A stretch of DNA of 62,909 nt from Candidatus Halobeggiatoa sp. HSG11. Lineage in GTDB: Bacteria > Pseudomonadota > Gammaproteobacteria > Beggiatoales > Beggiatoaceae. Both the position numbers and the translations under genes were made by a program. Every line of letters starts with the position of its first letter. The stretch's first letter is position 1. The stretch spans positions 1 to 62,909 of the forward strand of contig JAUCGL010000007.1 in NCBI GenBank assembly GCA_030378105.1. Direction: 5' to 3'. A model generated the notes under the pieces. That model was not told where the DNA came from, did no database searches, and saw nothing but the letters and a program-made list of their open reading frames with translations. Shown here piece after piece: positions 1 to 62,909 of this stretch.

Positions 1-128
1 ACAGATTGGAGGTGCAGAACGTATAAAAAATGAGTTAAAATCGGTACTTGCAAATGCTTAAGTTCATAAACCTTTGTTTGGTGGCTATCAGAGAGCTAAT
101 TAAATAATTTGGGGAAACCTTTAAGTAT
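1..128 (+). mobile_element. End of an insertion sequence (partial copy 1)
   Basis: The first ~126 bases are, by eye, identical to the reverse complement of 61960-62087 in the IS copy at the far end of the window. The segment holds the last codons of a transposase, then a terminal region whose outer end reads TTTGGGGAAACC, matching the inverse TTTCCCC end of the other copy. Only the transposase 3' end and one IS terminus are inside the window. The exact outer boundary is uncertain because the match runs on to about 126-128. Confidence 0.75.
2..61 (+). pseudogene. Transposase 3' end (partial, cut by window edge)
   Basis: Reading from base 2 gives 19 codons and a TAA, ending GGAERIKNELKSVLANA. 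This is the same C-terminus as the transposase on the minus strand at 62027-62444. The rest of the gene lies outside the window, so whether this copy is intact cannot be judged. Confidence 0.7.
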
Positions 129-738
129 TAAGATACCAATTAGGAATAGGCATCCAATCGGTACGTAAATAAATCTGATGTTGAGGTGCTTTACCTGCAT
201 CATGGTCATATTTTTTATCAGTAGATTTTTGCAAGGCGTAATTACCTAAAATACTGATTTTTTTAGTCAATTTCCACCTAGCTTCTATTTCTAAACCACG
301 TCCAACCTGACTATCAGCATTATGCACGGTAAAATTACTGATAACAACATCTGGCTGGGATTCAATTTGGGAACGGATAACATCATCTATCTTGTAAGTG
401 AAAAGGTTTAAAACAAGATTCAGATATTCAGTAGCACGATAATCAAAAGCCAATTCCCAAGTCTGAATATTCTCGGGTTGTAAATTAGGATTACTTTTTA
501 TTATTGGGCTTTCAGCATAAAGATTTGAAAATGAGGGAGCTTGAAAAGCACTACCGTATAAAAGTTTACTGGTTAAATTGGGACGAATTTGCCAAACAAT
601 GGCCAAACGTGGATTGATTGTTGTACCAAAATCAGAATAATGATCATAGCGTACGCCAGCAGTCAATTCCCAATCCGCATTTAAAGTCCAAGTATCTTGT
701 AAAAAAATATATTTGTTTCCGCGATCCGTTTCTCTCAC
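121..738 (-). pseudogene. TonB-dependent outer-membrane receptor fragment
   Basis: The 205-codon frame resembles the C-terminal beta-barrel part of a TonB-dependent receptor. It alternates aromatic and polar residues and carries typical barrel motifs (GVRYDHYSDFG, NPRLAIVWQ, GSAFQAPSFSNLY, NLQPENIQTWELAFDY). The signal peptide, TonB box and plug domain are absent: an in-frame stop lies five codons before the GTG at 738. The 3' end stops at the IS junction near 121, after PIPNWYLNT, without the usual C-terminal aromatic signature. It is read as a remnant broken at both ends, with the IS responsible for the 3' loss. The original substrate (siderophore, cobalamin or other) cannot be told. Confidence 0.8.
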
Positions 739-829
739 GAAAGCATAATTCTACTTTGTCAAATTTAACAATTTGAAAAATATATATAATATTGTTAAAA
801 TGGCTAATTTAACAAATTATTATGACTAA

Positions 830-1160
830 AAAAATGATACATATCAAAGAGCAAATTATTCATCCGAAAATTTATACGACATAGCAAAACATTTAACAGA
901 ATTTTGTGTACGATTTTCGTCACTATTTGTTGGTCAAACAAATACACGGGAAAAACCATTATTTCAGTATATTAAAGGTTTGATTCAGGCAGAAAAAGGT
1001 AGAAAAAACATGGAACACATGGCAGAAATAGTACCTGTTACAAATAGTCAATCAGTAACAACATTTTATCAGTGAATCTGACTGGGATGAAAGGGAAGTT
1101 TTGAATCAAGTTGCCAAAGAAGCAGATGCTCAATTGGGTGGAAAAGAGGATAGCTCGTAG
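830..1160 (+). pseudogene. Decayed IS701-like transposase, N-terminal fragment
   Basis: A frame opening after the stop at 827-829 reads AKHLTEFCVRFSSLFVGQ and YIKGLIQAEKGRKNMEHMAE. It reaches TGA at 1073-1075, and the +1 frame continues FISESDWDEREVLNQVAKEA to a stop at 1158-1160. That order (a 'YLKGLL...ERKN...MAE' block, then 'SDWDERxVxxQVAxEADxxLGG') is the usual N-terminal region of IS701-type DDE transposases. No start codon is in frame, a frameshift is present and the catalytic core is missing, so this is a dead fragment. Its last codons run into the inverted-repeat element that starts at 1157. Confidence 0.65.
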
Positions 1161-1298
1161 GGTGGATAGGAGTGAAGCGGAAATCCACCAATTCATCATG
1201 TCACCATACAAAACAAATGTTTAAAGAAAAAATTTTAAACGTGTATATATAATATTGTTGTTGGTGGTGGATTTCCACTTCGCTTCTATCCACCCTAC
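1157..1298. repeat. MITE-like element with 33-bp terminal inverted repeats
   Basis: The left arm at 1157-1189 (beginning GTAGGGTGGATAGGAGTGAA) and the right arm at 1266-1298 (ending TTCTATCCACCCTAC) are inverse copies with three mismatches in 33 bases. The ~76-base core has no coding sequence. A single related arm recurs at about 30836-30868. The element directly follows the transposase remnant and precedes the duplicated sulfotransferase end. Confidence 0.7.
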
Positions 1299-1319
1299 CA
1301 TATTGGTGAAGTTACTCTT

Positions 1320-1413
1320 TTATATCCCTTTCGCCCGATACAAATCAACATCCACCACTTCAGAACATTTCTGCACATCTAACCCACCATCCAAAAACTC
1401 ATTTAACTGCTCA
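1320..1413 (-). pseudogene. Duplicated 3' end of the PDE-TPR-sulfotransferase gene
   Basis: This ~94-base stretch matches 3489-3580 almost base for base. On the minus strand it encodes EQLNEFLDGGLDVQKCSEVV and DVDLYRAKGI before a TAA, against EQLNEFLDGALDVQKCAEVV and DVDLYRAKGK in the intact gene. The few differences include two Ala codons that read Gly and Ser here, so it is the tail of a diverged paralogue rather than a fresh copy. Nothing upstream of the shared segment continues the protein. The reverse-transcriptase gene lies exactly between the two copies. Confidence 0.8.
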
Positions 1414-1425
1414 TCAACAAGCCAT

Positions 1426-1481
1426 TTACCATAATGGTAAAAAGTTTTACCATAACGGTAAAAATTACCATTTTGGATAAT
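1426..1481. promoter_or_regulatory. Three phased palindromes upstream of the reverse-transcriptase gene
   Basis: Three related inverted repeats follow one another: TTACCATAATGGTAA (1426-1440), TTTTACCATAACGGTAAAA (1445-1463) and a weaker ATTACCATTTTGGATAAT (1464-1481). Their centres are about 20-21 bases apart, two helical turns, so dimers bound to them would lie on the same face of the DNA. The array sits about 145 bases before the RT start codon. It could be a repressor/activator operator or iteron-type sites; no protein can be assigned. Confidence 0.5.
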
Positions 1482-1625
1482 ATATTTTGTGCTAATTAAT
1501 TGGCCCTATTTTCAATAATAAATTAGTGTAAACAATCAGTTAAAGTTAATTTTATTTAGTTGGAACACTTTTCGCTATATAGGGGACATTAGGTATTTTT
1601 TTTCCCTTAATTTGGAGATAATTTA

Positions 1626-3299
1626 ATGAACCAACCTTTACTTGAGCAATTAAGCTCATTTGAAACTCTACAATCAGCAGCCGATTGGTTAAAAACCGAT
1701 TGTCCTCAATATCAACCAGATTTAGATGTTTTAGCTGCTAAACTTGAATCTGGAGATTATTGTTTTCAACCTCTAACCACTGTGCAAAAAACCAATAAAC
1801 TTGGTGAATCTGAGACTTTGGAAGTCTGGGAAGCCCAAGATAGATTGGTGCTTAAAGCCATGAGTTTGGTGTTAAAAGACCATTTGAGCGATGAATTATC
1901 CACTTGTTGCCATCATTTGGAAGGCCGAGGTGGAATTAAGAAAGCGGTACGCAAGACTCGGGAATTTATTCAAAATAATCCTGAATCTTGGGTATTAAAG
2001 ACTGATGTGCAAGGTTATTATGCTCATATTGACCATATGGTGCTGTATAACCAGTTGCAAGCGTTAATTCCTAATGAAGATTACCTATTACGCTTAACTT
2101 GGCAATTTTTGAAACGTACTGTGTATGATGGTGGAAATTATTATGACCGTGACCAAGGAATCAGTTTAGGTTCACCGTTATCGCCACTAATGGCTGCGTT
2201 GTATTTGACTCCGTTGGATGAGGCTTTTGACGATAAAGAGTGGTTTTATGCTCGGTTTATGGATGATTGGGTGATTATTACTCCGACTCGCTGGAAGTTG
2301 AATTCTGCGGTGAAAAAGGTTAATATGATTCTTAATCAACATAAATTAACGAAGGCTTATGATAAAACTTTCATTGGCCGGAGTTCAAAAGGTTTTGATT
2401 TATTAGGGTATCATTTCACGCCTGAGTCATTGACTATGGGCAAAAATTCATTGCAACGCCGTGATGCACGCATCCCCCAACTTAACGAGCAAGGTGCGGA
2501 TGAGGTTCGCATTGGGGAGTATGTATCACGTTGGCAACAGTGGGCGAAAGCTGGTTTACAGGATCAGTTGACGGAGACTAAGGAATTTAATTATATTCCG
2601 CGTCAAGCTGATTCAAGTAAATTACCGTTAGAAGCTAAATTCCTTGCGTTGGGGATCGCTTCTGTTATGAGTACGGCAGCTTTTGACTCGCATGCGACAA
2701 TCTTGCAATTAGGAGAAGGGACGACCACTACGACATGGGGGTGTGTCTTATCATCTGCGTTCTATATCTACAATGCTAATACTGCCTCTTTCAGTCAATA
2801 TTATTGGGGTGCTGGAAATCAATTCTATGCCAACCCCGGAGTGTGGATATATAACGCCACAGGGGGGTTCTTTCCTACAGGGGATTCATATGAATTTTAT
2901 GGGAATACTTCACTCACTTCGGCCCAAACCTCACTCGCTGTCACTGAATTCAACAACTCAACTGCGGCCCAACAAATAGTAGTGATTCAAGACCCTAATT
3001 CATTGGAATGGGGATGGGTACGATATAATGTTACACTGGCCTCATTTAATAACATTGCGAGTAATGACATTAAAGGTATTATATCCTACGGCATTTCTAC
3101 TGATGGTTCTGTAAAACCAACTTTAGCAAATACAACTGGCCTAACTACTACTGATTGTTCTGGTCCTACCGCTGTCGCGGCTGACATTAACAATCCCGTT
3201 GTCACTTTAGTGCTTGGGGCAGCGTTTTCAGGGATTGGAGCCGCCGCTATCCGAAAACGGAAACTTAAATTGCAAAGTGATGATAAACCACTTGATTAA
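1626..3299 (+). CDS. Reverse transcriptase fused to a secreted/anchored-type C-terminal region
   Basis: 557 aa. Residues ~60-320 are an RNA-directed DNA polymerase: RT motif 3/A KTDVQGYY (Asp127), motif 4/B QGISLGSPLSP (177-187), catalytic FMDD (211-214) and LLGYHF (259-264). The catalytic aspartates are present, and no maturase or HNH endonuclease domain follows. The motifs look closer to group-II-like or unclassified RTs than to DGR RTs. In frame from ~333 comes a stretch like a signal peptide (KFLALGIASVMSTAAFDSHA), then ~160 residues rich in Ser, Thr, Asn, Tyr and Gly, like an exported protein. The end is a hydrophobic helix (~525-541) followed by RKRKLK, resembling C-terminal sorting/anchor signals. 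SD GGAG lies 9 bases before the ATG. Whether the fusion is functional, or an RT gene joined by deletion to a former surface-protein gene, is not decided. It lies between the two copies of the sulfotransferase 3' end. Confidence 0.85.
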   Translation: MNQPLLEQLSSFETLQSAADWLKTDCPQYQPDLDVLAAKLESGDYCFQPLTTVQKTNKLGESETLEVWEAQDRLVLKAMSLVLKDHLSDELSTCCHHLEGRGGIKKAVRKTREFIQNNPESWVLKTDVQGYYAHIDHMVLYNQLQALIPNEDYLLRLTWQFLKRTVYDGGNYYDRDQGISLGSPLSPLMAALYLTPLDEAFDDKEWFYARFMDDWVIITPTRWKLNSAVKKVNMILNQHKLTKAYDKTFIGRSSKGFDLLGYHFTPESLTMGKNSLQRRDARIPQLNEQGADEVRIGEYVSRWQQWAKAGLQDQLTETKEFNYIPRQADSSKLPLEAKFLALGIASVMSTAAFDSHATILQLGEGTTTTTWGCVLSSAFYIYNANTASFSQYYWGAGNQFYANPGVWIYNATGGFFPTGDSYEFYGNTSLTSAQTSLAVTEFNNSTAAQQIVVIQDPNSLEWGWVRYNVTLASFNNIASNDIKGIISYGISTDGSVKPTLANTTGLTTTDCSGPTAVAADINNPVVTLVLGAAFSGIGAAAIRKRKLKLQSDDKPLD

Positions 3300-3368
3300 A
3301 CAAAAATAATAATTGTTTCTCATTCCCTACTATGATGTGGGAATTCTCTCCTTGTTGTTACCCATTTT

Positions 3369-3469
3369 CTCGTTCCCAACGTCTTCGTTGGAAATGATTT
3401 CTGCAACGCTCCGCGGTGCGGGACGCAGAGCGTCCCCAACTGCATTCCCAACCAGCGGTTGGGAACGAG
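3369..3469. repeat. CTCGTTCCCAAC inverted-repeat element
   Basis: CTCGTTCCCAAC at 3369-3380 pairs with GTTGGGAACGAG at 3458-3469. The ~77 bases between contain further self-complementary pieces (CGCTCCGCGG, GGGACGCAGAGCGTCC). Related pieces occur at 30784-30812, 43103-43122/43233-43250 and 61789-61880. It fills the gap between the convergent RT and sulfotransferase genes and may act as a bidirectional terminator. Confidence 0.6.
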
Positions 3470-3488
3470 TGAACTCCATTTATTTCAA

Positions 3489-6266
3489 TTATTTCCCTTT
3501 CGCCCGATACAAATCAACATCCACCACTTCGGCACATTTCTGCACATCTAAAGCTCCATCCAAAAACTCATTTAACTGCTCAATATTCAGCAATGGATTT
3601 TGAATAACATCCTGATGTTTCACATATATCACATCAATATTTGGTTGCTTACGAATCCAAACTTGAATCCGATGCAATTGCTGTTGAAAAGTTTGAGCCA
3701 ATTTTTCATTCTCTTGCCCATCTTTATCCAGCATAGTCTGCTGAGATTGTAAAACTTCGTTTATATCTCGCAACATAAAAATGACTCGATAATGATAACC
3801 CTTATCCAAAGCCGCCAACAATTGAGCGATAACTTTCACAACTTTACCCTGAGCTTCAGCTAAACAACTTTTATCCTTACCCAAATTCTTAATAGCCTCA
3901 AGTTCAAAATAACCTTTGGGATTGTTTTTGTCAGCTTCCCGCTTAGTATCGGTTAACAGATTCATACCACCAGTTTGTAATATCTGCATCATCATCGAAG
4001 TCCCAGAACGTGGCAGACCAGAAACAATGGTGATAATTTTCTCTGGACTGATTCCAGCCAATTTTTTGACATTAGCCTGTTCCAAAATGGTTCCCAAAGT
4101 ATTTTTATCAGTTGATGTTGAAGCAGGAGCCGCACCTTGTTCAGGAACTTCCACAATTTTATCAATCATTTGCTGATGTTGAGCGGACTTCATAGCCTCG
4201 TTCAAATGACGCTGATAAATATCGACCAATCTTTTATGAGCTTTCCGTAATCCGGGAGCCTGAGTAACTGCAACTTCCCATGATTGGGCAGCCATTTCAA
4301 AACGTCCTAACCGATAAAATGCCTCTCCCAAAAAGTAATGAGCATTTGGATTATGATAAATTCTACCAACCGAATCCATTAAAGTTTCAGCCGCATCATT
4401 AAATTGCCGCATTTGAATATAAACTTGACCTAAACCAGCTAATGCCGTTGCACTATCCGGGTCAATTTCCAAAGCTTTAAAAAATGCTTCCTCAGCATCT
4501 TGTAATTGCTTCATTTTCAAATAACTATGGCCAATATTGATATGTAAATCTGGTAAGCGTGGATTAGCAGTTTTAGCCTTATTGAAATGCTCCAAAGCTT
4601 TCTCTGGATTCTCTTCAGCCAAATAGAGATTACCCTGCAAAAGTTCCATCGTTGGACGATTATTTTTCCTTATCTGCTCTAACAAAGTGGCATCATCAGG
4701 CAGTTCTGGAACTTCTTCTTTTATCTCTTTACCTTCCTGTTTAAGTTTTTCCAACTGTTCTTGTTGCTTCTTGTAATTATCCTTTATTTCTTGCACTTGA
4801 GCCTTTTCAGATTCGATAATACTTTTGTCAGTTGTTTCTCTTGCAGCAGCTATTCGTCCTAAATTAAGATAAACATTAGCCAACCGCAATCCAAACCGAC
4901 TTTGATCTGGATATTTAGCAAACAGCTCCTCTAACAATGGCAAAGCATTCGCATAGTCATTTTTACTCAAATAAACTCTTGCTAAATAATACTTTGATTC
5001 CCTTGCATTATTTTCCACCGTTTTCTGAACATTATCACCAGGTGGTTCAATATAACCCAAAGCCACCAATTGATCTAAAGCTTCCTGTTCCATCCAAGGG
5101 TCTTGTTTTTCACCAACTGGGTGCATACCACAATTACCTTCAACTTTTTCCCAAGAATCTATCATTTTAAGTTCTGGTTTTTGTTGGAAAGCTTGCAATA
5201 AAGGCCGACCATCCATATCCTGACCAGTCGGTAAATCAAACATAGTCAACACTGTTGGAGTTATATCTAACAAAGTGGAACCATAGATTAGTTCATCCCG
5301 TTTGATATTTGGGCCTCGCATCGCAATCATCCCATAAGGACTGTGTTCCGCAGCCGGACCAGCCGGTTCATTTGGCAATTTTATCGGACGCAAGTGATCG
5401 GGATGAAAACCATGATCGGAACAGATAATAACTGTCGTATCCTCACCAGCCAATTGTAATAAACGTTCCAACATCATGTCATGGAAACGATAGCCAGCTT
5501 CTACCACACCATTGTAGAAATCGTATAATTCTCGTGGAATGCCTTCCCGATACGGTGGATGGAATTTCATAAATCCATGACAATAATGGTCAATCGCATC
5601 GTAATAGACAGCTAAAAAATCCCATTCTTCATTTTCCATTATCCAAGTGGCTGCTGCGTGCATGGAACTTGCTTCGGCAGTTATTTTAGCGATGGAACGC
5701 AACCGTTGGTCTTTGGTCTGGTCAACCTTTTCCATATTTGGTACAAATGGAGCAATATGATTAGCGGTCAATTCTTCGGGATGAACTCTACATTCAGCTA
5801 AAATATCAGCTAATTCAGGTGGATGAACAGTACCTGGAGCCATTTTCCATTCATCGTCCAAGCTACCTGTTGAATGGTGATAAAAGTTGGAAATACAGAC
5901 ACCATTGATAGGGTCAGCTGGATGGCTAGGCCACCAACCAATGACATGGCTTTTATAACCTTCCTGCATCAAAATATTCCAAACAGCTTTCACTTTGCGA
6001 GAAGTTGACAGAACTGGTTGAATTCCTGAGCCATCTTCCCGAGGTTGAGTAAAACCCATAACACCATGTTTATCTGCGGTTTTACCAGTTCCGATTGAAG
6101 TCCACATAATTGGCGATAATGGTGGATCGAGAGTGGCTAAATTGCCCATCACACCTTCACTGATAAATTTTTTCAAAGTCGGCATTTTACCAGCGTCAAT
6201 TAATGGGTGCATGGCTTTCCAATCTGCGGCATCCCAGCCTATGAGTAAAACTTTTTTCTTAGTCAT
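3489..6266 (-). CDS. Alkaline-phosphatase-superfamily phosphodiesterase / TPR / sulfotransferase fusion
   Basis: 925 aa from the ATG at 6264-6266, preceded by an AAGGAA ribosome site. Residues 1 to ~430 are a type I phosphodiesterase/nucleotide pyrophosphatase domain with metal motifs LLIGWDAADW near the start, PPLSPIMWTSIGTGKTADKH and CSDHGFHPDH. Residues ~435-735 are TPR repeats interrupted by a charged coiled-coil stretch (KKQQEQLEKLKQEGKEIKEE). From ~745 a sulfotransferase domain begins with the PAPS 5'-phosphate loop GLPRSGTS (750-757). No signal peptide is seen, so a cytoplasmic protein is likely. The family knowledge suggests transfer or removal of phospho/sulfo groups on glycans, lipids or proteins; the substrate is unknown. 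The start overlaps the stop of the small upstream gene by 8 bases, so the two are probably translated together. Confidence 0.85.
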   Translation of the reverse strand: MTKKKVLLIGWDAADWKAMHPLIDAGKMPTLKKFISEGVMGNLATLDPPLSPIMWTSIGTGKTADKHGVMGFTQPREDGSGIQPVLSTSRKVKAVWNILMQEGYKSHVIGWWPSHPADPINGVCISNFYHHSTGSLDDEWKMAPGTVHPPELADILAECRVHPEELTANHIAPFVPNMEKVDQTKDQRLRSIAKITAEASSMHAAATWIMENEEWDFLAVYYDAIDHYCHGFMKFHPPYREGIPRELYDFYNGVVEAGYRFHDMMLERLLQLAGEDTTVIICSDHGFHPDHLRPIKLPNEPAGPAAEHSPYGMIAMRGPNIKRDELIYGSTLLDITPTVLTMFDLPTGQDMDGRPLLQAFQQKPELKMIDSWEKVEGNCGMHPVGEKQDPWMEQEALDQLVALGYIEPPGDNVQKTVENNARESKYYLARVYLSKNDYANALPLLEELFAKYPDQSRFGLRLANVYLNLGRIAAARETTDKSIIESEKAQVQEIKDNYKKQQEQLEKLKQEGKEIKEEVPELPDDATLLEQIRKNNRPTMELLQGNLYLAEENPEKALEHFNKAKTANPRLPDLHINIGHSYLKMKQLQDAEEAFFKALEIDPDSATALAGLGQVYIQMRQFNDAAETLMDSVGRIYHNPNAHYFLGEAFYRLGRFEMAAQSWEVAVTQAPGLRKAHKRLVDIYQRHLNEAMKSAQHQQMIDKIVEVPEQGAAPASTSTDKNTLGTILEQANVKKLAGISPEKIITIVSGLPRSGTSMMMQILQTGGMNLLTDTKREADKNNPKGYFELEAIKNLGKDKSCLAEAQGKVVKVIAQLLAALDKGYHYRVIFMLRDINEVLQSQQTMLDKDGQENEKLAQTFQQQLHRIQVWIRKQPNIDVIYVKHQDVIQNPLLNIEQLNEFLDGALDVQKCAEVVDVDLYRAKGK

Positions 6267-6459
6267 TGTTTGGTTCCTTATTATCTGATTCTGGTTCAGT
6301 TTTTTTCCAATGAGAAGGTTCGCCAGCATCTTTGCGAGCTTGTCGCCATATTTGTAGACCAACATGTCCTAAGGCTAATAAGCCCAAAGCTCCTTCTGGC
6401 GGAATGTCCATTGTTTCACCATTTGGCGAGATAAGTTTTGGTTTGTCTGGAGTTGTCAT
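6259..6459 (-). CDS. Small protein coupled to the phosphodiesterase-sulfotransferase
   Basis: 66 aa, no family recognised. The N-terminus is polar (MTTPDKPKLISPNGETMDIP), the middle is a short hydrophobic helix (GALGLLALGHVGLQIWR) and the C-terminus is charged (KKTEPESDNKEPNND). Its stop overlaps the start of the downstream 925-aa gene by 8 bases, which supports it being real and co-translated. It could be a partner or regulator of that enzyme; nothing in the sequence states its function. Confidence 0.6.
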   Translation of the reverse strand: MTTPDKPKLISPNGETMDIPPEGALGLLALGHVGLQIWRQARKDAGEPSHWKKTEPESDNKEPNND

Positions 6460-6610
6460 TGAATTTAATTAATAATTTTATTTGGTTGGAGAAATGTTAG
6501 GTTTTATGTTAACCTTGGTATACTTTTTTTAGCACAATTAATTAATATTTTAAATCAAAATTCGTCTTTTTGAAAGAGTTCTATAGACATTCATTAAAAT
6601 ACATTTGTGT

Positions 6611-6643
6611 GAAATCTGCAAGATTTTGGAAACCTGTCAGGTC
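6611..6643. repeat. Degenerate AAACCTG...CAGGT hairpin copy
   Basis: GAAATCTGCAAGATTTTGGA followed by AACCTGTCAGGTC is a decayed member of the hairpin family seen intact at 27442, 32436, 41731 and 53581. It lies in the ~400-base gap 6460-6863, which otherwise holds only the small pseudogene at 6735. Confidence 0.4.
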
Positions 6644-6734
6644 TGAAAACTTTTATTTTTCTGAAGAGCTATAATCTTAAAGAGGTTTTTGAACCATGCT
6701 ATAATTAATCAAAAATGAAAATGATGAACTAAAA

Positions 6735-6827
6735 ATGACAGACGAAAAACTAAAAGAACTAGTTGGTAGTTTAGCTATAGCTTAAAAACAAACTGATATT
6801 CAATTAAAAGAAGTAGCTGAACAGTAA
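6735..6827 (+). pseudogene. Remnant of a small DUF3782-like N-terminus
   Basis: MTDEKLKELVGSLAIA, stop (6783-6785), then KQTDIQLKEVAEQ, stop. The pattern 'MTDEELKELVxSLAIAQKxTDxQLKE' is the usual start of small PD-(D/E)XK-associated proteins. The internal stop looks like a CAA-to-TAA change. The downstream nuclease part is absent. Confidence 0.4.
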
Positions 6828-6863
6828 TTGTATTTTTTGTATTTTCAATAACTTAAGATTTGA

Positions 6864-7658
6864 CTACAAATTTTCTATCTGCTCAACAGACAAGCCTGTC
6901 ACCTCCATAATAGTTTTCACAGCTACTTTAGCTTCTTTCATGTTTTTAGCCGCTATTAACATTCCCTTCTCCATACCTTTATTCATGGCTTTTTGAGTTT
7001 GTTCTTGCATATACTCCTCATCGGAATATTCATCTTTCATCCGAGCATATTCTTGTGGACTTATTTTGTCTGTTTTAATCAACGAAAAGATTTCTTGAAT
7101 AATCTCATTTTGATAATCACTTTCTTCAATTTGTTCTTCTAAACTATCATCTATAACTTTTAACCATTTTCGATAAGGTTCAGGAGTTTTATCAGTAACA
7201 TATTTTGGACAGAGATAAACAATTTTATGTTCAGTTTCCGCAATGCAAGTACCATCCAATTTTTTTGGTCTGAAATCAGTGATTAATATATCAGTTTTAT
7301 GTTTATCACCAGAAGTTAAAACAACAATTGTATAAACCTGCATATCCGGCTTATAATTAGCAGAACTGGTGATTTGTTCGATTAAAGCCACGTTGTGATA
7401 GTGAAGAAAACGGTCATAGTGGTCTTTGTAGCGTTTATGTTGAATATCAATAATTAACCGATTCTTAGTATCTTGAGCAAATAAATCAAACCGACTATCC
7501 ACACTTCCGACAATTGGAGAAAAAGACTTTTCTGTTTCGACTTTATCAATTTCAATTTCTATCCCCAGTATATCTTTTGCAAATGCGGTGAAGATATATG
7601 GTTTAGAAAATACTTTTTTAAATATCACGCCATAGCGTAAAGATGCAACTTTTATCAT
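6864..7658 (-). CDS. Rpn/PD-(D/E)XK family nuclease-transposase-like protein
   Basis: 264 aa. The N-terminal third matches the PDDEXK_2/Rpn (recombination-promoting nuclease) family: LRYGVIFKKVFS, then SVDSRFDLFAQDTKNRLIID with IQHKRY, the D...xIQ variant of the nuclease core. The C-terminal ~70 residues are acidic and helical (ARMKDEYSDEEYMQEQTQKA, then MNKGMEKGM repeats), as is usual for these proteins. Such genes are abundant in genomes rich in mobile DNA, and experimentally studied Rpn proteins nick DNA and promote RecA-independent recombination. It stands alone, with long non-coding gaps on both sides. It appears complete. Confidence 0.8.
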   Translation of the reverse strand: MIKVASLRYGVIFKKVFSKPYIFTAFAKDILGIEIEIDKVETEKSFSPIVGSVDSRFDLFAQDTKNRLIIDIQHKRYKDHYDRFLHYHNVALIEQITSSANYKPDMQVYTIVVLTSGDKHKTDILITDFRPKKLDGTCIAETEHKIVYLCPKYVTDKTPEPYRKWLKVIDDSLEEQIEESDYQNEIIQEIFSLIKTDKISPQEYARMKDEYSDEEYMQEQTQKAMNKGMEKGMLIAAKNMKEAKVAVKTIMEVTGLSVEQIENL

Positions 7659-7852
7659 GTTATAACCTATTTATTGGTATAATGTTGTTCCAAGAATAAC
7701 ATAAGTTTTATCTACATTAATCTATTAAAATGATAATTCATTCCAAATGTTGATCAGCATTGAGAATTTTAAAAAACTTCCACCCTAAAAAGTATTATAA
7801 GCTCATAAATGATTATAGTCGATATATAAAATATGAGGTAGCCCTATAGAAA

Positions 7853-7910
7853 GTAGTGATAGCTTCAAAAAACCTACTAGATTTCAAAAGCCTAGTTGGT
7901 TTAACACTAC
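7853..7910. repeat. GTAGTG...CACTAC 58-bp palindromic element (copy 1)
   Basis: Begins GTAGTGATAGCTTCAAAAAA and ends TTAACACTAC, with inner arms CCTACTAG and CTAGTTGG. The same layout occurs at 17630-17688 and, partly, at 60218-60268. All three lie upstream of genes (here 94 bases before uvrA), so a cis-regulatory or transposon-like origin are both possible. Confidence 0.6.
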
Positions 7911-8003
7911 CGTACATCAATCAATCGGAAAATGCTATAGGACTTAAATAATGTTTATTTGAACTGCTTTAAAATTAACTCTCCTGCCCATACATAATAC
8001 TTC

Positions 8004-10832
8004 ATGAAAACCATAAGTTTACGTGGAGTACGCACCCACAATTTACAAAACATCAACCTTGACATACCGCGCGATAAATTAGTTGTTATAACTGGTTTAT
8101 CCGGTTCAGGTAAATCATCCCTAGCTTTTGATACCATCTATGCAGAAGGCCAACGCCGCTATGTTGAATCCTTATCTGCCTACGCTCGCCAATTCCTTTC
8201 CATAATGGAAAAACCGGATGTAGAACATATTGAGGGCTTATCACCAGCTATCTCAATAGAACAGAAATCTACCTCCCACAATCCACGCTCAACCGTTGGT
8301 ACCGTCACCGAAATTTACGATTACTTACGCCTCTTATTCGCCAGAGTTGGCACTGCTCATTGTCCCCAACACGGCACTTGTTTACAAGCTCAAACCATCA
8401 GCCAAATGATTGATCAGGTACTAGCTTTACCAGAAGGCTCACGGTTAATGTTACTTGCACCCCTCATCAAAGAGCGAAAAGGAGAGCATATAAAAATAAT
8501 AGAATCATTGCAAAAACAAGGATTTATACGAGCAAGAATAGATGGTGAGATTATCATGTTGGATGATCCACCAAAATTGACCCTCCATAAAAAACATAGC
8601 ATAGACGTAGTTATAGACCGATTTAAAGTGCGTGATGATATAAGATTGCGATTAACTGAATCATTTGAAACAGCTCTCAAACTTGGTGATGGTTTAGCTC
8701 AAATCATTGCTATGCAAGATAATTCTGTTCCAGATTTAGCTTTTTCCTCTCGTTACTCCTGTCCTGAATGTGGTTATAGCGTCAGTGAAATAGAACCACG
8801 CCTATTTTCTTTCAATAATCCAATGGGAGCTTGTCCAACCTGCGATGGTTTGGGGATTAAGCAATTTTTTGATCCAAATAAAGTAGTTACTAATGCAGCA
8901 GTTAGTTTAGGCGATGGAGCGGTGCGAGGTTGGGACAGCAAAACAGCTTTTTATTTCCAAGCTTTGGAAGCATTGAGCAAACATTATAAGTTTGATTTGC
9001 ACTTACCATTTGACCAACTTCCTGAATATATTCGCAATATTATTTTATACGGCAGTGGTAACACTGTTATTAATATGGTGTATCACAAGGAAGAAACTGG
9101 AACAACTTTCACTCGCAAAAAACCATTTGAAGGCATAATTCCTAATTTGCAAAGACGCTATCGGGAAACAGAATCGAATGCAGTGCGAGAGGAATTGGCC
9201 AAATATTTAAGCCAACAACCTTGTTCCGACTGTCAAGGTACTCGTTTAAATGAAGCAGCCCGACATGTATTAATAACTGGTCATAATTTACCACAGCTAA
9301 CGACCTTACCTATTGAACAGGCTCAAAAATTTTTTGCTAAGTTAAAGTTACCCGGCCATAAAGGCAAGATTGCTAAAAAGATTTTAAAAGAGGTCAATGA
9401 AAGATTACAATTTTTGATCAATGTTGGGCTGGAATATTTGAGCTTAGATCGCAGTGCTGATACTTTATCTGGTGGAGAAACCCAACGAATTCGATTGGCT
9501 AGTCAAATAGGAGCTGGTCTGGTCGGAGTCATGTATGTGCTGGATGAACCATCAATTGGTCTGCATCAACGGGATAATAAACGTTTGTTAGACACTTTGA
9601 TTCATTTGCGAGATTTAGGCAACACTGTGATTGTGGTTGAACATGATGAAGAAACAATTCGAGCAGCAGATCATATAATTGACATTGGGCCAGGGGCTGG
9701 CATACATGGCGGAGAGATAGTTGCACAGGGCAAATTGGCCAGTATTGTTAAAACTAAAAAATCTGTTACTGGTCAATACCTGTCCAAAAAAAGAAAAATA
9801 GCTGTTCCTAAACAAAGACAACCAGTTATTAAAGATAATTTTTTATATTTACAAGGAGCAACTGGCAACAATTTGAAAGCTATCAATTTGGAGCTACCAC
9901 TTGGCTTAATGACCTGTATAACTGGTGTATCCGGCTCTGGCAAATCTACTTTAATTAACGATACTTTATATCCAATCACCGCCAACTCTTTAAATCGGGC
10001 TAATTTGGAAGCTGCTGGTTATGATGCAGTTAAAGGTTTGGATTTATTAGATAAAGTTGTGGACATTAACCAAAGTCCAATTGGCCGAACTCCACGTTCT
10101 AATCCAGCTACTTACACTGGAATTTTCACACCAATTCGAGAGCTATTTGCCGCCACTCCAGAAGCTCGTTCCAGAGGTTATAAAATTGGGCGATTTAGCT
10201 TTAATGTCAAGGGTGGTAGGTGCGAAGCTTGTCAGGGAGATGGGTTGATTAAGGTCGCAATGCACTTTTTACCAGATATTTATGTTACTTGTGATGTTTG
10301 CAAGGGGCAACGTTATAATCGGGAAACTTTGGATATAAAATATAAAGGAAAAACAATTCACGAAGTATTGGCCATGAGCGTTGAAGAAGCAAGGGATTTC
10401 TTTTCTGCTATTCCTGTATTGATGCGTAAATTGCAAACTTTAATGGATGTGGGTTTATCTTATGTAACTTTGGGGCAAAATGCTGTTACTTTGTCTGGTG
10501 GTGAGGCACAGAGGGTTAAGTTATCAAGGGAGCTGTCAAAAAGAGATACTGGTAAAACTTTATATATTTTGGATGAACCCACTACTGGTCTACATTTTCA
10601 TGATGTAGAACTGTTGTTGAATGTGTTGCACAGGTTGCGAGATCATGGCAATACGATAGTGGTTATTGAGCATAACTTGGATGTGGTGAAAACTGCGGAT
10701 TGGATTGTTGATTTGGGGCCAGAAGGTGGTGAGAAAGGTGGTCAAATAATAGCGACTGGAACTCCAGAAGATATTGTTGCTATTAAACAATCTTATACTG
10801 GGCAATTTTTGGGAGAGGTTTTGGAGAAATAA
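8004..10832 (+). CDS. uvrA: Excinuclease ABC subunit A (UvrA)
   Basis: 942 aa, the usual UvrA length. This ATP-dependent damage-recognition subunit starts nucleotide excision repair with UvrB and UvrC in the cytoplasm. Two ABC ATPase modules are visible: the first Walker [10 protein letters not shown] at 31-39 with its signature [16 protein letters not shown], the second GVSGSGKST with [15 protein letters not shown]. CxxC zinc pairs are present (CPECG...CPTCDG and CEACQGDG...CDVCKG). The start ATG gives [20 protein letters not shown], the normal N-terminus. It is apparently monocistronic. No anomalies. Confidence 0.98.
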
Positions 10833-10920
10833 GAGAGTAGTTCTAGTCTGTCAAAAAACAGCCTATATTGTGGCATATCAACATTGAATTATGAGAAATT
10901 TACATTATACAATATTTATT

Positions 10921-11829
10921 ATGCAAAAAAATAAAATGAAATTACTATTTGGAATATGTTGTATTTTGAGTTTGGGTTTAATTACTCCTATCCATGCAGG
11001 TGAAACTGGACACTACAAAGGTGTTATAAGAGGTATCAAAGCTGCAACTCTCCCACCACCTGGATTTTATTATGTCGCCTATAATGTTTATTACAACAGT
11101 GATACATCAATGAATCAACACGGTGATGAAAAAAATATTGGTTTTGATTTAAATAGTGTTGCCTTGTCAAATAGATTAGTTTGGATTACTAACCAGAAAA
11201 TATTAGGTGCAGATTTTGGAATGAATATGGTTATTCCATTGGTTAATACTGATATTGAAATTGATGCTTTTAATGTCCAAGATGAGCAATCTGGGATAGG
11301 TGATGTTTTTGTGGAATCATTTTTAGGTTGGCACGAAGCTCGTTATGATGCAACTATTGCTGTTGGTTTGTACATGCCCACTGGTGATTATGATGTCCAT
11401 GAACCGGCTTCGCTTGGTAAAGATTTTTGGACTGCTATGCTTTCATTAGGTGGAACTTATTATTTTGACAGTAAAAAATTGTGGTCATTATCTATTTTAG
11501 GACGTTATGAAACTCATAGTGAAAAAGATAGTGTTGATGTAAAGCCCGGCGATGATTTTGGATTTGAATGGGGACTTGCTAATGCCGTAACTCCTACTAT
11601 AGATATGGGTGTTACCGGTTATGCACATTGGCAGGTAAGTGATGACAGTGGTTCGGCAGCAACTTGGGATACAGATGTTCATGATCAAGTTTTTTCTATC
11701 GGACCAGAAGTTAAAATATTTATTCCTTCAATAACATCATTTGTTACGGTTAGGTTTCGTAAAGAATTTGGTGCTGAAGATCGGGCTGAAGGACAAATGC
11801 TAACTTTAAGTTTGGCTAAAAGATTTTAA
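10921..11829 (+). CDS. Outer-membrane protein of the MetA-pathway-of-phenol-degradation/SphA-like family
   Basis: 302 aa from the ATG at 10921. In-frame ATGs at 10891 and 10936 are alternatives, none with a clear ribosome site; the signal peptide MKLLFGICCILSLGLITPIHA favours 10921 or 10936. After cleavage comes a repeated beta-strand barrel starting LPPPGFYYVAYNVYYNSD, with internal VGLYMPTGDY and SIGPEVKIF typical of 'transporter, phenol MetA' outer-membrane proteins. It ends SLAKRF with a terminal Phe, as outer-membrane barrels do. It lies 1 base before the prenyltransferase gene and heads a three-gene operon. The substrate is unknown. Confidence 0.75.
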   Translation: MQKNKMKLLFGICCILSLGLITPIHAGETGHYKGVIRGIKAATLPPPGFYYVAYNVYYNSDTSMNQHGDEKNIGFDLNSVALSNRLVWITNQKILGADFGMNMVIPLVNTDIEIDAFNVQDEQSGIGDVFVESFLGWHEARYDATIAVGLYMPTGDYDVHEPASLGKDFWTAMLSLGGTYYFDSKKLWSLSILGRYETHSEKDSVDVKPGDDFGFEWGLANAVTPTIDMGVTGYAHWQVSDDSGSAATWDTDVHDQVFSIGPEVKIFIPSITSFVTVRFRKEFGAEDRAEGQMLTLSLAKRF

Positions 11830-11830
11830 C

Positions 11831-12679
11831 ATGACCGATAAAACAACTTTTGTTAAAGCACTACGTCCATTTTCTTTGATCGTTGCTATTGCTACCTGTG
11901 GTTTAGGAGTTAGTTTAGCACTGATTGAAGGAATAGAAAATTTTGGGTTAGTATGGTTGGTGATGATTACCGGAGTTTTATTGCAAGTAGCCGTTAATTT
12001 AACTAATGATTATCAAGATATTAATAATAAACAATTTACCGAGGTACAGCTACAAGCCATTAATCGTAATACTAAAATTGGCTGGATGATTATGTTGCTT
12101 GCAATAATACTTGGGTTATACATGGTTAGTATCAGAGGTTGGCCATTATTATTATTAGGTATTGTTGGGATATTTGGGGCGTGGGGTTATACAGGTGGAC
12201 AAATCAATTATAAAAATCGTGGACTGGGTGTGTTACTTGTTTTTTTGTTCATGGGAGTTTTATTGATAGGGGGTTCCTATTATGTTATTGCAGGAACTTA
12301 TCATTGGAATATCTTCTGGTTATCCATACCATTTAGCCTATTATCATCATTATTATTATTAAGTAATGAACTACGTGATTATGAAACAGATTTAGCAGAT
12401 GGTATCAAAACCTTAAGTGTTCGTTTAGGCTATTCGATTGGAGTAAAATTATATTATTGGTTAGTTGTGTTGACTTATATGGTCAGTGTCTTGCTCTATC
12501 AAGCTAATATTTTACATGGTATTATTTTGATATTAATCACTATGTTAGTCCTATGGCAACCACTAAAATTATTGAATACAGCTAAAAAACAACGCTACCG
12601 CCTAACCAGCTTAACCGGTCGCTTTTATTTTATTTACAGTGTTGTTTATATCGCAACAATTTGGATACCATTACCATGA
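11831..12679 (+). CDS. UbiA/MenA-family prenyltransferase
   Basis: 282 aa, about eight or nine membrane helices. Both aspartate-rich motifs of the UbiA superfamily are present: NDYQD (59-63) and the second around RDYETD (Asp183, Asp187), which bind the Mg-diphosphate of the prenyl donor. The AWGYTGGQINYKNRGLG stretch resembles MenA (dihydroxynaphthoate polyprenyltransferase). No other menaquinone gene is in the window, so the aromatic acceptor is uncertain. It lies 1 base after the outer-membrane protein gene and overlaps the BASS transporter by ATGA. Confidence 0.8.
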   Translation: MTDKTTFVKALRPFSLIVAIATCGLGVSLALIEGIENFGLVWLVMITGVLLQVAVNLTNDYQDINNKQFTEVQLQAINRNTKIGWMIMLLAIILGLYMVSIRGWPLLLLGIVGIFGAWGYTGGQINYKNRGLGVLLVFLFMGVLLIGGSYYVIAGTYHWNIFWLSIPFSLLSSLLLLSNELRDYETDLADGIKTLSVRLGYSIGVKLYYWLVVLTYMVSVLLYQANILHGIILILITMLVLWQPLKLLNTAKKQRYRLTSLTGRFYFIYSVVYIATIWIPLP

Positions 12680-13557
12680 ATCAGGATATTGTACTTGCAA
12701 TAGCTTTACCGGTAACGTTATTTTTTATTATGTTAAGTATGGGTTGTAATTTAACCCCGGCTAATTTTAAGACAGTATTACAAATCCCAAAAACTATGTT
12801 GGTTGGGATTATATCGCAGATGTTATTATTACCAATTTTAGCATTTGTATTATTATATCCGTTAGAACTTCCCCCAGAAATATTTATAGGATTTATGATT
12901 TTGGCATTAAGTCCGGGTGGTGCAACATCCAACATGTTTGCCTATCTAGCAGATGGTAATTTAGCTTTATCAATAACTTTAACAGCTATAGTTAGTATGG
13001 TGACACCATTTACTATTCCATTAGTTGCAGGCTGGCTTATAGCTACACAACTTGATTCATCTAGCAATATTCAGCTACCTTTTTTAACGACCTTAGCCAA
13101 ATTATTGGTGGTGACATTAATTCCAGTAATATTGGGAATGTTATTACGCCATTTTAAGTTAAATTTTTGTAATCGTTATGAATTTTGGTTGACTCGTATT
13201 CCTTTGATAATGTTATTATTAGTTATAGGTGGAATTATTCACCAAAATTGGCACAATATGCCTTATTTTATTATGCAAACTGGATTGCCTGCATTGTTAT
13301 TAGCTAGTTTAGCTCTTATTGGGGGCTATTTTTTTGCTAAAATATTGTTTCAAAATGAAGTAGATTCAAGAACTATTGCGATTGAAACTTCCATTCAAAA
13401 TGGTGGGACAGCAATTTTAGTCACTGGAACAATTTTACAAAATAACACTATGACCATTGCACCTGTTATGTATGGTATTTTGATGTTGATACCAGTTTTT
13501 ATATATCTGATTTGGCTAAATAAACCAAGAAAATCTATAACTGGGTCAAGAGTTTAA
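12676..13557 (+). CDS. Bile acid:sodium symporter (BASS) family transporter
   Basis: 293 aa from the ATG at 12676, which overlaps the TGA of the prenyltransferase gene (ATGA). A TTG five codons earlier is less likely. Nine or ten hydrophobic helices are seen, with the family hallmark ALSPGGATSNMFAYLADGN and, later, AIETSIQNGGTAIL, the two crossover-helix regions that bind sodium. BASS proteins import organic anions with Na+; the substrate here cannot be named. Coupling to an outer-membrane barrel protein and a UbiA-type enzyme suggests a shared small-molecule pathway. Confidence 0.88.
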   Translation: MNQDIVLAIALPVTLFFIMLSMGCNLTPANFKTVLQIPKTMLVGIISQMLLLPILAFVLLYPLELPPEIFIGFMILALSPGGATSNMFAYLADGNLALSITLTAIVSMVTPFTIPLVAGWLIATQLDSSSNIQLPFLTTLAKLLVVTLIPVILGMLLRHFKLNFCNRYEFWLTRIPLIMLLLVIGGIIHQNWHNMPYFIMQTGLPALLLASLALIGGYFFAKILFQNEVDSRTIAIETSIQNGGTAILVTGTILQNNTMTIAPVMYGILMLIPVFIYLIWLNKPRKSITGSRV

Positions 13558-13575
13558 AAATTTTAAGAAACAATT

Positions 13576-13613
13576 CAGTGAAGCGGCTGTTGTGTGGAGT
13601 TATCCCGATAAGA
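13576..13613. repeat. Copy of an unexplained dispersed motif (GTGTGGAGTTATCCCGATAA)
   Basis: AGCGGCTGTTGTGTGGAGTT followed by ATCCCGATAAGA resembles 52081-52118 and 56782-56815. A half copy of the CACTGCC MITE (CTTAACGCAAATGGCAGTG) follows at about 13633-13652. The 288-base gap 13558-13845 therefore holds repeat debris only. Confidence 0.45.
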
Positions 13614-13800
13614 AATTTCTACGAAACTCATCCTTAACGCAAATGGCAGTGATGCAGTGTATGGGAACCGTAAATAATCCAGTACATGCTCAATTAAGTA
13701 TCTGAACCATCGGCATATCAGTTTTGAGTTATTTATCTGTTTATAAAGGTGAATTTTGTATGCTGCCTATTGAATCACCGATTTTGTGAAGGGTGGAATG

Positions 13801-13833
13801 TTTCGGGAAATCCGCTTTGCTTCATTCCCGAAA
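13801..13833. terminator. TTTCGGGAAAT...ATTCCCGAAA hairpin between convergent genes
   Basis: TTTCGGGAAATCCGCTTTGC followed by TTCATTCCCGAAA forms a stem. It lies between the ends of the convergent BASS transporter and znuB genes, where it could stop transcription from both sides. It belongs to the same repeat family as 21571-21689 and 25405-25538. Confidence 0.45.
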
Positions 13834-13845
13834 TAACAGTAAGTG

Positions 13846-14598
13846 CTACAAGTTAGATTTATTAGCTCTTCCCAAAAATCCAACTAACAATGCAATACTC
13901 CCAAGCATCCAAACAATCACTGCACCACTAGGCAAATCTAACAGAGATGAAAGAATCAAGCCTAACCCATATCCAAAAATACCAATAATATAAGCTATAC
14001 CCAAAGATTTATTATAACCACGACTACCAAGTGCTGGAATAATAAGACTTGCAAAAACTAAATAGACTCCAACCAGTTGCACAGAACTAGTTACAGCAAG
14101 TGCAAATAGTAGGTAAAATCCCATATGCCTATTGAGTTTTAATCCAAACCATATTATTAATATAAGGCCAGTAATTACAGCAAGAGGAATTAATTGAATC
14201 CAAGTAATCCATAAGATTTGTCCAACTAATAATTCTTTAAGTTGCTCTCCTCCATGTGGATTATTGGCTAACAATAAAATACTACCAGTTGCAGCTAAGA
14301 TAAAGGTAATTCCAATCAATGCTTCTTGGATTTGGGAATGGTGTTTTTCCAACAGACTGAAACCCCATGCAACTAGCAAGGCACTGCCTACTGCTATTAA
14401 TTGTACTTCCCAACCATGAGTTTCAAAACCAAGTCGGGATGCGAGAATAACACCTAATCCAGCCATTTGGGCAATAGCTAAGTCGATGAAGATGATTCCT
14501 CGTTTAAGTACTTCTTGCCCCAATGGTACATGAGTTGCTAATACCAACAGACCAGCAACAAAGGCTGGCCCAAGGATGGTTATGTCTAACCAGATCAT
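13846..14598 (-). CDS. Metal ABC transporter permease (ABC-3 family, ZnuB-like)
   Basis: 250 aa with about seven membrane helices. GQEVLKRGIIFIDLAIAQMA matches the cytoplasmic coupling region of zinc/manganese ABC-3 permeases, which pair with a cluster-9 binding protein and an ATPase. Its ATG overlaps the stop of the binding-protein gene (ATGA). No ATP-binding subunit gene is adjacent or elsewhere in the window: downstream there is only repeat debris, then a convergent gene. Either the ATPase is encoded elsewhere or it was lost here. Confidence 0.88.
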   Translation of the reverse strand: MIWLDITILGPAFVAGLLVLATHVPLGQEVLKRGIIFIDLAIAQMAGLGVILASRLGFETHGWEVQLIAVGSALLVAWGFSLLEKHHSQIQEALIGITFILAATGSILLLANNPHGGEQLKELLVGQILWITWIQLIPLAVITGLILIIWFGLKLNRHMGFYLLFALAVTSSVQLVGVYLVFASLIIPALGSRGYNKSLGIAYIIGIFGYGLGLILSSLLDLPSGAVIVWMLGSIALLVGFLGRANKSNL

Positions 14599-15470
14599 TT
14601 TAATATCGCTGCAATTTGATTAACAGTACGTTCAAACCAATGAATCAAACTTTCCTCTGTAGCTGGACTAAAATCCAAGGCTACAATAGGGATATTGGTT
14701 TTTTGTGTTAACCACTTAGCTGCTTTACCATCTTGATATTTAGCATAAACAATCATGTTAGCTGGTGATTGTTGCAAAGTAGCAAGCACTCGACTTAAAT
14801 GAGAGCTGGTTGGCGGAATTCCTGGTTTTGGTTCTAATGTTGCAGATTGTTTTAAGCCCAACCATTGTTGCAAATAAAGCCAGCTATTATGATATACAAC
14901 CATAGATTTACCAGTAAATATCTGTTTATCCAACCGTTGCATCATTGCTTGCCATTCTTGACTGAAAGATTCTAATTTGGCTTGGTAAGTTGATTGATTA
15001 GATGGATCAATTTGTATTAAAGTTTTGCTTAAATTTTCAGCCACTTGCAACATTCGTTCAGGGTCAAGGTGAACATGAGGATTACCACTAGAGTGAACAT
15101 CTCCTTGACTCCGATCCAATTGTGTAGGTTTGTCAAGTAATATTACATAATCTGTTGCCATAAAATAACCGGGTTGTCCAGCTTGGATTTTTGGATTACC
15201 TGATTTACGCAATAACAATGGTAACCAACCAATTTCAAGCTCTGCACCAGTACAAATTAATAAATCCGCACGCCGTGCTTTAGCAATTAAACTAGGACGA
15301 GCCTGAATATGATGCGGGTCTTGTTGATTAGTTGTTGCGGTGTAAATTTGTTCACCACCTAATGCTCTAGCCAATTCAGCCCATTCTGGTTCACAAGCAA
15401 ATATCCGTATATCCGCTTGAATCGGAGTAGCAACTAATACCAACAATAATAATGAGAATTTTTTAAACAT
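14595..15470 (-). CDS. Zinc-type ABC transporter substrate-binding protein (ZnuA-like)
   Basis: 291 aa, periplasmic: signal peptide MFKKFSLLLLVLVATPIQA followed by DIRIFACEPEWAELARALGG. The cluster-9 (ZnuA/TroA) fold is indicated by candidate metal ligands in DPHHIQARPS, PHVHLDP and VVYHNSW and by the late APANMIVYAKYQDGK-like strand. The charged His loop common in true ZnuA is short or absent. It lies 9 bases after the His-rich outer-membrane gene and is coupled to the permease. Zinc is the likely cargo, manganese or iron possible. Confidence 0.88.
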   Translation of the reverse strand: MFKKFSLLLLVLVATPIQADIRIFACEPEWAELARALGGEQIYTATTNQQDPHHIQARPSLIAKARRADLLICTGAELEIGWLPLLLRKSGNPKIQAGQPGYFMATDYVILLDKPTQLDRSQGDVHSSGNPHVHLDPERMLQVAENLSKTLIQIDPSNQSTYQAKLESFSQEWQAMMQRLDKQIFTGKSMVVYHNSWLYLQQWLGLKQSATLEPKPGIPPTSSHLSRVLATLQQSPANMIVYAKYQDGKAAKWLTQKTNIPIVALDFSPATEESLIHWFERTVNQIAAILK

Positions 15471-15479
15471 TTTATATCC

Positions 15480-16877
15480 TTAGAATTGATGGGAGCCATG
15501 ACTGCCTAAACTATACGTATATTGCAAAAATACTTGATTATCAGTATCTGTATAGGATTCGTCTCGGTTGAATTGCAGACGGATACGACTAAACTCACTC
15601 GGCAACCATTCCAACATAAGGCTGTAACGTCTTGGTGTATGGTCTTCACCACTTAATCCAGCTTCCTCTAACAATTCCACATCAAATCCAGAATTACCAC
15701 TATTTAATTGATCATAACGTAAGCCAGTTCGCCATTGTGGTATAAATTGATAAACTGCTTGGGCATACCAACCGCTTTGGTCTCCATCATAACTAGTGGC
15801 TTCTAATGGATCACTGTCAAGTAAGGTGAGTGTTCCATCTTCAGTTCGCTTAAAATATTCAAACTGGAATTTGAAGTTGCGATATTTAGGATTACCATTG
15901 GGAGCCCATTTATAGACGAAATCTAACGCAATGATTTTATTTTCACCTGAAAATGAAGGAGTTCCCATATGGTGTTCATCATGTTCAGCTTCCATATGAT
16001 GTTCTTCTTCATGCTCTTCGTGATCTTCATGATTTTCTTCGTCATGTTCCTCATGCTCTTCATGTTCATCACCATGACTATGACCACCACTAGTACGTTC
16101 AATATCATCAGCTTGCCAATGGCTTAGACCCAATAACCAACTATGTTCCACTCCTATATCACCGCCAATATTGGCGAAAGCAGTCCAAGCACCAATTTCA
16201 GATGAAGAACCTTTAAGTGCTTCTACTCCAAATTGCAAAAAAGTATCAGTTGGAGCTAAGTAACTAATTTGTAAACCATCATCTCGCAATTGATTTCCAA
16301 ATAAACCTCGATAAATTAATGGAGCATCGGCAAAATCCCAAGCATGTTCATGTTGTTCGTTTAAATAGCCCATTGCTGAGAAAAAACGCCCAGCTTTCAC
16401 ATTGATTCCATTTCCCAAACCAATAGTTTGAATAAAGGCTTCTTCTAACTCTACTTCAGTACTGCCATCATGTTCATGTATTGCAAGTGTGGCCTTGCCA
16501 TAAAACTTATCATCAATATTAGCACTTGCTGCTAATTCTGTATGTCCAAGTGAAAAACCTTCTTCACCCAAACCAGCTTCACCATCTAGCATAAATCCCG
16601 GCAGTTTGTATCCGTCTGGATCATTACTAAAACTTGTATAACGACCATCAAGGATTAAACTGATGGCAGGGTTAAAGCTATTTTCTGCTTGATTATTAAT
16701 AGGTTTAGACTGAGTAGTATCTTCAGCTTTTTTTAACCTGTTTTCCAAGGTTTGAACCCGTTGTTCATAATCTTGTTTTAAATTATCCAACTGTTGTTTT
16801 AATGAACCAATATCATCCGCAAATGTTGGATATGATAGGGCAAGACTAACACCTGCCATGAGTAATCTGTTACGCAT
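15480..16877 (-). CDS. Histidine-rich outer-membrane protein of the zinc-uptake operon
   Basis: 465 aa. Signal peptide MRNRLLMAGVSLALSYPTFA is followed by a short coiled coil (SLKQQLDNLKQDYEQRVQTL) and then a beta-barrel-like sequence ending in a terminal Phe (GSHGSHQF). An external-type loop around residues 255-300 is almost entirely His, Glu and Asp (HSHGDEHEEHEEHDEEN and more), an obvious metal-binding stretch. Together with the binding-protein and permease genes downstream, this suggests a porin that gathers zinc at the cell surface. Precise family not recognised; the TonB-dependent plug domain is absent. Confidence 0.78.
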   Translation of the reverse strand: MRNRLLMAGVSLALSYPTFADDIGSLKQQLDNLKQDYEQRVQTLENRLKKAEDTTQSKPINNQAENSFNPAISLILDGRYTSFSNDPDGYKLPGFMLDGEAGLGEEGFSLGHTELAASANIDDKFYGKATLAIHEHDGSTEVELEEAFIQTIGLGNGINVKAGRFFSAMGYLNEQHEHAWDFADAPLIYRGLFGNQLRDDGLQISYLAPTDTFLQFGVEALKGSSSEIGAWTAFANIGGDIGVEHSWLLGLSHWQADDIERTSGGHSHGDEHEEHEEHDEENHEDHEEHEEEHHMEAEHDEHHMGTPSFSGENKIIALDFVYKWAPNGNPKYRNFKFQFEYFKRTEDGTLTLLDSDPLEATSYDGDQSGWYAQAVYQFIPQWRTGLRYDQLNSGNSGFDVELLEEAGLSGEDHTPRRYSLMLEWLPSEFSRIRLQFNRDESYTDTDNQVFLQYTYSLGSHGSHQF

Positions 16878-17034
16878 AGAAATATTTCCCGTAAATAAGT
16901 TAAGTTTAAGTACAGGATATTGTCTGAATCAGAATTTACAGAATTATAGAATTTTCAGAATAAAATCTTTATATAACAATCTATATTCTGGATTTTAAGA
17001 GCAGACAAATCATCCTGTAAGAATTTTGAACAAA

Positions 17035-17319
17035 TTAAACTACGAGAGATAAAGGTGGGGCACGTATATGATAGGGAGTATATGAATAAGGTAAGAGCGG
17101 AGAATTAAAATTTATCCAAAGAACAGAATCAATAATTGGACTGATACTGATAGAATTATCAGAAACTAAGGAATTTCCTGATTGTTCAAGGGTAAAGTAT
17201 ATTTGGCAGGATGTACTGGATTCATGAAAGGGATGATCAACTGAATGAATAAACGCAACAAACTGGCCTAAAACTAAGACCAAGCTTAATAAAATTAGCT
17301 GTTTATATTGTTTGTTCAT
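17035..17319 (-). CDS. Small exported DUF2946-like protein
   Basis: 94 aa: an N-terminal hydrophobic segment (KQLILLSLVLVLGQFVAFIH), then HSVDHPFHESSTSCQIYFTL with a His/Cys pattern, ending YTPYHIRAPPLSLVV. The His-containing start and the 'RAPP' end match small metal-associated DUF2946-type proteins. It lies 158 bases upstream of the His-rich outer-membrane gene on the same strand, so it probably belongs to the same metal regulon. I looked for a Zur-type palindrome in 16878-17034 and 17320-17500 and found none that convinces. Confidence 0.6.
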   Translation of the reverse strand: MNKQYKQLILLSLVLVLGQFVAFIHSVDHPFHESSTSCQIYFTLEQSGNSLVSDNSISISPIIDSVLWINFNSPLLPYSYTPYHIRAPPLSLVV

Positions 17320-17629
17320 TATGTGTAGATGTTAAGGATGAAACCTTTTTATAATTTTACATGAGCCTGATAGATGAAAATAATAATAGGTGTTATTAAA
17401 TAAAATTTCAACAATATTTAATTTATTACCTAATAGATAAGTTGTTGTTTGGTAGTACCACATGGATTAAATTGCTATATACCATTTTTACAACAATAAA
17501 TTGTAACTATAAAAAGGGATGGGAATCAAGGGTATAATTGAATCATTAATAATAAGTATGAAATTTGTCCATTGATGTCCAACAACAAATCCATGACCAT
17601 GATTAAATTTTTTGGTAGTCATATATAAA

Positions 17630-17688
17630 GTAGTGATTATTCCAAAAAAAACTGCTAGTTATCAAAGATATAGCAGGTTTAATACTAC
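17630..17688. repeat. GTAGTG...ACTAC palindromic element (copy 2)
   Basis: Starts GTAGTGATTATTCCAAAAAA and ends TTTAATACTAC, with inner arms CTGCTAG and TAGCAGG. It matches the layout at 7853-7910. It lies about 150 bases before the two-component operon, inside the ~520-base gap 17320-17837, which holds nothing else I recognise. Confidence 0.55.
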
Positions 17689-17837
17689 ACATTTCAGAAC
17701 TACCCAAAATATTAATATATCTGTAAACTTGATTTACCTGTGTATAATGAGAAGTTACTTTTTATCCTGATAATCCCTTAATTTGTGTTATCTTGTTCAA
17801 AACTATTAGAATCAGAATTTTAATAGAGGAACTTTAA

Positions 17838-18491
17838 ATGCGACTACTACTTATAGAAGACGACATTCAGCTTGGTGATGGTATTAAAACTGGCTTAAAA
17901 CAAGCTAATTTTACAATTGATTGGGTAACCGATGGAGAATCTGGCGAACATGCCCTTAAAGTTGAAGAATATGAAGCATTAATTTTAGATTTAACTTTAC
18001 CCAAAATAGATGGTTTACAAATTCTTAAAAATTTACGCAAACATGGCAATAAAATCCCGGTATTAATTTTAACAGCTCGTGATTCCATTAATGATAAAGT
18101 GCTTGGTCTTAATAGTGGTGCAGATGATTATTTAGTTAAACCTTTTGATTTAGATGAATTAACCGCACGTTTACGAGCTTTATGCCGCCGACAAACTGGA
18201 AGAGTATCACCTTATATTGAATATGGTAATTTACGCCTTGATCCAACAACATATACCCTAACTCAAAATGGTAAAGCCATAATATTATCCCAACGAGAGT
18301 TTTCTATTTTACAAACCTTATTAGAAAATATTGGAAAAGTTTTATCACGTTCCTATTTAGAAGATAATTTATATGGCTGGGATGAACTAGTTGAAAGCAA
18401 TGCAATTGAAGTTCATATTCATCATTTACGCAAAAAATTAGACAAAAAATTAATCCGTACCATACGTGGTGTTGGTTATGTCATTTCTTAA
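17838..18491 (+). CDS. OmpR-family response regulator
   Basis: 217 aa. An N-terminal receiver has acidic residues EDD (7-9), phospho-acceptor Asp51 in LILDLTLP and KP at the end of the domain (YLVKPFD). A C-terminal winged-helix DNA-binding domain (ILSQREFSILQTLLENIGKV and IEVHIHHLRKKL) follows. It resembles the QseB/PmrA group. The kinase gene follows after 5 bases. The start ATG follows AGAGGAACTTTAA, a good ribosome site. Its location next to the metal-uptake operon hints at, but does not prove, metal or envelope sensing. Confidence 0.93.
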   Translation: MRLLLIEDDIQLGDGIKTGLKQANFTIDWVTDGESGEHALKVEEYEALILDLTLPKIDGLQILKNLRKHGNKIPVLILTARDSINDKVLGLNSGADDYLVKPFDLDELTARLRALCRRQTGRVSPYIEYGNLRLDPTTYTLTQNGKAIILSQREFSILQTLLENIGKVLSRSYLEDNLYGWDELVESNAIEVHIHHLRKKLDKKLIRTIRGVGYVIS

Positions 18492-18496
18492 TTATT

Positions 18497-19822
18497 ATGA
18501 TTTTCTCAATAAGAAAGCGTCTGTTATTATTATTATTAGCCTCAATTGGAATAGTTTGGTCTGTTGTGACTTGGCAAGTCTATACAGATACCCAACATGA
18601 AGTAGAAGAACTATTTGATGCTAACTTGTCACAAAATGCTAAAATATTATTGACATTAATTAAACAAGAAATAGTTGACCATAAAAAAATAGAATTAGCC
18701 GAATATGGTCATCGCTATGAACATAAATTAGCTTTTTTAATTCGTTCTAATACTGGAAAAATTTTACTGCGTTCCGTATCTACACCTTTATTTCCCATTT
18801 TTAACTCAAACTCATATCATGATTATAGAAGTGATAAACATCTATGGAGAGTATTTACTTTACAAACCGAAGATTTTTTAATTCAAACTGGAGAACGTTA
18901 CGATATACGCAATGAACTGATTGAAGAAATTATAGAAAGTACACTCACTAGTTTATTGATGGCATTGCCTTTTTTAGCAATTTTGATTTGGATAAGCGTT
19001 GGTAATAGCTTTAAGTCTTTGCAGCAGATAACTAATGAAATATCTACTAAAAATTCTACCCAATTACAAACTCTACAAATTCACAAACTTCCCATAGAAA
19101 TCAAACCATTAACCGATGCCATAAATAATTTATTCATACGTTTATCACAAGCTTTTGAGAATGAGCGGCGTTTTACTGCTGATGCTGCACATGAATTGCG
19201 TACCCCTTTAGCCGGTTTAAAAATTCAATCACAAGTAGCTTTACGTGCTACTGAACCAGAACAACTCCACCAAGCGTTAGAACAGATAAATACTAGTGTT
19301 GACCGAACTACTCGTTTAATTGAACAGTTATTGGCTTTAGCAAGAATGGATGCTACTCAAAAAAAACCATTTACTTCAATAGACATGTACGTTTTACTTA
19401 GCCAATTAATTGTTGATTTAACTCCCCAAGCTTTAGATAAAGATATAGACTTAGGTTTAGAAACCACCGCGAAACATTTTATAGTTATAGGTAATCAGGA
19501 ACATTTATATTTACTGTATCGCAATTTAATTGATAATGCTATTCGCTATACTCCAAAAAATGGACAAGTGACAGTTACTTTACAAAACTCACTTCCAAAT
19601 CAATTAATTATCGCCATACTTGATACTGGTTGTGGTATTCCAACAGACCAACAACAACAGGTTTTTAAACGTTTTTATCGGGGAAAACAACAAAATACTT
19701 TAGGTAGTGGTTTAGGGCTATCAATAGTTAATAAAATAGCAAAATTATATCAGATAGAAATTCAACTAGAAAATATGGAAAATGGACTGCAAGTTATAAC
19801 GTATTTAGTTTATGAAGCGTAA
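18497..19822 (+). CDS. Sensor histidine kinase (QseC/PmrB-like)
   Basis: 441 aa inner-membrane kinase. A first helix (~8-27) is followed by a ~120-residue periplasmic region, a second helix (~150-168), a HAMP-like linker, HisKA with His232 in DAAHELRTPLAG, and HATPase with NLIDNAIRYTPKNG, LDTGCGIP and GLGLSIV. All catalytic boxes are intact. It phosphorylates the regulator encoded just upstream; the signal is unknown. It lacks any obvious metal-binding cluster in the sensor region. Confidence 0.92.
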   Translation: MIFSIRKRLLLLLLASIGIVWSVVTWQVYTDTQHEVEELFDANLSQNAKILLTLIKQEIVDHKKIELAEYGHRYEHKLAFLIRSNTGKILLRSVSTPLFPIFNSNSYHDYRSDKHLWRVFTLQTEDFLIQTGERYDIRNELIEEIIESTLTSLLMALPFLAILIWISVGNSFKSLQQITNEISTKNSTQLQTLQIHKLPIEIKPLTDAINNLFIRLSQAFENERRFTADAAHELRTPLAGLKIQSQVALRATEPEQLHQALEQINTSVDRTTRLIEQLLALARMDATQKKPFTSIDMYVLLSQLIVDLTPQALDKDIDLGLETTAKHFIVIGNQEHLYLLYRNLIDNAIRYTPKNGQVTVTLQNSLPNQLIIAILDTGCGIPTDQQQQVFKRFYRGKQQNTLGSGLGLSIVNKIAKLYQIEIQLENMENGLQVITYLVYEA

Positions 19823-19839
19823 TTTTTCACGCCTGAATA

Positions 19840-19942
19840 TTTGCGTTAAGGGCTAACATATAGGTTCGCCCCTACAATATTGAAATACATTGTGTTTTGT
19901 AGGGTCAGACCTGCGTGTCTGCCCTTAATGCAAATAGCATTG
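19840..19942. repeat. Inverted copy of the CACTGCC MITE core
   Basis: TTGCGTTAAGGGCTAACATA to CTGCCCTTAATGCAAATAGC. The inside (CGCCCCTACAATATTGAAAT and so on) is the near-exact reverse complement of the element at 43123-43232, but the CACTGCC/GGCAGTG tips have decayed. It lies in the 421-base gap 19823-20243 between convergent genes. The rest of that gap shows nothing I recognise. Confidence 0.6.
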
Positions 19943-20243
19943 ATGCACCAGCATCAGAATTCCTTTCTGACGCACTTAATATCATGTAAAAGGTTGTTTT
20001 AATTTATTATTTCAAAATGAACTAGTGATATTTGGGGATTGGATTCTATAGAAATGATTGTTGGGTTACTAACTGACCTACATTATAACTTTGATTTCAT
20101 GACATTTACGGAATATCGTTATTTCACAAGAGTTATATTTAGTTTTCAGAGAAACAGTTAATTCGCTGTCCCTCTGAATCATTTTATCTTAAATCAAGCA
20201 AGTTTCGCAATGAGTTAGGTGAATATTTACAAAAAAAAGTTTG

Positions 20244-20828
20244 TTACCAAAAACAACCAAAGATAAAACAATAAACCCATAACATAATATGAATAATTAC
20301 TATAGTCCAAAAAACAATTTGGTAGGAAAGCTTACGATTTTTATGGTGAATATGTTTTTGAGCCAATAATGCACCCGGCCAACCGCCCAATAATTCAAGC
20401 AGATGTAAAGTATTTTCCATTATTCGCCATTGCTTTTTAATTGCACTTATTTTATCTGTCACATATAACAAATAAGTGGCTGGACTCATAACCAAATAAA
20501 CAATCAGTGGAATTGGATTCTGTTCCTTCCAAAGAATATAACCTGCAAATAAGAATGGTAAAACTACTAGAATTTTAGTAACTAGCTTATTTTTATCAAT
20601 TTCTACTCCAGCTTCAATCAAAGTAGCATTACACGCACGTTTCCTTCCTCTACTATCACTTTCTATCTGATACTTTATTTTATCTCCAGCTACTGGGCGA
20701 CGACTTGCTTTCTGTATAGCAGTTATATGAACAAAAATCTCTTCATGGTCTTGCAGGTCTGGTCTTATAAAACCAAAGCCTTTTTCATCTTTCCAAGTAA
20801 TTAATTTTCCCATTCGTGTTAAGGGCAT
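20244..20828 (-). CDS. Cold-shock domain + DUF1294 membrane protein
   Basis: 194 aa. Residues 1-70 are a cold-shock nucleic-acid-binding domain with RNP-like motifs KGFGFIRP and IFVHITAI. Three or four membrane helices follow (ILVVLPFLFAGYILW, PLIVYLVMSPATYLLYV and a C-terminal pair), with the DUF1294 hallmark LHLLELLGGWPGALLAQKH. This CSD-DUF1294 combination is a known but functionally unexplained family in proteobacteria. The start at 20828 has an AGGAACC ribosome site 3 bases upstream; Met6 is an alternative. It stands alone. Confidence 0.85.
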   Translation of the reverse strand: MPLTRMGKLITWKDEKGFGFIRPDLQDHEEIFVHITAIQKASRRPVAGDKIKYQIESDSRGRKRACNATLIEAGVEIDKNKLVTKILVVLPFLFAGYILWKEQNPIPLIVYLVMSPATYLLYVTDKISAIKKQWRIMENTLHLLELLGGWPGALLAQKHIHHKNRKLSYQIVFWTIVIIHIMLWVYCFIFGCFW

Positions 20829-21045
20829 TTTGGTTCCTAATATTGTTGGACATGTCCATAAGGTGGTATTTGTTTGTATTCTTAAAACTAGAAATTGAAC
20901 AAAAAACTTCCTGATTGGGTACCAATCTATCTATGGTTGACTTCATCAGTACCACCAAATCATATACTGAACGATATAGTGTGATCATGATTGATTTTCA
21001 AGTAACAGTTTTTGCTTCCTAAAAAACTATAAACACACCAAATGT

Positions 21046-21507
21046 TTATTGTAATGTTAATTTAACTGCTACTTGGTCTGGGGCCAATTTATGCTCAATA
21101 TTAATAGCGGTTATTTGAACTTTATGCTGATTATATAACTTACTTAACCATTGTACTAACTCTGTAAAGCTAACGTTAGAAAAACTAACTAATACTTCTT
21201 GCTTACCTTTTGGTTCAATTCGTTTATCAATTTTATTAAGATTATTATTACGAATACTAGTATCAATCAAGCTTAATAAGTTTTTAGGAGCAGAAACTCG
21301 ACCACGTAAACTTTGCACTTCAGCAGCAGCATTTTGCATCCAACTTAAATTATCTTTTTGTGCCGCTACAATATTTTGTAATTGTTTATAATTAGCTGTG
21401 AAAGGTTCCCACATTAAAAAATATACTGAGGCAGTTATCACGATTATCACTCCCCAAATTATAGTTTTTCGTTCGCTAGAAGATAATTGTTCAATCCATT
21501 GTTTCAT
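21046..21507 (-). CDS. GspM-like type II secretion protein
   Basis: 153 aa. A short cytoplasmic start (MKQWIEQLSSSERKT) is followed by one membrane helix (IIWGVIIVITASVYFLM, ~19-35), a coiled region and a small ferredoxin-like C-terminal domain (FTELVQWLSKLYNQHKVQIT). This is the size and layout of GspM, the inner-membrane platform subunit that partners GspL. No other gsp gene is in the window, so either the cluster is scattered or this is a stray. PilO is the main alternative. Confidence 0.7.
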   Translation of the reverse strand: MKQWIEQLSSSERKTIIWGVIIVITASVYFLMWEPFTANYKQLQNIVAAQKDNLSWMQNAAAEVQSLRGRVSAPKNLLSLIDTSIRNNNLNKIDKRIEPKGKQEVLVSFSNVSFTELVQWLSKLYNQHKVQITAINIEHKLAPDQVAVKLTLQ

Positions 21508-21570
21508 TTGTTTATTAATAATTGTTGTTTGAAATATTAAAAAGCTTATAGTTTTTTAAAACTGGAACGC

Positions 21571-21689
21571 AAAAGTAGTGAATAGTTGTTTCGGGAATGG
21601 AGTGAAACAGATATCCAGAAATCCATATCTAGCAATTGTTTTGGAAAATTCACTTCGTTCCATTCCTGAAATAACTGTCAACTGCTTTT
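21571..21689. repeat. MITE-like element with ~38-bp inverted ends
   Basis: The left arm from 21571 (AAAAGTAGTGAATAGTTGTT, then TCGGGAATGGA) pairs with the right arm ending CTGCTTTT at 21689 (rc AAAAGCAGTTGACAGTTATT, then TCAGGAATGGA). The ~40-base centre is non-coding. It shares the TTTCGGGAATGGA block with 13801 and 25405. The remaining ~400 bases to the thioredoxin gene are AT-rich with no recognised feature. Confidence 0.6.
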
Positions 21690-22090
21690 GAAGGATGCCA
21701 AATTAAGTCATTAATTTTCGGAAATAAGGAATCTACATAAAATTACTGTCATCCCTATGTTATTTATTTGGAGCCACAAAATTTTCTTACAAGCATACAG
21801 GTAAACCTTGTATTCATAAGACATCTTGATATGTTCAAGTTTTAAAATTTGGTACTGTCAAATATCAAATCATAATTTTTATTCATTGGCATATATAAAT
21901 AAAAAAGCATCTTAACTAGAATTTTCTCTTTAACTATTTTTAAATGTGATATATTATTTAGACATTGATATAGCATTTTGTTGGAAATTTTAAGTGGAAT
22001 CTTAAATATCTGAATTACAACTTATTAAGTAATAGCAGAAACTCCATCTTAAAATAGCTTTTATTTTAAAATAGTGATCGGGAAAACAGT

Positions 22091-22456
22091 GTGGCAACCA
22101 TTGAACTAACTCAAGATAATTTTGAACAGACAATAAACGAGAACGATATAGTATTAATTGATTTTTGGGCTTCTTGGTGTGGCCCATGTCGTTCCTTTGC
22201 ACCAATTTATGAAAAAGTATCTGAGAAATACCCAGATATGGTATTTTCTAAAATTAATACAGAAGAAGAGCGAGGATTAGCTACTCAATTTCAAATTCGT
22301 TCTATTCCAACTCTAGTTATTTTCAGAGAAAAAATAATTATTTTCTCACAACCGGGAAGTTTACCAGAAACAGCTCTTGAAGAAGTAATAAGTAAAGCTT
22401 TAGAGTTGGATATGGATATGGTACGTGCAGAAGTTGCCAAACAAGAACAAAAATGA
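22091..22456 (+). CDS. Thioredoxin-family protein
   Basis: 121 aa single-domain cytoplasmic thioredoxin with the active site WCGPC (Cys30, Cys33) in FWASWCGPCRSFAP and the cis-Pro in IRSIPTLVIF. It starts at GTG (22091), the first start after an in-frame TAA at 22067. A short charged tail (RAEVAKQEQK) exceeds the ~108 aa of classic TrxA. General disulphide reductase role. Downstream lies a strong hairpin shared with a convergent gene. Confidence 0.92.
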   Translation: MATIELTQDNFEQTINENDIVLIDFWASWCGPCRSFAPIYEKVSEKYPDMVFSKINTEEERGLATQFQIRSIPTLVIFREKIIIFSQPGSLPETALEEVISKALELDMDMVRAEVAKQEQK

Positions 22457-22604
22457 TTAAGTAATGAATTGACTATAATTTTAAGTCATAACATGTTTCT
22501 CATTTTAATTTATAACAGTTTTATTATTTAAATTGTTGTAAGTTAGTGTTATAATTTGGAATATTTCATATACATCGTTTGAAATAGATTACTGTATGGT
22601 AGCA

Positions 22605-22627
22605 GGAGTTCAAATATTTTGAACTCC
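22605..22627. terminator. Hairpin between convergent genes
   Basis: GGAGTTCAAA and TTTGAACTCC pair around a 3-base centre, with A/T runs on both sides. It lies 149 bases after the thioredoxin stop and 7 bases from the stop of the convergent gene, so it could serve as a bidirectional terminator. Confidence 0.55.
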
Positions 22628-22634
22628 AAATATT

Positions 22635-23306
22635 TTAAGCTAACAACACTGTTGGCCGTTTTTTTATTAATATCGAAAAATCTGTTGTTTTTAATGCTTT
22701 TCGAATAGCTACTTCGACATCATCTGTAGAAGCATCTTCCTTATCTAGTAGTGTTATCCTTATTGTCTGTAGAAACTCCCGTATAATTTTTAATATTTGG
22801 ATAAATATATCGCTACCATATCCACCAGCTTCATTCATCATCCATCCCAATAATTTTATTGGTTTATCAGTTAATAATTCTGGATTCTGCTGTAAAACAA
22901 CAACGCCTTTATCTATAGTAGGATTTTTTAACCATATCAATACTTGTATTAAAACTTGTTGAAAATTAGAAAATTCATCATCTGCAACAGAAAAAAGAGT
23001 TTGTAAAGAAATATTCCTTTTTGACAATGCCTGTCTTACCACATGAAGCAACAAAATTTCCTTTTGGCTAGACATAATTTGTTTGCACATATTTAAAAAA
23101 TTACGCCGATTACGATAAAATGTGGCTAATTCTAAATTGTCTTCTTCATCAGCATCTTGAATCAGAGATTTTAATAAATCATCAACAAATTCAGTTAATA
23201 ATTGAGGATTTTGCAGAGCAATTTTAAAACCGTCTTCAGGAATAGAACTATCAAACAAAAATTCATGTAATGCTGTTTCGATTTTTTCTAAATCTTCTTT
23301 ACTCAT
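22635..23306 (-). CDS. All-helical hypothetical protein
   Basis: 223 aa, no family recognised. The sequence is almost entirely amphipathic helix, without a signal peptide or membrane segments. It is acidic at the N-terminus (MSKEDLEKIETALHEFLFDS) and ends in a basic patch (ILIKKRPTVLLA). Its start is 5 bases after the stop of the DUF368 transporter gene on the same strand, so it is the last gene of the hemE-DUF368 operon. The composition recalls helical regions found next to CHAT/TPR proteins, but this is only an impression. Confidence 0.65.
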   Translation of the reverse strand: MSKEDLEKIETALHEFLFDSSIPEDGFKIALQNPQLLTEFVDDLLKSLIQDADEEDNLELATFYRNRRNFLNMCKQIMSSQKEILLLHVVRQALSKRNISLQTLFSVADDEFSNFQQVLIQVLIWLKNPTIDKGVVVLQQNPELLTDKPIKLLGWMMNEAGGYGSDIFIQILKIIREFLQTIRITLLDKEDASTDDVEVAIRKALKTTDFSILIKKRPTVLLA

Positions 23307-23311
23307 ATCAA

Positions 23312-24214
23312 TTATGTCTTTCGTTCAGACCAAGCGTAAATAATTAATACTAATCCAAGACCTATAAACATCATAAGGATCGAATACATAACAGTATCAT
23401 TCCAAGCCTCTGGCCAATATGGAGTAGAGCTTATTAAACGCTCTTTATTATGTACAGTTATATATTGGCGTACCTGAAATGGCCAAATTATCCATAGGGA
23501 ACCAATAAGAATTCCAATAATAATTGCCACAGTATGATGATAAAAACTAGCTAATAACCAACTTATAACTCTACTAAAAAATACTAATCCAGCTACTACC
23601 CCAAATCCAAATGGTATCAAGATCATAAAGTTGAAGTGGCCTATTGCATTTAATATTGTGTCGTACTTATGTAATATCAATAAAATAAATGAACCAGAAA
23701 TTCCCGGCAATAACATAGCTGAAATTGCTAACATGCCACTGAAAAAGATAAAGCTGGTGGTATCAGGAGTGTTCATTGGAACCAAAGTGACGATTAACCA
23801 ACCTAAAATAATTCCAGCTAATAAAGAAAATATTTTGCTTAAATTAAGTGGTTTTATTTCTGGTAACAAGACAATGATAGAAGCTACGATTAGTCCAAAA
23901 AATAATCCATAAACTATTTCTGGATGAGTGTGCAAGAAAACTGGTAGCGGCACTATGCGAGTAAAAAATAACAACGCACAGACAATCCCAACAAATAAAG
24001 GCAATAAAAAATTAAAATGAGGACGTTGAATCGCCGGTTTAATTTGTAATTTAAATATATATTTTAACCATATCAAATCAAAAGAGCGAATGGCGGCTAA
24101 TAATTGGGCGTAAATACCTAAGATAAAAGCCATTGTTCCACCGCTAACTCCCGGCACAACATCGGCAGTTCCCATACAAAAGCCTTTAACGGCTAAATTA
24201 ATTTTTTCTTTCAT
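23312..24214 (-). CDS. DUF368 family polyprenyl-phosphate transporter
   Basis: 300 aa, about eight membrane helices. The start [20 protein letters not shown] followed by PGVSGGTMAFILGIY is the DUF368 signature, and ISAMLLPGISGSFILLILHK is its internal repeat. DUF368 proteins have been shown to recycle undecaprenyl phosphate across the inner membrane for cell-wall synthesis. The start codon shares one base with the hemE stop (TAATG), so it is translationally coupled to hemE. Confidence 0.88.
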   Translation of the reverse strand: MKEKINLAVKGFCMGTADVVPGVSGGTMAFILGIYAQLLAAIRSFDLIWLKYIFKLQIKPAIQRPHFNFLLPLFVGIVCALLFFTRIVPLPVFLHTHPEIVYGLFFGLIVASIIVLLPEIKPLNLSKIFSLLAGIILGWLIVTLVPMNTPDTTSFIFFSGMLAISAMLLPGISGSFILLILHKYDTILNAIGHFNFMILIPFGFGVVAGLVFFSRVISWLLASFYHHTVAIIIGILIGSLWIIWPFQVRQYITVHNKERLISSTPYWPEAWNDTVMYSILMMFIGLGLVLIIYAWSERKT

Positions 24215-25284
24215 TATTTTTCCTGATGATAAACTTTGCTCATTTCATGTACAGAGTCAATAAATACTTTAACATTTTCTGGCTCAATTTGAGGATGGAT
24301 ACCGTGACCTAAGTTAAATACATGTCCATTACCAGCCCCGAAACTAGCCAAAATTTCTGCAACCTCTTGTTGAATTCGTTCTGGAGAAGCGTATAAAATA
24401 CAAGGGTCCATATTACCTTGTAATGCAACCTTATCTCCAATTCGTTTTCTTGCCATACCAATAGGCAATTTCCAATCCAGCCCAACTGCATCACAACCAG
24501 TATCCACAATATTTTCTAACCATTCATTGCCATCTTTAGTAAATAAAATAACTGGCACTTCTCGCCCTTCATGTTCACGAGTTAAACCTGCTACTATTTG
24601 TCGCATGTATTTTAACGAAAATTCTAAATAATCCCGACTAGTCAAAATTCCGCCCCAAGTATCAAATAGCATGACAGTTTGAACTCCGGCTGCAATTTGG
24701 GCATTAAGATAGGCAGTGACAGATTTAGCCAATTTATCTAACAAATTGTGCATGGCTTGTGGCTGTTCAAATAATAAACCTTTAACTTTACTAAATGTTT
24801 TTGTTGAACCTCCTTCAACCATATAAGTTGCCAAAGTCCATGGACTACCAGCAAATCCTATCAATGGAACTTTTCCATCTAATTCTTGCCGAATTAAACT
24901 AACTGCATCCATCACATATTGTAATTTGTCATTTGGATCAGGGATAGGTAGTTCATTGATTTGTTTTTCATTAATAATTCTATTTTTAAATTTTGGCCCT
25001 TCTCCTTCAGAAAAATATAAGCCTAAACCCATAGCATCAGGAATAGTTAAAATATCTGAGAATAAAATAGCAGCATCTAAAGAGAATCTTTCAAGAGGTT
25101 GTAAAGTAACTTCACAGGCAAGTTCTGGGGTTTGGCATAAAGTCAGAAAATTTGTAGCACGAGTTCTGGTAGCACGATATTCAGGTAAATAACGACCAGC
25201 CTGACGCATCATCCAAACTGGAGTCATATCAACTGGTTGGCGTTTCAAAGCACGTAGAAAACGATCATTTTTTAAAGGAGGCAT
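24214..25284 (-). CDS. hemE: Uroporphyrinogen decarboxylase (HemE)
   Basis: 356 aa, the standard length. It converts uroporphyrinogen III to coproporphyrinogen III in haem biosynthesis. Signatures: the N-terminal [19 protein letters not shown] (family site 1) and [17 protein letters not shown] (family site 2), with the catalytic Asp in [13 protein letters not shown]. First gene of an operon with the DUF368 transporter and a hypothetical protein. hemC lies about 18 kb away on the other strand, so haem genes are dispersed. Confidence 0.97.
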
Positions 25285-25404
25285 AATTATAGTCTATGAT
25301 TCTGAAATTTATATTATATCATACTGCCATAAGCGTAATGTTATGCTTAATATCAGAACCACCGTATTAAAAATAGCATAAAAACAAAAGCTGTTAATAG
25401 TTAC

Positions 25405-25538
25405 AATACCTTCGCCAATACCAAAATTGTTGTTTCGGGAATGAGGTACGATTTTCCCGAAACCCAAGTTAAATTGAGAGTTTCGGGAAATCCACTTTGC
25501 TCCATTCCCGAAACAAATATCAAATTGGCGAAGGTATT
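25405..25538. repeat. 134-bp cruciform element with nested inverted repeats
   Basis: The outer arms AATACCTTCGCCAAT (25405-25419) and ATTGGCGAAGGTATT (25524-25538) are exact inverses. Inside, TGTTTCGGGAAT pairs with ATTCCCGAAACA, and an additional stem reads TTTCGGGAAATCCACTTTGC followed by TCCATTCCCGAAA. It lies in the ~500-base gap between the divergent hemE and apbC genes; no other feature is seen there. Confidence 0.65.
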
Positions 25539-25781
25539 ATAGTTAAGAAACGTGCATAAAATAATATATGTTTTCTTATTAATTTTCGGAGTACAAGGTT
25601 CCCTTGTTTCGACTTACAAGAAGACAGTTGACAAAGTTATTTCATACGCATTCCTTAAGTAATAACGAATTTTGGAAAGAAAGGTGGATAGTTGCAATAT
25701 ATTAAGAAAAAACTTGTGAATTGAAATAGCACACCCTATTTATATAATTAAAATATCCTACCTAATTTTGGAGAATTATTA

Positions 25782-26867
25782 ATGATTTCACAGGCTTCTG
25801 TTGAAACTGCTGTTAAAAAATATATAGACCCTTATTTACAAAAAGATTTAGTTTCTGCGAAAGTGGTTAAAAACATTCAGATTGATGGTGATACTGTCAC
25901 AATAAATTTGACTTTTGGTTATCCAACTAAAGGTTATAATAATAAATTAATCAGTCAATTGCAATCTATTGTTGGTGAAATAGATGGAGTTAATACCACC
26001 AATGTCAACATTGACAATAAGGTTATTACCCATGCTGTCCAGAAAGGGATTGAACCGGTTAAAGGTGTTAAAAATATTGTTGCAATTGCATCTGGAAAAG
26101 GTGGAGTTGGTAAATCAACCACAGCCGTTAATCTTGCATTAGCTTTATCAGTAGAAGGAGCCAATGTTGGTATTTTAGATGCCGATATTTATGGACCTAG
26201 CCAACCACGTATGCTTGGTGCTAACGCTAAACCAGAATCCAAAGATGGCAACTCACTTGAGCCAATCATAAGTCATAACCTGCAATCTATGTCCATTGGT
26301 TATCTGATAGAAGAAGATACTCCAATGATTTGGCGTGGCCCAATGGTTACACAGGCTTTGGAACAGTTGCTTAAAGATACTCAGTGGGATAATCTGGATT
26401 ATTTAATAGTTGACTTGCCACCGGGTACTGGCGACACTCAATTGACTTTAGCTCAAAAAATACCAGTCAGCGGGGCTGTGATTGTAACCACTCCACAAGA
26501 TATTGCACTACTTGACGCTCGCAAGGGATTAAAAATGTTTGAGAAAGTAAACATTCCAGTGATTGGAGTGGTAGAAAACATGAGCATCCATATTTGTAAT
26601 AAATGTGGTAATGAAGAACATATCTTTGGTAAAGGTGGTGGTGTGCGTATGGCTCAAGAACAAGAAGTGGATTTCTTAGGTTCTTTGCCTTTGGATATTA
26701 AAATTCGAGCTGAAACTGATAGTGGTAGACCTTCCGTAGTTGCAGAACCAGAAGGACGTATTGCTCAAATATATGGTGAAATTGCCAGACATATGGTAGC
26801 CAAATTATCCTTGCAAGCTAAAGATTACACTACTAAATTCCCTACTATCAAAGTTGTTAATGATTAG
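25782..26867 (+). CDS. apbC: Mrp/ApbC/NBP35-type iron-sulphur carrier ATPase
   Basis: 361 aa. An N-terminal MIP18/DUF59 domain (~1-85) precedes a P-loop ATPase with the deviant Walker A SGKGGVGKSTT (104-114), switch DLPPGTGDTQ and the cluster-binding CNKC motif in IHICNKCGNE. Such proteins bind and transfer [4Fe-4S] clusters. SD GGAG lies 8 bases upstream. The dcd gene starts at the next base after its stop, so the two form an operon, an arrangement common in gammaproteobacteria. Confidence 0.95.
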   Translation: MISQASVETAVKKYIDPYLQKDLVSAKVVKNIQIDGDTVTINLTFGYPTKGYNNKLISQLQSIVGEIDGVNTTNVNIDNKVITHAVQKGIEPVKGVKNIVAIASGKGGVGKSTTAVNLALALSVEGANVGILDADIYGPSQPRMLGANAKPESKDGNSLEPIISHNLQSMSIGYLIEEDTPMIWRGPMVTQALEQLLKDTQWDNLDYLIVDLPPGTGDTQLTLAQKIPVSGAVIVTTPQDIALLDARKGLKMFEKVNIPVIGVVENMSIHICNKCGNEEHIFGKGGGVRMAQEQEVDFLGSLPLDIKIRAETDSGRPSVVAEPEGRIAQIYGEIARHMVAKLSLQAKDYTTKFPTIKVVND

Positions 26868-27428
26868 GTGAGTATTAAATCTGACAAGTGGATTCGGCAG
26901 ATGGCTGAATCCCAGCAAATGATAGAACCATTTGAGCCACAACAAGTTCGAAATGATGGGCAAGTTATTTCTTATGGAACTTCTAGCTATGGGTATGATG
27001 TACGTTGTGCTAGTGAATTCAAAGTGTTCACTAATATTAATACCACCATCGTTGACCCTAAAAATTTTGATGCTAAAAGTTTTGTCAATATAAACGCTGA
27101 TATCTGTATTATTCCACCTAATTCATTTGCTTTGGCTCGTACTGTAGAATATTTTCGTATTCCTCGCAGTGTGTTGGGAATTGTATCTGGAAAAAGTACT
27201 TATGCTAGGATGGGAATTGTGGTGAATAACACTGTGATTGAACCAGAATGGCAAGGGCATATTACCTTGGAGTTTTCCAACACAACTCCATTGCCAGCAA
27301 AGATTTATGCTAATGAAGGAGTTGCTCAATTGCTGTTTTTGGAAGCAGATGAAGTGTGTGAAGTTTCTTATCGGGATCGAGGTGGCAAATATCAGGGACA
27401 AACTGGAGTTACATTGCCTAAAGCTTAA
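26868..27428 (+). CDS. dcd: dCTP deaminase (Dcd)
   Basis: 186 aa. Makes dUTP from dCTP for thymidylate synthesis. Homotrimeric dUTPase-fold motifs are visible: [37 protein letters not shown] with the catalytic Glu, and QLLFLEAD, ending [14 protein letters not shown]. It starts at GTG immediately after the apbC stop; the N-terminus [15 protein letters not shown] fits the family, which supports that start. Downstream is a hairpin shared with the convergent chemoreceptor. Confidence 0.96.
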
Positions 27429-27441
27429 AAATTCAATAACT

Positions 27442-27474
27442 AGACCTTCTAGGTTTTGAAAACCTAGCAGGTCT
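27442..27474. terminator. AGACCT...AGGTCT hairpin between dcd and the chemoreceptor
   Basis: AGACCTTCTAGGTTTT and GAAAACCTAGCAGGTCT form a long stem, followed by ATTTTC. It is the only element in the 60 bases between two convergent genes, so a bidirectional terminator is likely. It is a member of the dispersed CCTGGCAGGTTT hairpin family (see 32436, 41731, 53581). Confidence 0.55.
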
Positions 27475-27488
27475 GATTTTCATAATTA

Positions 27489-30400
27489 CTAAAAATCTTC
27501 CCAACCATCATTGTGATCATGGTGTTCGATATTATGTTTGACATGACTATCGCTTTGTTTTTCAATGGATGTATTGTTGACTTGATGAGAAACATGTGAA
27601 TCATTAATATTAAAAATGGCTACTTGTTGTCTTAGGTTTTGAGCCTGTTCTTTCATAGCCTCACTTGCTGCAGCAGCTTCTTCAACTAAAGAGGCATTTT
27701 GTTGAACCATTTCATCCATTTGTAATATTGCTTTATTAACTTGATTGATACCACTGGATTGTTCTTGACTAGCGGCGGCAATTTCTACAATTATATCACT
27801 GACTTTTTTCACTGCAATAACTATTTCTTCTAAAGTTTCTCCAGATTTATTGGCAAGATTAGTTCCTTCCTCCGCTTTATCAACACTGTCTTGAATTAAT
27901 TCTTTAATCTCTTTAGCGGCTGAAGCACTGCGTTGAGCTAAAGTACGAACTTCAGTAGCAACTACCGCAAAACCTCGACCATGCTCACCAGCTCGAGCAG
28001 CTTCCACCGCAGCATTTAAAGCTAATAAATTAGTTTGGAAAGCAATTTCATTAATAACTTCTATTATATCAGTTATTTTCTTACTACTGGTATTGATTTC
28101 TGCCATTGCATTAATAGTTATGCCCACAACTTCACCGCCTTTTTCCGCACAGTTTCTAGCACTCATTGCTAACTGACTGGCATGACTGGCATTATCTGCA
28201 CTCTGTTGGACAGTGCTAGTCATTTGTTCAATACTGGCAGAAGTTTCTTCCAAAGAAGCCGCTTGTTGTTCGGTACGTTGGCTAAGACTCAGATTACCTT
28301 GAGATATTTCATCAGCAGCATTAGCAACAATTTGTGATGAATGAGAAATTTGCTGCATAATCTTAGTTAGATGTGCTACAGTTGAATTAGCATCATGTTT
28401 AAGCTGGCCGAAAGTTCCGCTATAATCATTTTCAATAGTTTTAGTTAGATCACCATGTGCTAAACCAGATAATAGTTGTATTATATCTTCGAGCATAGTT
28501 TGATTTAACACGATAATTTGATTAATATTTTCACTTATAATTTTAAAGAAACCAGTTTTATTTTCTAAATTAAGACGTTCTTCTAAATTACCTTGCGAAA
28601 TAGATGTTATAACTCTACTTATATCTTTTTCTAAATGTTCCTTAAGTTGAGTTTGCATATCCGCAAAAGCTTGTAATAATTGTCCAATTTCATCCTTGCT
28701 AGTTATTTTTATTTCACCATCTAAATTACCAGCAGAAATAGTATTAGAAACTTCAATTAAATGTTGTAATGGGCTTTTGATATTGTGGGTAATTAACCAA
28801 GCAATAGAAATTATAACAACCAAAGTAATCAATGCAGTTATAATTAACAACCATTTGAGTTTATCAACTGCCGCAAAAGCCTCATCTTTATCCATTTCTG
28901 TCAGCAAGGCCCAAGTTATTTTATCACTTACAGATATTGGAGTATAAGCTGTTAGGACTAAAGTATCAGTATCGTGATATTCTGGAATAATACTAACACC
29001 TGTTTTGCCAGCCAATGCCGCATTCACAATTTCATTTTCAATTTTATTAATCTTGGGATTAGCAAAAGCAGCTTTTACTGAAAAAGATTTTTTATCATGA
29101 TAAGAATTAGAACGCATAAGATTGTCACTACCAACTAAATATGCTTCACCACTATTACCCAAGCCAGTTTTTTGTTGGACAATTTGATTCATTGCAATAT
29201 CATTTAACTGTACTGCTACTATCATTTCAATATTGTTATCAATCATTAGCGGTTGAGCAATAAAAGCTGCTGGCTCACCATTGCTTGGAATATACGGGGC
29301 ATAATCAGTTATACCAAATTGCTTAGTTTTTAATATCTCTTGGACAACTTCCCCTAAACCAGAATCAGCATATTTTCCATTGACAATATTAGATTTATAA
29401 TCATCTTCATGGGCAACTGTATAGAATACTTTGCCTTGAGGATGGATCAATAACAAATCTTGGTAATTATATTCGCTGATATACTGATAAAAGAAATTTT
29501 CATCCTCTCCGCTACGAGTTATACCAAAATATTCTTCTAAATTCATGGTGACAATGATAGCCCAGTTTAAATTTGGAATTTTCAATGGTGCATAGCTAGT
29601 TATTTCGACTTGTTCGGTACTACCAATTTTGATTTTAACATCAGATTGACCGGCCAACGCTTGAGTTACATCGTCTCCAATTTTTTCTTTTCCTATAACA
29701 TTTTCTTTGTCCTTAGATAATCTTTCGCTTCGATAACTGGTTTGTTCATTTATATTGCCAACTAAGTAGGCTTCTCCAGTTATACCAATTTTTTTCTGGA
29801 TAATGGTATTTATCGCATCAAATGTTACAGATACAATTGAAACTCCAATGATTTTATCTTCAGATGTATAAATAGGAGCAGAAATTAAAAAAACTGGTAT
29901 ATTGTTAATAATAGAAAAGTCTTGGATAGTAGGTTGTTTTAATCCTTGCTGAAAAGCCTTAGTTAAAGGATTGTTTTTAAATCCGTTATCCAATAGATTT
30001 GAAGGATGATTTTGTTTTTGCGTACTATGAATAATATTTCCATTTGTTGCAACTAATAATATATTATGATAACCATATTCAGTCTTAAACTCGTCTACTT
30101 CATAGGTAAGCTCAGTTTTAATTTTTTGTTCATCGGCATCAAGTTCGTCTAAATTATATGCTTCATCAAGTTTAAAAAAATCCTCGAACATTGATAAAGT
30201 ATGTGAAAAAAAAGATATATTGTGTAAATGCTCCTGAAAAGATTTTTCTATTTGCAATTTTCTAGTTTCTCTTATGTATTGCAATTTTTCAAATGCATTG
30301 CTCCTAAATATATCCACAGTATCTAGCAAAATATGCATATCATGTTTACGTTCTGTAAAGAATTCTTCTATCTGAATTTTTTTATCAGTACGAACACTTT

Positions 30401-30524
30401 CCAATTGAGTAAAAGCTGCTTTTGAAAGTGCATTGTGACTATTAACTATGAATATCGTGCCGGTAGCAACAAAAAGTAAAGCAATGATTAAAAAAGCTAA
30501 TGATAACTTAGTGTTTATTTTCAT
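27489..30524 (-). CDS. Methyl-accepting chemotaxis protein with large Cache-type sensor region
   Basis: 1011 aa, inner membrane. A first helix ([19 protein letters not shown], ~10-28) is followed by an unusually long ~530-residue periplasmic region, apparently two Cache-type sensor modules (GEAYLVG occurs twice: [15 protein letters not shown] and [14 protein letters not shown]). A second helix (~560-583), a HAMP region and the cytoplasmic signalling hairpin with [20 protein letters not shown] and [19 protein letters not shown] complete it. The C-terminus ends GWEDF, close to the NWETF tether that recruits CheR/CheB in high-abundance receptors. It detects small molecules, ligand unknown, and signals to CheA/CheW encoded elsewhere. 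Confidence 0.92.
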
Positions 30525-30873
30525 TATATTTGTGTTAGGTTAAATTTATATGTTGAATTCAATTAAAAATCATGTATTATTCGACCATACAGCTCATGCA
30601 ATAGAATTGCCATAAGTTGTTTGAGGAATGTTATTAAATATTTCCAATCATTGTGTGTCTGGTTACGCTGCACTAACCCGACCTACATAAACTGTTTTCT
30701 GGTATCAGTTATCCTTAATACTTAATTTTAATGACTTTGCCACGATTTAAACCCAAATGAATACCGCAGAGCGGTATGATGAGCATTCCCAACGAGACGT
30801 TGGGAACGAGATAAAACTCACCATTTTGAAGGTTCGGTGGGTTTCCACTTCGTTTCTATCCACCCTACATAAT

Positions 30874-30987
30874 CACTGCCATTAAGTTAAGGGCAACCAT
30901 AAAGGATTGCCCCTACGTCAAATGATGATTTGTAGGGGTTATTTCTTGTGGTTACTCCAATCAATTTCCTTAACGCAAATGACAGTG
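30874..30987. repeat. CACTGCC...GACAGTG MITE-like element (copy)
   Basis: CACTGCCATTAAGTTAAGGG at the left and CCTTAACGCAAATGACAGTG at the right form terminal inverted repeats of about 20 bases; length 114. The inside carries CCCCTAC and GTAGGGG blocks. Just before it in the gap 30525-31003 are pieces of three other families: GGTTACGCTGCACTAACC (~30661), a TTCCCAACGAGACGTTGGGAA stem within 30786-30809, and a single arm of the 1157 element (~30836-30868). The gap is thus a pile-up of repeats between the chemoreceptor and rseP. Confidence 0.65.
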
Positions 30988-31003
30988 ATGCTGATATATC
31001 ACT

Positions 31004-32359
31004 TTAGTTAAACAATCGTTCTAAGTCATTAAAAATTGCTAATCCCATCAAACATAATAGCAAAGTCAAACCGATTCGTTGTAAAAAATATTCAGTATTT
31101 TCACTAACTGGACTTCTCTTAATAAATTCAATTAAATAAAAGAATAAATGTCCACCATCTAGCAAAGGTATTGGTAATAAATTAATTATGCCTAAGCTAA
31201 CACTGACTAAACCTAAAAATGATAAAAAGGCTGATAATCCAATTTGAGCAGTTTTACCAGCAAATTCAGCTATGGTTATTGGGCCACTTATATGTTCATA
31301 TGAAACTTGTAAAGTAAGCATTTTAACCATAACTCGCAAGCTTAATATGCTTATTTCCCAAGTTTTTTTAGTCCCTTCTATTAAAGCCTGACCTAAACCA
31401 TATCGCTCAATTCCTTGATATTTTTCAGGAATTATATAACTATCGGGGCTATAAACTCCCACTCGGCCTTTACCTTCAAATTCCATAGGAGTTAAGGTCA
31501 GATGTAAACGTTGTTGATTACGTTCAACTTCTACATTTATTTTTTGGTTAGGACGTTGCTTAACATATTTTGCCCAACTATACCAGTCAGTTACCTGTTG
31601 ACTATCCATAGCAATTACTTTGTCACCATTTTTTAATCCAGCTTTCTGAGCCGGGCTATCGGGCATAATTTTACCAATCGTAGCTGGTGGAGGCGGACGA
31701 TATGGCTTAAAACCTAATTTTTCAAAAAAGTTACCACCGGCAATATCATCAACTGTGAAACCAGTTAAATTAGCCTTTAAATCATAGTGACGATCCTGTT
31801 CTGTGCGGATTGAATAAGTTACTGTATTATTTTCATTTAACAGTTGTTCCAAAGTTGTTTGAATGATATTATCCCAATGTAAAGTTGGTTTTTCATTCAC
31901 TGCTATTATTTGATAACCTGATTGAAAGCCGGCTCGTTCCGCTACACTTTGTGGCTCAACATCGCCAACAAAAGCTTTCATTCCAGTTACTCCAACCATG
32001 TACATCATTGCATAAGCAAAAATAGCAAATATGAAATTAAATAATGGGCCTGCGAAAACTATAGCCGAACGTACTTTTAATGGTTGCCGATTGAAAGCTC
32101 GATGTGCTTCTTCTGGAGCAACTTCACCTTCACGCTCATCCAACATTTTGACATAACCGCCAAGAGGAATAGCAGCTAATACAAATTCAGTTTTGTCCTT
32201 ACCAAAGCAACGAGACCATAGTGGATAACCAAATCCAACTGAAAATCGTAAAATTTTAACTCCTAAACGACGTGCAACCCAATAATGGCCAAATTCATGG
32301 ACAGTTACTAAGATACCGATAGCAACTATAAAAGCTAGTGTGTTTTCTATGATTGACAT
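31004..32359 (-). CDS. rseP: Site-2 protease RseP
   Basis: 451 aa inner-membrane zinc protease that makes the second, intramembrane cut in anti-sigma factors (RseA-sigma E pathway) and clears signal-peptide remnants. The zinc motif HEFGH is at 21-25 in the first helix and the third ligand is in NLLPIPLLDGGHLFF. Two PDZ domains lie between (GDVEPQSVAERAGFQSGYQI and GKIMPDSPAQKAGLKNGDKV). The length matches E. coli RseP. Usual neighbours (dxr, bamA) are not in the window, so the gene is out of its normal cluster. Confidence 0.96.
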   Translation of the reverse strand: MSIIENTLAFIVAIGILVTVHEFGHYWVARRLGVKILRFSVGFGYPLWSRCFGKDKTEFVLAAIPLGGYVKMLDEREGEVAPEEAHRAFNRQPLKVRSAIVFAGPLFNFIFAIFAYAMMYMVGVTGMKAFVGDVEPQSVAERAGFQSGYQIIAVNEKPTLHWDNIIQTTLEQLLNENNTVTYSIRTEQDRHYDLKANLTGFTVDDIAGGNFFEKLGFKPYRPPPPATIGKIMPDSPAQKAGLKNGDKVIAMDSQQVTDWYSWAKYVKQRPNQKINVEVERNQQRLHLTLTPMEFEGKGRVGVYSPDSYIIPEKYQGIERYGLGQALIEGTKKTWEISILSLRVMVKMLTLQVSYEHISGPITIAEFAGKTAQIGLSAFLSFLGLVSVSLGIINLLPIPLLDGGHLFFYLIEFIKRSPVSENTEYFLQRIGLTLLLCLMGLAIFNDLERLFN

Positions 32360-32435
32360 GACTGAATATATGGATACCTGTTTTTTGATTTATGATGTTA
32401 ATAAAATTGATGATTTTAATTATAACTTTTAGAAC

Positions 32436-32468
32436 AGACCTGCCAGGTTTTGGAAACCTGGCAGGTCT
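32436..32468. terminator. AGACCTGCCAGGTTT hairpin
   Basis: AGACCTGCCAGGTTTT and GGAAACCTGGCAGGTCT are near-perfect inverses. It sits 20 bases after the stop of the pseudo-kinase gene (minus strand) and before rseP, where it could end the upstream transcript; it lacks a convincing U-run. Confidence 0.5.
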
Positions 32469-32488
32469 TTTGGCCAAAAAATTTAGAT

Positions 32489-34627
32489 TTATTTTTCCAC
32501 TGGTGTAACTTGAGCTGGAAGACGCATAGTAAAAGTACTACCTTGTCCAAACTGACTTTCGACAGAAATATCTCCTCCCATAATTTGACAAAATTGTTTA
32601 GTAACTGCCAAACTTAAGCTAACATTACCTTTAGAAGCTTGCTCTATCTCAAATTGAGCAAATGCTTGAAATAGTTTTTCAATCTGCTCTTGAACCATAC
32701 CGATGCCTTGGTCAATAACATGGAACATAATCCAATCCGAACCATCTATCGCTTCTCTGGTGACATCCAATGTAATTATACTTTGTTTAGAAAACTTGTT
32801 AGCATTGCTTAATAAATTAATTAAATTTTGCCGTACTTTGGTTAAATCAGCTGACATAGTACCCAAAGCCGGGTCACAACTCACTTTTAAGATATTAGAA
32901 CGTTTTTCCAATAAAGGTGTTACAGTTGCTACAACATCTTGAATCATCGGAGCTATATCAAAAGTTTCCAAATATAAATCTAATTGACTAGATTCAATCT
33001 GCGACATATCAAACAAATTGTTAATTAAATCCAATAAATGGAAACTTGCACCATGTATTTTTTGTAAATCAAATAAAAACTCATTTTGTTGAAGTTCCTT
33101 AGCATCTTCTTGCAACATTTCAGTGTAACCAATAATTGCATTCATAGGAGTACGTAATTCAAGTCCCATATTGGCTAAGAATTGAGTTTTAGTTTGGTCG
33201 GCAGTACGAGTTTGTACTTTGGCACGCTTGGAATCAAGTTTGTATTTTTGAATTTTAACCCGTGCCTTTTGAATTTCTAAATGAGATTTTTCCAAATCAG
33301 TTTGAAAAAGTTTAGTTTTACCATGTAGCTTTCTTAATTTATTTTGGCATTGTTCTAACTGTTTTTCTTGTTCAACATTACTAGCAATCGTATTTTGTAA
33401 AGTTTTAACACATTCATTTTTCTCATGATTAATTTTAATCAACTTAGTTGTCACTGCTTTAAAGTCTGTAGCTAAAACTTGTAATTCAATAACAGCTTTA
33501 GGTGGAACTATAAAGGTTTGATTAGGCTTAGTAAAATTCTTTATTGATTGCCGTACAACTCGCAATGGTAAAATCAACATTTTGAAAAATATGAACATTA
33601 AAATAAACAATAACAAAATAATAAAGCCAATTATAAAAATTAAAAAACCAATACTTGACTGAGAATTATCCTTTAATTCAGAAGTTTTTTGATAACTAAC
33701 CAAAGTCCAAGGTAACAATCGTAGTTTCTTAGAGGATAGAGTGTAAAGTTCTTCAGCATCATTAGGCACTTCTAAATAAGGAGTATCTTCATTAATAACA
33801 TTTTTCCAGAATGGCATACTATTATCATCAGTATATAGATTGATATTTTGTCGTTCTGGAGAATTGACAAATCTGGTATCATTGGTGGTACTCAAGACTA
33901 TACCTTCGTTATAATCAACTAAAAACATATAACCTGTATCGCCAAAACGTTTGTTTTCCACATCTTCAAAAAATGTATCTACCAGTATACTAATTCCAAC
34001 AACTCCTTCAAAAGTTTGATATTCATACAATCCTTGGCTAAGGCTGATTAAGGTTGTTTTGGTATAATCATTATCAAAATAGATAGGGGTTATTTGCATG
34101 TCTGGTGTATGTTTACTTAAATAATACCAAGATTTTCTTGGATCGTTGGCGTAACTTGGTCTATTAATAGATTTATGGATAACATGCTGCGGCTTATTGT
34201 ACCTAACAGTATCAAGTAAAGATATGTTTTTATGAGCTAACAATAACTTGCCACGCTGCTTAAAATATTGATTAGCTTTTTTAGCTTCAAACGCAATATA
34301 ATTACTATAATGATTGCTGTTAAATTGTAAATTATTTGCCATCATATTTTGTAAAAATGCTACTTTTTTCTCAACATCCATATCTAAAATTGGTATGTAT
34401 CCTTTTAATTGACGAACACTATTTTGAGCTAGTTCAATTTCTTTATCAAAACGTTGAGCAACATTCGATGTAACTTGTTGTAACTGTGAATATATTAATT
34501 TATTTTGTAATTTAGTTTGTTGTTTTATAAACACAAATGCAATTGACAACAAAGTTATTATAATGACTATTATAAAAAACCACAAAATAGTTTTTATACT
34601 CAATGCTTTATTATTCATAGTATTCAT
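32489..34627 (-). CDS. Degenerate sensor histidine kinase (pseudokinase candidate)
   Basis: 712 aa. A first helix (~13-32), a ~280-residue periplasmic Cache-type sensor, a second helix (LIFIIGFIILLLFILMFIFF), a long coiled coil, then HisKA/HATPase regions. The phospho-accepting His is missing: QFLANMGLELRTPMNAIIGY has Leu489 where the intact paralogue at 55036 reads [11 protein letters not shown]. The N box (NLLSNANKF) and G1 box (DQGIGM) remain, but the GTGLGL box is replaced by KGNVSLSLAV. The reading frame is open and well conserved, so loss of activity without decay is suggested: a ligand-responsive partner rather than a kinase. Its gene follows the degenerate REC-REC-GGDEF gene on the same strand after ~265 bases. 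Confidence 0.88.
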   Translation of the reverse strand: MNTMNNKALSIKTILWFFIIVIIITLLSIAFVFIKQQTKLQNKLIYSQLQQVTSNVAQRFDKEIELAQNSVRQLKGYIPILDMDVEKKVAFLQNMMANNLQFNSNHYSNYIAFEAKKANQYFKQRGKLLLAHKNISLLDTVRYNKPQHVIHKSINRPSYANDPRKSWYYLSKHTPDMQITPIYFDNDYTKTTLISLSQGLYEYQTFEGVVGISILVDTFFEDVENKRFGDTGYMFLVDYNEGIVLSTTNDTRFVNSPERQNINLYTDDNSMPFWKNVINEDTPYLEVPNDAEELYTLSSKKLRLLPWTLVSYQKTSELKDNSQSSIGFLIFIIGFIILLLFILMFIFFKMLILPLRVVRQSIKNFTKPNQTFIVPPKAVIELQVLATDFKAVTTKLIKINHEKNECVKTLQNTIASNVEQEKQLEQCQNKLRKLHGKTKLFQTDLEKSHLEIQKARVKIQKYKLDSKRAKVQTRTADQTKTQFLANMGLELRTPMNAIIGYTEMLQEDAKELQQNEFLFDLQKIHGASFHLLDLINNLFDMSQIESSQLDLYLETFDIAPMIQDVVATVTPLLEKRSNILKVSCDPALGTMSADLTKVRQNLINLLSNANKFSKQSIITLDVTREAIDGSDWIMFHVIDQGIGMVQEQIEKLFQAFAQFEIEQASKGNVSLSLAVTKQFCQIMGGDISVESQFGQGSTFTMRLPAQVTPVEK

Positions 34628-34725
34628 ATTTTATATTATAATTAAGTATTAAATTTGATTATCAGTTTTTTTAGACGCAAGCATTGCGTCTCTATATAGT
34701 TTTTCAGATAAATAATTTCCCTTAT

Positions 34726-34862
34726 AAACCTACGAAGTTTCCAAAACCTCGCAGGTTTCACACGAATGTATTTTTATGAAGTCTATACAATATCAAACAA
34801 TATGTCCGATTAAAGACCACTGCTATTAAATTAAGGTCAACCATTAAAGGATTGCCCCTACG
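34726..34862. repeat. AAACCT...AGGTTT hairpin and half CACTGC element
   Basis: 34726-34758 holds an AAACCTACGAAGTTTCC / AAAACCTCGCAGGTTT stem. 34818-34862 holds the left half of the CACTGCC element (CACTGCTATTAAATTAAGGT) ending at CCCCTACG. Together they fill the 265-base gap between the two degenerate signalling genes. Confidence 0.5.
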
Positions 34863-34892
34863 TTATATATAGTCGAGTATAAATCCTTTACC

Positions 34893-36218
34893 TTAAATAT
34901 TAGTAACATTCTTTTGCACTGTGCATAAACAAGAACGATTATAACCCTGTTGTTGAGCCACATGTAAAGCACTGTCAGCATTAGATATAAGATTAGCCAA
35001 GGTTGTTTCAGCTTGACCTTCAGAGGAAGTTATCCCAATACTTATAGTTATGTTAAATCCTTCTGGTTTAAGTTGAATAACTTTCTGTCGAAAAGCCTCT
35101 GCAATTTTTTTACCTTTATCTAATGCACAAGGTAATAAAACCGTAAATTTTTTTCCGGCAAAACGAGCGATTAATGTTTCTTTAGGAAAATAGTTAATTA
35201 AAAACTGGCCAAACAAATGTAAAATATGATCACCTATTAAATGCCCCTGACTTTCATCAAGCCTTTCAAAATGATCAATATCAACCATCATTAAACAAAC
35301 ATTTTTATATTGAGAAATAAAGTTTTTACCTTGTTTAAGTAAGAATTTTTTATTATGTACTCTGGTTAAATCGTCAGTAGTTTCTAAGTTATATATGTCA
35401 TTAGAATAACGTTTAATTATCTTGTATTGATGTTTAACTAATAATAAAGATTTAACTCTAGCAATCAATACTTCTTCTTTAATAGGTTTAGTAACAAAAT
35501 CATTGGCTCCAGCATGAAAAATTTCAGTTTGGCATTTTTTATTATCTTCAATAGTAATAACTAAAACTGGCATTTCTTGACGAGAATAATGTAATTGAGT
35601 ACGAATTGCATACAATAAATCTCCACCAGTCATTTGTCCTTCTAAGAAAAAATCTGAAAATATAATATCAAATTCTTCACTATTAGTATTTTTTAATAAT
35701 TGAAAAGCATCTTCACCATTAGTAGTATGAGTTATATGTAAACCATGTCGTTCCATAAGATTTTGAGTTGTTTGGGCAGTGCTTAAACTATCTTCTACAT
35801 ATAAAACTTTGCCCACAATTCCAGAATGGCGTTGTGAAACATCTTTAATAAATTCGACTAAACGCTTATAACCTAAAGATTTATTAAAATAATCAGTTAC
35901 TCCAGCAGAAAATCCTTCTCTTAATAAACGTCGATCTGCATCACTGGATACAACTATAACTGGGGTTAAATGTTGTTTTCCACTTTTACGAATTTCATAG
36001 CATAAATCTAATCCATCTATTCCGGGCAATAATAGCGAAGTAGTGATTAAATCAAATTTTTCTCGATGTAAATATTCCATAGCTTCTTCAGCACTACCAC
36101 AAGTTACAATATAAGTATTGCTCATTTCTTTTTGTAGAATGTGGGAAATAATGGAACGTGCAACCTCAGAACGGTCTACAATCATTATACGAGAAGTTTT
36201 TTCTTTTGTTGAAGTCAT
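34893..36218 (-). CDS. REC-REC-GGDEF protein with degenerate receiver 1 and GGDEF motif
   Basis: 441 aa. Receiver 1 (~10-130) has Ser61 in place of the phospho-acceptor Asp (LITTSLLLPGIDG). Receiver 2 (~140-265) keeps it (IIFSDFFLEG) and the KP Lys. The C-terminal domain (~285-430) has the fold of a diguanylate cyclase (DDLTRVHNKKFLLKQ, MMVDIDHFERLDES), but the active loop reads AGKKF (354-358) instead of GGDEF, so c-di-GMP synthesis is unlikely. It may instead bind GTP/c-di-GMP or act as a scaffold. Paired on the same strand with the pseudokinase gene downstream. Confidence 0.88.
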   Translation of the reverse strand: MTSTKEKTSRIMIVDRSEVARSIISHILQKEMSNTYIVTCGSAEEAMEYLHREKFDLITTSLLLPGIDGLDLCYEIRKSGKQHLTPVIVVSSDADRRLLREGFSAGVTDYFNKSLGYKRLVEFIKDVSQRHSGIVGKVLYVEDSLSTAQTTQNLMERHGLHITHTTNGEDAFQLLKNTNSEEFDIIFSDFFLEGQMTGGDLLYAIRTQLHYSRQEMPVLVITIEDNKKCQTEIFHAGANDFVTKPIKEEVLIARVKSLLLVKHQYKIIKRYSNDIYNLETTDDLTRVHNKKFLLKQGKNFISQYKNVCLMMVDIDHFERLDESQGHLIGDHILHLFGQFLINYFPKETLIARFAGKKFTVLLPCALDKGKKIAEAFRQKVIQLKPEGFNITISIGITSSEGQAETTLANLISNADSALHVAQQQGYNRSCLCTVQKNVTNI

Positions 36219-36605
36219 TATTATTGATTATAAGATTTTTTCAAACAGTTTTAGGTTCAAAAATAGTTATTATTAAATGGAAAATATTGGTGTTTCATTA
36301 TTAAGTATACTATGAGTAATCCAGTTTTTAGTTGTAATATATAAGTTAAGTTTTAAGTTAAATTGATTTTATATGGATAAATTATGTATACATATATATT
36401 TATGGAATGACTAATTTTTTAAATTAACTGTTTTATATGACAAGTATAATATGAATGTAACAGAATTTTTTTATGATGTCGATTTTTATTTAATATTAAG
36501 AGAAAAAACTTGATATAGCAATTCTTAATAAAATAATGAATAATTTCTATTGAATATCAATAATATAGAGTTAAAGCATTCAAGTGGAGTGAATAAAGTC
36601 TTATC

Positions 36606-36667
36606 TCGCTGCGAGACATGGAGAGGTGAAGCTTAAGATCGAGTATCTACGACTTGTGTGAGAGTTC
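36606..36667. repeat. GCTGCGAGACATGG dispersed motif (copy 1)
   Basis: CGCTGCGAGACATGGAGAGG, then TGAAGC, a variable middle and GACTTGTGTGAGAGTTC; matched with few changes at 56632-56693. It is non-coding, in the ~610-base gap before the TIR gene. The rest of that gap is AT-rich with no recognised feature. Confidence 0.5.
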
Positions 36668-36828
36668 AAAAACTTCACCATTATAATCTAATTATGCAAT
36701 AAGATCATCCATTTGAAATAATTCTAAGCCTATCGTTTCAAATTTAAATATATATATTTAATCAATAAGTTTGTATAATAGGAGTTTTAAATAAAACTAA
36801 ACTATAATTTTAAGTCATTTTAAACTCT

Positions 36829-38196
36829 ATGTCAGTATATATTCCTAACCATAAACATGATATCTTCATCAGTTACGCTGACGCAGATAATCAACCTTTT
36901 GGTCAAGAGCCGGGTTGGATAACAACTTTCATTCACAATCTAACCATTCTACTAGGCAAAAAATTAGGCCGAATTGATATTTTTTCCTTATTAATGGGAA
37001 CAGAATTAATTGGTTATGATGAAATAACTCCTCAAGTCGCCGACCAAGTCAGTAATTCCGTCACCCTTGTCTTAATATTATCACCAGCCTATTTAGCATC
37101 TAATTGGTGTCTTTCTGAATTAAATACTTTTTTAACTAAACAAAAACCCAGTTCAGGCCGAATATTTATAGTTGAACATGATCAAGCTGAACGCCCCCAA
37201 GAACTACAAGATTTACTTGGTTATAAATTTTGGGCTACCGATGACACTGGTAGACCATATATATTAGGTATTCCCAAACCCAATCCTGAGCAATTTGAAT
37301 ATTATCAAAAACTTGATGATTTAGCTCGACAACTAGCTGATAAATTAAAAAATTTAAAATCTCAACCGACTACAACCACAATTCCAAAAACAACAGTATT
37401 TTTAGCCGAAGTGACTGATGATTTAATTGAACAACGAACAACTATTAAACGTTTTTTAGAACAACAAAATATTAATGTATTGCCAAATAAATTACATTCA
37501 TTTTCTAACATTCAAACATCTTTAGATAACGATTTAAAACAAACCGATCTATTTGTACAATTATTAAGTGATAAAGCTGGCAATGGTTATCCGCTATTTC
37601 AATATGAAAGAGGACAATTAAATGACTTGCCAATTTTACAATGGCGTGACCCGAATTTAAAAGACTTAACGATAATAAAAGATAATAATCACCGTACATT
37701 ATTAGAAACTGACACTATAATTGCAACTGGTTTAATAGAGTTTCAAACTCATATTTTGAATCAATTAAAACCATCTGAAATTTTGGTTAAAAAAGATTCT
37801 GATATTTTGGTGTTCGTTAACGCAGCTCCTGAAGATATGTCGCTTACGCATAAAATAACAAATTTATTGGATGAAAATGAAATTGGTTATACTTTGCCAA
37901 TTAATGTTTCAGAAATAACCAAATCATCCGAAATTCGACATTATTTAGAACAAAATTTGCTTACTTGTGATGTAGTTATATTATTGTATGAACAAAGTTC
38001 GCCTATTTGGGTTAATGAACAATTATTATATTGTCAGCGGATAAAAAGACGGCGTGAGCAGCCATTTAAAACAATAGCGGTTTATAAAAAATCAGCTAAT
38101 CCGCCTTTGAACGTTAAATTATCCAACATGCAATTATTAGAATGTGCAACTGTTGATATTTGTCTTTCTCGGTTTTTACAGGTTATACAAACATGA
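36829..38196 (+). CDS. Protein with three TIR-like domains
   Basis: 455 aa. Residues ~8-165 are a bacterial TIR domain: HDIFISYADAD, IDIFSLLMGTEL and, in SPAYLASNWCLSELNTF, the usual position of the NADase glutamate (Glu97). Residues ~186-300 (TTVFLAEVTDDLIEQRTTIK) and ~325-440 (SDILVFVNAAPEDMSLTHKI) look like two further, more diverged TIR folds; the last has WVNEQLLY at the Glu position. Bacterial TIR domains cleave NAD+ or make cyclic signals in defence, or assemble partners. It has no membrane segments. Its stop overlaps the start of the nSTAND-WD40 gene (ATGA), so it is produced with that sensor. Confidence 0.85.
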   Translation: MSVYIPNHKHDIFISYADADNQPFGQEPGWITTFIHNLTILLGKKLGRIDIFSLLMGTELIGYDEITPQVADQVSNSVTLVLILSPAYLASNWCLSELNTFLTKQKPSSGRIFIVEHDQAERPQELQDLLGYKFWATDDTGRPYILGIPKPNPEQFEYYQKLDDLARQLADKLKNLKSQPTTTTIPKTTVFLAEVTDDLIEQRTTIKRFLEQQNINVLPNKLHSFSNIQTSLDNDLKQTDLFVQLLSDKAGNGYPLFQYERGQLNDLPILQWRDPNLKDLTIIKDNNHRTLLETDTIIATGLIEFQTHILNQLKPSEILVKKDSDILVFVNAAPEDMSLTHKITNLLDENEIGYTLPINVSEITKSSEIRHYLEQNLLTCDVVILLYEQSSPIWVNEQLLYCQRIKRRREQPFKTIAVYKKSANPPLNVKLSNMQLLECATVDICLSRFLQVIQT

Positions 38197-41100
38197 GCGA
38201 TTTTCCCTACCCTGGTTTACGTCCTTTTCAACGTAACGAAACCGACATTTTTTTTGGACGTGAACAACATACAGATCAATTAATAGAAAAACTACAATCT
38301 AACCATTTTCTTACCGTTGTTGGCCCATCTGGTTGTGGTAAATCTTCTTTAGTCAAAACTGGACTATTGGCCGGTTTAGAAAGCGGTTTTTTGGCCGGAG
38401 CTAGTACAAATTGGCGAGTGGCAGAATTTCGTCCCGGAGATAAACCATTATTGAGATTAGCAACAGCATTATTAAAAGAAAAAGCCTTAGAGTTGGAATA
38501 TGCTGCTGACTTTAAAAAAATCTCAGAAGCTATAGCATTTTTACATGCAAGTTTATGCTGGGGACCATTGAGTTTACACGAAGTATTAGCTGATACTCCG
38601 TTACCAGAAAATACCAATTTATTAATATTAGTTGATCAATTTGAAGAAATTTTTCGGTTAGCAACATTGACAGATAAAGCTGCGGCTTTTGTAGCGTTGC
38701 TTATTGCGAGCAGTCAGCATCCCAATATTTATATTGTGATAACCATGCGTTCAGATTTTATTGGTGACTGTGCTATGTTTCAAGGTTTGCCAGAAATGAT
38801 TAATCAAGGTTTATTCCTAACTCCCCGTTTAAACAGGGAACAGTTAAAAGAAGCAATTGAAGGTCCAGCCAGCATGTTTGATGGGCAAATTGATTCAACT
38901 TTGGTTAATCGACTGTTAAATGACGTAGGCAGTAATTCAGATCAATTGCCATTATTGCAACATGTGTTAATGCGAATGTGGAACTTGGCCACTCACAAGA
39001 AAAATGTTGGGTTGACAATTGAACATTATAATCAAATTGGTCAATTAGAACAGGCATTATCTAAACATGCCGAAGAAGCTTATGCAGAATTATCTGATCA
39101 TCAACAGAAAATAGCAGAAATATTATTTTGTAACTTAACTGAAAGTGAAGATGGAAAATATATTCGCCGACCAATTAAATTAGGCGAAATAGCCACTCAA
39201 GCCGATATACCTTGGAAACAAGTTGCAACAGTTGCAGATGTATTTCGGAAAGCAGATCGTAATTTTATAGTTCCTCCACTTGGTCAAGATTTAGATGAAG
39301 ATAGCTTATTAGATATAAGTCATGAAAGTTTAATTCGTCAATGGCAACGTTTGGAGGAATGGACTAGACGAGAAGTTGAATTTGTTACTATATATCAAAG
39401 ATTAGAAGATACCGCTAAACTATGGGATAAAGGACAAGCAGCTCTGTGGGGAAGTCCAGATTTAGAAATTGCTATAAAATGGCGATCTAATAAAAATATG
39501 GGTTGGGTTAATCGTTATAGTAAAGCCCCGGAAGATAATTTTAATTTAGCTTTGAAATTTTTAGATGCCAGTGAAACTGCTCAACGGGAAAAATTAGAAG
39601 CTAAAGAAAAAATTCGTCAGCAAGAATTATATGAAGCAAGAAAACGCACAACTTGGGCAGTAATAGCTTTCTGTGTAGCTTTAATTTTAGCAACATTTGC
39701 TAGTGTCGAAAGTTATCTTGCAATTACCCATAAACAAAAAGCAGTTGAAGCTAAGTTAAGTTCCCAGTTAAATAATGCCACTTGGTTAGCCAGATTTAAG
39801 GATTATTCCACAGCTAAAACTGTATTAAAGGAAGTTAATAATTCTGAAATTCCAACAGCTAGACAACATTCATTTAAACTGTTAGATTGGTTTGTCCATT
39901 TAATGGGAGGTGAAGCAGAAGATATTTTTGCCTTGCCGGGAGAACCGTTATACACTATTGATGTCAGTGCTGATGGTAAATTTTTAGTGACTGGAGGCGA
40001 AAAGAATAATTTATTTGTATATACTACTGATAATAGTTCTAAACCTCTCCATGTTTTGGCCGGTCATAGTGAAAGTGTGTGGACAGTTAAATTTCATAAC
40101 CAGTCGATTATTAGTAGTGGAGATGATAAAAGGATTATCTTTTGGGATACCCTAAGCGGTAGAAAGTTACGAGAGTTAAAATCACTGATAAATGTTAGGG
40201 CTTTAGCAATCAGTCCAGATGGTAAATATTTAGCTAGTGGTGGTGGGAATAAAGATGAATCTATAGAATCAAATGACAATTTAGATAATTTATCTATCTG
40301 GGAATTAGCTACTGGCAAAAAAATGTTTGGTTTACCCGGCCATACTGATGATATTGCTGATGGTGGTTTAGCTTTTAGTCCAGATGGTAAATATTTAGCC
40401 AGTGCTTCACTTGATAAAACAGCTCGGATTTGGGAAGTTAAAACTGGCAGATTATTGCATATATTAAGCGGCCATACCAGCACAGTAGAAAAAGCTGTTT
40501 TTAGCCCAAATAGTTCATTGTTAGCGACTTGTAGTAGTGATAAAACAGTGAGATTGTGGGAAATTGGTACAGAGCAAGTTAATGTATTATACCGCTTACA
40601 AGGCCATCAAGAAGAAGTTTATGGTTTAAAATTTATAGCTGAAGGTCGGCATTTAATATCTGCCAGTGAAGATAAAACTCTACGTATCTGGGATACAAGA
40701 AGTGGGGTATTATTGCGAGTATTGCAAGACCACGCTGGAGCAATAAATGATATAGCAACTTATAAAGATACTATTTACAGTGCCAGCTTGGATAATACTG
40801 TTCGCAGTTGGGATGCCAAATTGCCTAATCAACAAATAGTTGATAATTTACCAGATGTACCTACGTCAGTATCTATAGCTCCTCGTGGTGGACTGTTGGC
40901 GGTAGGTTTTAAAACTGGTTTATTGCAATTATATTCCACAGAAAAACTAACATTATTACAAGAAATTGAAGACGCTCATACTGATTGGGTAGTGCGACTT
41001 AGTTTTAATTCCAATGGTTCTGAATTAATATCAGGTAGTTTTGATGGTCGAGCTAAATTATGGCAAGTAAAAGACAATAAGCTGCTTAAATCCCAAGTTT

Positions 41101-41723
41101 TTGAAGTAGATGCTGCTGTTTATTCAGTTACATTTTCACCTGATGATAAATTAATTGCCACTTCCGATGATAAAGGTAGAGTGGGAATATTTAACATTGG
41201 AACTGACCAAAAGAATTTTTTAGACGCACATAATGGAATTGCTTATTCAGTTAGTTTCAATCATGATGGTTCTAAATTATTAACCAGTGGTTCTGACAAT
41301 TATCTTAAACTATGGCAGTTTAATCAACAGAAACCTATCTGGTCAATTGATAAAAGATATGAAATTTTATCGGCTACATTTAGTGCAGATGATAAACAGA
41401 TAAGTCATGTTGGACTAGATAATTTAGTGCATATTTATGAAGTAGATAAGGCCAAAGAACAATATGCTATTGGTCATACAGAAATGTTGACAAGAGCTAT
41501 ATTTAGCTTAGATAATAAACAAGTTATCACAGCTAGTACCGATAGCACAATTCGAGTTTGGGATTTATCGGAAACAGTTATATCACATTTATTTACCTTA
41601 CAACCAACAAACGAACCATTATGGGACTTTGATTTTCGTTGTGAAGATAAAAGCTGTAAGATAGCAGTGCCTTTATTAGGAGAACGAAAGTTAGTATTAT
41701 ATGATTTAGGGGTAATTTATTGA
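38193..41723 (+). CDS. nSTAND1 NTPase with transmembrane helix and WD40 repeats
   Basis: 1176 aa from the ATG overlapping the TIR gene stop; an upstream alternative start 11 codons earlier lies inside the TIR gene. Starts FPYPGLRPFQRNETDIFFGR, the nSTAND1 hallmark, followed by Walker A GPSGCGKS (44-51) and Walker B LLILVDQFEEIF. After the ATPase and a helical arm (~to 480) comes one membrane-like helix (WAVIAFCVALILATFASV, ~488-505), then ~12-14 WD40 repeats from ~576 to the end (FSPDGKYLASASLDKTARIW and relatives). STAND proteins oligomerise on ligand binding to the repeats; here the TIR protein is the obvious effector. No effector domain lies on this protein itself. Confidence 0.92.
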   Translation: MSDFPYPGLRPFQRNETDIFFGREQHTDQLIEKLQSNHFLTVVGPSGCGKSSLVKTGLLAGLESGFLAGASTNWRVAEFRPGDKPLLRLATALLKEKALELEYAADFKKISEAIAFLHASLCWGPLSLHEVLADTPLPENTNLLILVDQFEEIFRLATLTDKAAAFVALLIASSQHPNIYIVITMRSDFIGDCAMFQGLPEMINQGLFLTPRLNREQLKEAIEGPASMFDGQIDSTLVNRLLNDVGSNSDQLPLLQHVLMRMWNLATHKKNVGLTIEHYNQIGQLEQALSKHAEEAYAELSDHQQKIAEILFCNLTESEDGKYIRRPIKLGEIATQADIPWKQVATVADVFRKADRNFIVPPLGQDLDEDSLLDISHESLIRQWQRLEEWTRREVEFVTIYQRLEDTAKLWDKGQAALWGSPDLEIAIKWRSNKNMGWVNRYSKAPEDNFNLALKFLDASETAQREKLEAKEKIRQQELYEARKRTTWAVIAFCVALILATFASVESYLAITHKQKAVEAKLSSQLNNATWLARFKDYSTAKTVLKEVNNSEIPTARQHSFKLLDWFVHLMGGEAEDIFALPGEPLYTIDVSADGKFLVTGGEKNNLFVYTTDNSSKPLHVLAGHSESVWTVKFHNQSIISSGDDKRIIFWDTLSGRKLRELKSLINVRALAISPDGKYLASGGGNKDESIESNDNLDNLSIWELATGKKMFGLPGHTDDIADGGLAFSPDGKYLASASLDKTARIWEVKTGRLLHILSGHTSTVEKAVFSPNSSLLATCSSDKTVRLWEIGTEQVNVLYRLQGHQEEVYGLKFIAEGRHLISASEDKTLRIWDTRSGVLLRVLQDHAGAINDIATYKDTIYSASLDNTVRSWDAKLPNQQIVDNLPDVPTSVSIAPRGGLLAVGFKTGLLQLYSTEKLTLLQEIEDAHTDWVVRLSFNSNGSELISGSFDGRAKLWQVKDNKLLKSQVFEVDAAVYSVTFSPDDKLIATSDDKGRVGIFNIGTDQKNFLDAHNGIAYSVSFNHDGSKLLTSGSDNYLKLWQFNQQKPIWSIDKRYEILSATFSADDKQISHVGLDNLVHIYEVDKAKEQYAIGHTEMLTRAIFSLDNKQVITASTDSTIRVWDLSETVISHLFTLQPTNEPLWDFDFRCEDKSCKIAVPLLGERKLVLYDLGVIY

Positions 41724-41730
41724 TAATTGT

Positions 41731-41763
41731 AGACCTGGCAGGTTTTCAAAACCTGCCAGGTCT
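41731..41763. terminator. AGACCTGGCAGG hairpin after the nSTAND-WD40 gene
   Basis: AGACCTGGCAGGTTTT and CAAAACCTGCCAGGTCT are near-perfect inverses, followed by TAATTT. It sits 7 bases after the stop of the TIR/nSTAND operon and 38 bases before nuoF, so it likely separates the two transcripts. Confidence 0.55.
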
Positions 41764-41801
41764 TAATTTGGATTTTTGTTGAGCATTAAAAGGATATATT
41801 T

Positions 41802-43073
41802 ATGGCAAATGAATTATGTTTTAAAAATATACATCAGGAAAATTCATGGACTTTACCAGTTTATGAAAATACTGGCGGTTATAAGGTATTACGCAAAATT
41901 TTGACAGAAAAAACTCCGCCACAAGAAATAATTGAACAATTAAAAACTTCCAACTTGCGTGGGCGTGGTGGTGCTGGTTTTCCGGCTGGCTTGAAATGGA
42001 GTTTTATGTTGTCAGTCCGTGATAAACCAATTCAAAAATATTTGGCTTGTAATTCTGATGAAGGTGAACCGGGTACTTTTAAGGACCGTGATATTTTGCG
42101 TTATAATCCTCATGCAATTGTTGAAGGAATGGCAATCGCCTGTTATACAATAGGAGCGACAGTTGGTTATAACTATATACGTGGGGAATTTAGTGAACCA
42201 ATTGCTAGATTTGAAGCTGCCGTTAAAGAAGCTTATAATGCTGGTTTATTAGGTAAAAATATCTTAGATTCTGGAACTGATATTGACATTTATACCCATC
42301 TTGGAGCCGGGGCTTATATCTGTGGAGAAGAGACCGCTTTATTGGAATCCATTGAAGGCAAAAAAGGTCAGCCACGTTATAAGCCACCATTTCCAGCCGC
42401 TTGCGGTTTATATGGCAAACCAACTACAATCAATAATGCTGAAACTTTAGCTTCTGTACCAAGTATTTTGAGCAATGGTGGTGACTGGTTCTTAAATTTA
42501 GGTAAACCAAATAATGGTGGGCCAAAGTTATTTTCTATTTCTGGTCATGTTAATAAACCGGGCAATTATGAGATTCCAATGGGAACTCCATTTGCAGAAT
42601 TGTTGGATATGGCTGGTGGTGTATGGAAAGACCGTAAACTGAAAGCTGTTATTCCGGGCGGTTCATCAACTCCAGTGCTTAAAGCTGATATTATGATGGA
42701 TTTAACAATGGATTACGATTCTTTATCTAAAGCTGGTTCTATGTTAGGTTCAGGAGCCGTCATTGTGATGGATGATACCACTGATATGGTTAAGGTATTA
42801 GCTCGCATATCTCATTTTTACTATGAAGAATCTTGTGGACAATGTACTCCATGCCGAGAAGGAACTGGTTGGATGGCTAAAGTTGTGCAAAGGATTTATC
42901 GTGGTGATGGTCGTCCTGAAGATTTAGATTTATTATTGGATACTGCTGGTAAAATAGGTGGTAAGACTATCTGTGCATTAGGAGATGCTGCTGCTATGCC
43001 AGTTACCGCATTTGTGAAAACTTTTCGAGAAGAGTTTCAACATTATATTGATCATGGCAAGAGCATGGTTTAA
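41802..43073 (+). CDS. nuoF: NADH-quinone oxidoreductase subunit F (NuoF)
   Basis: 423 aa. The flavoprotein subunit of complex I, carrying FMN, the NADH site and cluster N3. Seen: the FMN/NADH motif [16 protein letters not shown], then [20 protein letters not shown], and the 4Fe-4S ligands in [14 protein letters not shown] with a later Cys in [13 protein letters not shown]. Length normal. AAGGA lies 8 bases upstream. No other nuo gene is near (hairpin before, repeats and hemC after), unlike the usual nuoA-N operon. It could be a relocated or second copy, or the NADH module of another enzyme such as a hydrogenase or formate dehydrogenase. Confidence 0.93.
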
Positions 43074-43111
43074 GGTTTATATTAATTATTAATGGTTAGT
43101 TTCTCGTTCCC

Positions 43112-43243
43112 AACCTTTGGTTCACTGCCATTAAGTTAAGGACAGACACGCAGGTCTGCCCCTACAAAACACAATGTATTTCAATATTGTAGGGGCGAAC
43201 CTATGTGTTCGCCCTTAACGCAAATGGCAGTGAACCTCTGGTT
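43112..43243. mobile_element. CACTGCC MITE with 11-bp target duplication, nested in a CTCGTTCCCAAC repeat
   Basis: The element is 43123-43232 (110 bp): CACTGCCATTAAGTTAAGG at one end, CCTTAACGCAAATGGCAGTG-like at the other. It is flanked by AACCTTTGGTT (43112-43122) and AACCTCTGGTT (43233-43243), a one-mismatch duplication. Removing the element plus one flank restores CTCGTTCCCAACCTCTGGTT with GGGAA, the host repeat form. This shows insertion into an older repeat. Confidence 0.75.
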
Positions 43244-43442
43244 GGGAATGCCTGCCTTGACGCTCTGCGTCATAACAACTTTTTGAAAACTTGATAGTCG
43301 AGTATTAAGCTAAAACTTTATTTGGAGTTCAAAGCTTCAGCTTTGATTTATATTAAAAATTAAATATTTCCAAATCAGAATCTCTGGACTCCTTAATTAA
43401 TTCCCTCATCCTCTAACAAAAAATCTTAACTTATTAAAATAA

Positions 43443-44363
43443 ATGACAACATTACGTATAGCTACCCGTAAAAGCCCACTTGCATTGTGGCAAACTCATT
43501 ATATTCGTGATTCGCTAGTTAAATTATACCCTGATTTGCAGGTTGAAATCATAGAGATGCTCACTAAAGGTGATAAAATTTTGGATACACCGTTGGCAAA
43601 AATTGGTGGTAAAGGATTGTTTGTTAAGGAATTAGAGCAAGGTATATTGGCTGGAGAAGCTGATATTGCTGTGCATTCTATGAAAGATGTACCAGTGGAA
43701 TTTCCCAACGGTTTGACAATTTCAATAGTTATGAAGCGAGAAGAGCCTCGTGATGCTTTTGTATCAAATAATTATCCTGATTTGAACAGTTTACCTAATG
43801 GTGCTGTTGTTGGTACAGCTAGTTTACGCCGTCAATGTCAGTTGTTGGCTGTACGGCCAGATTTACAGATTCGTTCTTTGCGAGGTAATGTTGGTACAAG
43901 GTTGAATAAATTAAGTAATGGTGAGTTTGATGCAATTATATTAGCTGCTGCTGGGTTAAAACGGTTAGGTTGGGGAGAAAAAATTCGGGAGTTAATCCAG
44001 CCTCAAGTGATGTTGCCGGCTATTGCTCAAGGTGCTATTGGGATTGAGCATCGAGAGAATGATTCTTATACTCGTGAGCTTATTGGTAAATTAATTGATA
44101 TTCCGACTCAACAGTGTGTTACGGCTGAAAGAGCTTTAAATGAAAAGTTAGAAGGTGGCTGTCAAGTTCCTATTGCTGGACATGCAGTTATTGAGGCGAA
44201 TGAAATTAAAATTCAAGGTTTGGTTGGTGATGTTGATGGTTCGGAAATAATTAAGTCGGAAATAACCGGGCCGGTTGAATCAGCAGCTAAATTAGGAACC
44301 ACATTAGCTGAACAGTTGTTGGAACAGGGAGCTGAACGGTTATTGGAAAAATGTCGGGTTTGA
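43443..44363 (+). CDS. hemC: Porphobilinogen deaminase / hydroxymethylbilane synthase (HemC)
   Basis: 306 aa, standard length. Polymerises four porphobilinogens into hydroxymethylbilane in haem biosynthesis. Seen: [49 protein letters not shown], and the Cys that anchors the dipyrromethane cofactor in [14 protein letters not shown]. Usual downstream partners hemD and hemX are absent; the next gene is the ATPase of the defence-like cassette, after a 187-base gap. Confidence 0.97.
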
Positions 44364-44398
44364 AAATGGTGATTTTAAAGAACTGACGTTACGCAGAC

Positions 44399-44463
44399 AG
44401 TTCATTGGGTGTATTAAGCAAAGTGTCATATACCAATTTCAAACTTAACCTATAATTATTATA
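44399..44463. repeat. Hairpin repeat on the left flank of the ATPase cassette
   Basis: AGTTCATTGGGTGTATTAAG with CAAAGTGTCATATACCAATT and a further ~25 bases match 48640-48705 on the other side of the three-gene cassette at roughly 75% over ~65 bases (hand alignment). The piece GGGTGTATTA...CATATACC is itself an imperfect stem, so it may be a dispersed palindrome rather than a cassette boundary. Confidence 0.5.
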
Positions 44464-44550
44464 GTGTATGCGTTATCATTTAATGTACCCAATTAGCTGT
44501 GGTTAAGACAGTTGAAAGTGTAAAGTGTGATATAGGGGTTTTGGAGGTGA

Positions 44551-45996
44551 ATGAACTTAATGGGTTTGTCCACCTTAAATAATTTTCATGTAAGTATCTA
44601 TCCTAATAAAAAATTTATGTCCATCCAATCATTTACTCTAAAAAATTATCGTTCCTTTGTTGACCGCACAACTATTGAATTACGTCCTTTGACATTACTA
44701 TTTGGCTATAATAGTTCTGGTAAAAGTGCGTTATTACGAGCTTTACCGTTAATTATTGATTCTCTTAAGGGACGTTCTCGTACTCCGTTAGATTTAAATT
44801 GTCCAGCCATACGTGGAAGTAATTTTAGTGATTTATTATCTACTATAAGTGGAACACAGGAACTTGATATAGAACTGTCAATTTTTGCCCATGATTTGAA
44901 ATGGACTATTCGTAATTTGCCAGAACTAAAAACCCATGTTGTTTCACGTTATTCAATTGATAATTGGTTTGTGGCAGAGTTAAAACAAAAAGATATATAC
45001 TTAATTAAGGCAAATGATAATTTCCAATTTAAACAAGGAATGAAATTCATTAATTCTCAAGAAGGTCAAGACTTTTATAAAAAACAAGGTATATCAATAG
45101 AAAAACTTCTTGATGCTGGACATGCTATTTTAAAAAATGGGAGTGATGGTATTTTGCATTTTCACGGATTATTGGGTGACGGGAGTGATACCTCATATGA
45201 AGATGATGATTATGACAGAAAAACTATGGCTTTTAAGGGAATATTTTATAGCATAGTAGGAACAAAAGATGATATATATAGTGAGTTAATTTTAAATAAT
45301 ACAAATTTCTTACAATGGTTAACTTCCATCCGCAAACCACCGTTAAGAAACAATCCATTTAAAGGAGCAGCACCAGAATATATGCAGCCTGACGGTAATG
45401 GGGCTGCTGATATTTTAGCTTATGATAGCATTTCTGATGAATCATTAATATTACCAAAAGTTTCTAGTTGGTATGAAAAAAATTTACAGCAAAAAATTGT
45501 TATAGAAGAAATGGCTGAATATTTTCAGATAAAATTACAAAAATTAAATTCACCAAGCAAAGTAAATATTGTTGATGTTGGAGAAGGATTGATTCAAGTC
45601 TTACCTGTATTAGTTGCTGGTGCGATGGCAAGTAAAGGTTATACTAACGTTTTAGCAATAGAAGAACCAGAATCTCATCTTCATCCAAAACTACATGCAG
45701 CATTAGCAGAATATTTTTTTGAAATAGCTAAACAGGAAGAACCACCAAAAGTATTGCTTGAAACTCATTCTGAAAATTTTTTGTTACGAACTCAACTTGA
45801 AATTGCACAAGGCGAACTTGATCCAGAATTAGTGATGGTATATTGGGTGCGTCAGTTAGAAGATGGGCGAAGTGTTGCTGAACCAGTTACTTTTGATGAA
45901 AAAGGCCGACCACAAGGTGAATGGCCAAGAGATATTTTCTATACAGATGTGGAATTGTCCCGTCAATTAGTTCAAGAACGGCGTAAACATTCATGA
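44551..45996 (+). CDS. AAA ATPase, DUF3696/OLD-like (defence-type)
   Basis: 481 aa from the ATG at 44551; family alignment would favour Met23 (44617, MSIQSFTLKNYRSFVDRT), though GGAGGTGA lies just upstream of 44551. Walker A GYNSSGKS at 52-59, Walker B and the following His motif LAIEEPESHLHP (about 368-379), and a late HSENFLLR (D-loop/H region) identify an ABC/SMC-like AAA_15/AAA_21 ATPase of the DUF3696 type. The C-terminal fifth (WVRQLEDGRSVAEPVTFDEK) is typical DUF3696. No TOPRIM domain is fused; the next gene, overlapping by ATGA, supplies one. Related ATPase-nuclease pairs act in phage defence. Confidence 0.88.
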   Translation: MNLMGLSTLNNFHVSIYPNKKFMSIQSFTLKNYRSFVDRTTIELRPLTLLFGYNSSGKSALLRALPLIIDSLKGRSRTPLDLNCPAIRGSNFSDLLSTISGTQELDIELSIFAHDLKWTIRNLPELKTHVVSRYSIDNWFVAELKQKDIYLIKANDNFQFKQGMKFINSQEGQDFYKKQGISIEKLLDAGHAILKNGSDGILHFHGLLGDGSDTSYEDDDYDRKTMAFKGIFYSIVGTKDDIYSELILNNTNFLQWLTSIRKPPLRNNPFKGAAPEYMQPDGNGAADILAYDSISDESLILPKVSSWYEKNLQQKIVIEEMAEYFQIKLQKLNSPSKVNIVDVGEGLIQVLPVLVAGAMASKGYTNVLAIEEPESHLHPKLHAALAEYFFEIAKQEEPPKVLLETHSENFLLRTQLEIAQGELDPELVMVYWVRQLEDGRSVAEPVTFDEKGRPQGEWPRDIFYTDVELSRQLVQERRKHS

Positions 45997-47024
45997 GAGT
46001 TATTTTAGAAACAGAAGTATTTACTTCTCAAAAAATCAAACAACTTGATCTAATTGCATTAATTAAATTCGGAATTGATGAACGTCATTTAATTCAAGTA
46101 AAATTTCCAGATTCAGTAGAAGTACATGATTGGCTTAATAAGCAAAGTGATGGTATTCGTGAAGAGTGTGAATTATCTTTTGATTCAGGTTATCGTTTGG
46201 ATAGTGATGGATATGGTAAATTTTCACCATTTACTATAAAAGTTGGTTGTGTTAAAGAACCGCAATGGAATCAAAAAGAACCATTTCTGCCTTTAGATAT
46301 AGCTCTTGAATTTTTAACTCAGCCTTTTGTTATTTTTGTTGAAAATCGGCGTAATGATTCAGCATTTTTAAGAGCTACTGCTACTGGCTGGCGAAAACAA
46401 GAACTAGAAAAATTGTTAAAGAAAGAATGGGTTAAATTTGAAGCTGGTGGTGGTATGGGTGAGATTTTAAAATATGCTGAAGAAATCGCAGAATATCCAA
46501 AAAAATATCTACGTCATTTTGTTTTATTTGATAGTGATGCTAAAAAACCAAAAATGATTGATAAAAAATCTCAAAAAGTTAATCAATTTTGTGAAGAAAA
46601 ATTTATTGCCCATCATCAATTAAAACGTAGGGAAATAGAAAATTATTTGCCAATTTTTGCACTTCGGGAATGGACAAAACTACCTAATAAGGAACCTAAA
46701 GATTCAAGAATAAAAAAAGTTAAAGCTTTTGAAGAACTTTCTTTAAAACAACGCCATCATTTTGATATAAAAAAAGGATTTCAAGGGGATTTTAAAGCAG
46801 ATAAAAAAGAAATGTCACAAGAAAAGGAATATCAGCTTGTTGGTGACTTTTACCAGAATGTATCTATTGAGGTTAGGGATATTTTAGTAAAAGGCTTTGG
46901 AGGCAATATTGCTGAACTTTTTAAAGAAAAAGATTTTTTAATCAAGGAAGAATGGTTACATAAAGACAAAAGCCTAACTTTAGAACTAAATACAATGTTA
47001 GAAAGACTTTTATCATTAACATAA
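45993..47024 (+). CDS. TOPRIM-like protein paired with the ATPase
   Basis: 343 aa. The start overlaps the ATPase stop by 4 bases (ATGA). The N-terminal ~95 residues are not recognised. From ~110 it reads PFVIFVENRRNDSAFL (Glu117), a helix, then HFVLFDSDAKKP (Asp180, Asp182) and LKRREIENYLPIFALREW. The order Glu / DxD / 'RREIENYL' is that of the TOPRIM-like domain of OLD and DUF4435 (AriB-type) proteins. A predicted nuclease or RNase toxin held by the ATPase is plausible. The family name is not certain. Confidence 0.75.
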   Translation: MRVILETEVFTSQKIKQLDLIALIKFGIDERHLIQVKFPDSVEVHDWLNKQSDGIREECELSFDSGYRLDSDGYGKFSPFTIKVGCVKEPQWNQKEPFLPLDIALEFLTQPFVIFVENRRNDSAFLRATATGWRKQELEKLLKKEWVKFEAGGGMGEILKYAEEIAEYPKKYLRHFVLFDSDAKKPKMIDKKSQKVNQFCEEKFIAHHQLKRREIENYLPIFALREWTKLPNKEPKDSRIKKVKAFEELSLKQRHHFDIKKGFQGDFKADKKEMSQEKEYQLVGDFYQNVSIEVRDILVKGFGGNIAELFKEKDFLIKEEWLHKDKSLTLELNTMLERLLSLT

Positions 47025-47036
47025 CAATTACAACTT

Positions 47037-48611
47037 ATGAATACTCAGAATACTTCAATATCAGAACCACAAATTAAATATTTATATCAACTACTTGACC
47101 AAATTGAAAATGGTAAATTATTTGTATCCAAATTTCAACGAGGTTTTGTTTGGAAAGATGATCAACGTTTAGACCTGTTGCGAAGTATTAAATCAGGTAT
47201 TCCAATAGGTAGTCTCCTACTTTGGGAAACAACTCAATATAATTTACTCATTTTTGATAAAATTGGTGGACTTGTTGTACCTCCTTCCCCAAAATTAGGT
47301 TCTGAACGAGCTTATTTACTAGATGGTCATCAAAGGTTATCAACTCTTTTTGGTAGTCTCAAACGTCCAACTGATAAGTCTTTAGAACATAAAACCAATA
47401 TCGTTGATGATATAAATTGGAGAATATATTATGATTTAGAAAATGAAGATTTTCTCTTATTAAAAATACGTGACAATCCTAAAATTAATTGGATGCCGGT
47501 TAATGTATTATTAGATAGTCTTGCTTTATTAAAATTTTTACGTACATTAGAAAATGATGAATTAATTCAACGTGCTGATCGGCTTGCAAAAACGTTTATA
47601 AGTTACAAAATACCCTTAGTTGTTGTTGAAACAAATAATATAGAACATGCAACTACTGCTTTTCAAAGAATTAACAGTACCGGTAGTCAAATGACTAATG
47701 TTGACATGGTAGCAGCACTTAGTTGGAGTGAAGAATTTGATTTAAAAGAAAAGATACAAGAAGTTCAGGAAAAATTAGCTGATGTTGATTGGGGAACTTT
47801 AGATGAAAAATTAATTTTATCTGCTTGCAAAGCTGTTTTAGGACTAGAAATTTATAAAGCAAATACTGATGAAACTAGTAAAAGAATAAAGGAAAAACCA
47901 GAAATTATTGATAAGGTCACTGATAACTTTATTAAAACTGCTAAATTTTTTCAAGAGTGTGGTATTTATTCACCACAAATGTTGCCTTATAGTTATCAAA
48001 GTGTACTTTTAGCAGAAGCTATTAGAACTAACTTACCTTTTAATAGTACAACTTCTCAAGAACTAAAAAACTGGTTATGGCGAACTGCTTATATTGAAGA
48101 ATTTAGTGGTATTAATGAAGCAAGTATGCAAAGAATACTCGAAGATATTTTATCTATTGCTAATGGAAAAAATTATGAAATTGCCGAATTAAAAGAAAAA
48201 ATTTCACCATTTCCCAAAAAGTTTAACTTTAGAGCATCACGTGCTAAATTACTTGCTTTGAGACTAATGGAACTTAAACCACAATATATTAATGGAAAGC
48301 CATTTGAAGCAGGAACGTTATTAGCTTCACATGGTCGTTATGCTATATTACGCCTAATTTCTCGTAATTCGTCACCAGAAAATTGTTTCATTGTTAAACC
48401 ACAAAATTCTTCTAAATTTAAGAACTATTTATTAAATCCACTAGAAACTTGGGATAAAGATTTTTTACGTAGTCATGCTATTTCTGAAGATGCTGCACAA
48501 GCGTTGAAACAAGACGATTACGAGACATTTCTTTCAGAACGGAGACAAACTTTGATTGAGTTGGAAAAATCATTTATTGAGCCATTAGGACTTGACTATG
48601 ATTCTGAATGA
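47037..48611 (+). CDS. DUF262 (GmrS-like/ParB-fold) domain protein
   Basis: 524 aa. DUF262 signature: FQRGFVWKDDQRLDLLRSIK, GIPIGSLLLWE and YLLDGHQRLSTLFGSL (DGHQR 96-100, a variant of DGQQR), later TTAFQRINSTGSQMTNVD. DUF262 is the NTP-binding/nicking N-terminal half of GmrSD modification-dependent nucleases and occurs in several phage-defence proteins. The usual C-terminal DUF1524 HNH nuclease with its H...N motif is not evident; the C-terminal part (~280-524) is helical. It starts 12 bases after the TOPRIM gene stop, so all three genes form one operon. Confidence 0.85.
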   Translation: MNTQNTSISEPQIKYLYQLLDQIENGKLFVSKFQRGFVWKDDQRLDLLRSIKSGIPIGSLLLWETTQYNLLIFDKIGGLVVPPSPKLGSERAYLLDGHQRLSTLFGSLKRPTDKSLEHKTNIVDDINWRIYYDLENEDFLLLKIRDNPKINWMPVNVLLDSLALLKFLRTLENDELIQRADRLAKTFISYKIPLVVVETNNIEHATTAFQRINSTGSQMTNVDMVAALSWSEEFDLKEKIQEVQEKLADVDWGTLDEKLILSACKAVLGLEIYKANTDETSKRIKEKPEIIDKVTDNFIKTAKFFQECGIYSPQMLPYSYQSVLLAEAIRTNLPFNSTTSQELKNWLWRTAYIEEFSGINEASMQRILEDILSIANGKNYEIAELKEKISPFPKKFNFRASRAKLLALRLMELKPQYINGKPFEAGTLLASHGRYAILRLISRNSSPENCFIVKPQNSSKFKNYLLNPLETWDKDFLRSHAISEDAAQALKQDDYETFLSERRQTLIELEKSFIEPLGLDYDSE

Positions 48612-48639
48612 TATTAACAATATTTATTGGTGCATAGCA

Positions 48640-48705
48640 AGTTCGTTTGGTATATTAAGCAAAGCTCCATACACCAAATCCCAAATTTAATCATAATTAT
48701 TAAGA
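48640..48705. repeat. Hairpin repeat on the right flank of the ATPase cassette
   Basis: AAGTTCGTTTGGTATATTAA, then GCAAAGCTCCATACACCAAA and an AT-rich tail matching 44399-44463 in the same orientation. It starts ~29 bases after the DUF262 gene stop. See that entry for the caution. Confidence 0.5.
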
Positions 48706-48859
48706 GATTTCATAATACTAACGGAACTTTCATATCCCGTTAGCTATTCAATTCCTCATCAAAACCTGTTATTATTTATCTCAACATCTCCTATCTTATT
48801 AGGCAACTCTCCCACACTTTGATGAGCTAAAGAAATAATTAAGCAGCACTGAAAATTTT

Positions 48860-49093
48860 ATGAATACACTTAATTTAACAATACTACAAGAAAAATTATC
48901 TCAAGTAATTGATAATGTATTGCAAACAGGAATTCCAGTTGAAATTGAACGTAATGGCCGTAAAGTAATGATTATTGAAGTGAAATCCCAACAATCAGTT
49001 ACAGAAAGGTTAAAGATACATCCTTTATTTACTGATAATATAAATTTTGACACGCCAACGGAATGGGAATGGAACGAAACGAAAAACCTATAG
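48860..49093 (+). CDS. Phd/YefM-like antitoxin of a toxin-antitoxin pair
   Basis: 77 aa. The N-terminal half (TILQEKLSQVIDNVLQTGIP, VEIERNGRKVMIIE) has the short strand-helix pattern of Phd/YefM-type DNA-binding antitoxins, and the C-terminal half (HPLFTDNINFDTPTEWEWNE) is an acidic, probably toxin-binding tail. Its end overlaps the start of a PIN-domain toxin gene by 31 bases, as is typical of these operons. Confidence 0.75.
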   Translation: MNTLNLTILQEKLSQVIDNVLQTGIPVEIERNGRKVMIIEVKSQQSVTERLKIHPLFTDNINFDTPTEWEWNETKNL

Positions 49094-49287
49094 TTTATGT
49101 AGATACTCATATCGTTACTAGAATGGTGGCTGGAAAACTGAATGACTTAAGTCAAAAAGCAATAGAATTATTGGATAATGGGAACTTATTTTACTCACCA
49201 ATGGTAGAGCTTGAATTACACTACCTCTATGAACGAAACAGAATACCTTGTACACCTGATGAAATTCTTTCTTATCTACCTACTTAA
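49063..49287 (+). pseudogene. Truncated PIN-domain (VapC-like) toxin
   Basis: 74 aa, about half a VapC. It contains the first PIN aspartate (PIVYVDTHIVTRMV) and the conserved Glu region (SPMVELELHYLYERN), but stops after TPDEILSYLPT at 49288. The C-terminal half, with the remaining aspartates (usually the RDPFDR region), is missing, and nothing downstream to 49805 restores it in any frame I checked. Probably an inactivated toxin beside a surviving antitoxin. Confidence 0.7.
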
Positions 49288-49805
49288 AAAAGCTTTTTTA
49301 CAAGTAAGCAACACAGCCTCTTAATAAAATAAATATTTTGTCAATGCGTAAGTTCTATTCAGATAAAAAATCCCTTTAATTATCAAAATCCAGTGAATGA
49401 AATTATCATTGATTTGTAGGGATTACCAATTCTTTTTAATGGGAGCATCTGTAAGCTCTTTTATGGTTTTTGACTTAAAAAATATTTTATTGTAGTATAA
49501 TGATTGTTGTTGGAAAATTATTGCAAGTTATAATTATAAAAGATATTGAAAATACTACCAAATATACTTAGCAACTTAATTATTTTATGTTTTAAACAAT
49601 ACTTTTGTCACAAATACCTATAATTAGCATAGTTGTTATGTAATATATTGAAAATACATTAAATTAACTTTTATGCAAATTAAAATGTATAGAAAAATAA
49701 ATATTTGGATTTTATATAATAAAGTTCATAACTACAATTGTTTATATGTGATTTTGACGAAAGGTATTGTTAAATAAAATTACTTTCAAACGAGTATAAT
49801 GATAT
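49288..49805. other. 518-bp AT-rich gap without recognised genes
   Basis: Begins with an AAAAAAGCTTTTTT palindrome (~49287-49300) that could end transcription of the toxin-antitoxin pair. The rest is AT-rich. No coding frame, tRNA or member of the dispersed repeat families was seen. Confidence 0.4.
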
Positions 49806-50276
49806 ATGAAACAGATATTCATTTATTTTTTGGCCATTATGTTTATGAATAGTTGTGCATCTAAACATAAAAAAACTGAAGAAGAACTAAGTAATTTACG
49901 TTTTATGGATGCAGATACTTTTGATAAAAATCTTTCTGAATCCATGATGGTTGATACGAAAACTATAACTGTATCCATGATAGGAAAAGTATCAATTAAT
50001 AATATGCCAAAACGATTGAGTAAATGGTTAAGCATAATAACAGCTAAGAATGGACAGGTCGATTTTGAACCAACTACACCGCTTAAACCACCAGTCAATG
50101 AGAGGACTACGGGCAGTCTATCTGTTGGTGCAATTATAGGAATATTACCCACCGCTTATGATTTTTTAAAAGATGAATTGTCTTATGGTTCAGCTATTAA
50201 TTATAACGCTGTCCTTTACTACCAACCTAATAATGGTTTATTAGAAAGAATATCATTTATCAAAAAAAATGAATAA
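49806..50276 (+). CDS. Small lipoprotein
   Basis: 156 aa. The signal peptide ends in a lipobox (IMFMNSC, Cys17), so a membrane-anchored lipoprotein is expected. The mature part is a short helical region (KHKKTEEELSNLRFMDADTF) followed by a strand-rich region (TKTITVSMIGKVSINNMPKR, YNAVLYYQPNNGLLERISFI). No family recognised. It overlaps the following secreted CUB-like gene by 8 bases, so the two are probably made together. Confidence 0.7.
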   Translation: MKQIFIYFLAIMFMNSCASKHKKTEEELSNLRFMDADTFDKNLSESMMVDTKTITVSMIGKVSINNMPKRLSKWLSIITAKNGQVDFEPTTPLKPPVNERTTGSLSVGAIIGILPTAYDFLKDELSYGSAINYNAVLYYQPNNGLLERISFIKKNE

Positions 50277-51348
50277 AATGTTGTTTTTTACCGTATTGTT
50301 TATTACCACAACAGCAAATGCCGATGATTCCTTCACTTCATTTGCAGTTGGTGAATATGCAGGTCAACAGAAATATACTAATAACCTAACATTAAATAAA
50401 CGTCTGACAATTTTAGATGCGGATGAATTAGAAGTTAATATTGTTGGTAAGACAGAAAAATGTTGTGATTATATAACTATTTATGCTGATAAAAAATTCA
50501 AATTTAGTGGTGTAATTAAAAAACGTCTTGTTGTGCAAGGTCCTTCAATAAAAGTGATTTTTAAATCCGATGGACGTACTACCGACAAAGGAGTATCAGT
50601 TAAAATAACCACTCGTTTGCCGGCTAATATATTTAATGATATAAAGAAACAGTTAATAGTTGCCATCACTAAAATATTGAAATATGGTACAAATAATATT
50701 TATTTAAAAATTAATCGTAATTTACAAACTCTTAAAAAATTACATGCAACAGTTAAAACAACTAAAGAAATAAATTTAATACTCAATGAAGTAATTAATG
50801 AATTAATTGTTATTGGACAAACATACAAGGAGATTGCTACTATGAATTCAGATATTATGCGGATACATCAACAACAATTTGAAATTATTGAAAATCTTAA
50901 ACAAGAAACTTCATATAACATTGACAAAATTCAACAAAAACATCAAGAATATCAGACTTTACTTAATGATACTCAAACCAACTTAAAAATGCTTGATGAT
51001 TCTGTGGAAAAACAAAAACTTACTTTCTCTGTTAATGGCTATAATGCTATTATGCAAACTTTGGTCGAACAACAACAAATTTGGGATAAATTCTATAATG
51101 AGCAAGAGACTATCGCAAATAAACTAACTAACCATTCCCAAAAAATTAAACTATTGCTCCATGTACTAGGAATTAATGCTCAAATTTATAAACAATCTGC
51201 TAATGTAGCTTTATTACGCAAACCTTCTGTATTAAAATTGGATAATTTAATCGATCTACCTGAATTACAGAATATCATTAATGACCTTGGAATAAGTGAA
51301 ACTGATATTTTGGAACAGTTAGAAAAAATTAAGCAGGCTGATTTGTAA
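50269..51348 (+). CDS. Exported CUB-like / coiled-coil protein
   Basis: 359 aa. Signal peptide MNKMLFFTVLFITTTANADD. Residues ~45-120 resemble a CUB-like beta domain (CCDYITIYADKKFKFSGVIK, VVQGPSIKVIFKSDGRTTDK, then GVSVKITT), with the Cys-DYI...FSG...V.F.SD order of that family. The remaining ~230 residues are predicted coiled coil (QQFEIIENLKQETSYNIDKI, QQKHQEYQTLLNDTQ). It is likely periplasmic or surface-exposed and paired with the lipoprotein encoded just upstream. Function unknown. Confidence 0.7.
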   Translation: MNKMLFFTVLFITTTANADDSFTSFAVGEYAGQQKYTNNLTLNKRLTILDADELEVNIVGKTEKCCDYITIYADKKFKFSGVIKKRLVVQGPSIKVIFKSDGRTTDKGVSVKITTRLPANIFNDIKKQLIVAITKILKYGTNNIYLKINRNLQTLKKLHATVKTTKEINLILNEVINELIVIGQTYKEIATMNSDIMRIHQQQFEIIENLKQETSYNIDKIQQKHQEYQTLLNDTQTNLKMLDDSVEKQKLTFSVNGYNAIMQTLVEQQQIWDKFYNEQETIANKLTNHSQKIKLLLHVLGINAQIYKQSANVALLRKPSVLKLDNLIDLPELQNIINDLGISETDILEQLEKIKQADL

Positions 51349-51464
51349 TATGCTTGCTCTTTATACAGAATATTTTTGGTTATCTGAATTAATAAAGTTA
51401 AAAATCAATTTTCGTTAACTAAAAAATTCTGAAGTCTTTGGAATATATTATTTATAGGAATATT

Positions 51465-51893
51465 ATGCAAATACAAGAAGTATTAACTCAAAAAACAAGT
51501 GGTATTTTCTCTATTGAAGCTACTAAAACTATGTTATCTGCTGTTAAAGAAATGTATAAAAAACGGACAGCAGCTTTGTTAGTACAGTCTGAAACTGGTG
51601 AAACAGTTGGAATACTTACAGAACGAGATGTTTTAGGTTTTTATGCCAAACAACAAGGTGATGCCAATCAAATCACTGTTGCAGAAGTTATGACTAAAAA
51701 GTTGTTTGTAGAAACTTTAGATTCAACAGTTGATAAAGCTGAGTTCATCATGACTACTAAAAAAATCAGACATTTGCCTATAGTAGATGACGGAAAAGTA
51801 ATCGGTATCGTTTCCATTGGAGATTTGGTCAAAGCACAACTACAGGAAACTGCGGTAGAAGCTAAATCTTTAAGTGATTATATTGTCAGTTAA
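51465..51893 (+). CDS. Tandem CBS-domain protein
   Basis: 142 aa from the ATG at 51465, which has AGGAA 5 bases upstream; an ATG 9 codons earlier is less likely. Two CBS repeats: the first with GETVGILTERDVLG, the second with MTTKKIRHLPIVDDGKVIGI and VSIGDLVK. These form an adenosyl-ligand-binding Bateman module, usually sensing AMP/ATP or SAM. No enzyme domain is attached, so it is a stand-alone regulator. Neighbours give no hint of its target. Confidence 0.9.
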   Translation: MQIQEVLTQKTSGIFSIEATKTMLSAVKEMYKKRTAALLVQSETGETVGILTERDVLGFYAKQQGDANQITVAEVMTKKLFVETLDSTVDKAEFIMTTKKIRHLPIVDDGKVIGIVSIGDLVKAQLQETAVEAKSLSDYIVS

Positions 51894-52065
51894 TTTTTTT
51901 CCCATCAAACTTAATTTCTTTTTAAGAGGTAGGCATTAAGTCTACCTTTAATTACAGAACAAATATTACAAAAAATTTGGTTAAGACGTTGACCCAAAGG
52001 CAATTATCTAATCTATCTAAAATGTCTAATAATATTGACAAACTCACTGTTAACCCATGGTAATA

Positions 52066-52127
52066 GAGGCGATGGGACGGGGAGTTGCTTTATGTGTGGA
52101 GTTGTCCGATAAAACAGGACGTGTTGG
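52066..52127. repeat. Copy of the GTGTGGAGTTGTCCGATAA dispersed motif
   Basis: AGGCGATGGGACGGGGAGTT, then GCTTTATGTGTGGAGTTGTC and CGATAAAACAGGACGTG align with 56767-56824 and partly with 13576-13613. It lies in the ~330-base gap 51894-52224, between convergent genes. Nothing else is recognised there. Confidence 0.45.
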
Positions 52128-52224
52128 AGCAAATAACCGTTTCGCTGAAAAATTGATTAGTTCACGGAATATGGACGTTCCGTAGACATCATGAAATTTC
52201 TGCAAAATTCCTTACACCAAAACT

Positions 52225-52515
52225 TTATTGACTTCTATGGTAATTTTTCATTTCGAGTCTATTAGGAATAACTCTATGCTCTAACATGTCAAAAAAACCA
52301 ACAACTGCTCCCACACATGCACCAACCATAAGTAAACCTACAATTTCAAATACCATAGTTTCACTGCCAACACTAGGTGTTAAAACTCCAAAAAATAACA
52401 ACATCATTAAAGTTGCACTGACAATGGCAATACCAGTTAACATACCAAAAAATGCTCTTATTGATGCTCTGATCAATGCAATAATTATTTTTCCAATAAG
52501 TTTTTTTATTAACAT
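52225..52515 (-). CDS. Small membrane protein
   Basis: 96 aa. Two hydrophobic helices (AFFGMLTGIAIVSATLMMLL and MVFEIVGLLMVGACVGAVVG) with glycine-zipper-like spacing, a basic N-terminus (MLIKKLIGK) and a polar tail (LEHRVIPNRLEMKNYHRSQ). GGGAT lies 5 bases before the ATG. No family recognised. It stands alone, so it is a plausible but unproven gene. Confidence 0.55.
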   Translation of the reverse strand: MLIKKLIGKIIIALIRASIRAFFGMLTGIAIVSATLMMLLFFGVLTPSVGSETMVFEIVGLLMVGACVGAVVGFFDMLEHRVIPNRLEMKNYHRSQ

Positions 52516-52757
52516 TTTTCTATCCCTCTACCAATTTATTTGATAAATATGTGATAATATTGAATTTGCTACCTGATTAATAATCAGCAAAAAATAGGCC
52601 AACAGTTAGCTATCCTTGCATAAGGTGTGATTTACTTGGTTATTATTATCTAGTTGATATGTATGGAATAAATTTGATAAACATGGTAATATAATATTTT
52701 CACCCATCCAGATAGTTATTAGGTTTTAAGTTATACACTCATTAAATAGAGGAAGTT

Positions 52758-53504
52758 ATGAATCGAAATGCGAGTTTTTGGAATAATAAATGGCGGCAAT
52801 CTCCTATTACTTATACTGGTAGGGCTTTACGAGGAAGTACTGAACGAATTGTTTGTGATGTTAAATGTTTTATTACTCCAAACGATACTATATTAGATGA
52901 AATAATTCGTGATTATCGTCTTCGGAAATCTACTCATAATGATACTGCACATGCAGTTCAAAAATTTGTAGTTAATTTTCTTGACTATGTTGGAGATGAT
53001 GACGCAAGTGAATGTCCAGAATTTTGGTTATTTCCTTTTGAAACTCTGCAATCTGGTGTAGGTGATTGTGAAGACGGTGCTATTTTAATAGCAAGTTTAA
53101 TGCTTAAAGCTGGAATTCCCGCTTATAGAATTAAAGTTGCTGCTGGTTATGTACAAGCATCTCCCACCGCTCCACAAGGAGGACATGCTTATTGTGTTTA
53201 TCTAGCTGACAGAAGTTATGGTAATCAAGATTGGGTTGTTTTGGATTGGTGCTATTATGAAGACTCACGTATAGCTCCAGAAGATAAACCTTTAGCAAGA
53301 AGAGGTGGTTATCGAGGTTGCTACAAAGATATTTGGTTCACATTTAATAATGAATTCTCTTGGAATCAAAGTAGTTTGGAAATTGATGCTCGGCGAATAA
53401 GTAGAGGTCAAGCTGAAGCAACTGGCAGTTCAAGTGGTGTTATTAAACAGGAAAATCCAATCACAGCAGTTATGGATAACATTAAAGCAAAAATTAAGAA
53501 TTAA
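52758..53504 (+). CDS. Transglutaminase-like cysteine protease-fold protein without signal peptide
   Basis: 248 aa. The catalytic triad is visible in order: Cys104 (SGVGDCEDGAILIAS), His143 (PQGGHAYCVY) and Asp163 (DWVVLDWCYYED). This is the transglutaminase/papain-like fold used for peptide cleavage or crosslinking. The N-terminus (MNRNASFWNNKWRQSPITYT) is not a signal peptide, unlike most periplasmic bacterial members, so a cytoplasmic or phage-derived role is possible. A good ribosome site (GAGGAAG) precedes the ATG. Standing alone; no phage genes seen nearby. Confidence 0.8.
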   Translation: MNRNASFWNNKWRQSPITYTGRALRGSTERIVCDVKCFITPNDTILDEIIRDYRLRKSTHNDTAHAVQKFVVNFLDYVGDDDASECPEFWLFPFETLQSGVGDCEDGAILIASLMLKAGIPAYRIKVAAGYVQASPTAPQGGHAYCVYLADRSYGNQDWVVLDWCYYEDSRIAPEDKPLARRGGYRGCYKDIWFTFNNEFSWNQSSLEIDARRISRGQAEATGSSSGVIKQENPITAVMDNIKAKIKN

Positions 53505-53580
53505 TTATGTGTTTATCAGATATTTTGGAGTCCAAAGCTTCAGCTTTGACTTAATTATCAAAATTCATAGCTTTTGTGTG

Positions 53581-53613
53581 AAACCTGCGAGGTTTAAGAA
53601 ACCTCGTAGGTTT
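53581..53613. terminator. AAACCTGCGAGG hairpin
   Basis: AAACCTGCGAGGTTTAAG and AAACCTCGTAGGTTT form a stem, followed by TAAG. A second short stem, TCCAAAGCTTCAGCTTTGAC, is at ~53530-53549 and has a twin at ~43325. Together they lie ~25-110 bases after the transglutaminase-like gene and could end its transcript. Confidence 0.45.
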
Positions 53614-53738
53614 TAAGTGAAATTATTTATCTGAAAAACTATAATTAAAAATATGTTGAATGTGTTGAAGCACATCATCATACTTAATTTAAATAGCTTT
53701 CTATGTAATATCAGTTATTTATTAATAAGGAATCAAAA

Positions 53739-54260
53739 ATGTCTCAATGGTTCATGATAACCTTAGTTGGTAAAGACCAAACCGGAATCGTTGCCAAAAT
53801 AACTACAGCTTTATTTGACAACAATTGTAATTTAGGCGAAGCTTCCATGTTACGTTTAGGCGGAAACTTTACTGTTATGCTTATGGTAAGTTATGATGGA
53901 AAAGTGCAAAATTTAACCACATTTTTACAACCAATTTCTGATAGTTTGCAGCTACAACTACACATAGATGCGATTGATGGACAGTTACATCATCACCAAC
54001 AACCTAATTTACGAATCAGGGTACATGGAGCAGATAGAACCGGAATTGTTGCTCAAGTAACCACAGCTCTGGCAGAAGTCGGGTTTAATATCCTTGATTT
54101 AGAATCTGATGTTGGAGGAACAGATAATAAACCTTTTTATGTAGTAGATATTGAAGGAATTGCCACAAATGGCATTGAACCAGTAGAAACCGCTATGCAA
54201 GGTTTGTTAGGAAACGAAATAGAAATAAAACTTGAACCAATTGAAACGGTAATGATGTAA
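53739..54260 (+). CDS. GcvR-like protein with two ACT domains
   Basis: 173 aa, two ACT domains in tandem (SQWFMITLVGKDQTGIVAKI and, after ~95 residues, LRIRVHGADRTGIVAQVTTA), the layout of GcvR, which represses the glycine-cleavage operon through GcvA in E. coli. SD AAGGAA lies 7 bases upstream. The peptide deformylase gene begins 1 base after its stop. The glycine-cleavage genes themselves are not in the window, so a general amino-acid-sensing role is the safe statement. Confidence 0.85.
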   Translation: MSQWFMITLVGKDQTGIVAKITTALFDNNCNLGEASMLRLGGNFTVMLMVSYDGKVQNLTTFLQPISDSLQLQLHIDAIDGQLHHHQQPNLRIRVHGADRTGIVAQVTTALAEVGFNILDLESDVGGTDNKPFYVVDIEGIATNGIEPVETAMQGLLGNEIEIKLEPIETVMM

Positions 54261-54261
54261 A

Positions 54262-54768
54262 ATGGCTGTACTTGATTTATTAATTTATCCAGATTCACGT
54301 TTAAAAACAATTTCTTCTCCAGTAGAGTCATTTGACAAAAAATTGCTAGATTTTATTACCGATTTGGAAGATACCATAGCTGCTGCACCGGGTAGTGTAG
54401 GAATTGCTGCTCCCCAAGTTGGTGAATTTAAACGTATTGTTATTGTTGATGTTTCTACAAAAGCAAATATTAAACATCATGGCCATTTAAGACTGATTAA
54501 TCCTGAAATTGTTCATTGGAAAGGTTTTGCAGTTGGTCGTGAAGGTTGTATGTCAGTACCTGATTATATTGGCAATGTGGTTCGGGCAAAAAATATTAAA
54601 TTGTTAGCGATGGATGAATATGGAATTCAACATGAATATGAAATGACTGGTTATGAGGCTCGTGCAGTTCAACATGAAATTGATCATTTAGAGGGGATGT
54701 TATTTTTGGACCGTTTGGTTAGTCGCCGTCATGATTTGTTGCAGCGTGAAAATAGACATCTTTCCTAA
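54262..54768 (+). CDS. def: Peptide deformylase
   Basis: 168 aa. Removes the formyl group from nascent chains. All three motifs: GIAAPQVG (47-54), EGCMSVP with metal Cys96, and QHEIDHLEG with metal His138/His142 and catalytic Glu139. Length as in E. coli Def. Directly follows the gcvR-like gene, so the usual def-fmt operon is not present here; any fmt gene must be elsewhere. Confidence 0.97.
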   Translation: MAVLDLLIYPDSRLKTISSPVESFDKKLLDFITDLEDTIAAAPGSVGIAAPQVGEFKRIVIVDVSTKANIKHHGHLRLINPEIVHWKGFAVGREGCMSVPDYIGNVVRAKNIKLLAMDEYGIQHEYEMTGYEARAVQHEIDHLEGMLFLDRLVSRRHDLLQRENRHLS

Positions 54769-54818
54769 ATAAGTATATATACTTACTTAACTGAGCTTGC
54801 CGCAAAAAGCTTTTATAT

Positions 54819-54916
54819 TCCACCGATTTCATCGGTGGCTATTCATATTCAATCCTTTCAGGATTTGAACACCCCAACGGGGTGAAACTTGAATAGCCAT
54901 AGGCGAAACCTATGGA
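54819..54916. repeat. Dispersed hairpin repeat (CCACCGATTTC...GAAACCTATGG)
   Basis: A stem CCACCGA/TCGGTGG with CTATTCA, then ACCCCAACGGGGT, then TGAATAGCCATAGG with CCTATGG. CTATTCA and TGAATAG also pair with each other, giving a two-armed structure of ~98 bases. It lies in the 267-base gap between the convergent def and REC-kinase genes and may stop transcription from both. Confidence 0.55.
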
Positions 54917-55035
54917 ACAAATTAATTAAAATGCTTCTGCGTCAACCATCAGTTATTTAGGAAAGATGTCTATTATACACTTTTTTTGATTTACCTGTAG
55001 ATAATGAGAAGTTAAAAACTTTCGTTCCTAAACAA

Positions 55036-56271
55036 TTAAATTGGTAAATAAATACTAAAAGCACTCCCTTTGCCAAGTTCACTATTAACTATAATTTCGC
55101 CTCCCATCATCTCAGCAAAATGTTTAGTGATAGAAAGTCCTAAACCAGTTCCACCATAACGCTTAGTTATAGAAGATTCTGCTTGGGAAAACGAATTAAA
55201 TAATTTACCTTGTTGTTCATCAGTCATACCAATCCCATTATCAATAATACAAAAAACAATCTGCTCCATATTAGCAATTTGTTGATGTTCTACTTTAAAA
55301 GTGATAATACCATTTTTCGTAAATTTAGAAGCATTGCTCATTAAATTAAGTAACATTTGCCGTAATTTGGTAACATCAGTTTGTATATCTCCCAAATTAT
55401 TACAACATTCAAGTTGTAAAACATTACAATTTTTTTCAATCAATGGCTGAATAGTACTGGCAATTTCTTCAATAAATTCTGCAACATCAACTGATTCTAT
55501 AAATAATTCCATTTTGCCAGCTTCAATCTTAGACAAATCCAATACATCATTAATTAATTTCAATAAATGTTGTCCAGCTGAATTAATTTTTTGTAGATCA
55601 GATACGCAGTTTTCTTCTCCTAAATCTTCGGCTTCCTCTCGCAATAATTCACTATATCCAATAATTGCATTAAGAGGAGTTCGTAACTCATGGCTCATAT
55701 TTGCAAGAAACTTACTTTTTGCTAAATTGGCATCTTCAGCAGTTTTTTTGGCATATTGTAAATCATTTTCTATCTTTTTACGTTCTATAATTTCTATGGT
55801 AAGCATCTGATTAGTTTTAAGTAATTCTATAGTACGATCATTTACTTTTGTTTCCAACTCTTGTTTATGTTGACAGTCTTGTTCAATAAAGCGTAAGTAA
55901 GATTTAATTCTGCTAATTAATTGTGGAGTATCAATTGGTTTGGTTAGATAATCAGCAGCACCAACAGAAAATCCTTTTTGACGAAATTCTTCGCTTTTAT
56001 AAGCAGCGGTCAAAAAAACTATTGGTATATGATGATTTTTTTTACGAGAACGAATAGCTTTTGCAGTTTCAAAGCCATCCATTGTGGGCATTTGAATATC
56101 AAGAATAATCAAATCTATTTTAGTTTCTAATAATAACTCTAAGGCAGCCATTCCAGACTGTACTGCTAAAATATTAGCATCAATATATTCTTTAATTATA
56201 GTTTGCAACGTAAATAAATTATTTTTATTATCGTCGACAATTAGGATGTTAAATATGTTATGTTGTGACAT
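55036..56271 (-). CDS. Response-regulator/histidine-kinase hybrid (REC-HisKA-HATPase)
   Basis: 411 aa cytoplasmic. An N-terminal receiver has phospho-acceptor Asp58 (LIILDIQMP), followed by a coiled coil, HisKA with intact His194 ([20 protein letters not shown]) and an HATPase with [20 protein letters not shown] and [10 protein letters not shown]. No sensor or membrane part, so input arrives through phosphorylation of the receiver. It is a close paralogue of the pseudokinase at 32489-34627, against which the missing His there is clear. Confidence 0.93.
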
Positions 56272-56631
56272 AGCTTATTATATTTAATAAATATTCATAA
56301 GATTAGTTTATAAATAATTTTAACATATAATGCCTTTATCAAAAAATCGCTAATCCCTATAAATAAATGTGGTTTTTGTTAAATCAATATCTTATAGGTA
56401 TGGGAACAATCATTTAAAATATCCTATTTAAGTGATTAATGAGTTAAATCTATTTTCATATGTTGGGGTATAGAATCTGATTTTGTTGTATAAATACCAT
56501 CTTTGGTTATTTTATTCTTTGAGTTTTTTAGCAATTCTTAATTATGAATGCTTAATTCTTAATTAAAATCTATAAAAATATCAGATTCTTGCTTAATATA
56601 ACTGTGGTTTATCCAATTTTATCTGGACATA

Positions 56632-56829
56632 CGCTGCGAGACATGGAAAGGTGAAGCCGAAATTGAGTAGTTTGCGACTTGCTGTGAGGGTTCTTAAATT
56701 TGAAGAAATAGTTAATCGGAGCGGTATTTCTTGAAAGTTTGAACAAGATCACCGTTTACGTTATGGGGGAGTCAGTGGGATGGAGCTGCTTCAGTGCGGA
56801 ATCGCCCGATGAGACCGGACGTGTCGAGA
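56632..56829. repeat. Decayed ~200-bp non-coding element combining two dispersed motifs
   Basis: 56632-56693 repeats the GCTGCGAGACATGG motif seen at 36606, and 56767-56824 repeats the GTGCGGAATCGCCCGATGAG motif seen at 13576 and 52066. Here the two occur in order, ~75 bases apart, so they may be parts of one element. No coding frame. It lies within the ~760-base gap 56272-57029; the part before it (56272-56631) is AT-rich and unremarkable. Confidence 0.45.
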
Positions 56830-56965
56830 CACTGCCATTAAGTTAAGGACAACCATAAAGGATTGCCCACAAGATGATGATTTGTAGGGTTTATTTCTTG
56901 TGGTTACCCCAATTAATTTCCTTAACTTAATGGCCAGTGCTCCCTGCTTAACACAAATGGCAGTG
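56830..56965. repeat. CACTGCC MITE-like element (copy)
   Basis: CACTGCCATTAAGTTAAGGA at the left and AACACAAATGGCAGTG at the right, with an extra internal GGCCAGTG end at 56939, so it may be a duplicated or nested copy. It follows directly after the decayed element at 56632-56829 and precedes the ppdK 3' end. Confidence 0.6.
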
Positions 56966-57029
56966 AGGTTATACTTCCCTACCTCTATAGGTAACGATAT
57001 AAAAAGTTGGATAAAATCGTTTTTTTAAA

Positions 57030-59801
57030 CTACTCAGCTACATAACTGTCTTCCAACAACTTTGCTTGAGCAGCCGCTAAACGAGCAATAGGAACTCGTG
57101 GTGAGGAACAAGAAACATAATCTAAACCAACATAGTTACAAAAATGAATTGAACCCGGATGACCGCCTTGTTCACCACAAATACCAACTCGTAAGCCGGG
57201 ACGACTCTTGCGACCCCATTCCACTGTCATTTTCATCAACTGGCCAACACCTTCCACATCCAATACCTCAAATGGATTATCCTGTAAAATACCAGATTCA
57301 TTGTATAAAGGTAAGAATTTATTTTCAGCATCTTCCCGTGAGAATGAGAAGGTTGCTTGAGATAAATCATTAGTTCCAAATGAGAAAAATTCAGCTACTT
57401 TAGCAAGTTGACCAGCTCTCATGCAAGCTCGAACCACTTCGATCATAGTACCAAACTCAAATTTAAGTTCAATTCCATATTCTTGTTCAACTTCCTGCTT
57501 AGTCGTTTCAACTATCTCTTTAACTCGTTTTAATTCCTCGGAAGTAACAACTTGCGGAATCATTATTTCTGGATGGATAGGTATGCCTTCTTTCATACAT
57601 TCAGCAGTTGCTTCCAACACAGCCCGAATTTGCATGGTATAAATTTCTGGATAAGTGATTCCTAACCGTACACCACGATGTCCAAGCATAGGATTAACTT
57701 CATAAAGCTCTCGAACTTTTTGCAGCATCCTCTCTTTTTTGGTAATCACTTCATTAACCATCTCTTCACCCATTTCATCAAATGGTGATGGTAATGGAGT
57801 CGGTAAATCTGCTAGATTGTTCTGACTTAAACGAATGGAGCTTAATAGGTTAGCAACCCCTTTCACTGTGCCACGCAACTGTTTTAAGTTTTCCAACTCA
57901 TCAGTCAATTGCATTTCAGTTGGTAAAAATTCATGCAAAGGTGGGTCTAACAAACGAACAGTGACCGGGCGTGGAGCCATAGTTGTAAATACAGATTTAA
58001 AGTCAGAACGTTGAATTGGTAATAATTTATTCAATGCTACTTCACGAGCTTCTCTGTTATTGGCCAAAATCATCTCGACAACAATTGGCAGACGGTCAAC
58101 ATCATTAAACATCCGTTCAGTTCTACATAAACCAATGCCCATTGCACCATATTCGATAGCTTTTTCAGCAGCATCTGGAGTATCGGCATTAGCCATAACT
58201 TTCAAACGTGCAACTTCATCAGCCCAACCCAACAAAACTTTTAATTCTTCAGAAAATTCTGGCTCAATAGTAGCTATTTCACCTTCGTACACATTACCAT
58301 TACTACCATCAATGGTTATCACATCGCCTTCAGATAAAACTTTATCACCAATAACTGCCCGTCTTTCTTTAGTATCAACTGTGATACCTTCCGCACCAGC
58401 TACACAGGCTTTACCCATACCACGAGCAACAACCGCAGCGTGGGAAGTTTTACCACCACGACTAGTTAAGATACCTTGTGATTTAAAAAATCCATGAATA
58501 TCTTCTGGTTTAGTCTCTTCCCGTACCAGAATAACTTTTTCTCCAGCTTGACCTAATATTTCAGCCCGATCAGCATCAAAGATACATTTACCACAAGCTG
58601 CTCCCGGTGAAGCTGACAAACCTTGAGCAAGAGGTACTGCATTATTATTTGGGTCTAAGCGTGGGTGAAGTAATTGGTCCAAATCATCTGGATTCACTCG
58701 CAACAAAGCTTGGTTTCTGTCAATTAAACCTTCATTAACCATTTCTACTGAAGTGCGAACCATTCCAGCCGCATTCATTTTACCGTTACGGGTTTGCAAG
58801 CAATATAAAGTACCTTTTTCTATAGTATATTCATAATCTTGAACTTCATGATAATGATTTTCTAACTTATTGCGTAATTCGACTAACTCATTGTATAACC
58901 TTGGCATTTCTTGCTGCATTTCTTGCACAGGTTTCGGAGTGCGAATACCAGCAACCACATCTTCACCTTGAGCATTGACAAGATATTCACCATACATTTC
59001 ATTCTCGCCAGTACCCGGATTACGAGTGAAGCCAACTCCAGTAGCACAGTCATTGCCCATGTTACCAAATACCATTGATACCACATTAACCGCAGTACCG
59101 TTAGCCATTGCTTTGGTTATATTAAATTCACGCCGATAGTCAACAGCTCGTTTTCCAGACCAAGAACCAAACACAGCTTTTATTGCAATGTCTAACTGTT
59201 CATAAACATCTTCTGGAAATGGTTTGCCGGTTTGTTCACGGACAACTTGTAGGAATAACTCACTGATTTCTTTAAGTTCTGCTACGCCTAAATCAACATC
59301 TGCTTTGGCTCCAGAATTTTTCTTAATTGCTTCAAAATGTTCATCAAAATGTTCATCTTCAATATTCAGTGCAACTTTACCAAATAATTGGATAAAACGT
59401 CGATAAGCATCATAAGCAAAACGTTCGTCATTAGTTTGTTTGATTAAGCCATTTAAAGTTTGAGAGTTAAGTCCCAAATTTAAAATAGTGTCCATCATTC
59501 CCGGCATGGAGATTGAGGAACCAGAACGCACCGAAACTAATAGTGGATTATCAGCACCTCCAAATTGTTTACCACTATCAGTTTCAACTTCTTGCATGTG
59601 CTGTTTAACACCATCCATCAAGCCATCTGGCAAAGTACCTTGCTCAAGATATTGCAAACATGTTTCAGTGGTTATTACAAAACCCGGCGGTACATTAAGC
59701 CCAATTTGAGTCATTTCACATAAATTTGCACCCTTACCACCTAATAAAAGCTTATCTTTTCCATCCCCTTCTTTATAGGAATAAATATGTTTATCTGTCA
59801 T
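57030..59801 (-). CDS. ppdK: Pyruvate, phosphate dikinase (PpdK)
   Basis: 923 aa. Interconverts pyruvate + ATP + Pi and phosphoenolpyruvate + AMP + PPi; in bacteria it works in gluconeogenesis or PPi-linked glycolysis. An N-terminal ATP-grasp domain (LLGGKGANLCEMTQIGLNVP), the phospho-carrying His454 in TSRGGKTSHAAVVARGMGKA and a C-terminal PEP-binding barrel (FGTNDLSQATFSFSREDAE, GICGEQGGHPGSIHF) are present. Slightly longer than the usual ~880-910 aa. Divergent from glnA across ~525 bases. Confidence 0.97.
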   Translation of the reverse strand: MTDKHIYSYKEGDGKDKLLLGGKGANLCEMTQIGLNVPPGFVITTETCLQYLEQGTLPDGLMDGVKQHMQEVETDSGKQFGGADNPLLVSVRSGSSISMPGMMDTILNLGLNSQTLNGLIKQTNDERFAYDAYRRFIQLFGKVALNIEDEHFDEHFEAIKKNSGAKADVDLGVAELKEISELFLQVVREQTGKPFPEDVYEQLDIAIKAVFGSWSGKRAVDYRREFNITKAMANGTAVNVVSMVFGNMGNDCATGVGFTRNPGTGENEMYGEYLVNAQGEDVVAGIRTPKPVQEMQQEMPRLYNELVELRNKLENHYHEVQDYEYTIEKGTLYCLQTRNGKMNAAGMVRTSVEMVNEGLIDRNQALLRVNPDDLDQLLHPRLDPNNNAVPLAQGLSASPGAACGKCIFDADRAEILGQAGEKVILVREETKPEDIHGFFKSQGILTSRGGKTSHAAVVARGMGKACVAGAEGITVDTKERRAVIGDKVLSEGDVITIDGSNGNVYEGEIATIEPEFSEELKVLLGWADEVARLKVMANADTPDAAEKAIEYGAMGIGLCRTERMFNDVDRLPIVVEMILANNREAREVALNKLLPIQRSDFKSVFTTMAPRPVTVRLLDPPLHEFLPTEMQLTDELENLKQLRGTVKGVANLLSSIRLSQNNLADLPTPLPSPFDEMGEEMVNEVITKKERMLQKVRELYEVNPMLGHRGVRLGITYPEIYTMQIRAVLEATAECMKEGIPIHPEIMIPQVVTSEELKRVKEIVETTKQEVEQEYGIELKFEFGTMIEVVRACMRAGQLAKVAEFFSFGTNDLSQATFSFSREDAENKFLPLYNESGILQDNPFEVLDVEGVGQLMKMTVEWGRKSRPGLRVGICGEQGGHPGSIHFCNYVGLDYVSCSSPRVPIARLAAAQAKLLEDSYVAE

Positions 59802-60217
59802 TAAAAACTCCCGTAAAAATTTAATTTAAGTAGGTTACTGTATATTATCTGTTTATAATAACACAATCAAAATTATTCTTGATAAATTTATTTTAGTATA
59901 TAAAAATGATTTATTATGACTTATAACATAATATCTGTATTTCACAGTTAGCAATCAACAGAACAATATCCTGTCATTTAACAAATTAATTTGCATTTTT
60001 AATCCAAAAAGATTATATTAAATATATATTTACCATTATATATTCTAAATATAGTATATTGAAACAATTGATTATCTGAAATCTACCTATTTTCTTAATA
60101 ATGGTATTGTACTTTATTATTTGTATAAGTTATAAGCTCATATAAATAAAAATGTACTTCAATTTAAGCATCTTTCATATTCAAAAGTAGTGGCAGTTGT
60201 TTCGAGAAATTCACAAA

Positions 60218-60268
60218 GTAGTGACAATTTCAAAAAAAACTACTAAAAACCTACTAGGTTTAACAGTG
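60218..60268. repeat. GTAGTG...CAGTG palindromic element (copy 3)
   Basis: GTAGTGACAATTTCAAAAAA, then ACTACTAAAAACCTACTAGG and TTTAACAGTG. Resembles 7853 and 17630. It ends ~58 bases before the glnA start, so it lies in the glnA leader or promoter. The rest of the gap 59802-60217 is very AT-rich; I saw no convincing sigma-54 or NtrC site. Confidence 0.5.
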
Positions 60269-60326
60269 AAAGATGCCTCAATTTGTTATCCCAACTTTCC
60301 AATTAATTACAGGAGCAAAAAGTTAT

Positions 60327-61736
60327 ATGGCTGGTGAAAATGTATTAGATATGATCAAAGAACATAACGTTAGTTTTGTTGATTTACGTTTTACAGATAC
60401 TAAAGGTAAGGAACAACATGTAACTGTACGTGCTAATACTGTTGACGGTGATTTTTTTATTGACGGAAAAATGTTTGATGGTTCATCTATTGCTGGTTGG
60501 AAAGGTATTAATGAATCCGATATGATTTTGATGCCAGAACCTGATACAGCAGTTGTCGATCCATTTGCTGATGAAACAACTTTAAACTTGCGTTGTGATG
60601 TTATTGAACCTAATACTATGCAAGGTTATGAACGTGATCCGCGTTCTTTGGCAAAACGAGCCATAACTTATCTACAATCCACAGGTATTGCTGACACTGC
60701 TTATTTTGGCCCAGAGAATGAATTTTTTATCTTTGATGATGTACGTTGGGGATCGGATATAAGAGGTTCTTTCTGCAAAGTAGATTCAGAAGAAGCTGGT
60801 TGGAATTCAGAAAAATTATATAAAGATGGTAACTTAGGCCATCGTCCTTCTCTTAAAGGTGGTTATTTCCCAGTTCCACCAGTTGATTCTCAACACGATA
60901 TTCGCTCTTCCATGTGTTTATCTTTGGAAGAAATGGGAATTCCAGTTGAAGTTCATCACCATGAAGTTGCTACTGCTGGACAGGGTGAAATTGGAGTTGC
61001 TTTCAATACTTTAGTTAAAAAAGCTGATGAAGTCCAAATCCTTAAATATGTTGTGATGAATATTGCTTATAGCTATGGTAAATCAGCTACATTTATGCCA
61101 AAACCATTGGTTGGTGACAACGGTAATGGTATGCATGTCCACCAGTCTCTGTCTAAAGATGGTAACAATATATTTTCTGGTGATAAATATGGTAATCTGT
61201 CAGATGAAGCTTTATATTATATTGGTGGTATTATCAAACATGCTCAGGCTATCAATGCTTTCACTAATGCCAGTACCAATAGTTATAAGCGTTTAGTTCC
61301 CGGATTTGAAGCTCCAACTTTATTAGCTTACTCCGCTCGTAATCGTTCTGCTGCCATACGGATTCCTTATGTTTCTAATCCTAAAGCTCGCCGAATAGAA
61401 GTACGTTTCCCAGATTCTACTGGTAATCCTTACTTTGCTTTCAGTGCTATGTTAATGGCTGGTTTAGATGGAATTCAAAATAAAATTCATCCGGGTGAAG
61501 CGATGGATAAAGATTTGTATGACCTGCCGCCAGAAGAAGAAAAAAATATTCCAACCGTTTGTTCATCTTTAGAACAAGCTTTAGAAGCATTGGATAATGA
61601 CCGTGAATTTTTGGTGCAAGGTGGTGTATTTACAAAAGATGTTATTGATGCTTATATAGAATTGAAAATGGAAGAAGTAACTCGTTTGCGTATGACAACT
61701 CATCCAATTGAATTTGATATGTATTATAGTTTGTAA
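60327..61736 (+). CDS. glnA: Glutamine synthetase, type I (GlnA)
   Basis: 469 aa from the ATG at 60327 (AGGAGC upstream), the exact usual length; an ATG 18 codons earlier is not needed. Makes glutamine from glutamate, NH3 and ATP in a dodecamer. Seen: [26 protein letters not shown], the NGMHVHQSL substrate site, the flap region NRSAAIRIP, and the adenylylation Tyr398 in [10 protein letters not shown], so GlnE-type regulation is expected. Confidence 0.97.
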
Positions 61737-61788
61737 TAACTAACCTATTCTCAAGTTTTTTATAAATTATTAATTTCAAATAAAAGTT

Positions 61789-61880
61789 CTCGTTCCCAAT
61801 AGTTGGAAATATTTTTTGTAATACTCTTAAAATGGAATGTCTGAGTATTTTGAATGCGTTTCCAACGAAGATATTGGGAA
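61789..61880. repeat. CTCGTTCCCAA...TTGGGAA element (decayed copy)
   Basis: CTCGTTCCCAATAGTTGGAA at the left and TTTCCAACGAAGATATTGGG at the right. Related to 3369-3469. A solo IS-like end, AAATTTGGGGAA, follows at ~61910-61921, about 50 bases before the IS copy at 61966. Confidence 0.45.
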
Positions 61881-61965
61881 AGCCACGTTAATCATGAAAT
61901 CAATTCTAAATTTGGGGAAAAATATTACGATTTCTAATTTAACAATAAATTTTAATCAATTACTT

Positions 61966-62909
61966 AAAGGTTTCCCCAAATTATTTAATTAGCTCTCTGA
62001 TAGCCACCAAACAAAGGTTTATGAACTTAAGCATTTGCAAGTACCGATTTTAACTCATTTTTTATACGTTCTGCACCTCCAATCTGTGTCAACTTCTGAA
62101 GAATAGAAGCAATTTTTCTATTTTCAAGAACACCTGCAACAAATTGTTGTTTTTCTGAAAGTGATTTTGCACTATCTGAAACTCCAGGTGGACAAGCATT
62201 CATCAAAATATAGGCACAATAAACAAGGTAAACATGCGATTCAATCGAAGTAAAATGTTTTGCTGCAACATCTTCGAAGCCAAGATTCATTTATAACATG
62301 TTTGTGAAATATTTCGATTTTCCATCGAATTTTATATCCTCTCAAAATTTGCTCGGGAGTGGCAAATAGATTACTACAAACAATTACACTTGCATCAAAA
62401 ATAAGAAATATTTTCCAAGGAAGACCTTTTATACTTTTAATCATTTTTGCATAAACTTTTGCCTGTTTTTTTGATTACAGATTCATAACAGTATGGGCCG
62501 TAGTTTTGTTATTGTTCTTTAAAAATTTGCTGAATTGTGCCTTATTATAGCTTTTGAAAGCTCTGACACAAACGGTCAATGAATATTGCGAGTTTCAACC
62601 ATGATAGATAGAAGGAATCACAAGCAAACTGGGTGTTATTTTGTTTTTACATCAATGTTTTTAAGTATCCAATTCCTCAATTGATAAAATCTCATAGTTT
62701 GTTCCCTCTATTAGTTGTTCAAAAAGATAAGAAAATATCTTTTATTTTTGCATAAAAAAATACAGAAACAAGCTTTTACGTAAAAATTTATATCAAGTCT
62801 CAGCATTTGCAATTATAAATAAGCTAAATAAAATGGGTACTTATAGATGGAAAATTTCACAGCCTCTTATTTTCTGGTACAATAGAAGCTAGATTAAAAA
62901 TTTGGGGAA
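61966..62909 (-). mobile_element. Insertion sequence, degenerate copy (partial copy 2)
   Basis: The left end at ~61966-61990 (TTTCCCCAAATTATTTAATT) and the last bases of the window (AAAAATTTGGGGAA, whose inverse is TTCCCCAAATTTTT) are matching terminal inverted repeats, so the window stops essentially at the outer edge of this copy. About 940 bases, shorter than most IS4/IS701-like elements. The transposase is broken, so this copy is defective. It is in inverted orientation to the copy at 1-128. Confidence 0.75.
62027..62444 (-). pseudogene. Frameshifted IS transposase (DDE, IS4/IS701-like C-terminal part)
   Basis: Two overlapping frames together give GYKIRWKIEIFHKHVI joined to LGFEDVAAKHFTSIESHVYL and VYCAYILMNACPPG, ending in KSVLANA. 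Y..RW.IE..FHK, with the Glu of the DDE triad, followed by LGFEDVAAKHF identifies the C-terminal end of the catalytic domain. The frame change is near 62285-62300. Upstream to 62909 only scattered pieces remain (for example KAQFSKFLKNNN), without the first two catalytic Asp regions, so the gene is decayed. Confidence 0.75.

Follow-up and report, generated by a model that had tools for sequence, protein, structure and literature searches.

The described systems closest to the locus analysed here are DGRs, the DRT/Abi reverse transcriptases (RTs), the group II intron and G2L4 RTs, and the known RTs of unknown group 4 (UG4), and the locus shares features with each of these. Like DGRs, it places an RT beside one surface or binding protein, of which the displayed part is variable and the rest constant; in addition, a DGR RT (8ub7) is among the solved folds that it matches, and a Fib_succ_major fragment lies near one UG4 locus. 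DGR RTs typically carry an SQ motif, whereas the aligned UG4 RTs have an invariant SP in its place and are another class. Also unlike DGRs, UG4 loci come without a template repeat wherever one was searched for; an adenine preference was not significant. Specifically, no template repeat was found for the tail of the protein described here in its own draft genome, for the partner gene of a set of E. coli plasmids (set A) in 5,426 genomes, its own included, or for E. albertii in the locus or in the plasmid collection, and no Avd gene is named in the annotations of the plasmid loci. With DRT/Abi RTs, UG4 shares a listing in PADLOC and the general RT fold (DRT9 and DRT2 were among the matches), but the corresponding NCBIfam models stayed below their cut-offs (Drt3a at 58 of 200 bits, Drt2 at 43 of 390), and the UG4 partner resembles a surface protein. 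Group II intron and G2L4 RTs gave the best structural and NCBIfam matches, but an exported-type tail replaces their maturase part here, with no further Pfam domain. The known UG4 RTs belong to the same class by profile, and their fimbrial association is already in print: passages of PMC8934634 associate fimbrial genes with 66% of UG4 in complete genomes, and mention that one member was formerly named 'group II like 4'. Among the matches listed, the open-licence PMC literature contained no report of an in-frame exported tail, a facing PEP-CTERM layout, a hypervariable partner or a mutational hotspot for UG4, and neither UG4-linked hypermutation nor RT–surface protein fusions were found there.

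Here, we describe a UG4 RT that continues in frame into an exported-type protein, encoded in a 62,909-nucleotide stretch of DNA from Candidatus Halobeggiatoa sp. HSG11 (contig JAUCGL010000007.1), which we call the window. On balance, although not firmly, sequence comparisons lead us to favour the reading that the RT is held in one chain with the exported protein that it serves, and that it would act as a cis-acting diversifier, DGR-like without being a DGR.

The fusion gene and its two halves

A reading of the window made from sequence alone (the sequence-only reading) had described one open frame of 557 codons with complete RT motifs, and all of these (KTDVQGYY, QGISLGSPLSP and FMDD) were recovered (Table 1). 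Judged by its sequence, the RT half is a member of the uncharacterised class UG4: the RT_UG4 model of PADLOC matched residues 32-312 at 3e-86, with the next model at 4.3e-41, and it was the best PADLOC match in 10 of 10 further members tested. Pfam recognised RVT_1 (5.9e-18) at residues 70-264 and no other domain in the protein, and the best NCBIfam match of the fusion (group II intron/group II-like) reached 118 bits against a cut-off of 300. AlphaFold2, run with 24 aligned UG4 proteins, gave a confident model for residues 1-311 (pLDDT of at least 90 in 275 of all 557 residues), and with this RT part Foldseek retrieved group II intron RTs best (7k9y, 6ar1), followed by G2L4 (9d4s) and DGR RTs. 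S186 and P187 are invariant across the same 24 proteins.

The second half had been called exported in type, and it agrees with that description in so far as AlphaFold2 draws helices at residues 335-351 and 524-550, at low confidence, and the protein ends in a basic tail. Segments 315-330 and 332-557 had pLDDT values below 50, and the structure of the tail was not usable. No Pfam family matched the tail, and the sole sorting signal to appear in it, PTPA-CTERM, stayed below its cut-off (11.5 bits against 29, E 0.27; NCBIfam). The tail does match that of a fusion protein in another genome (G011; E 1.9e-12), as well as an orphan tail on contig C45 of the window's genome (E 6.7e-15). We propose that it is exported and anchored, on the basis of its two helices, its basic end, and the fimbrial-adhesin or PEP-CTERM ends of the partners in its relatives. 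A promoter and terminator scan of window 1200-3500 returned six promoter-like sites, compared with 6.3 expected, and no terminator; among the listed frames of window 1-12000, no fimbrial genes were recognised by eye. A short interspersed repeat-like stretch (ctgcattcccaaccagcggttgggaacgag) lies 3' of the fusion gene, at window 3361-3480.

Table 1. Features of the fusion locus, in positions of the window.
Feature	Position	Strand	Basis or remark
UG4 reverse transcriptase–exported protein fusion, 557 aa, single uninterrupted ATG frame	1626..3299	+	
GGAG, possible ribosome-binding site, 8 nt 5' of ATG	1614..1617	+	read from sequence
RT domain, residues 1-311	1626..2558	+	PADLOC RT_UG4 3e-86; AlphaFold2 pLDDT mostly >90; Foldseek
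Catalytic FMDD, residues 211-214	2256..2267	+	M212, D213 and D214 invariant in 24 aligned UG4 proteins
3' end of RT coding part (thumb), proposed cis element	2481..2545	+	aligned with four C41 array units; function inferred
Hydrophobic helix, signal-anchor-like, residues 335-351	2628..2678	+	AlphaFold2 helix at low confidence; sequence
Ser/Thr/Asn/Tyr-rich body, proposed exported hypervariable domain	2679..3194	+	homology to G011 tail and C45 orphan tail
C-terminal hydrophobic helix and RKRKLK, residues 524-550	3195..3275	+	AlphaFold2, low confidence; sub-threshold PTPA-CTERM match
958-aa neighbour gene (MTKKKVLLIGWDAADWK...)	3489..6365	-	synteny marker, outside the system

Recurrence of the pair, fused and as separate genes

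An RT and an exported-type tail share a single frame in the window's own genome (G000, two cases), in a genome of the same genus (G001, two), in G058 (two), in G011, and in Cedecea and Klebsiella. The second RT-tail protein of the window's genome, of 506 aa, is encoded on contig C244, and contig C322 holds a thumb remnant joined to a repeat-rich frame of 2569 codons. The fusions of Cedecea and Klebsiella sp. BIGb0407 are open frames of 723 and 707 codons, respectively. As a refuting case, the sequence-only reading had named homologues that match one half only; the G011 homologue, an open frame of 1246 codons, matches both the RT and the tail of the window protein. The window and G011 loci look orthologous in sequence, because the RT match and the tail match are accompanied by the same neighbour gene: the 958-aa gene has an orthologue-like counterpart of 61% identity beside the G011 fusion (L041 1155-3962). 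A paralogue of this gene (43% identity) stands beside a gene array on contig C41 of the window's genome (L145 14-2668). The catalytic motif of the G011 protein is FMDE instead of FMDD, and its RT may therefore be inactive. This RT is also apparently interrupted by repeat-like short insertions that keep the frame (L041 4279-8016). The recurrence of two-part homologues supports the new RT architecture that had been suggested for the window; the other origin offered with it, two genes joined by deletion, finds no support, because these homologues recur with different tails.

Tail-less UG4 genes of 305-346 codons were also found in the family (G009, G013, G018 and G025). In a survey of genomes, RT_UG4 was met in 11 of 42 from the family, 11 of 398 drawn from the phylum and none of 14 controls, where the accepted E value (up to 1e-30) admits some other RTs and the window's genome is counted in both samples. 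One of the 62 loci of a viral collection (L222) was full-length UG4-like, and had no exported neighbour by the crude rule used below.

The pair of an RT and an exported protein also exists elsewhere as separate genes. Six plasmid records (two from E. coli, and one each from Serratia, Salmonella, Burkholderia and Aeromonas) carry chaperone-usher genes, then a UG4 RT, then an open frame, and this frame 3' of the RT is exported by the crude rule in 4 of their 5 distinct loci. In G237, the gene 3' of the UG4 RT has the fimbrial adhesin domain MrpH_C (Pfam); most partner genes are named adhesin here by position, and neither the set A nor the set B gene after the RT has a Pfam family above cut-off. 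Conjugative plasmids make up 35 of the 51 records of plasmid relatives. A facing arrangement was found in Desulfobacterales, Rhodopirellula, a Verrucomicrobia MAG and others: here the partner gene begins with a signal-like segment, is oriented towards the RT, and either overlaps the RT 3' end or lies within about 200 nt of it. Among these facing genes, Pfam found PEP-CTERM at cut-off in L157 and below it in L148, and VPDSG-CTERM below cut-off in L175; PEP_CTERM was above the NCBIfam cut-off in L162. In a Planctomycetota MAG, a fragment with a Fib_succ_major domain (4.3e-21) accompanies the UG4 RT at a short distance (L158 2657-3091, minus strand).

By a crude rule, 28 of 44 UG4 loci have an exported gene abutting the RT 3' end, compared with 15 of 65 loci of other RTs (Fisher 2.7e-5). 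Dropped from this count were 3 UG4 and 12 other contig-edge cases, along with middle-score and partial-RT loci; the 28 include the doubtful L037, L159 and L178, and loci of the same family are non-independent. The other 16 of the 44 UG4 loci have no exported neighbour by this rule. An earlier, looser rule (32/52 UG4 loci vs 28/84 of other RTs, without edge cases) was abandoned because it admitted shadow frames. As for existing annotations, the UG4 RTs of L102, L109, L119 and L121 are annotated 'transposase', and the gene after the RT is missing from the gene annotation of L101, L103, L104 and L115. In Vibrio campbellii (L113, L114), the UG4 RT is annotated as two genes, near a TcfC-type gene.

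Variation between homologues and in near-identical plasmids

In eight pairs of homologues that were compared, the RT halves are 86-98% identical, compared with 22-58% for the tails or adhesins. At the DNA level, identity between the two G058 copies is 0.78-0.98 in the RT part, 0.38-0.50 over the roughly 180 bp that follow it, and 0.65-0.88 again toward the anchor. Cedecea and Klebsiella share 79.5% DNA identity up to the RT end, followed by about 1.06 kb without similarity and by a stretch of 76% identity that covers the end of the frame and continues past it. In the E. albertii pair L115/L123, the RT region is 98.4% and the operon 88% identical, and the adhesin is without an aligned piece longer than 150 bp. 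A steady RT half combined with a very variable surface half suggests, as far as such sequence comparisons go, an enzyme that mutates the surface protein linked to it. Two further candidate signals were set aside. Synonymous sites change less at the RT 3' end, but this depression is weak and limited to the window's genus, being absent in G058 and inconsistent in enteric pairs, and was not taken as proof of a cis element. Third-position composition is more even in tails and adhesins than in the RT in many loci, and was dropped as evidence because other fimbrial subunits vary too.

Present-day variation was followed in three sets of E. coli and E. albertii plasmids (sets A to C), that is, not in the window's own gene; the RT frame is open in all ten of their records. 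Set A consists of six near-identical 84-kb E. coli plasmids, with four substitution sites, of which three belong to the 594-bp gene that follows the RT. Within the 12.2 kb common to all six, there are three substitution sites, all in that gene and one with three alleles, and besides these a few single-base indels. A longer comparison, over 40 kb of three of the plasmids, gave no substitutions other than two of these three sites; including 26 kb of a fourth plasmid brought in one more site, outside the 594-bp gene. In set B, an E. albertii plasmid pair, 12 of 12 substitutions over 16.8 kb lie in the probable adhesin, where they hit 9 codons and change the meaning of 6. Sets A and B together thus have 15 of 16 substitution sites in the gene directly after the RT. 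In set C, another E. albertii plasmid pair with an open RT, 1 of 6 substitutions in the 13.0 kb shared is in the adhesin. All 16 adhesin sites of the three sets lie 103-310 nt past the RT stop, in genes that extend 609-763 nt past it. Under uniform placement, the probabilities are 1.2e-5 (40.5 kb) or 1.2e-4 (the 12.2 kb seen in all six) for set A, 3.7e-17 for set B and 0.30 for set C; the site counts and p values assume independent sites, which would not hold if a single recombination event had introduced several changes. All 12 changes of set B may have arisen in this way, although no donor for them was found among 72,556 plasmids. Uninformative were three further plasmid pairs, with no substitutions across the 16-17 kb compared, and a Vibrio pair with a split RT, which had one, elsewhere; the single difference of a near-identical Zetaproteobacteria pair lies about 1.7 kb past the RT.

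As controls, we used pairs in which the RT has decayed. In Erwinia persicina, which retains only an RT remnant, 3 of 17 substitutions in 8.4 kb are in the adhesin (P 0.26). The E. albertii pair L293/L294 is without an RT gene, except that in L293 a decayed RT 3' end (5570-5767) precedes the adhesin of the fimbrial operon. The pair has 130 substitutions, 122 of them within one tract of about 1.75 kb that begins before the adhesin and extends past its end; changed adhesin codons are 18 synonymous and 24 other, and A/G and C/T sites are about equally frequent (37/111 and 35/111 at 5500-7400). Neither control has the hotspot pattern of sets A and B. C/T sites number 0 of 16 in the RT-intact sets compared with 35 of 111 in the L293/L294 control (p 0.006). 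A-bearing sites number 10 of 15 compared with 64 of 111, with the direction of mutation unassigned; this difference is not significant (p 0.59), and adenine specificity was not used as evidence. Among RT-less E. albertii operons, the adhesin is identical in 7 of 12 records, and in the others adhesins of 81.9-93.2% identity accompany operons of 91.8-99.7% (for example, a 93.2% adhesin in a 99.7% operon). Adhesins of RT-less E. albertii therefore outpace their operons, so that selection and recombination act on adhesins anyway, and the plain recombination tract of the RT-less control rules out that all fast adhesin divergence is RT-driven.

Proposed mechanism and competing explanations

On the reading that we favour, UG4 RTs would be dedicated diversifiers of one surface protein encoded at the 3' end of the RT gene. 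This protein would come in three layouts: as an in-frame fusion, as in the window; as the next gene, where it would be the last gene of a fimbrial operon and a probable tip adhesin; or as a facing gene near or overlapping the RT end, some of these being PEP-CTERM proteins. In all three, a transcript running past the RT gene would cover the partner, in sense or antisense. The RT transcript would continue through the sequence of the exported protein, and the RT made from that message would act on it in cis, close to where its own coding part ends. The stretch that follows would then be copied with errors, and the cDNA would replace the chromosomal copy, probably with no separate template repeat, none having been found where searched. 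The result would be an RT that stays constant, an outer domain that varies and an anchor end that is conserved, which is the pattern seen when several of the loci are compared. As for the fusion, its RT part would remain cytoplasmic, with the first helix starting export of the tail. That UG4 is a second, separate class of retro-diversifier, which acts in cis, free of template repeats, on a target past the RT gene end (here within one polypeptide), is a wider claim that we advance tentatively, as a possibility that falls somewhat short of probable.

The main competitor is that ordinary diversifying selection and recombination vary the exported proteins, and that the UG4 RT co-travels with them for another reason. 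The RT-less E. albertii adhesins that outpace their operon by way of a recombination tract speak for it, as does set C, with one of six substitutions in the adhesin. We nevertheless judge it unlikely, if still a serious contender, given that substitutions elsewhere than in the gene after the RT number one in set A and none in set B, that set B has no donor, that one site has three alleles among six plasmids, and that C/T sites are missing. A conserved-variable-conserved DNA pattern, moreover, recurs in Enterobacteria and, among Beggiatoa relatives, in both the fusions and the array.

The RT could also be a membrane-anchored, DRT-like defence enzyme, with the tail a phage-facing sensor or effector made variable by an arms race, as the place of UG4 among the PADLOC candidate DRT proteins and the 35 of 51 plasmid-relative records on conjugative plasmids might suggest. 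We consider this improbable: the partner is the last gene of an usher operon (one with MrpH_C) or a protein with a PEP-CTERM-like end, rather than a known toxin or nuclease, and the NCBIfam DRT models are far under their cut-offs. More improbable again is a retroelement that inserts itself or shuffles cassettes before surface-protein genes, the RT being the invariant leading part of what would be a mobile unit. In favour of such a unit, DNA similarity between the copies in G000 and G001 is limited to the RT and no more than about 200 bp before it and ends where the RT ends, and RT remnants precede RT-less genes; but the tails are mutually homologous, merely very diverged, the downstream flank of Cedecea and Klebsiella is collinear, and whole-cassette exchange leaves the single-base changes of sets A and B unexplained. 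The draft state of the assemblies, finally, could point to a chance fusion or assembly artefact, to which we assign next to no probability and which we reject on account of the two-part homologues present in several separate assemblies.

If true, the diversifier reading would assign a role to an RT class that is known chiefly for lying among fimbrial genes, and targeted RT mutagenesis would no longer be limited to DGRs but would include a system that stores no template. The same reading would offer an explanation of why fimbrial end genes vary on plasmids and why anchored proteins vary in several phyla.

A candidate for the cis element comes from contig C41 of the window's genome, where five RT-less secreted-type genes stand in tandem (L145 3830-9845), and upstream of each lies a frame-broken stretch of about 70-145 bp that matches the RT 3' end; four of the units were recognised by alignment to that end, and the fifth by pattern and frames. 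The RT-like stretches are 85-93% identical between units and the conserved gene ends 79-95%; between the gene bodies no DNA similarity was detected, and their proteins are 42-58% alike over aligned parts. A 27-base core (at most 3 mismatches) occurs five times in G000, always within the C41 array, three times in G058 and once in G003; it was found in none of the other 8 of the 11 genomes searched, and never in reverse orientation. Going by its sequence, the 5' stretch of the C41 units could be a recognition site for an RT acting in trans, or could reflect the shared descent of recent copies.
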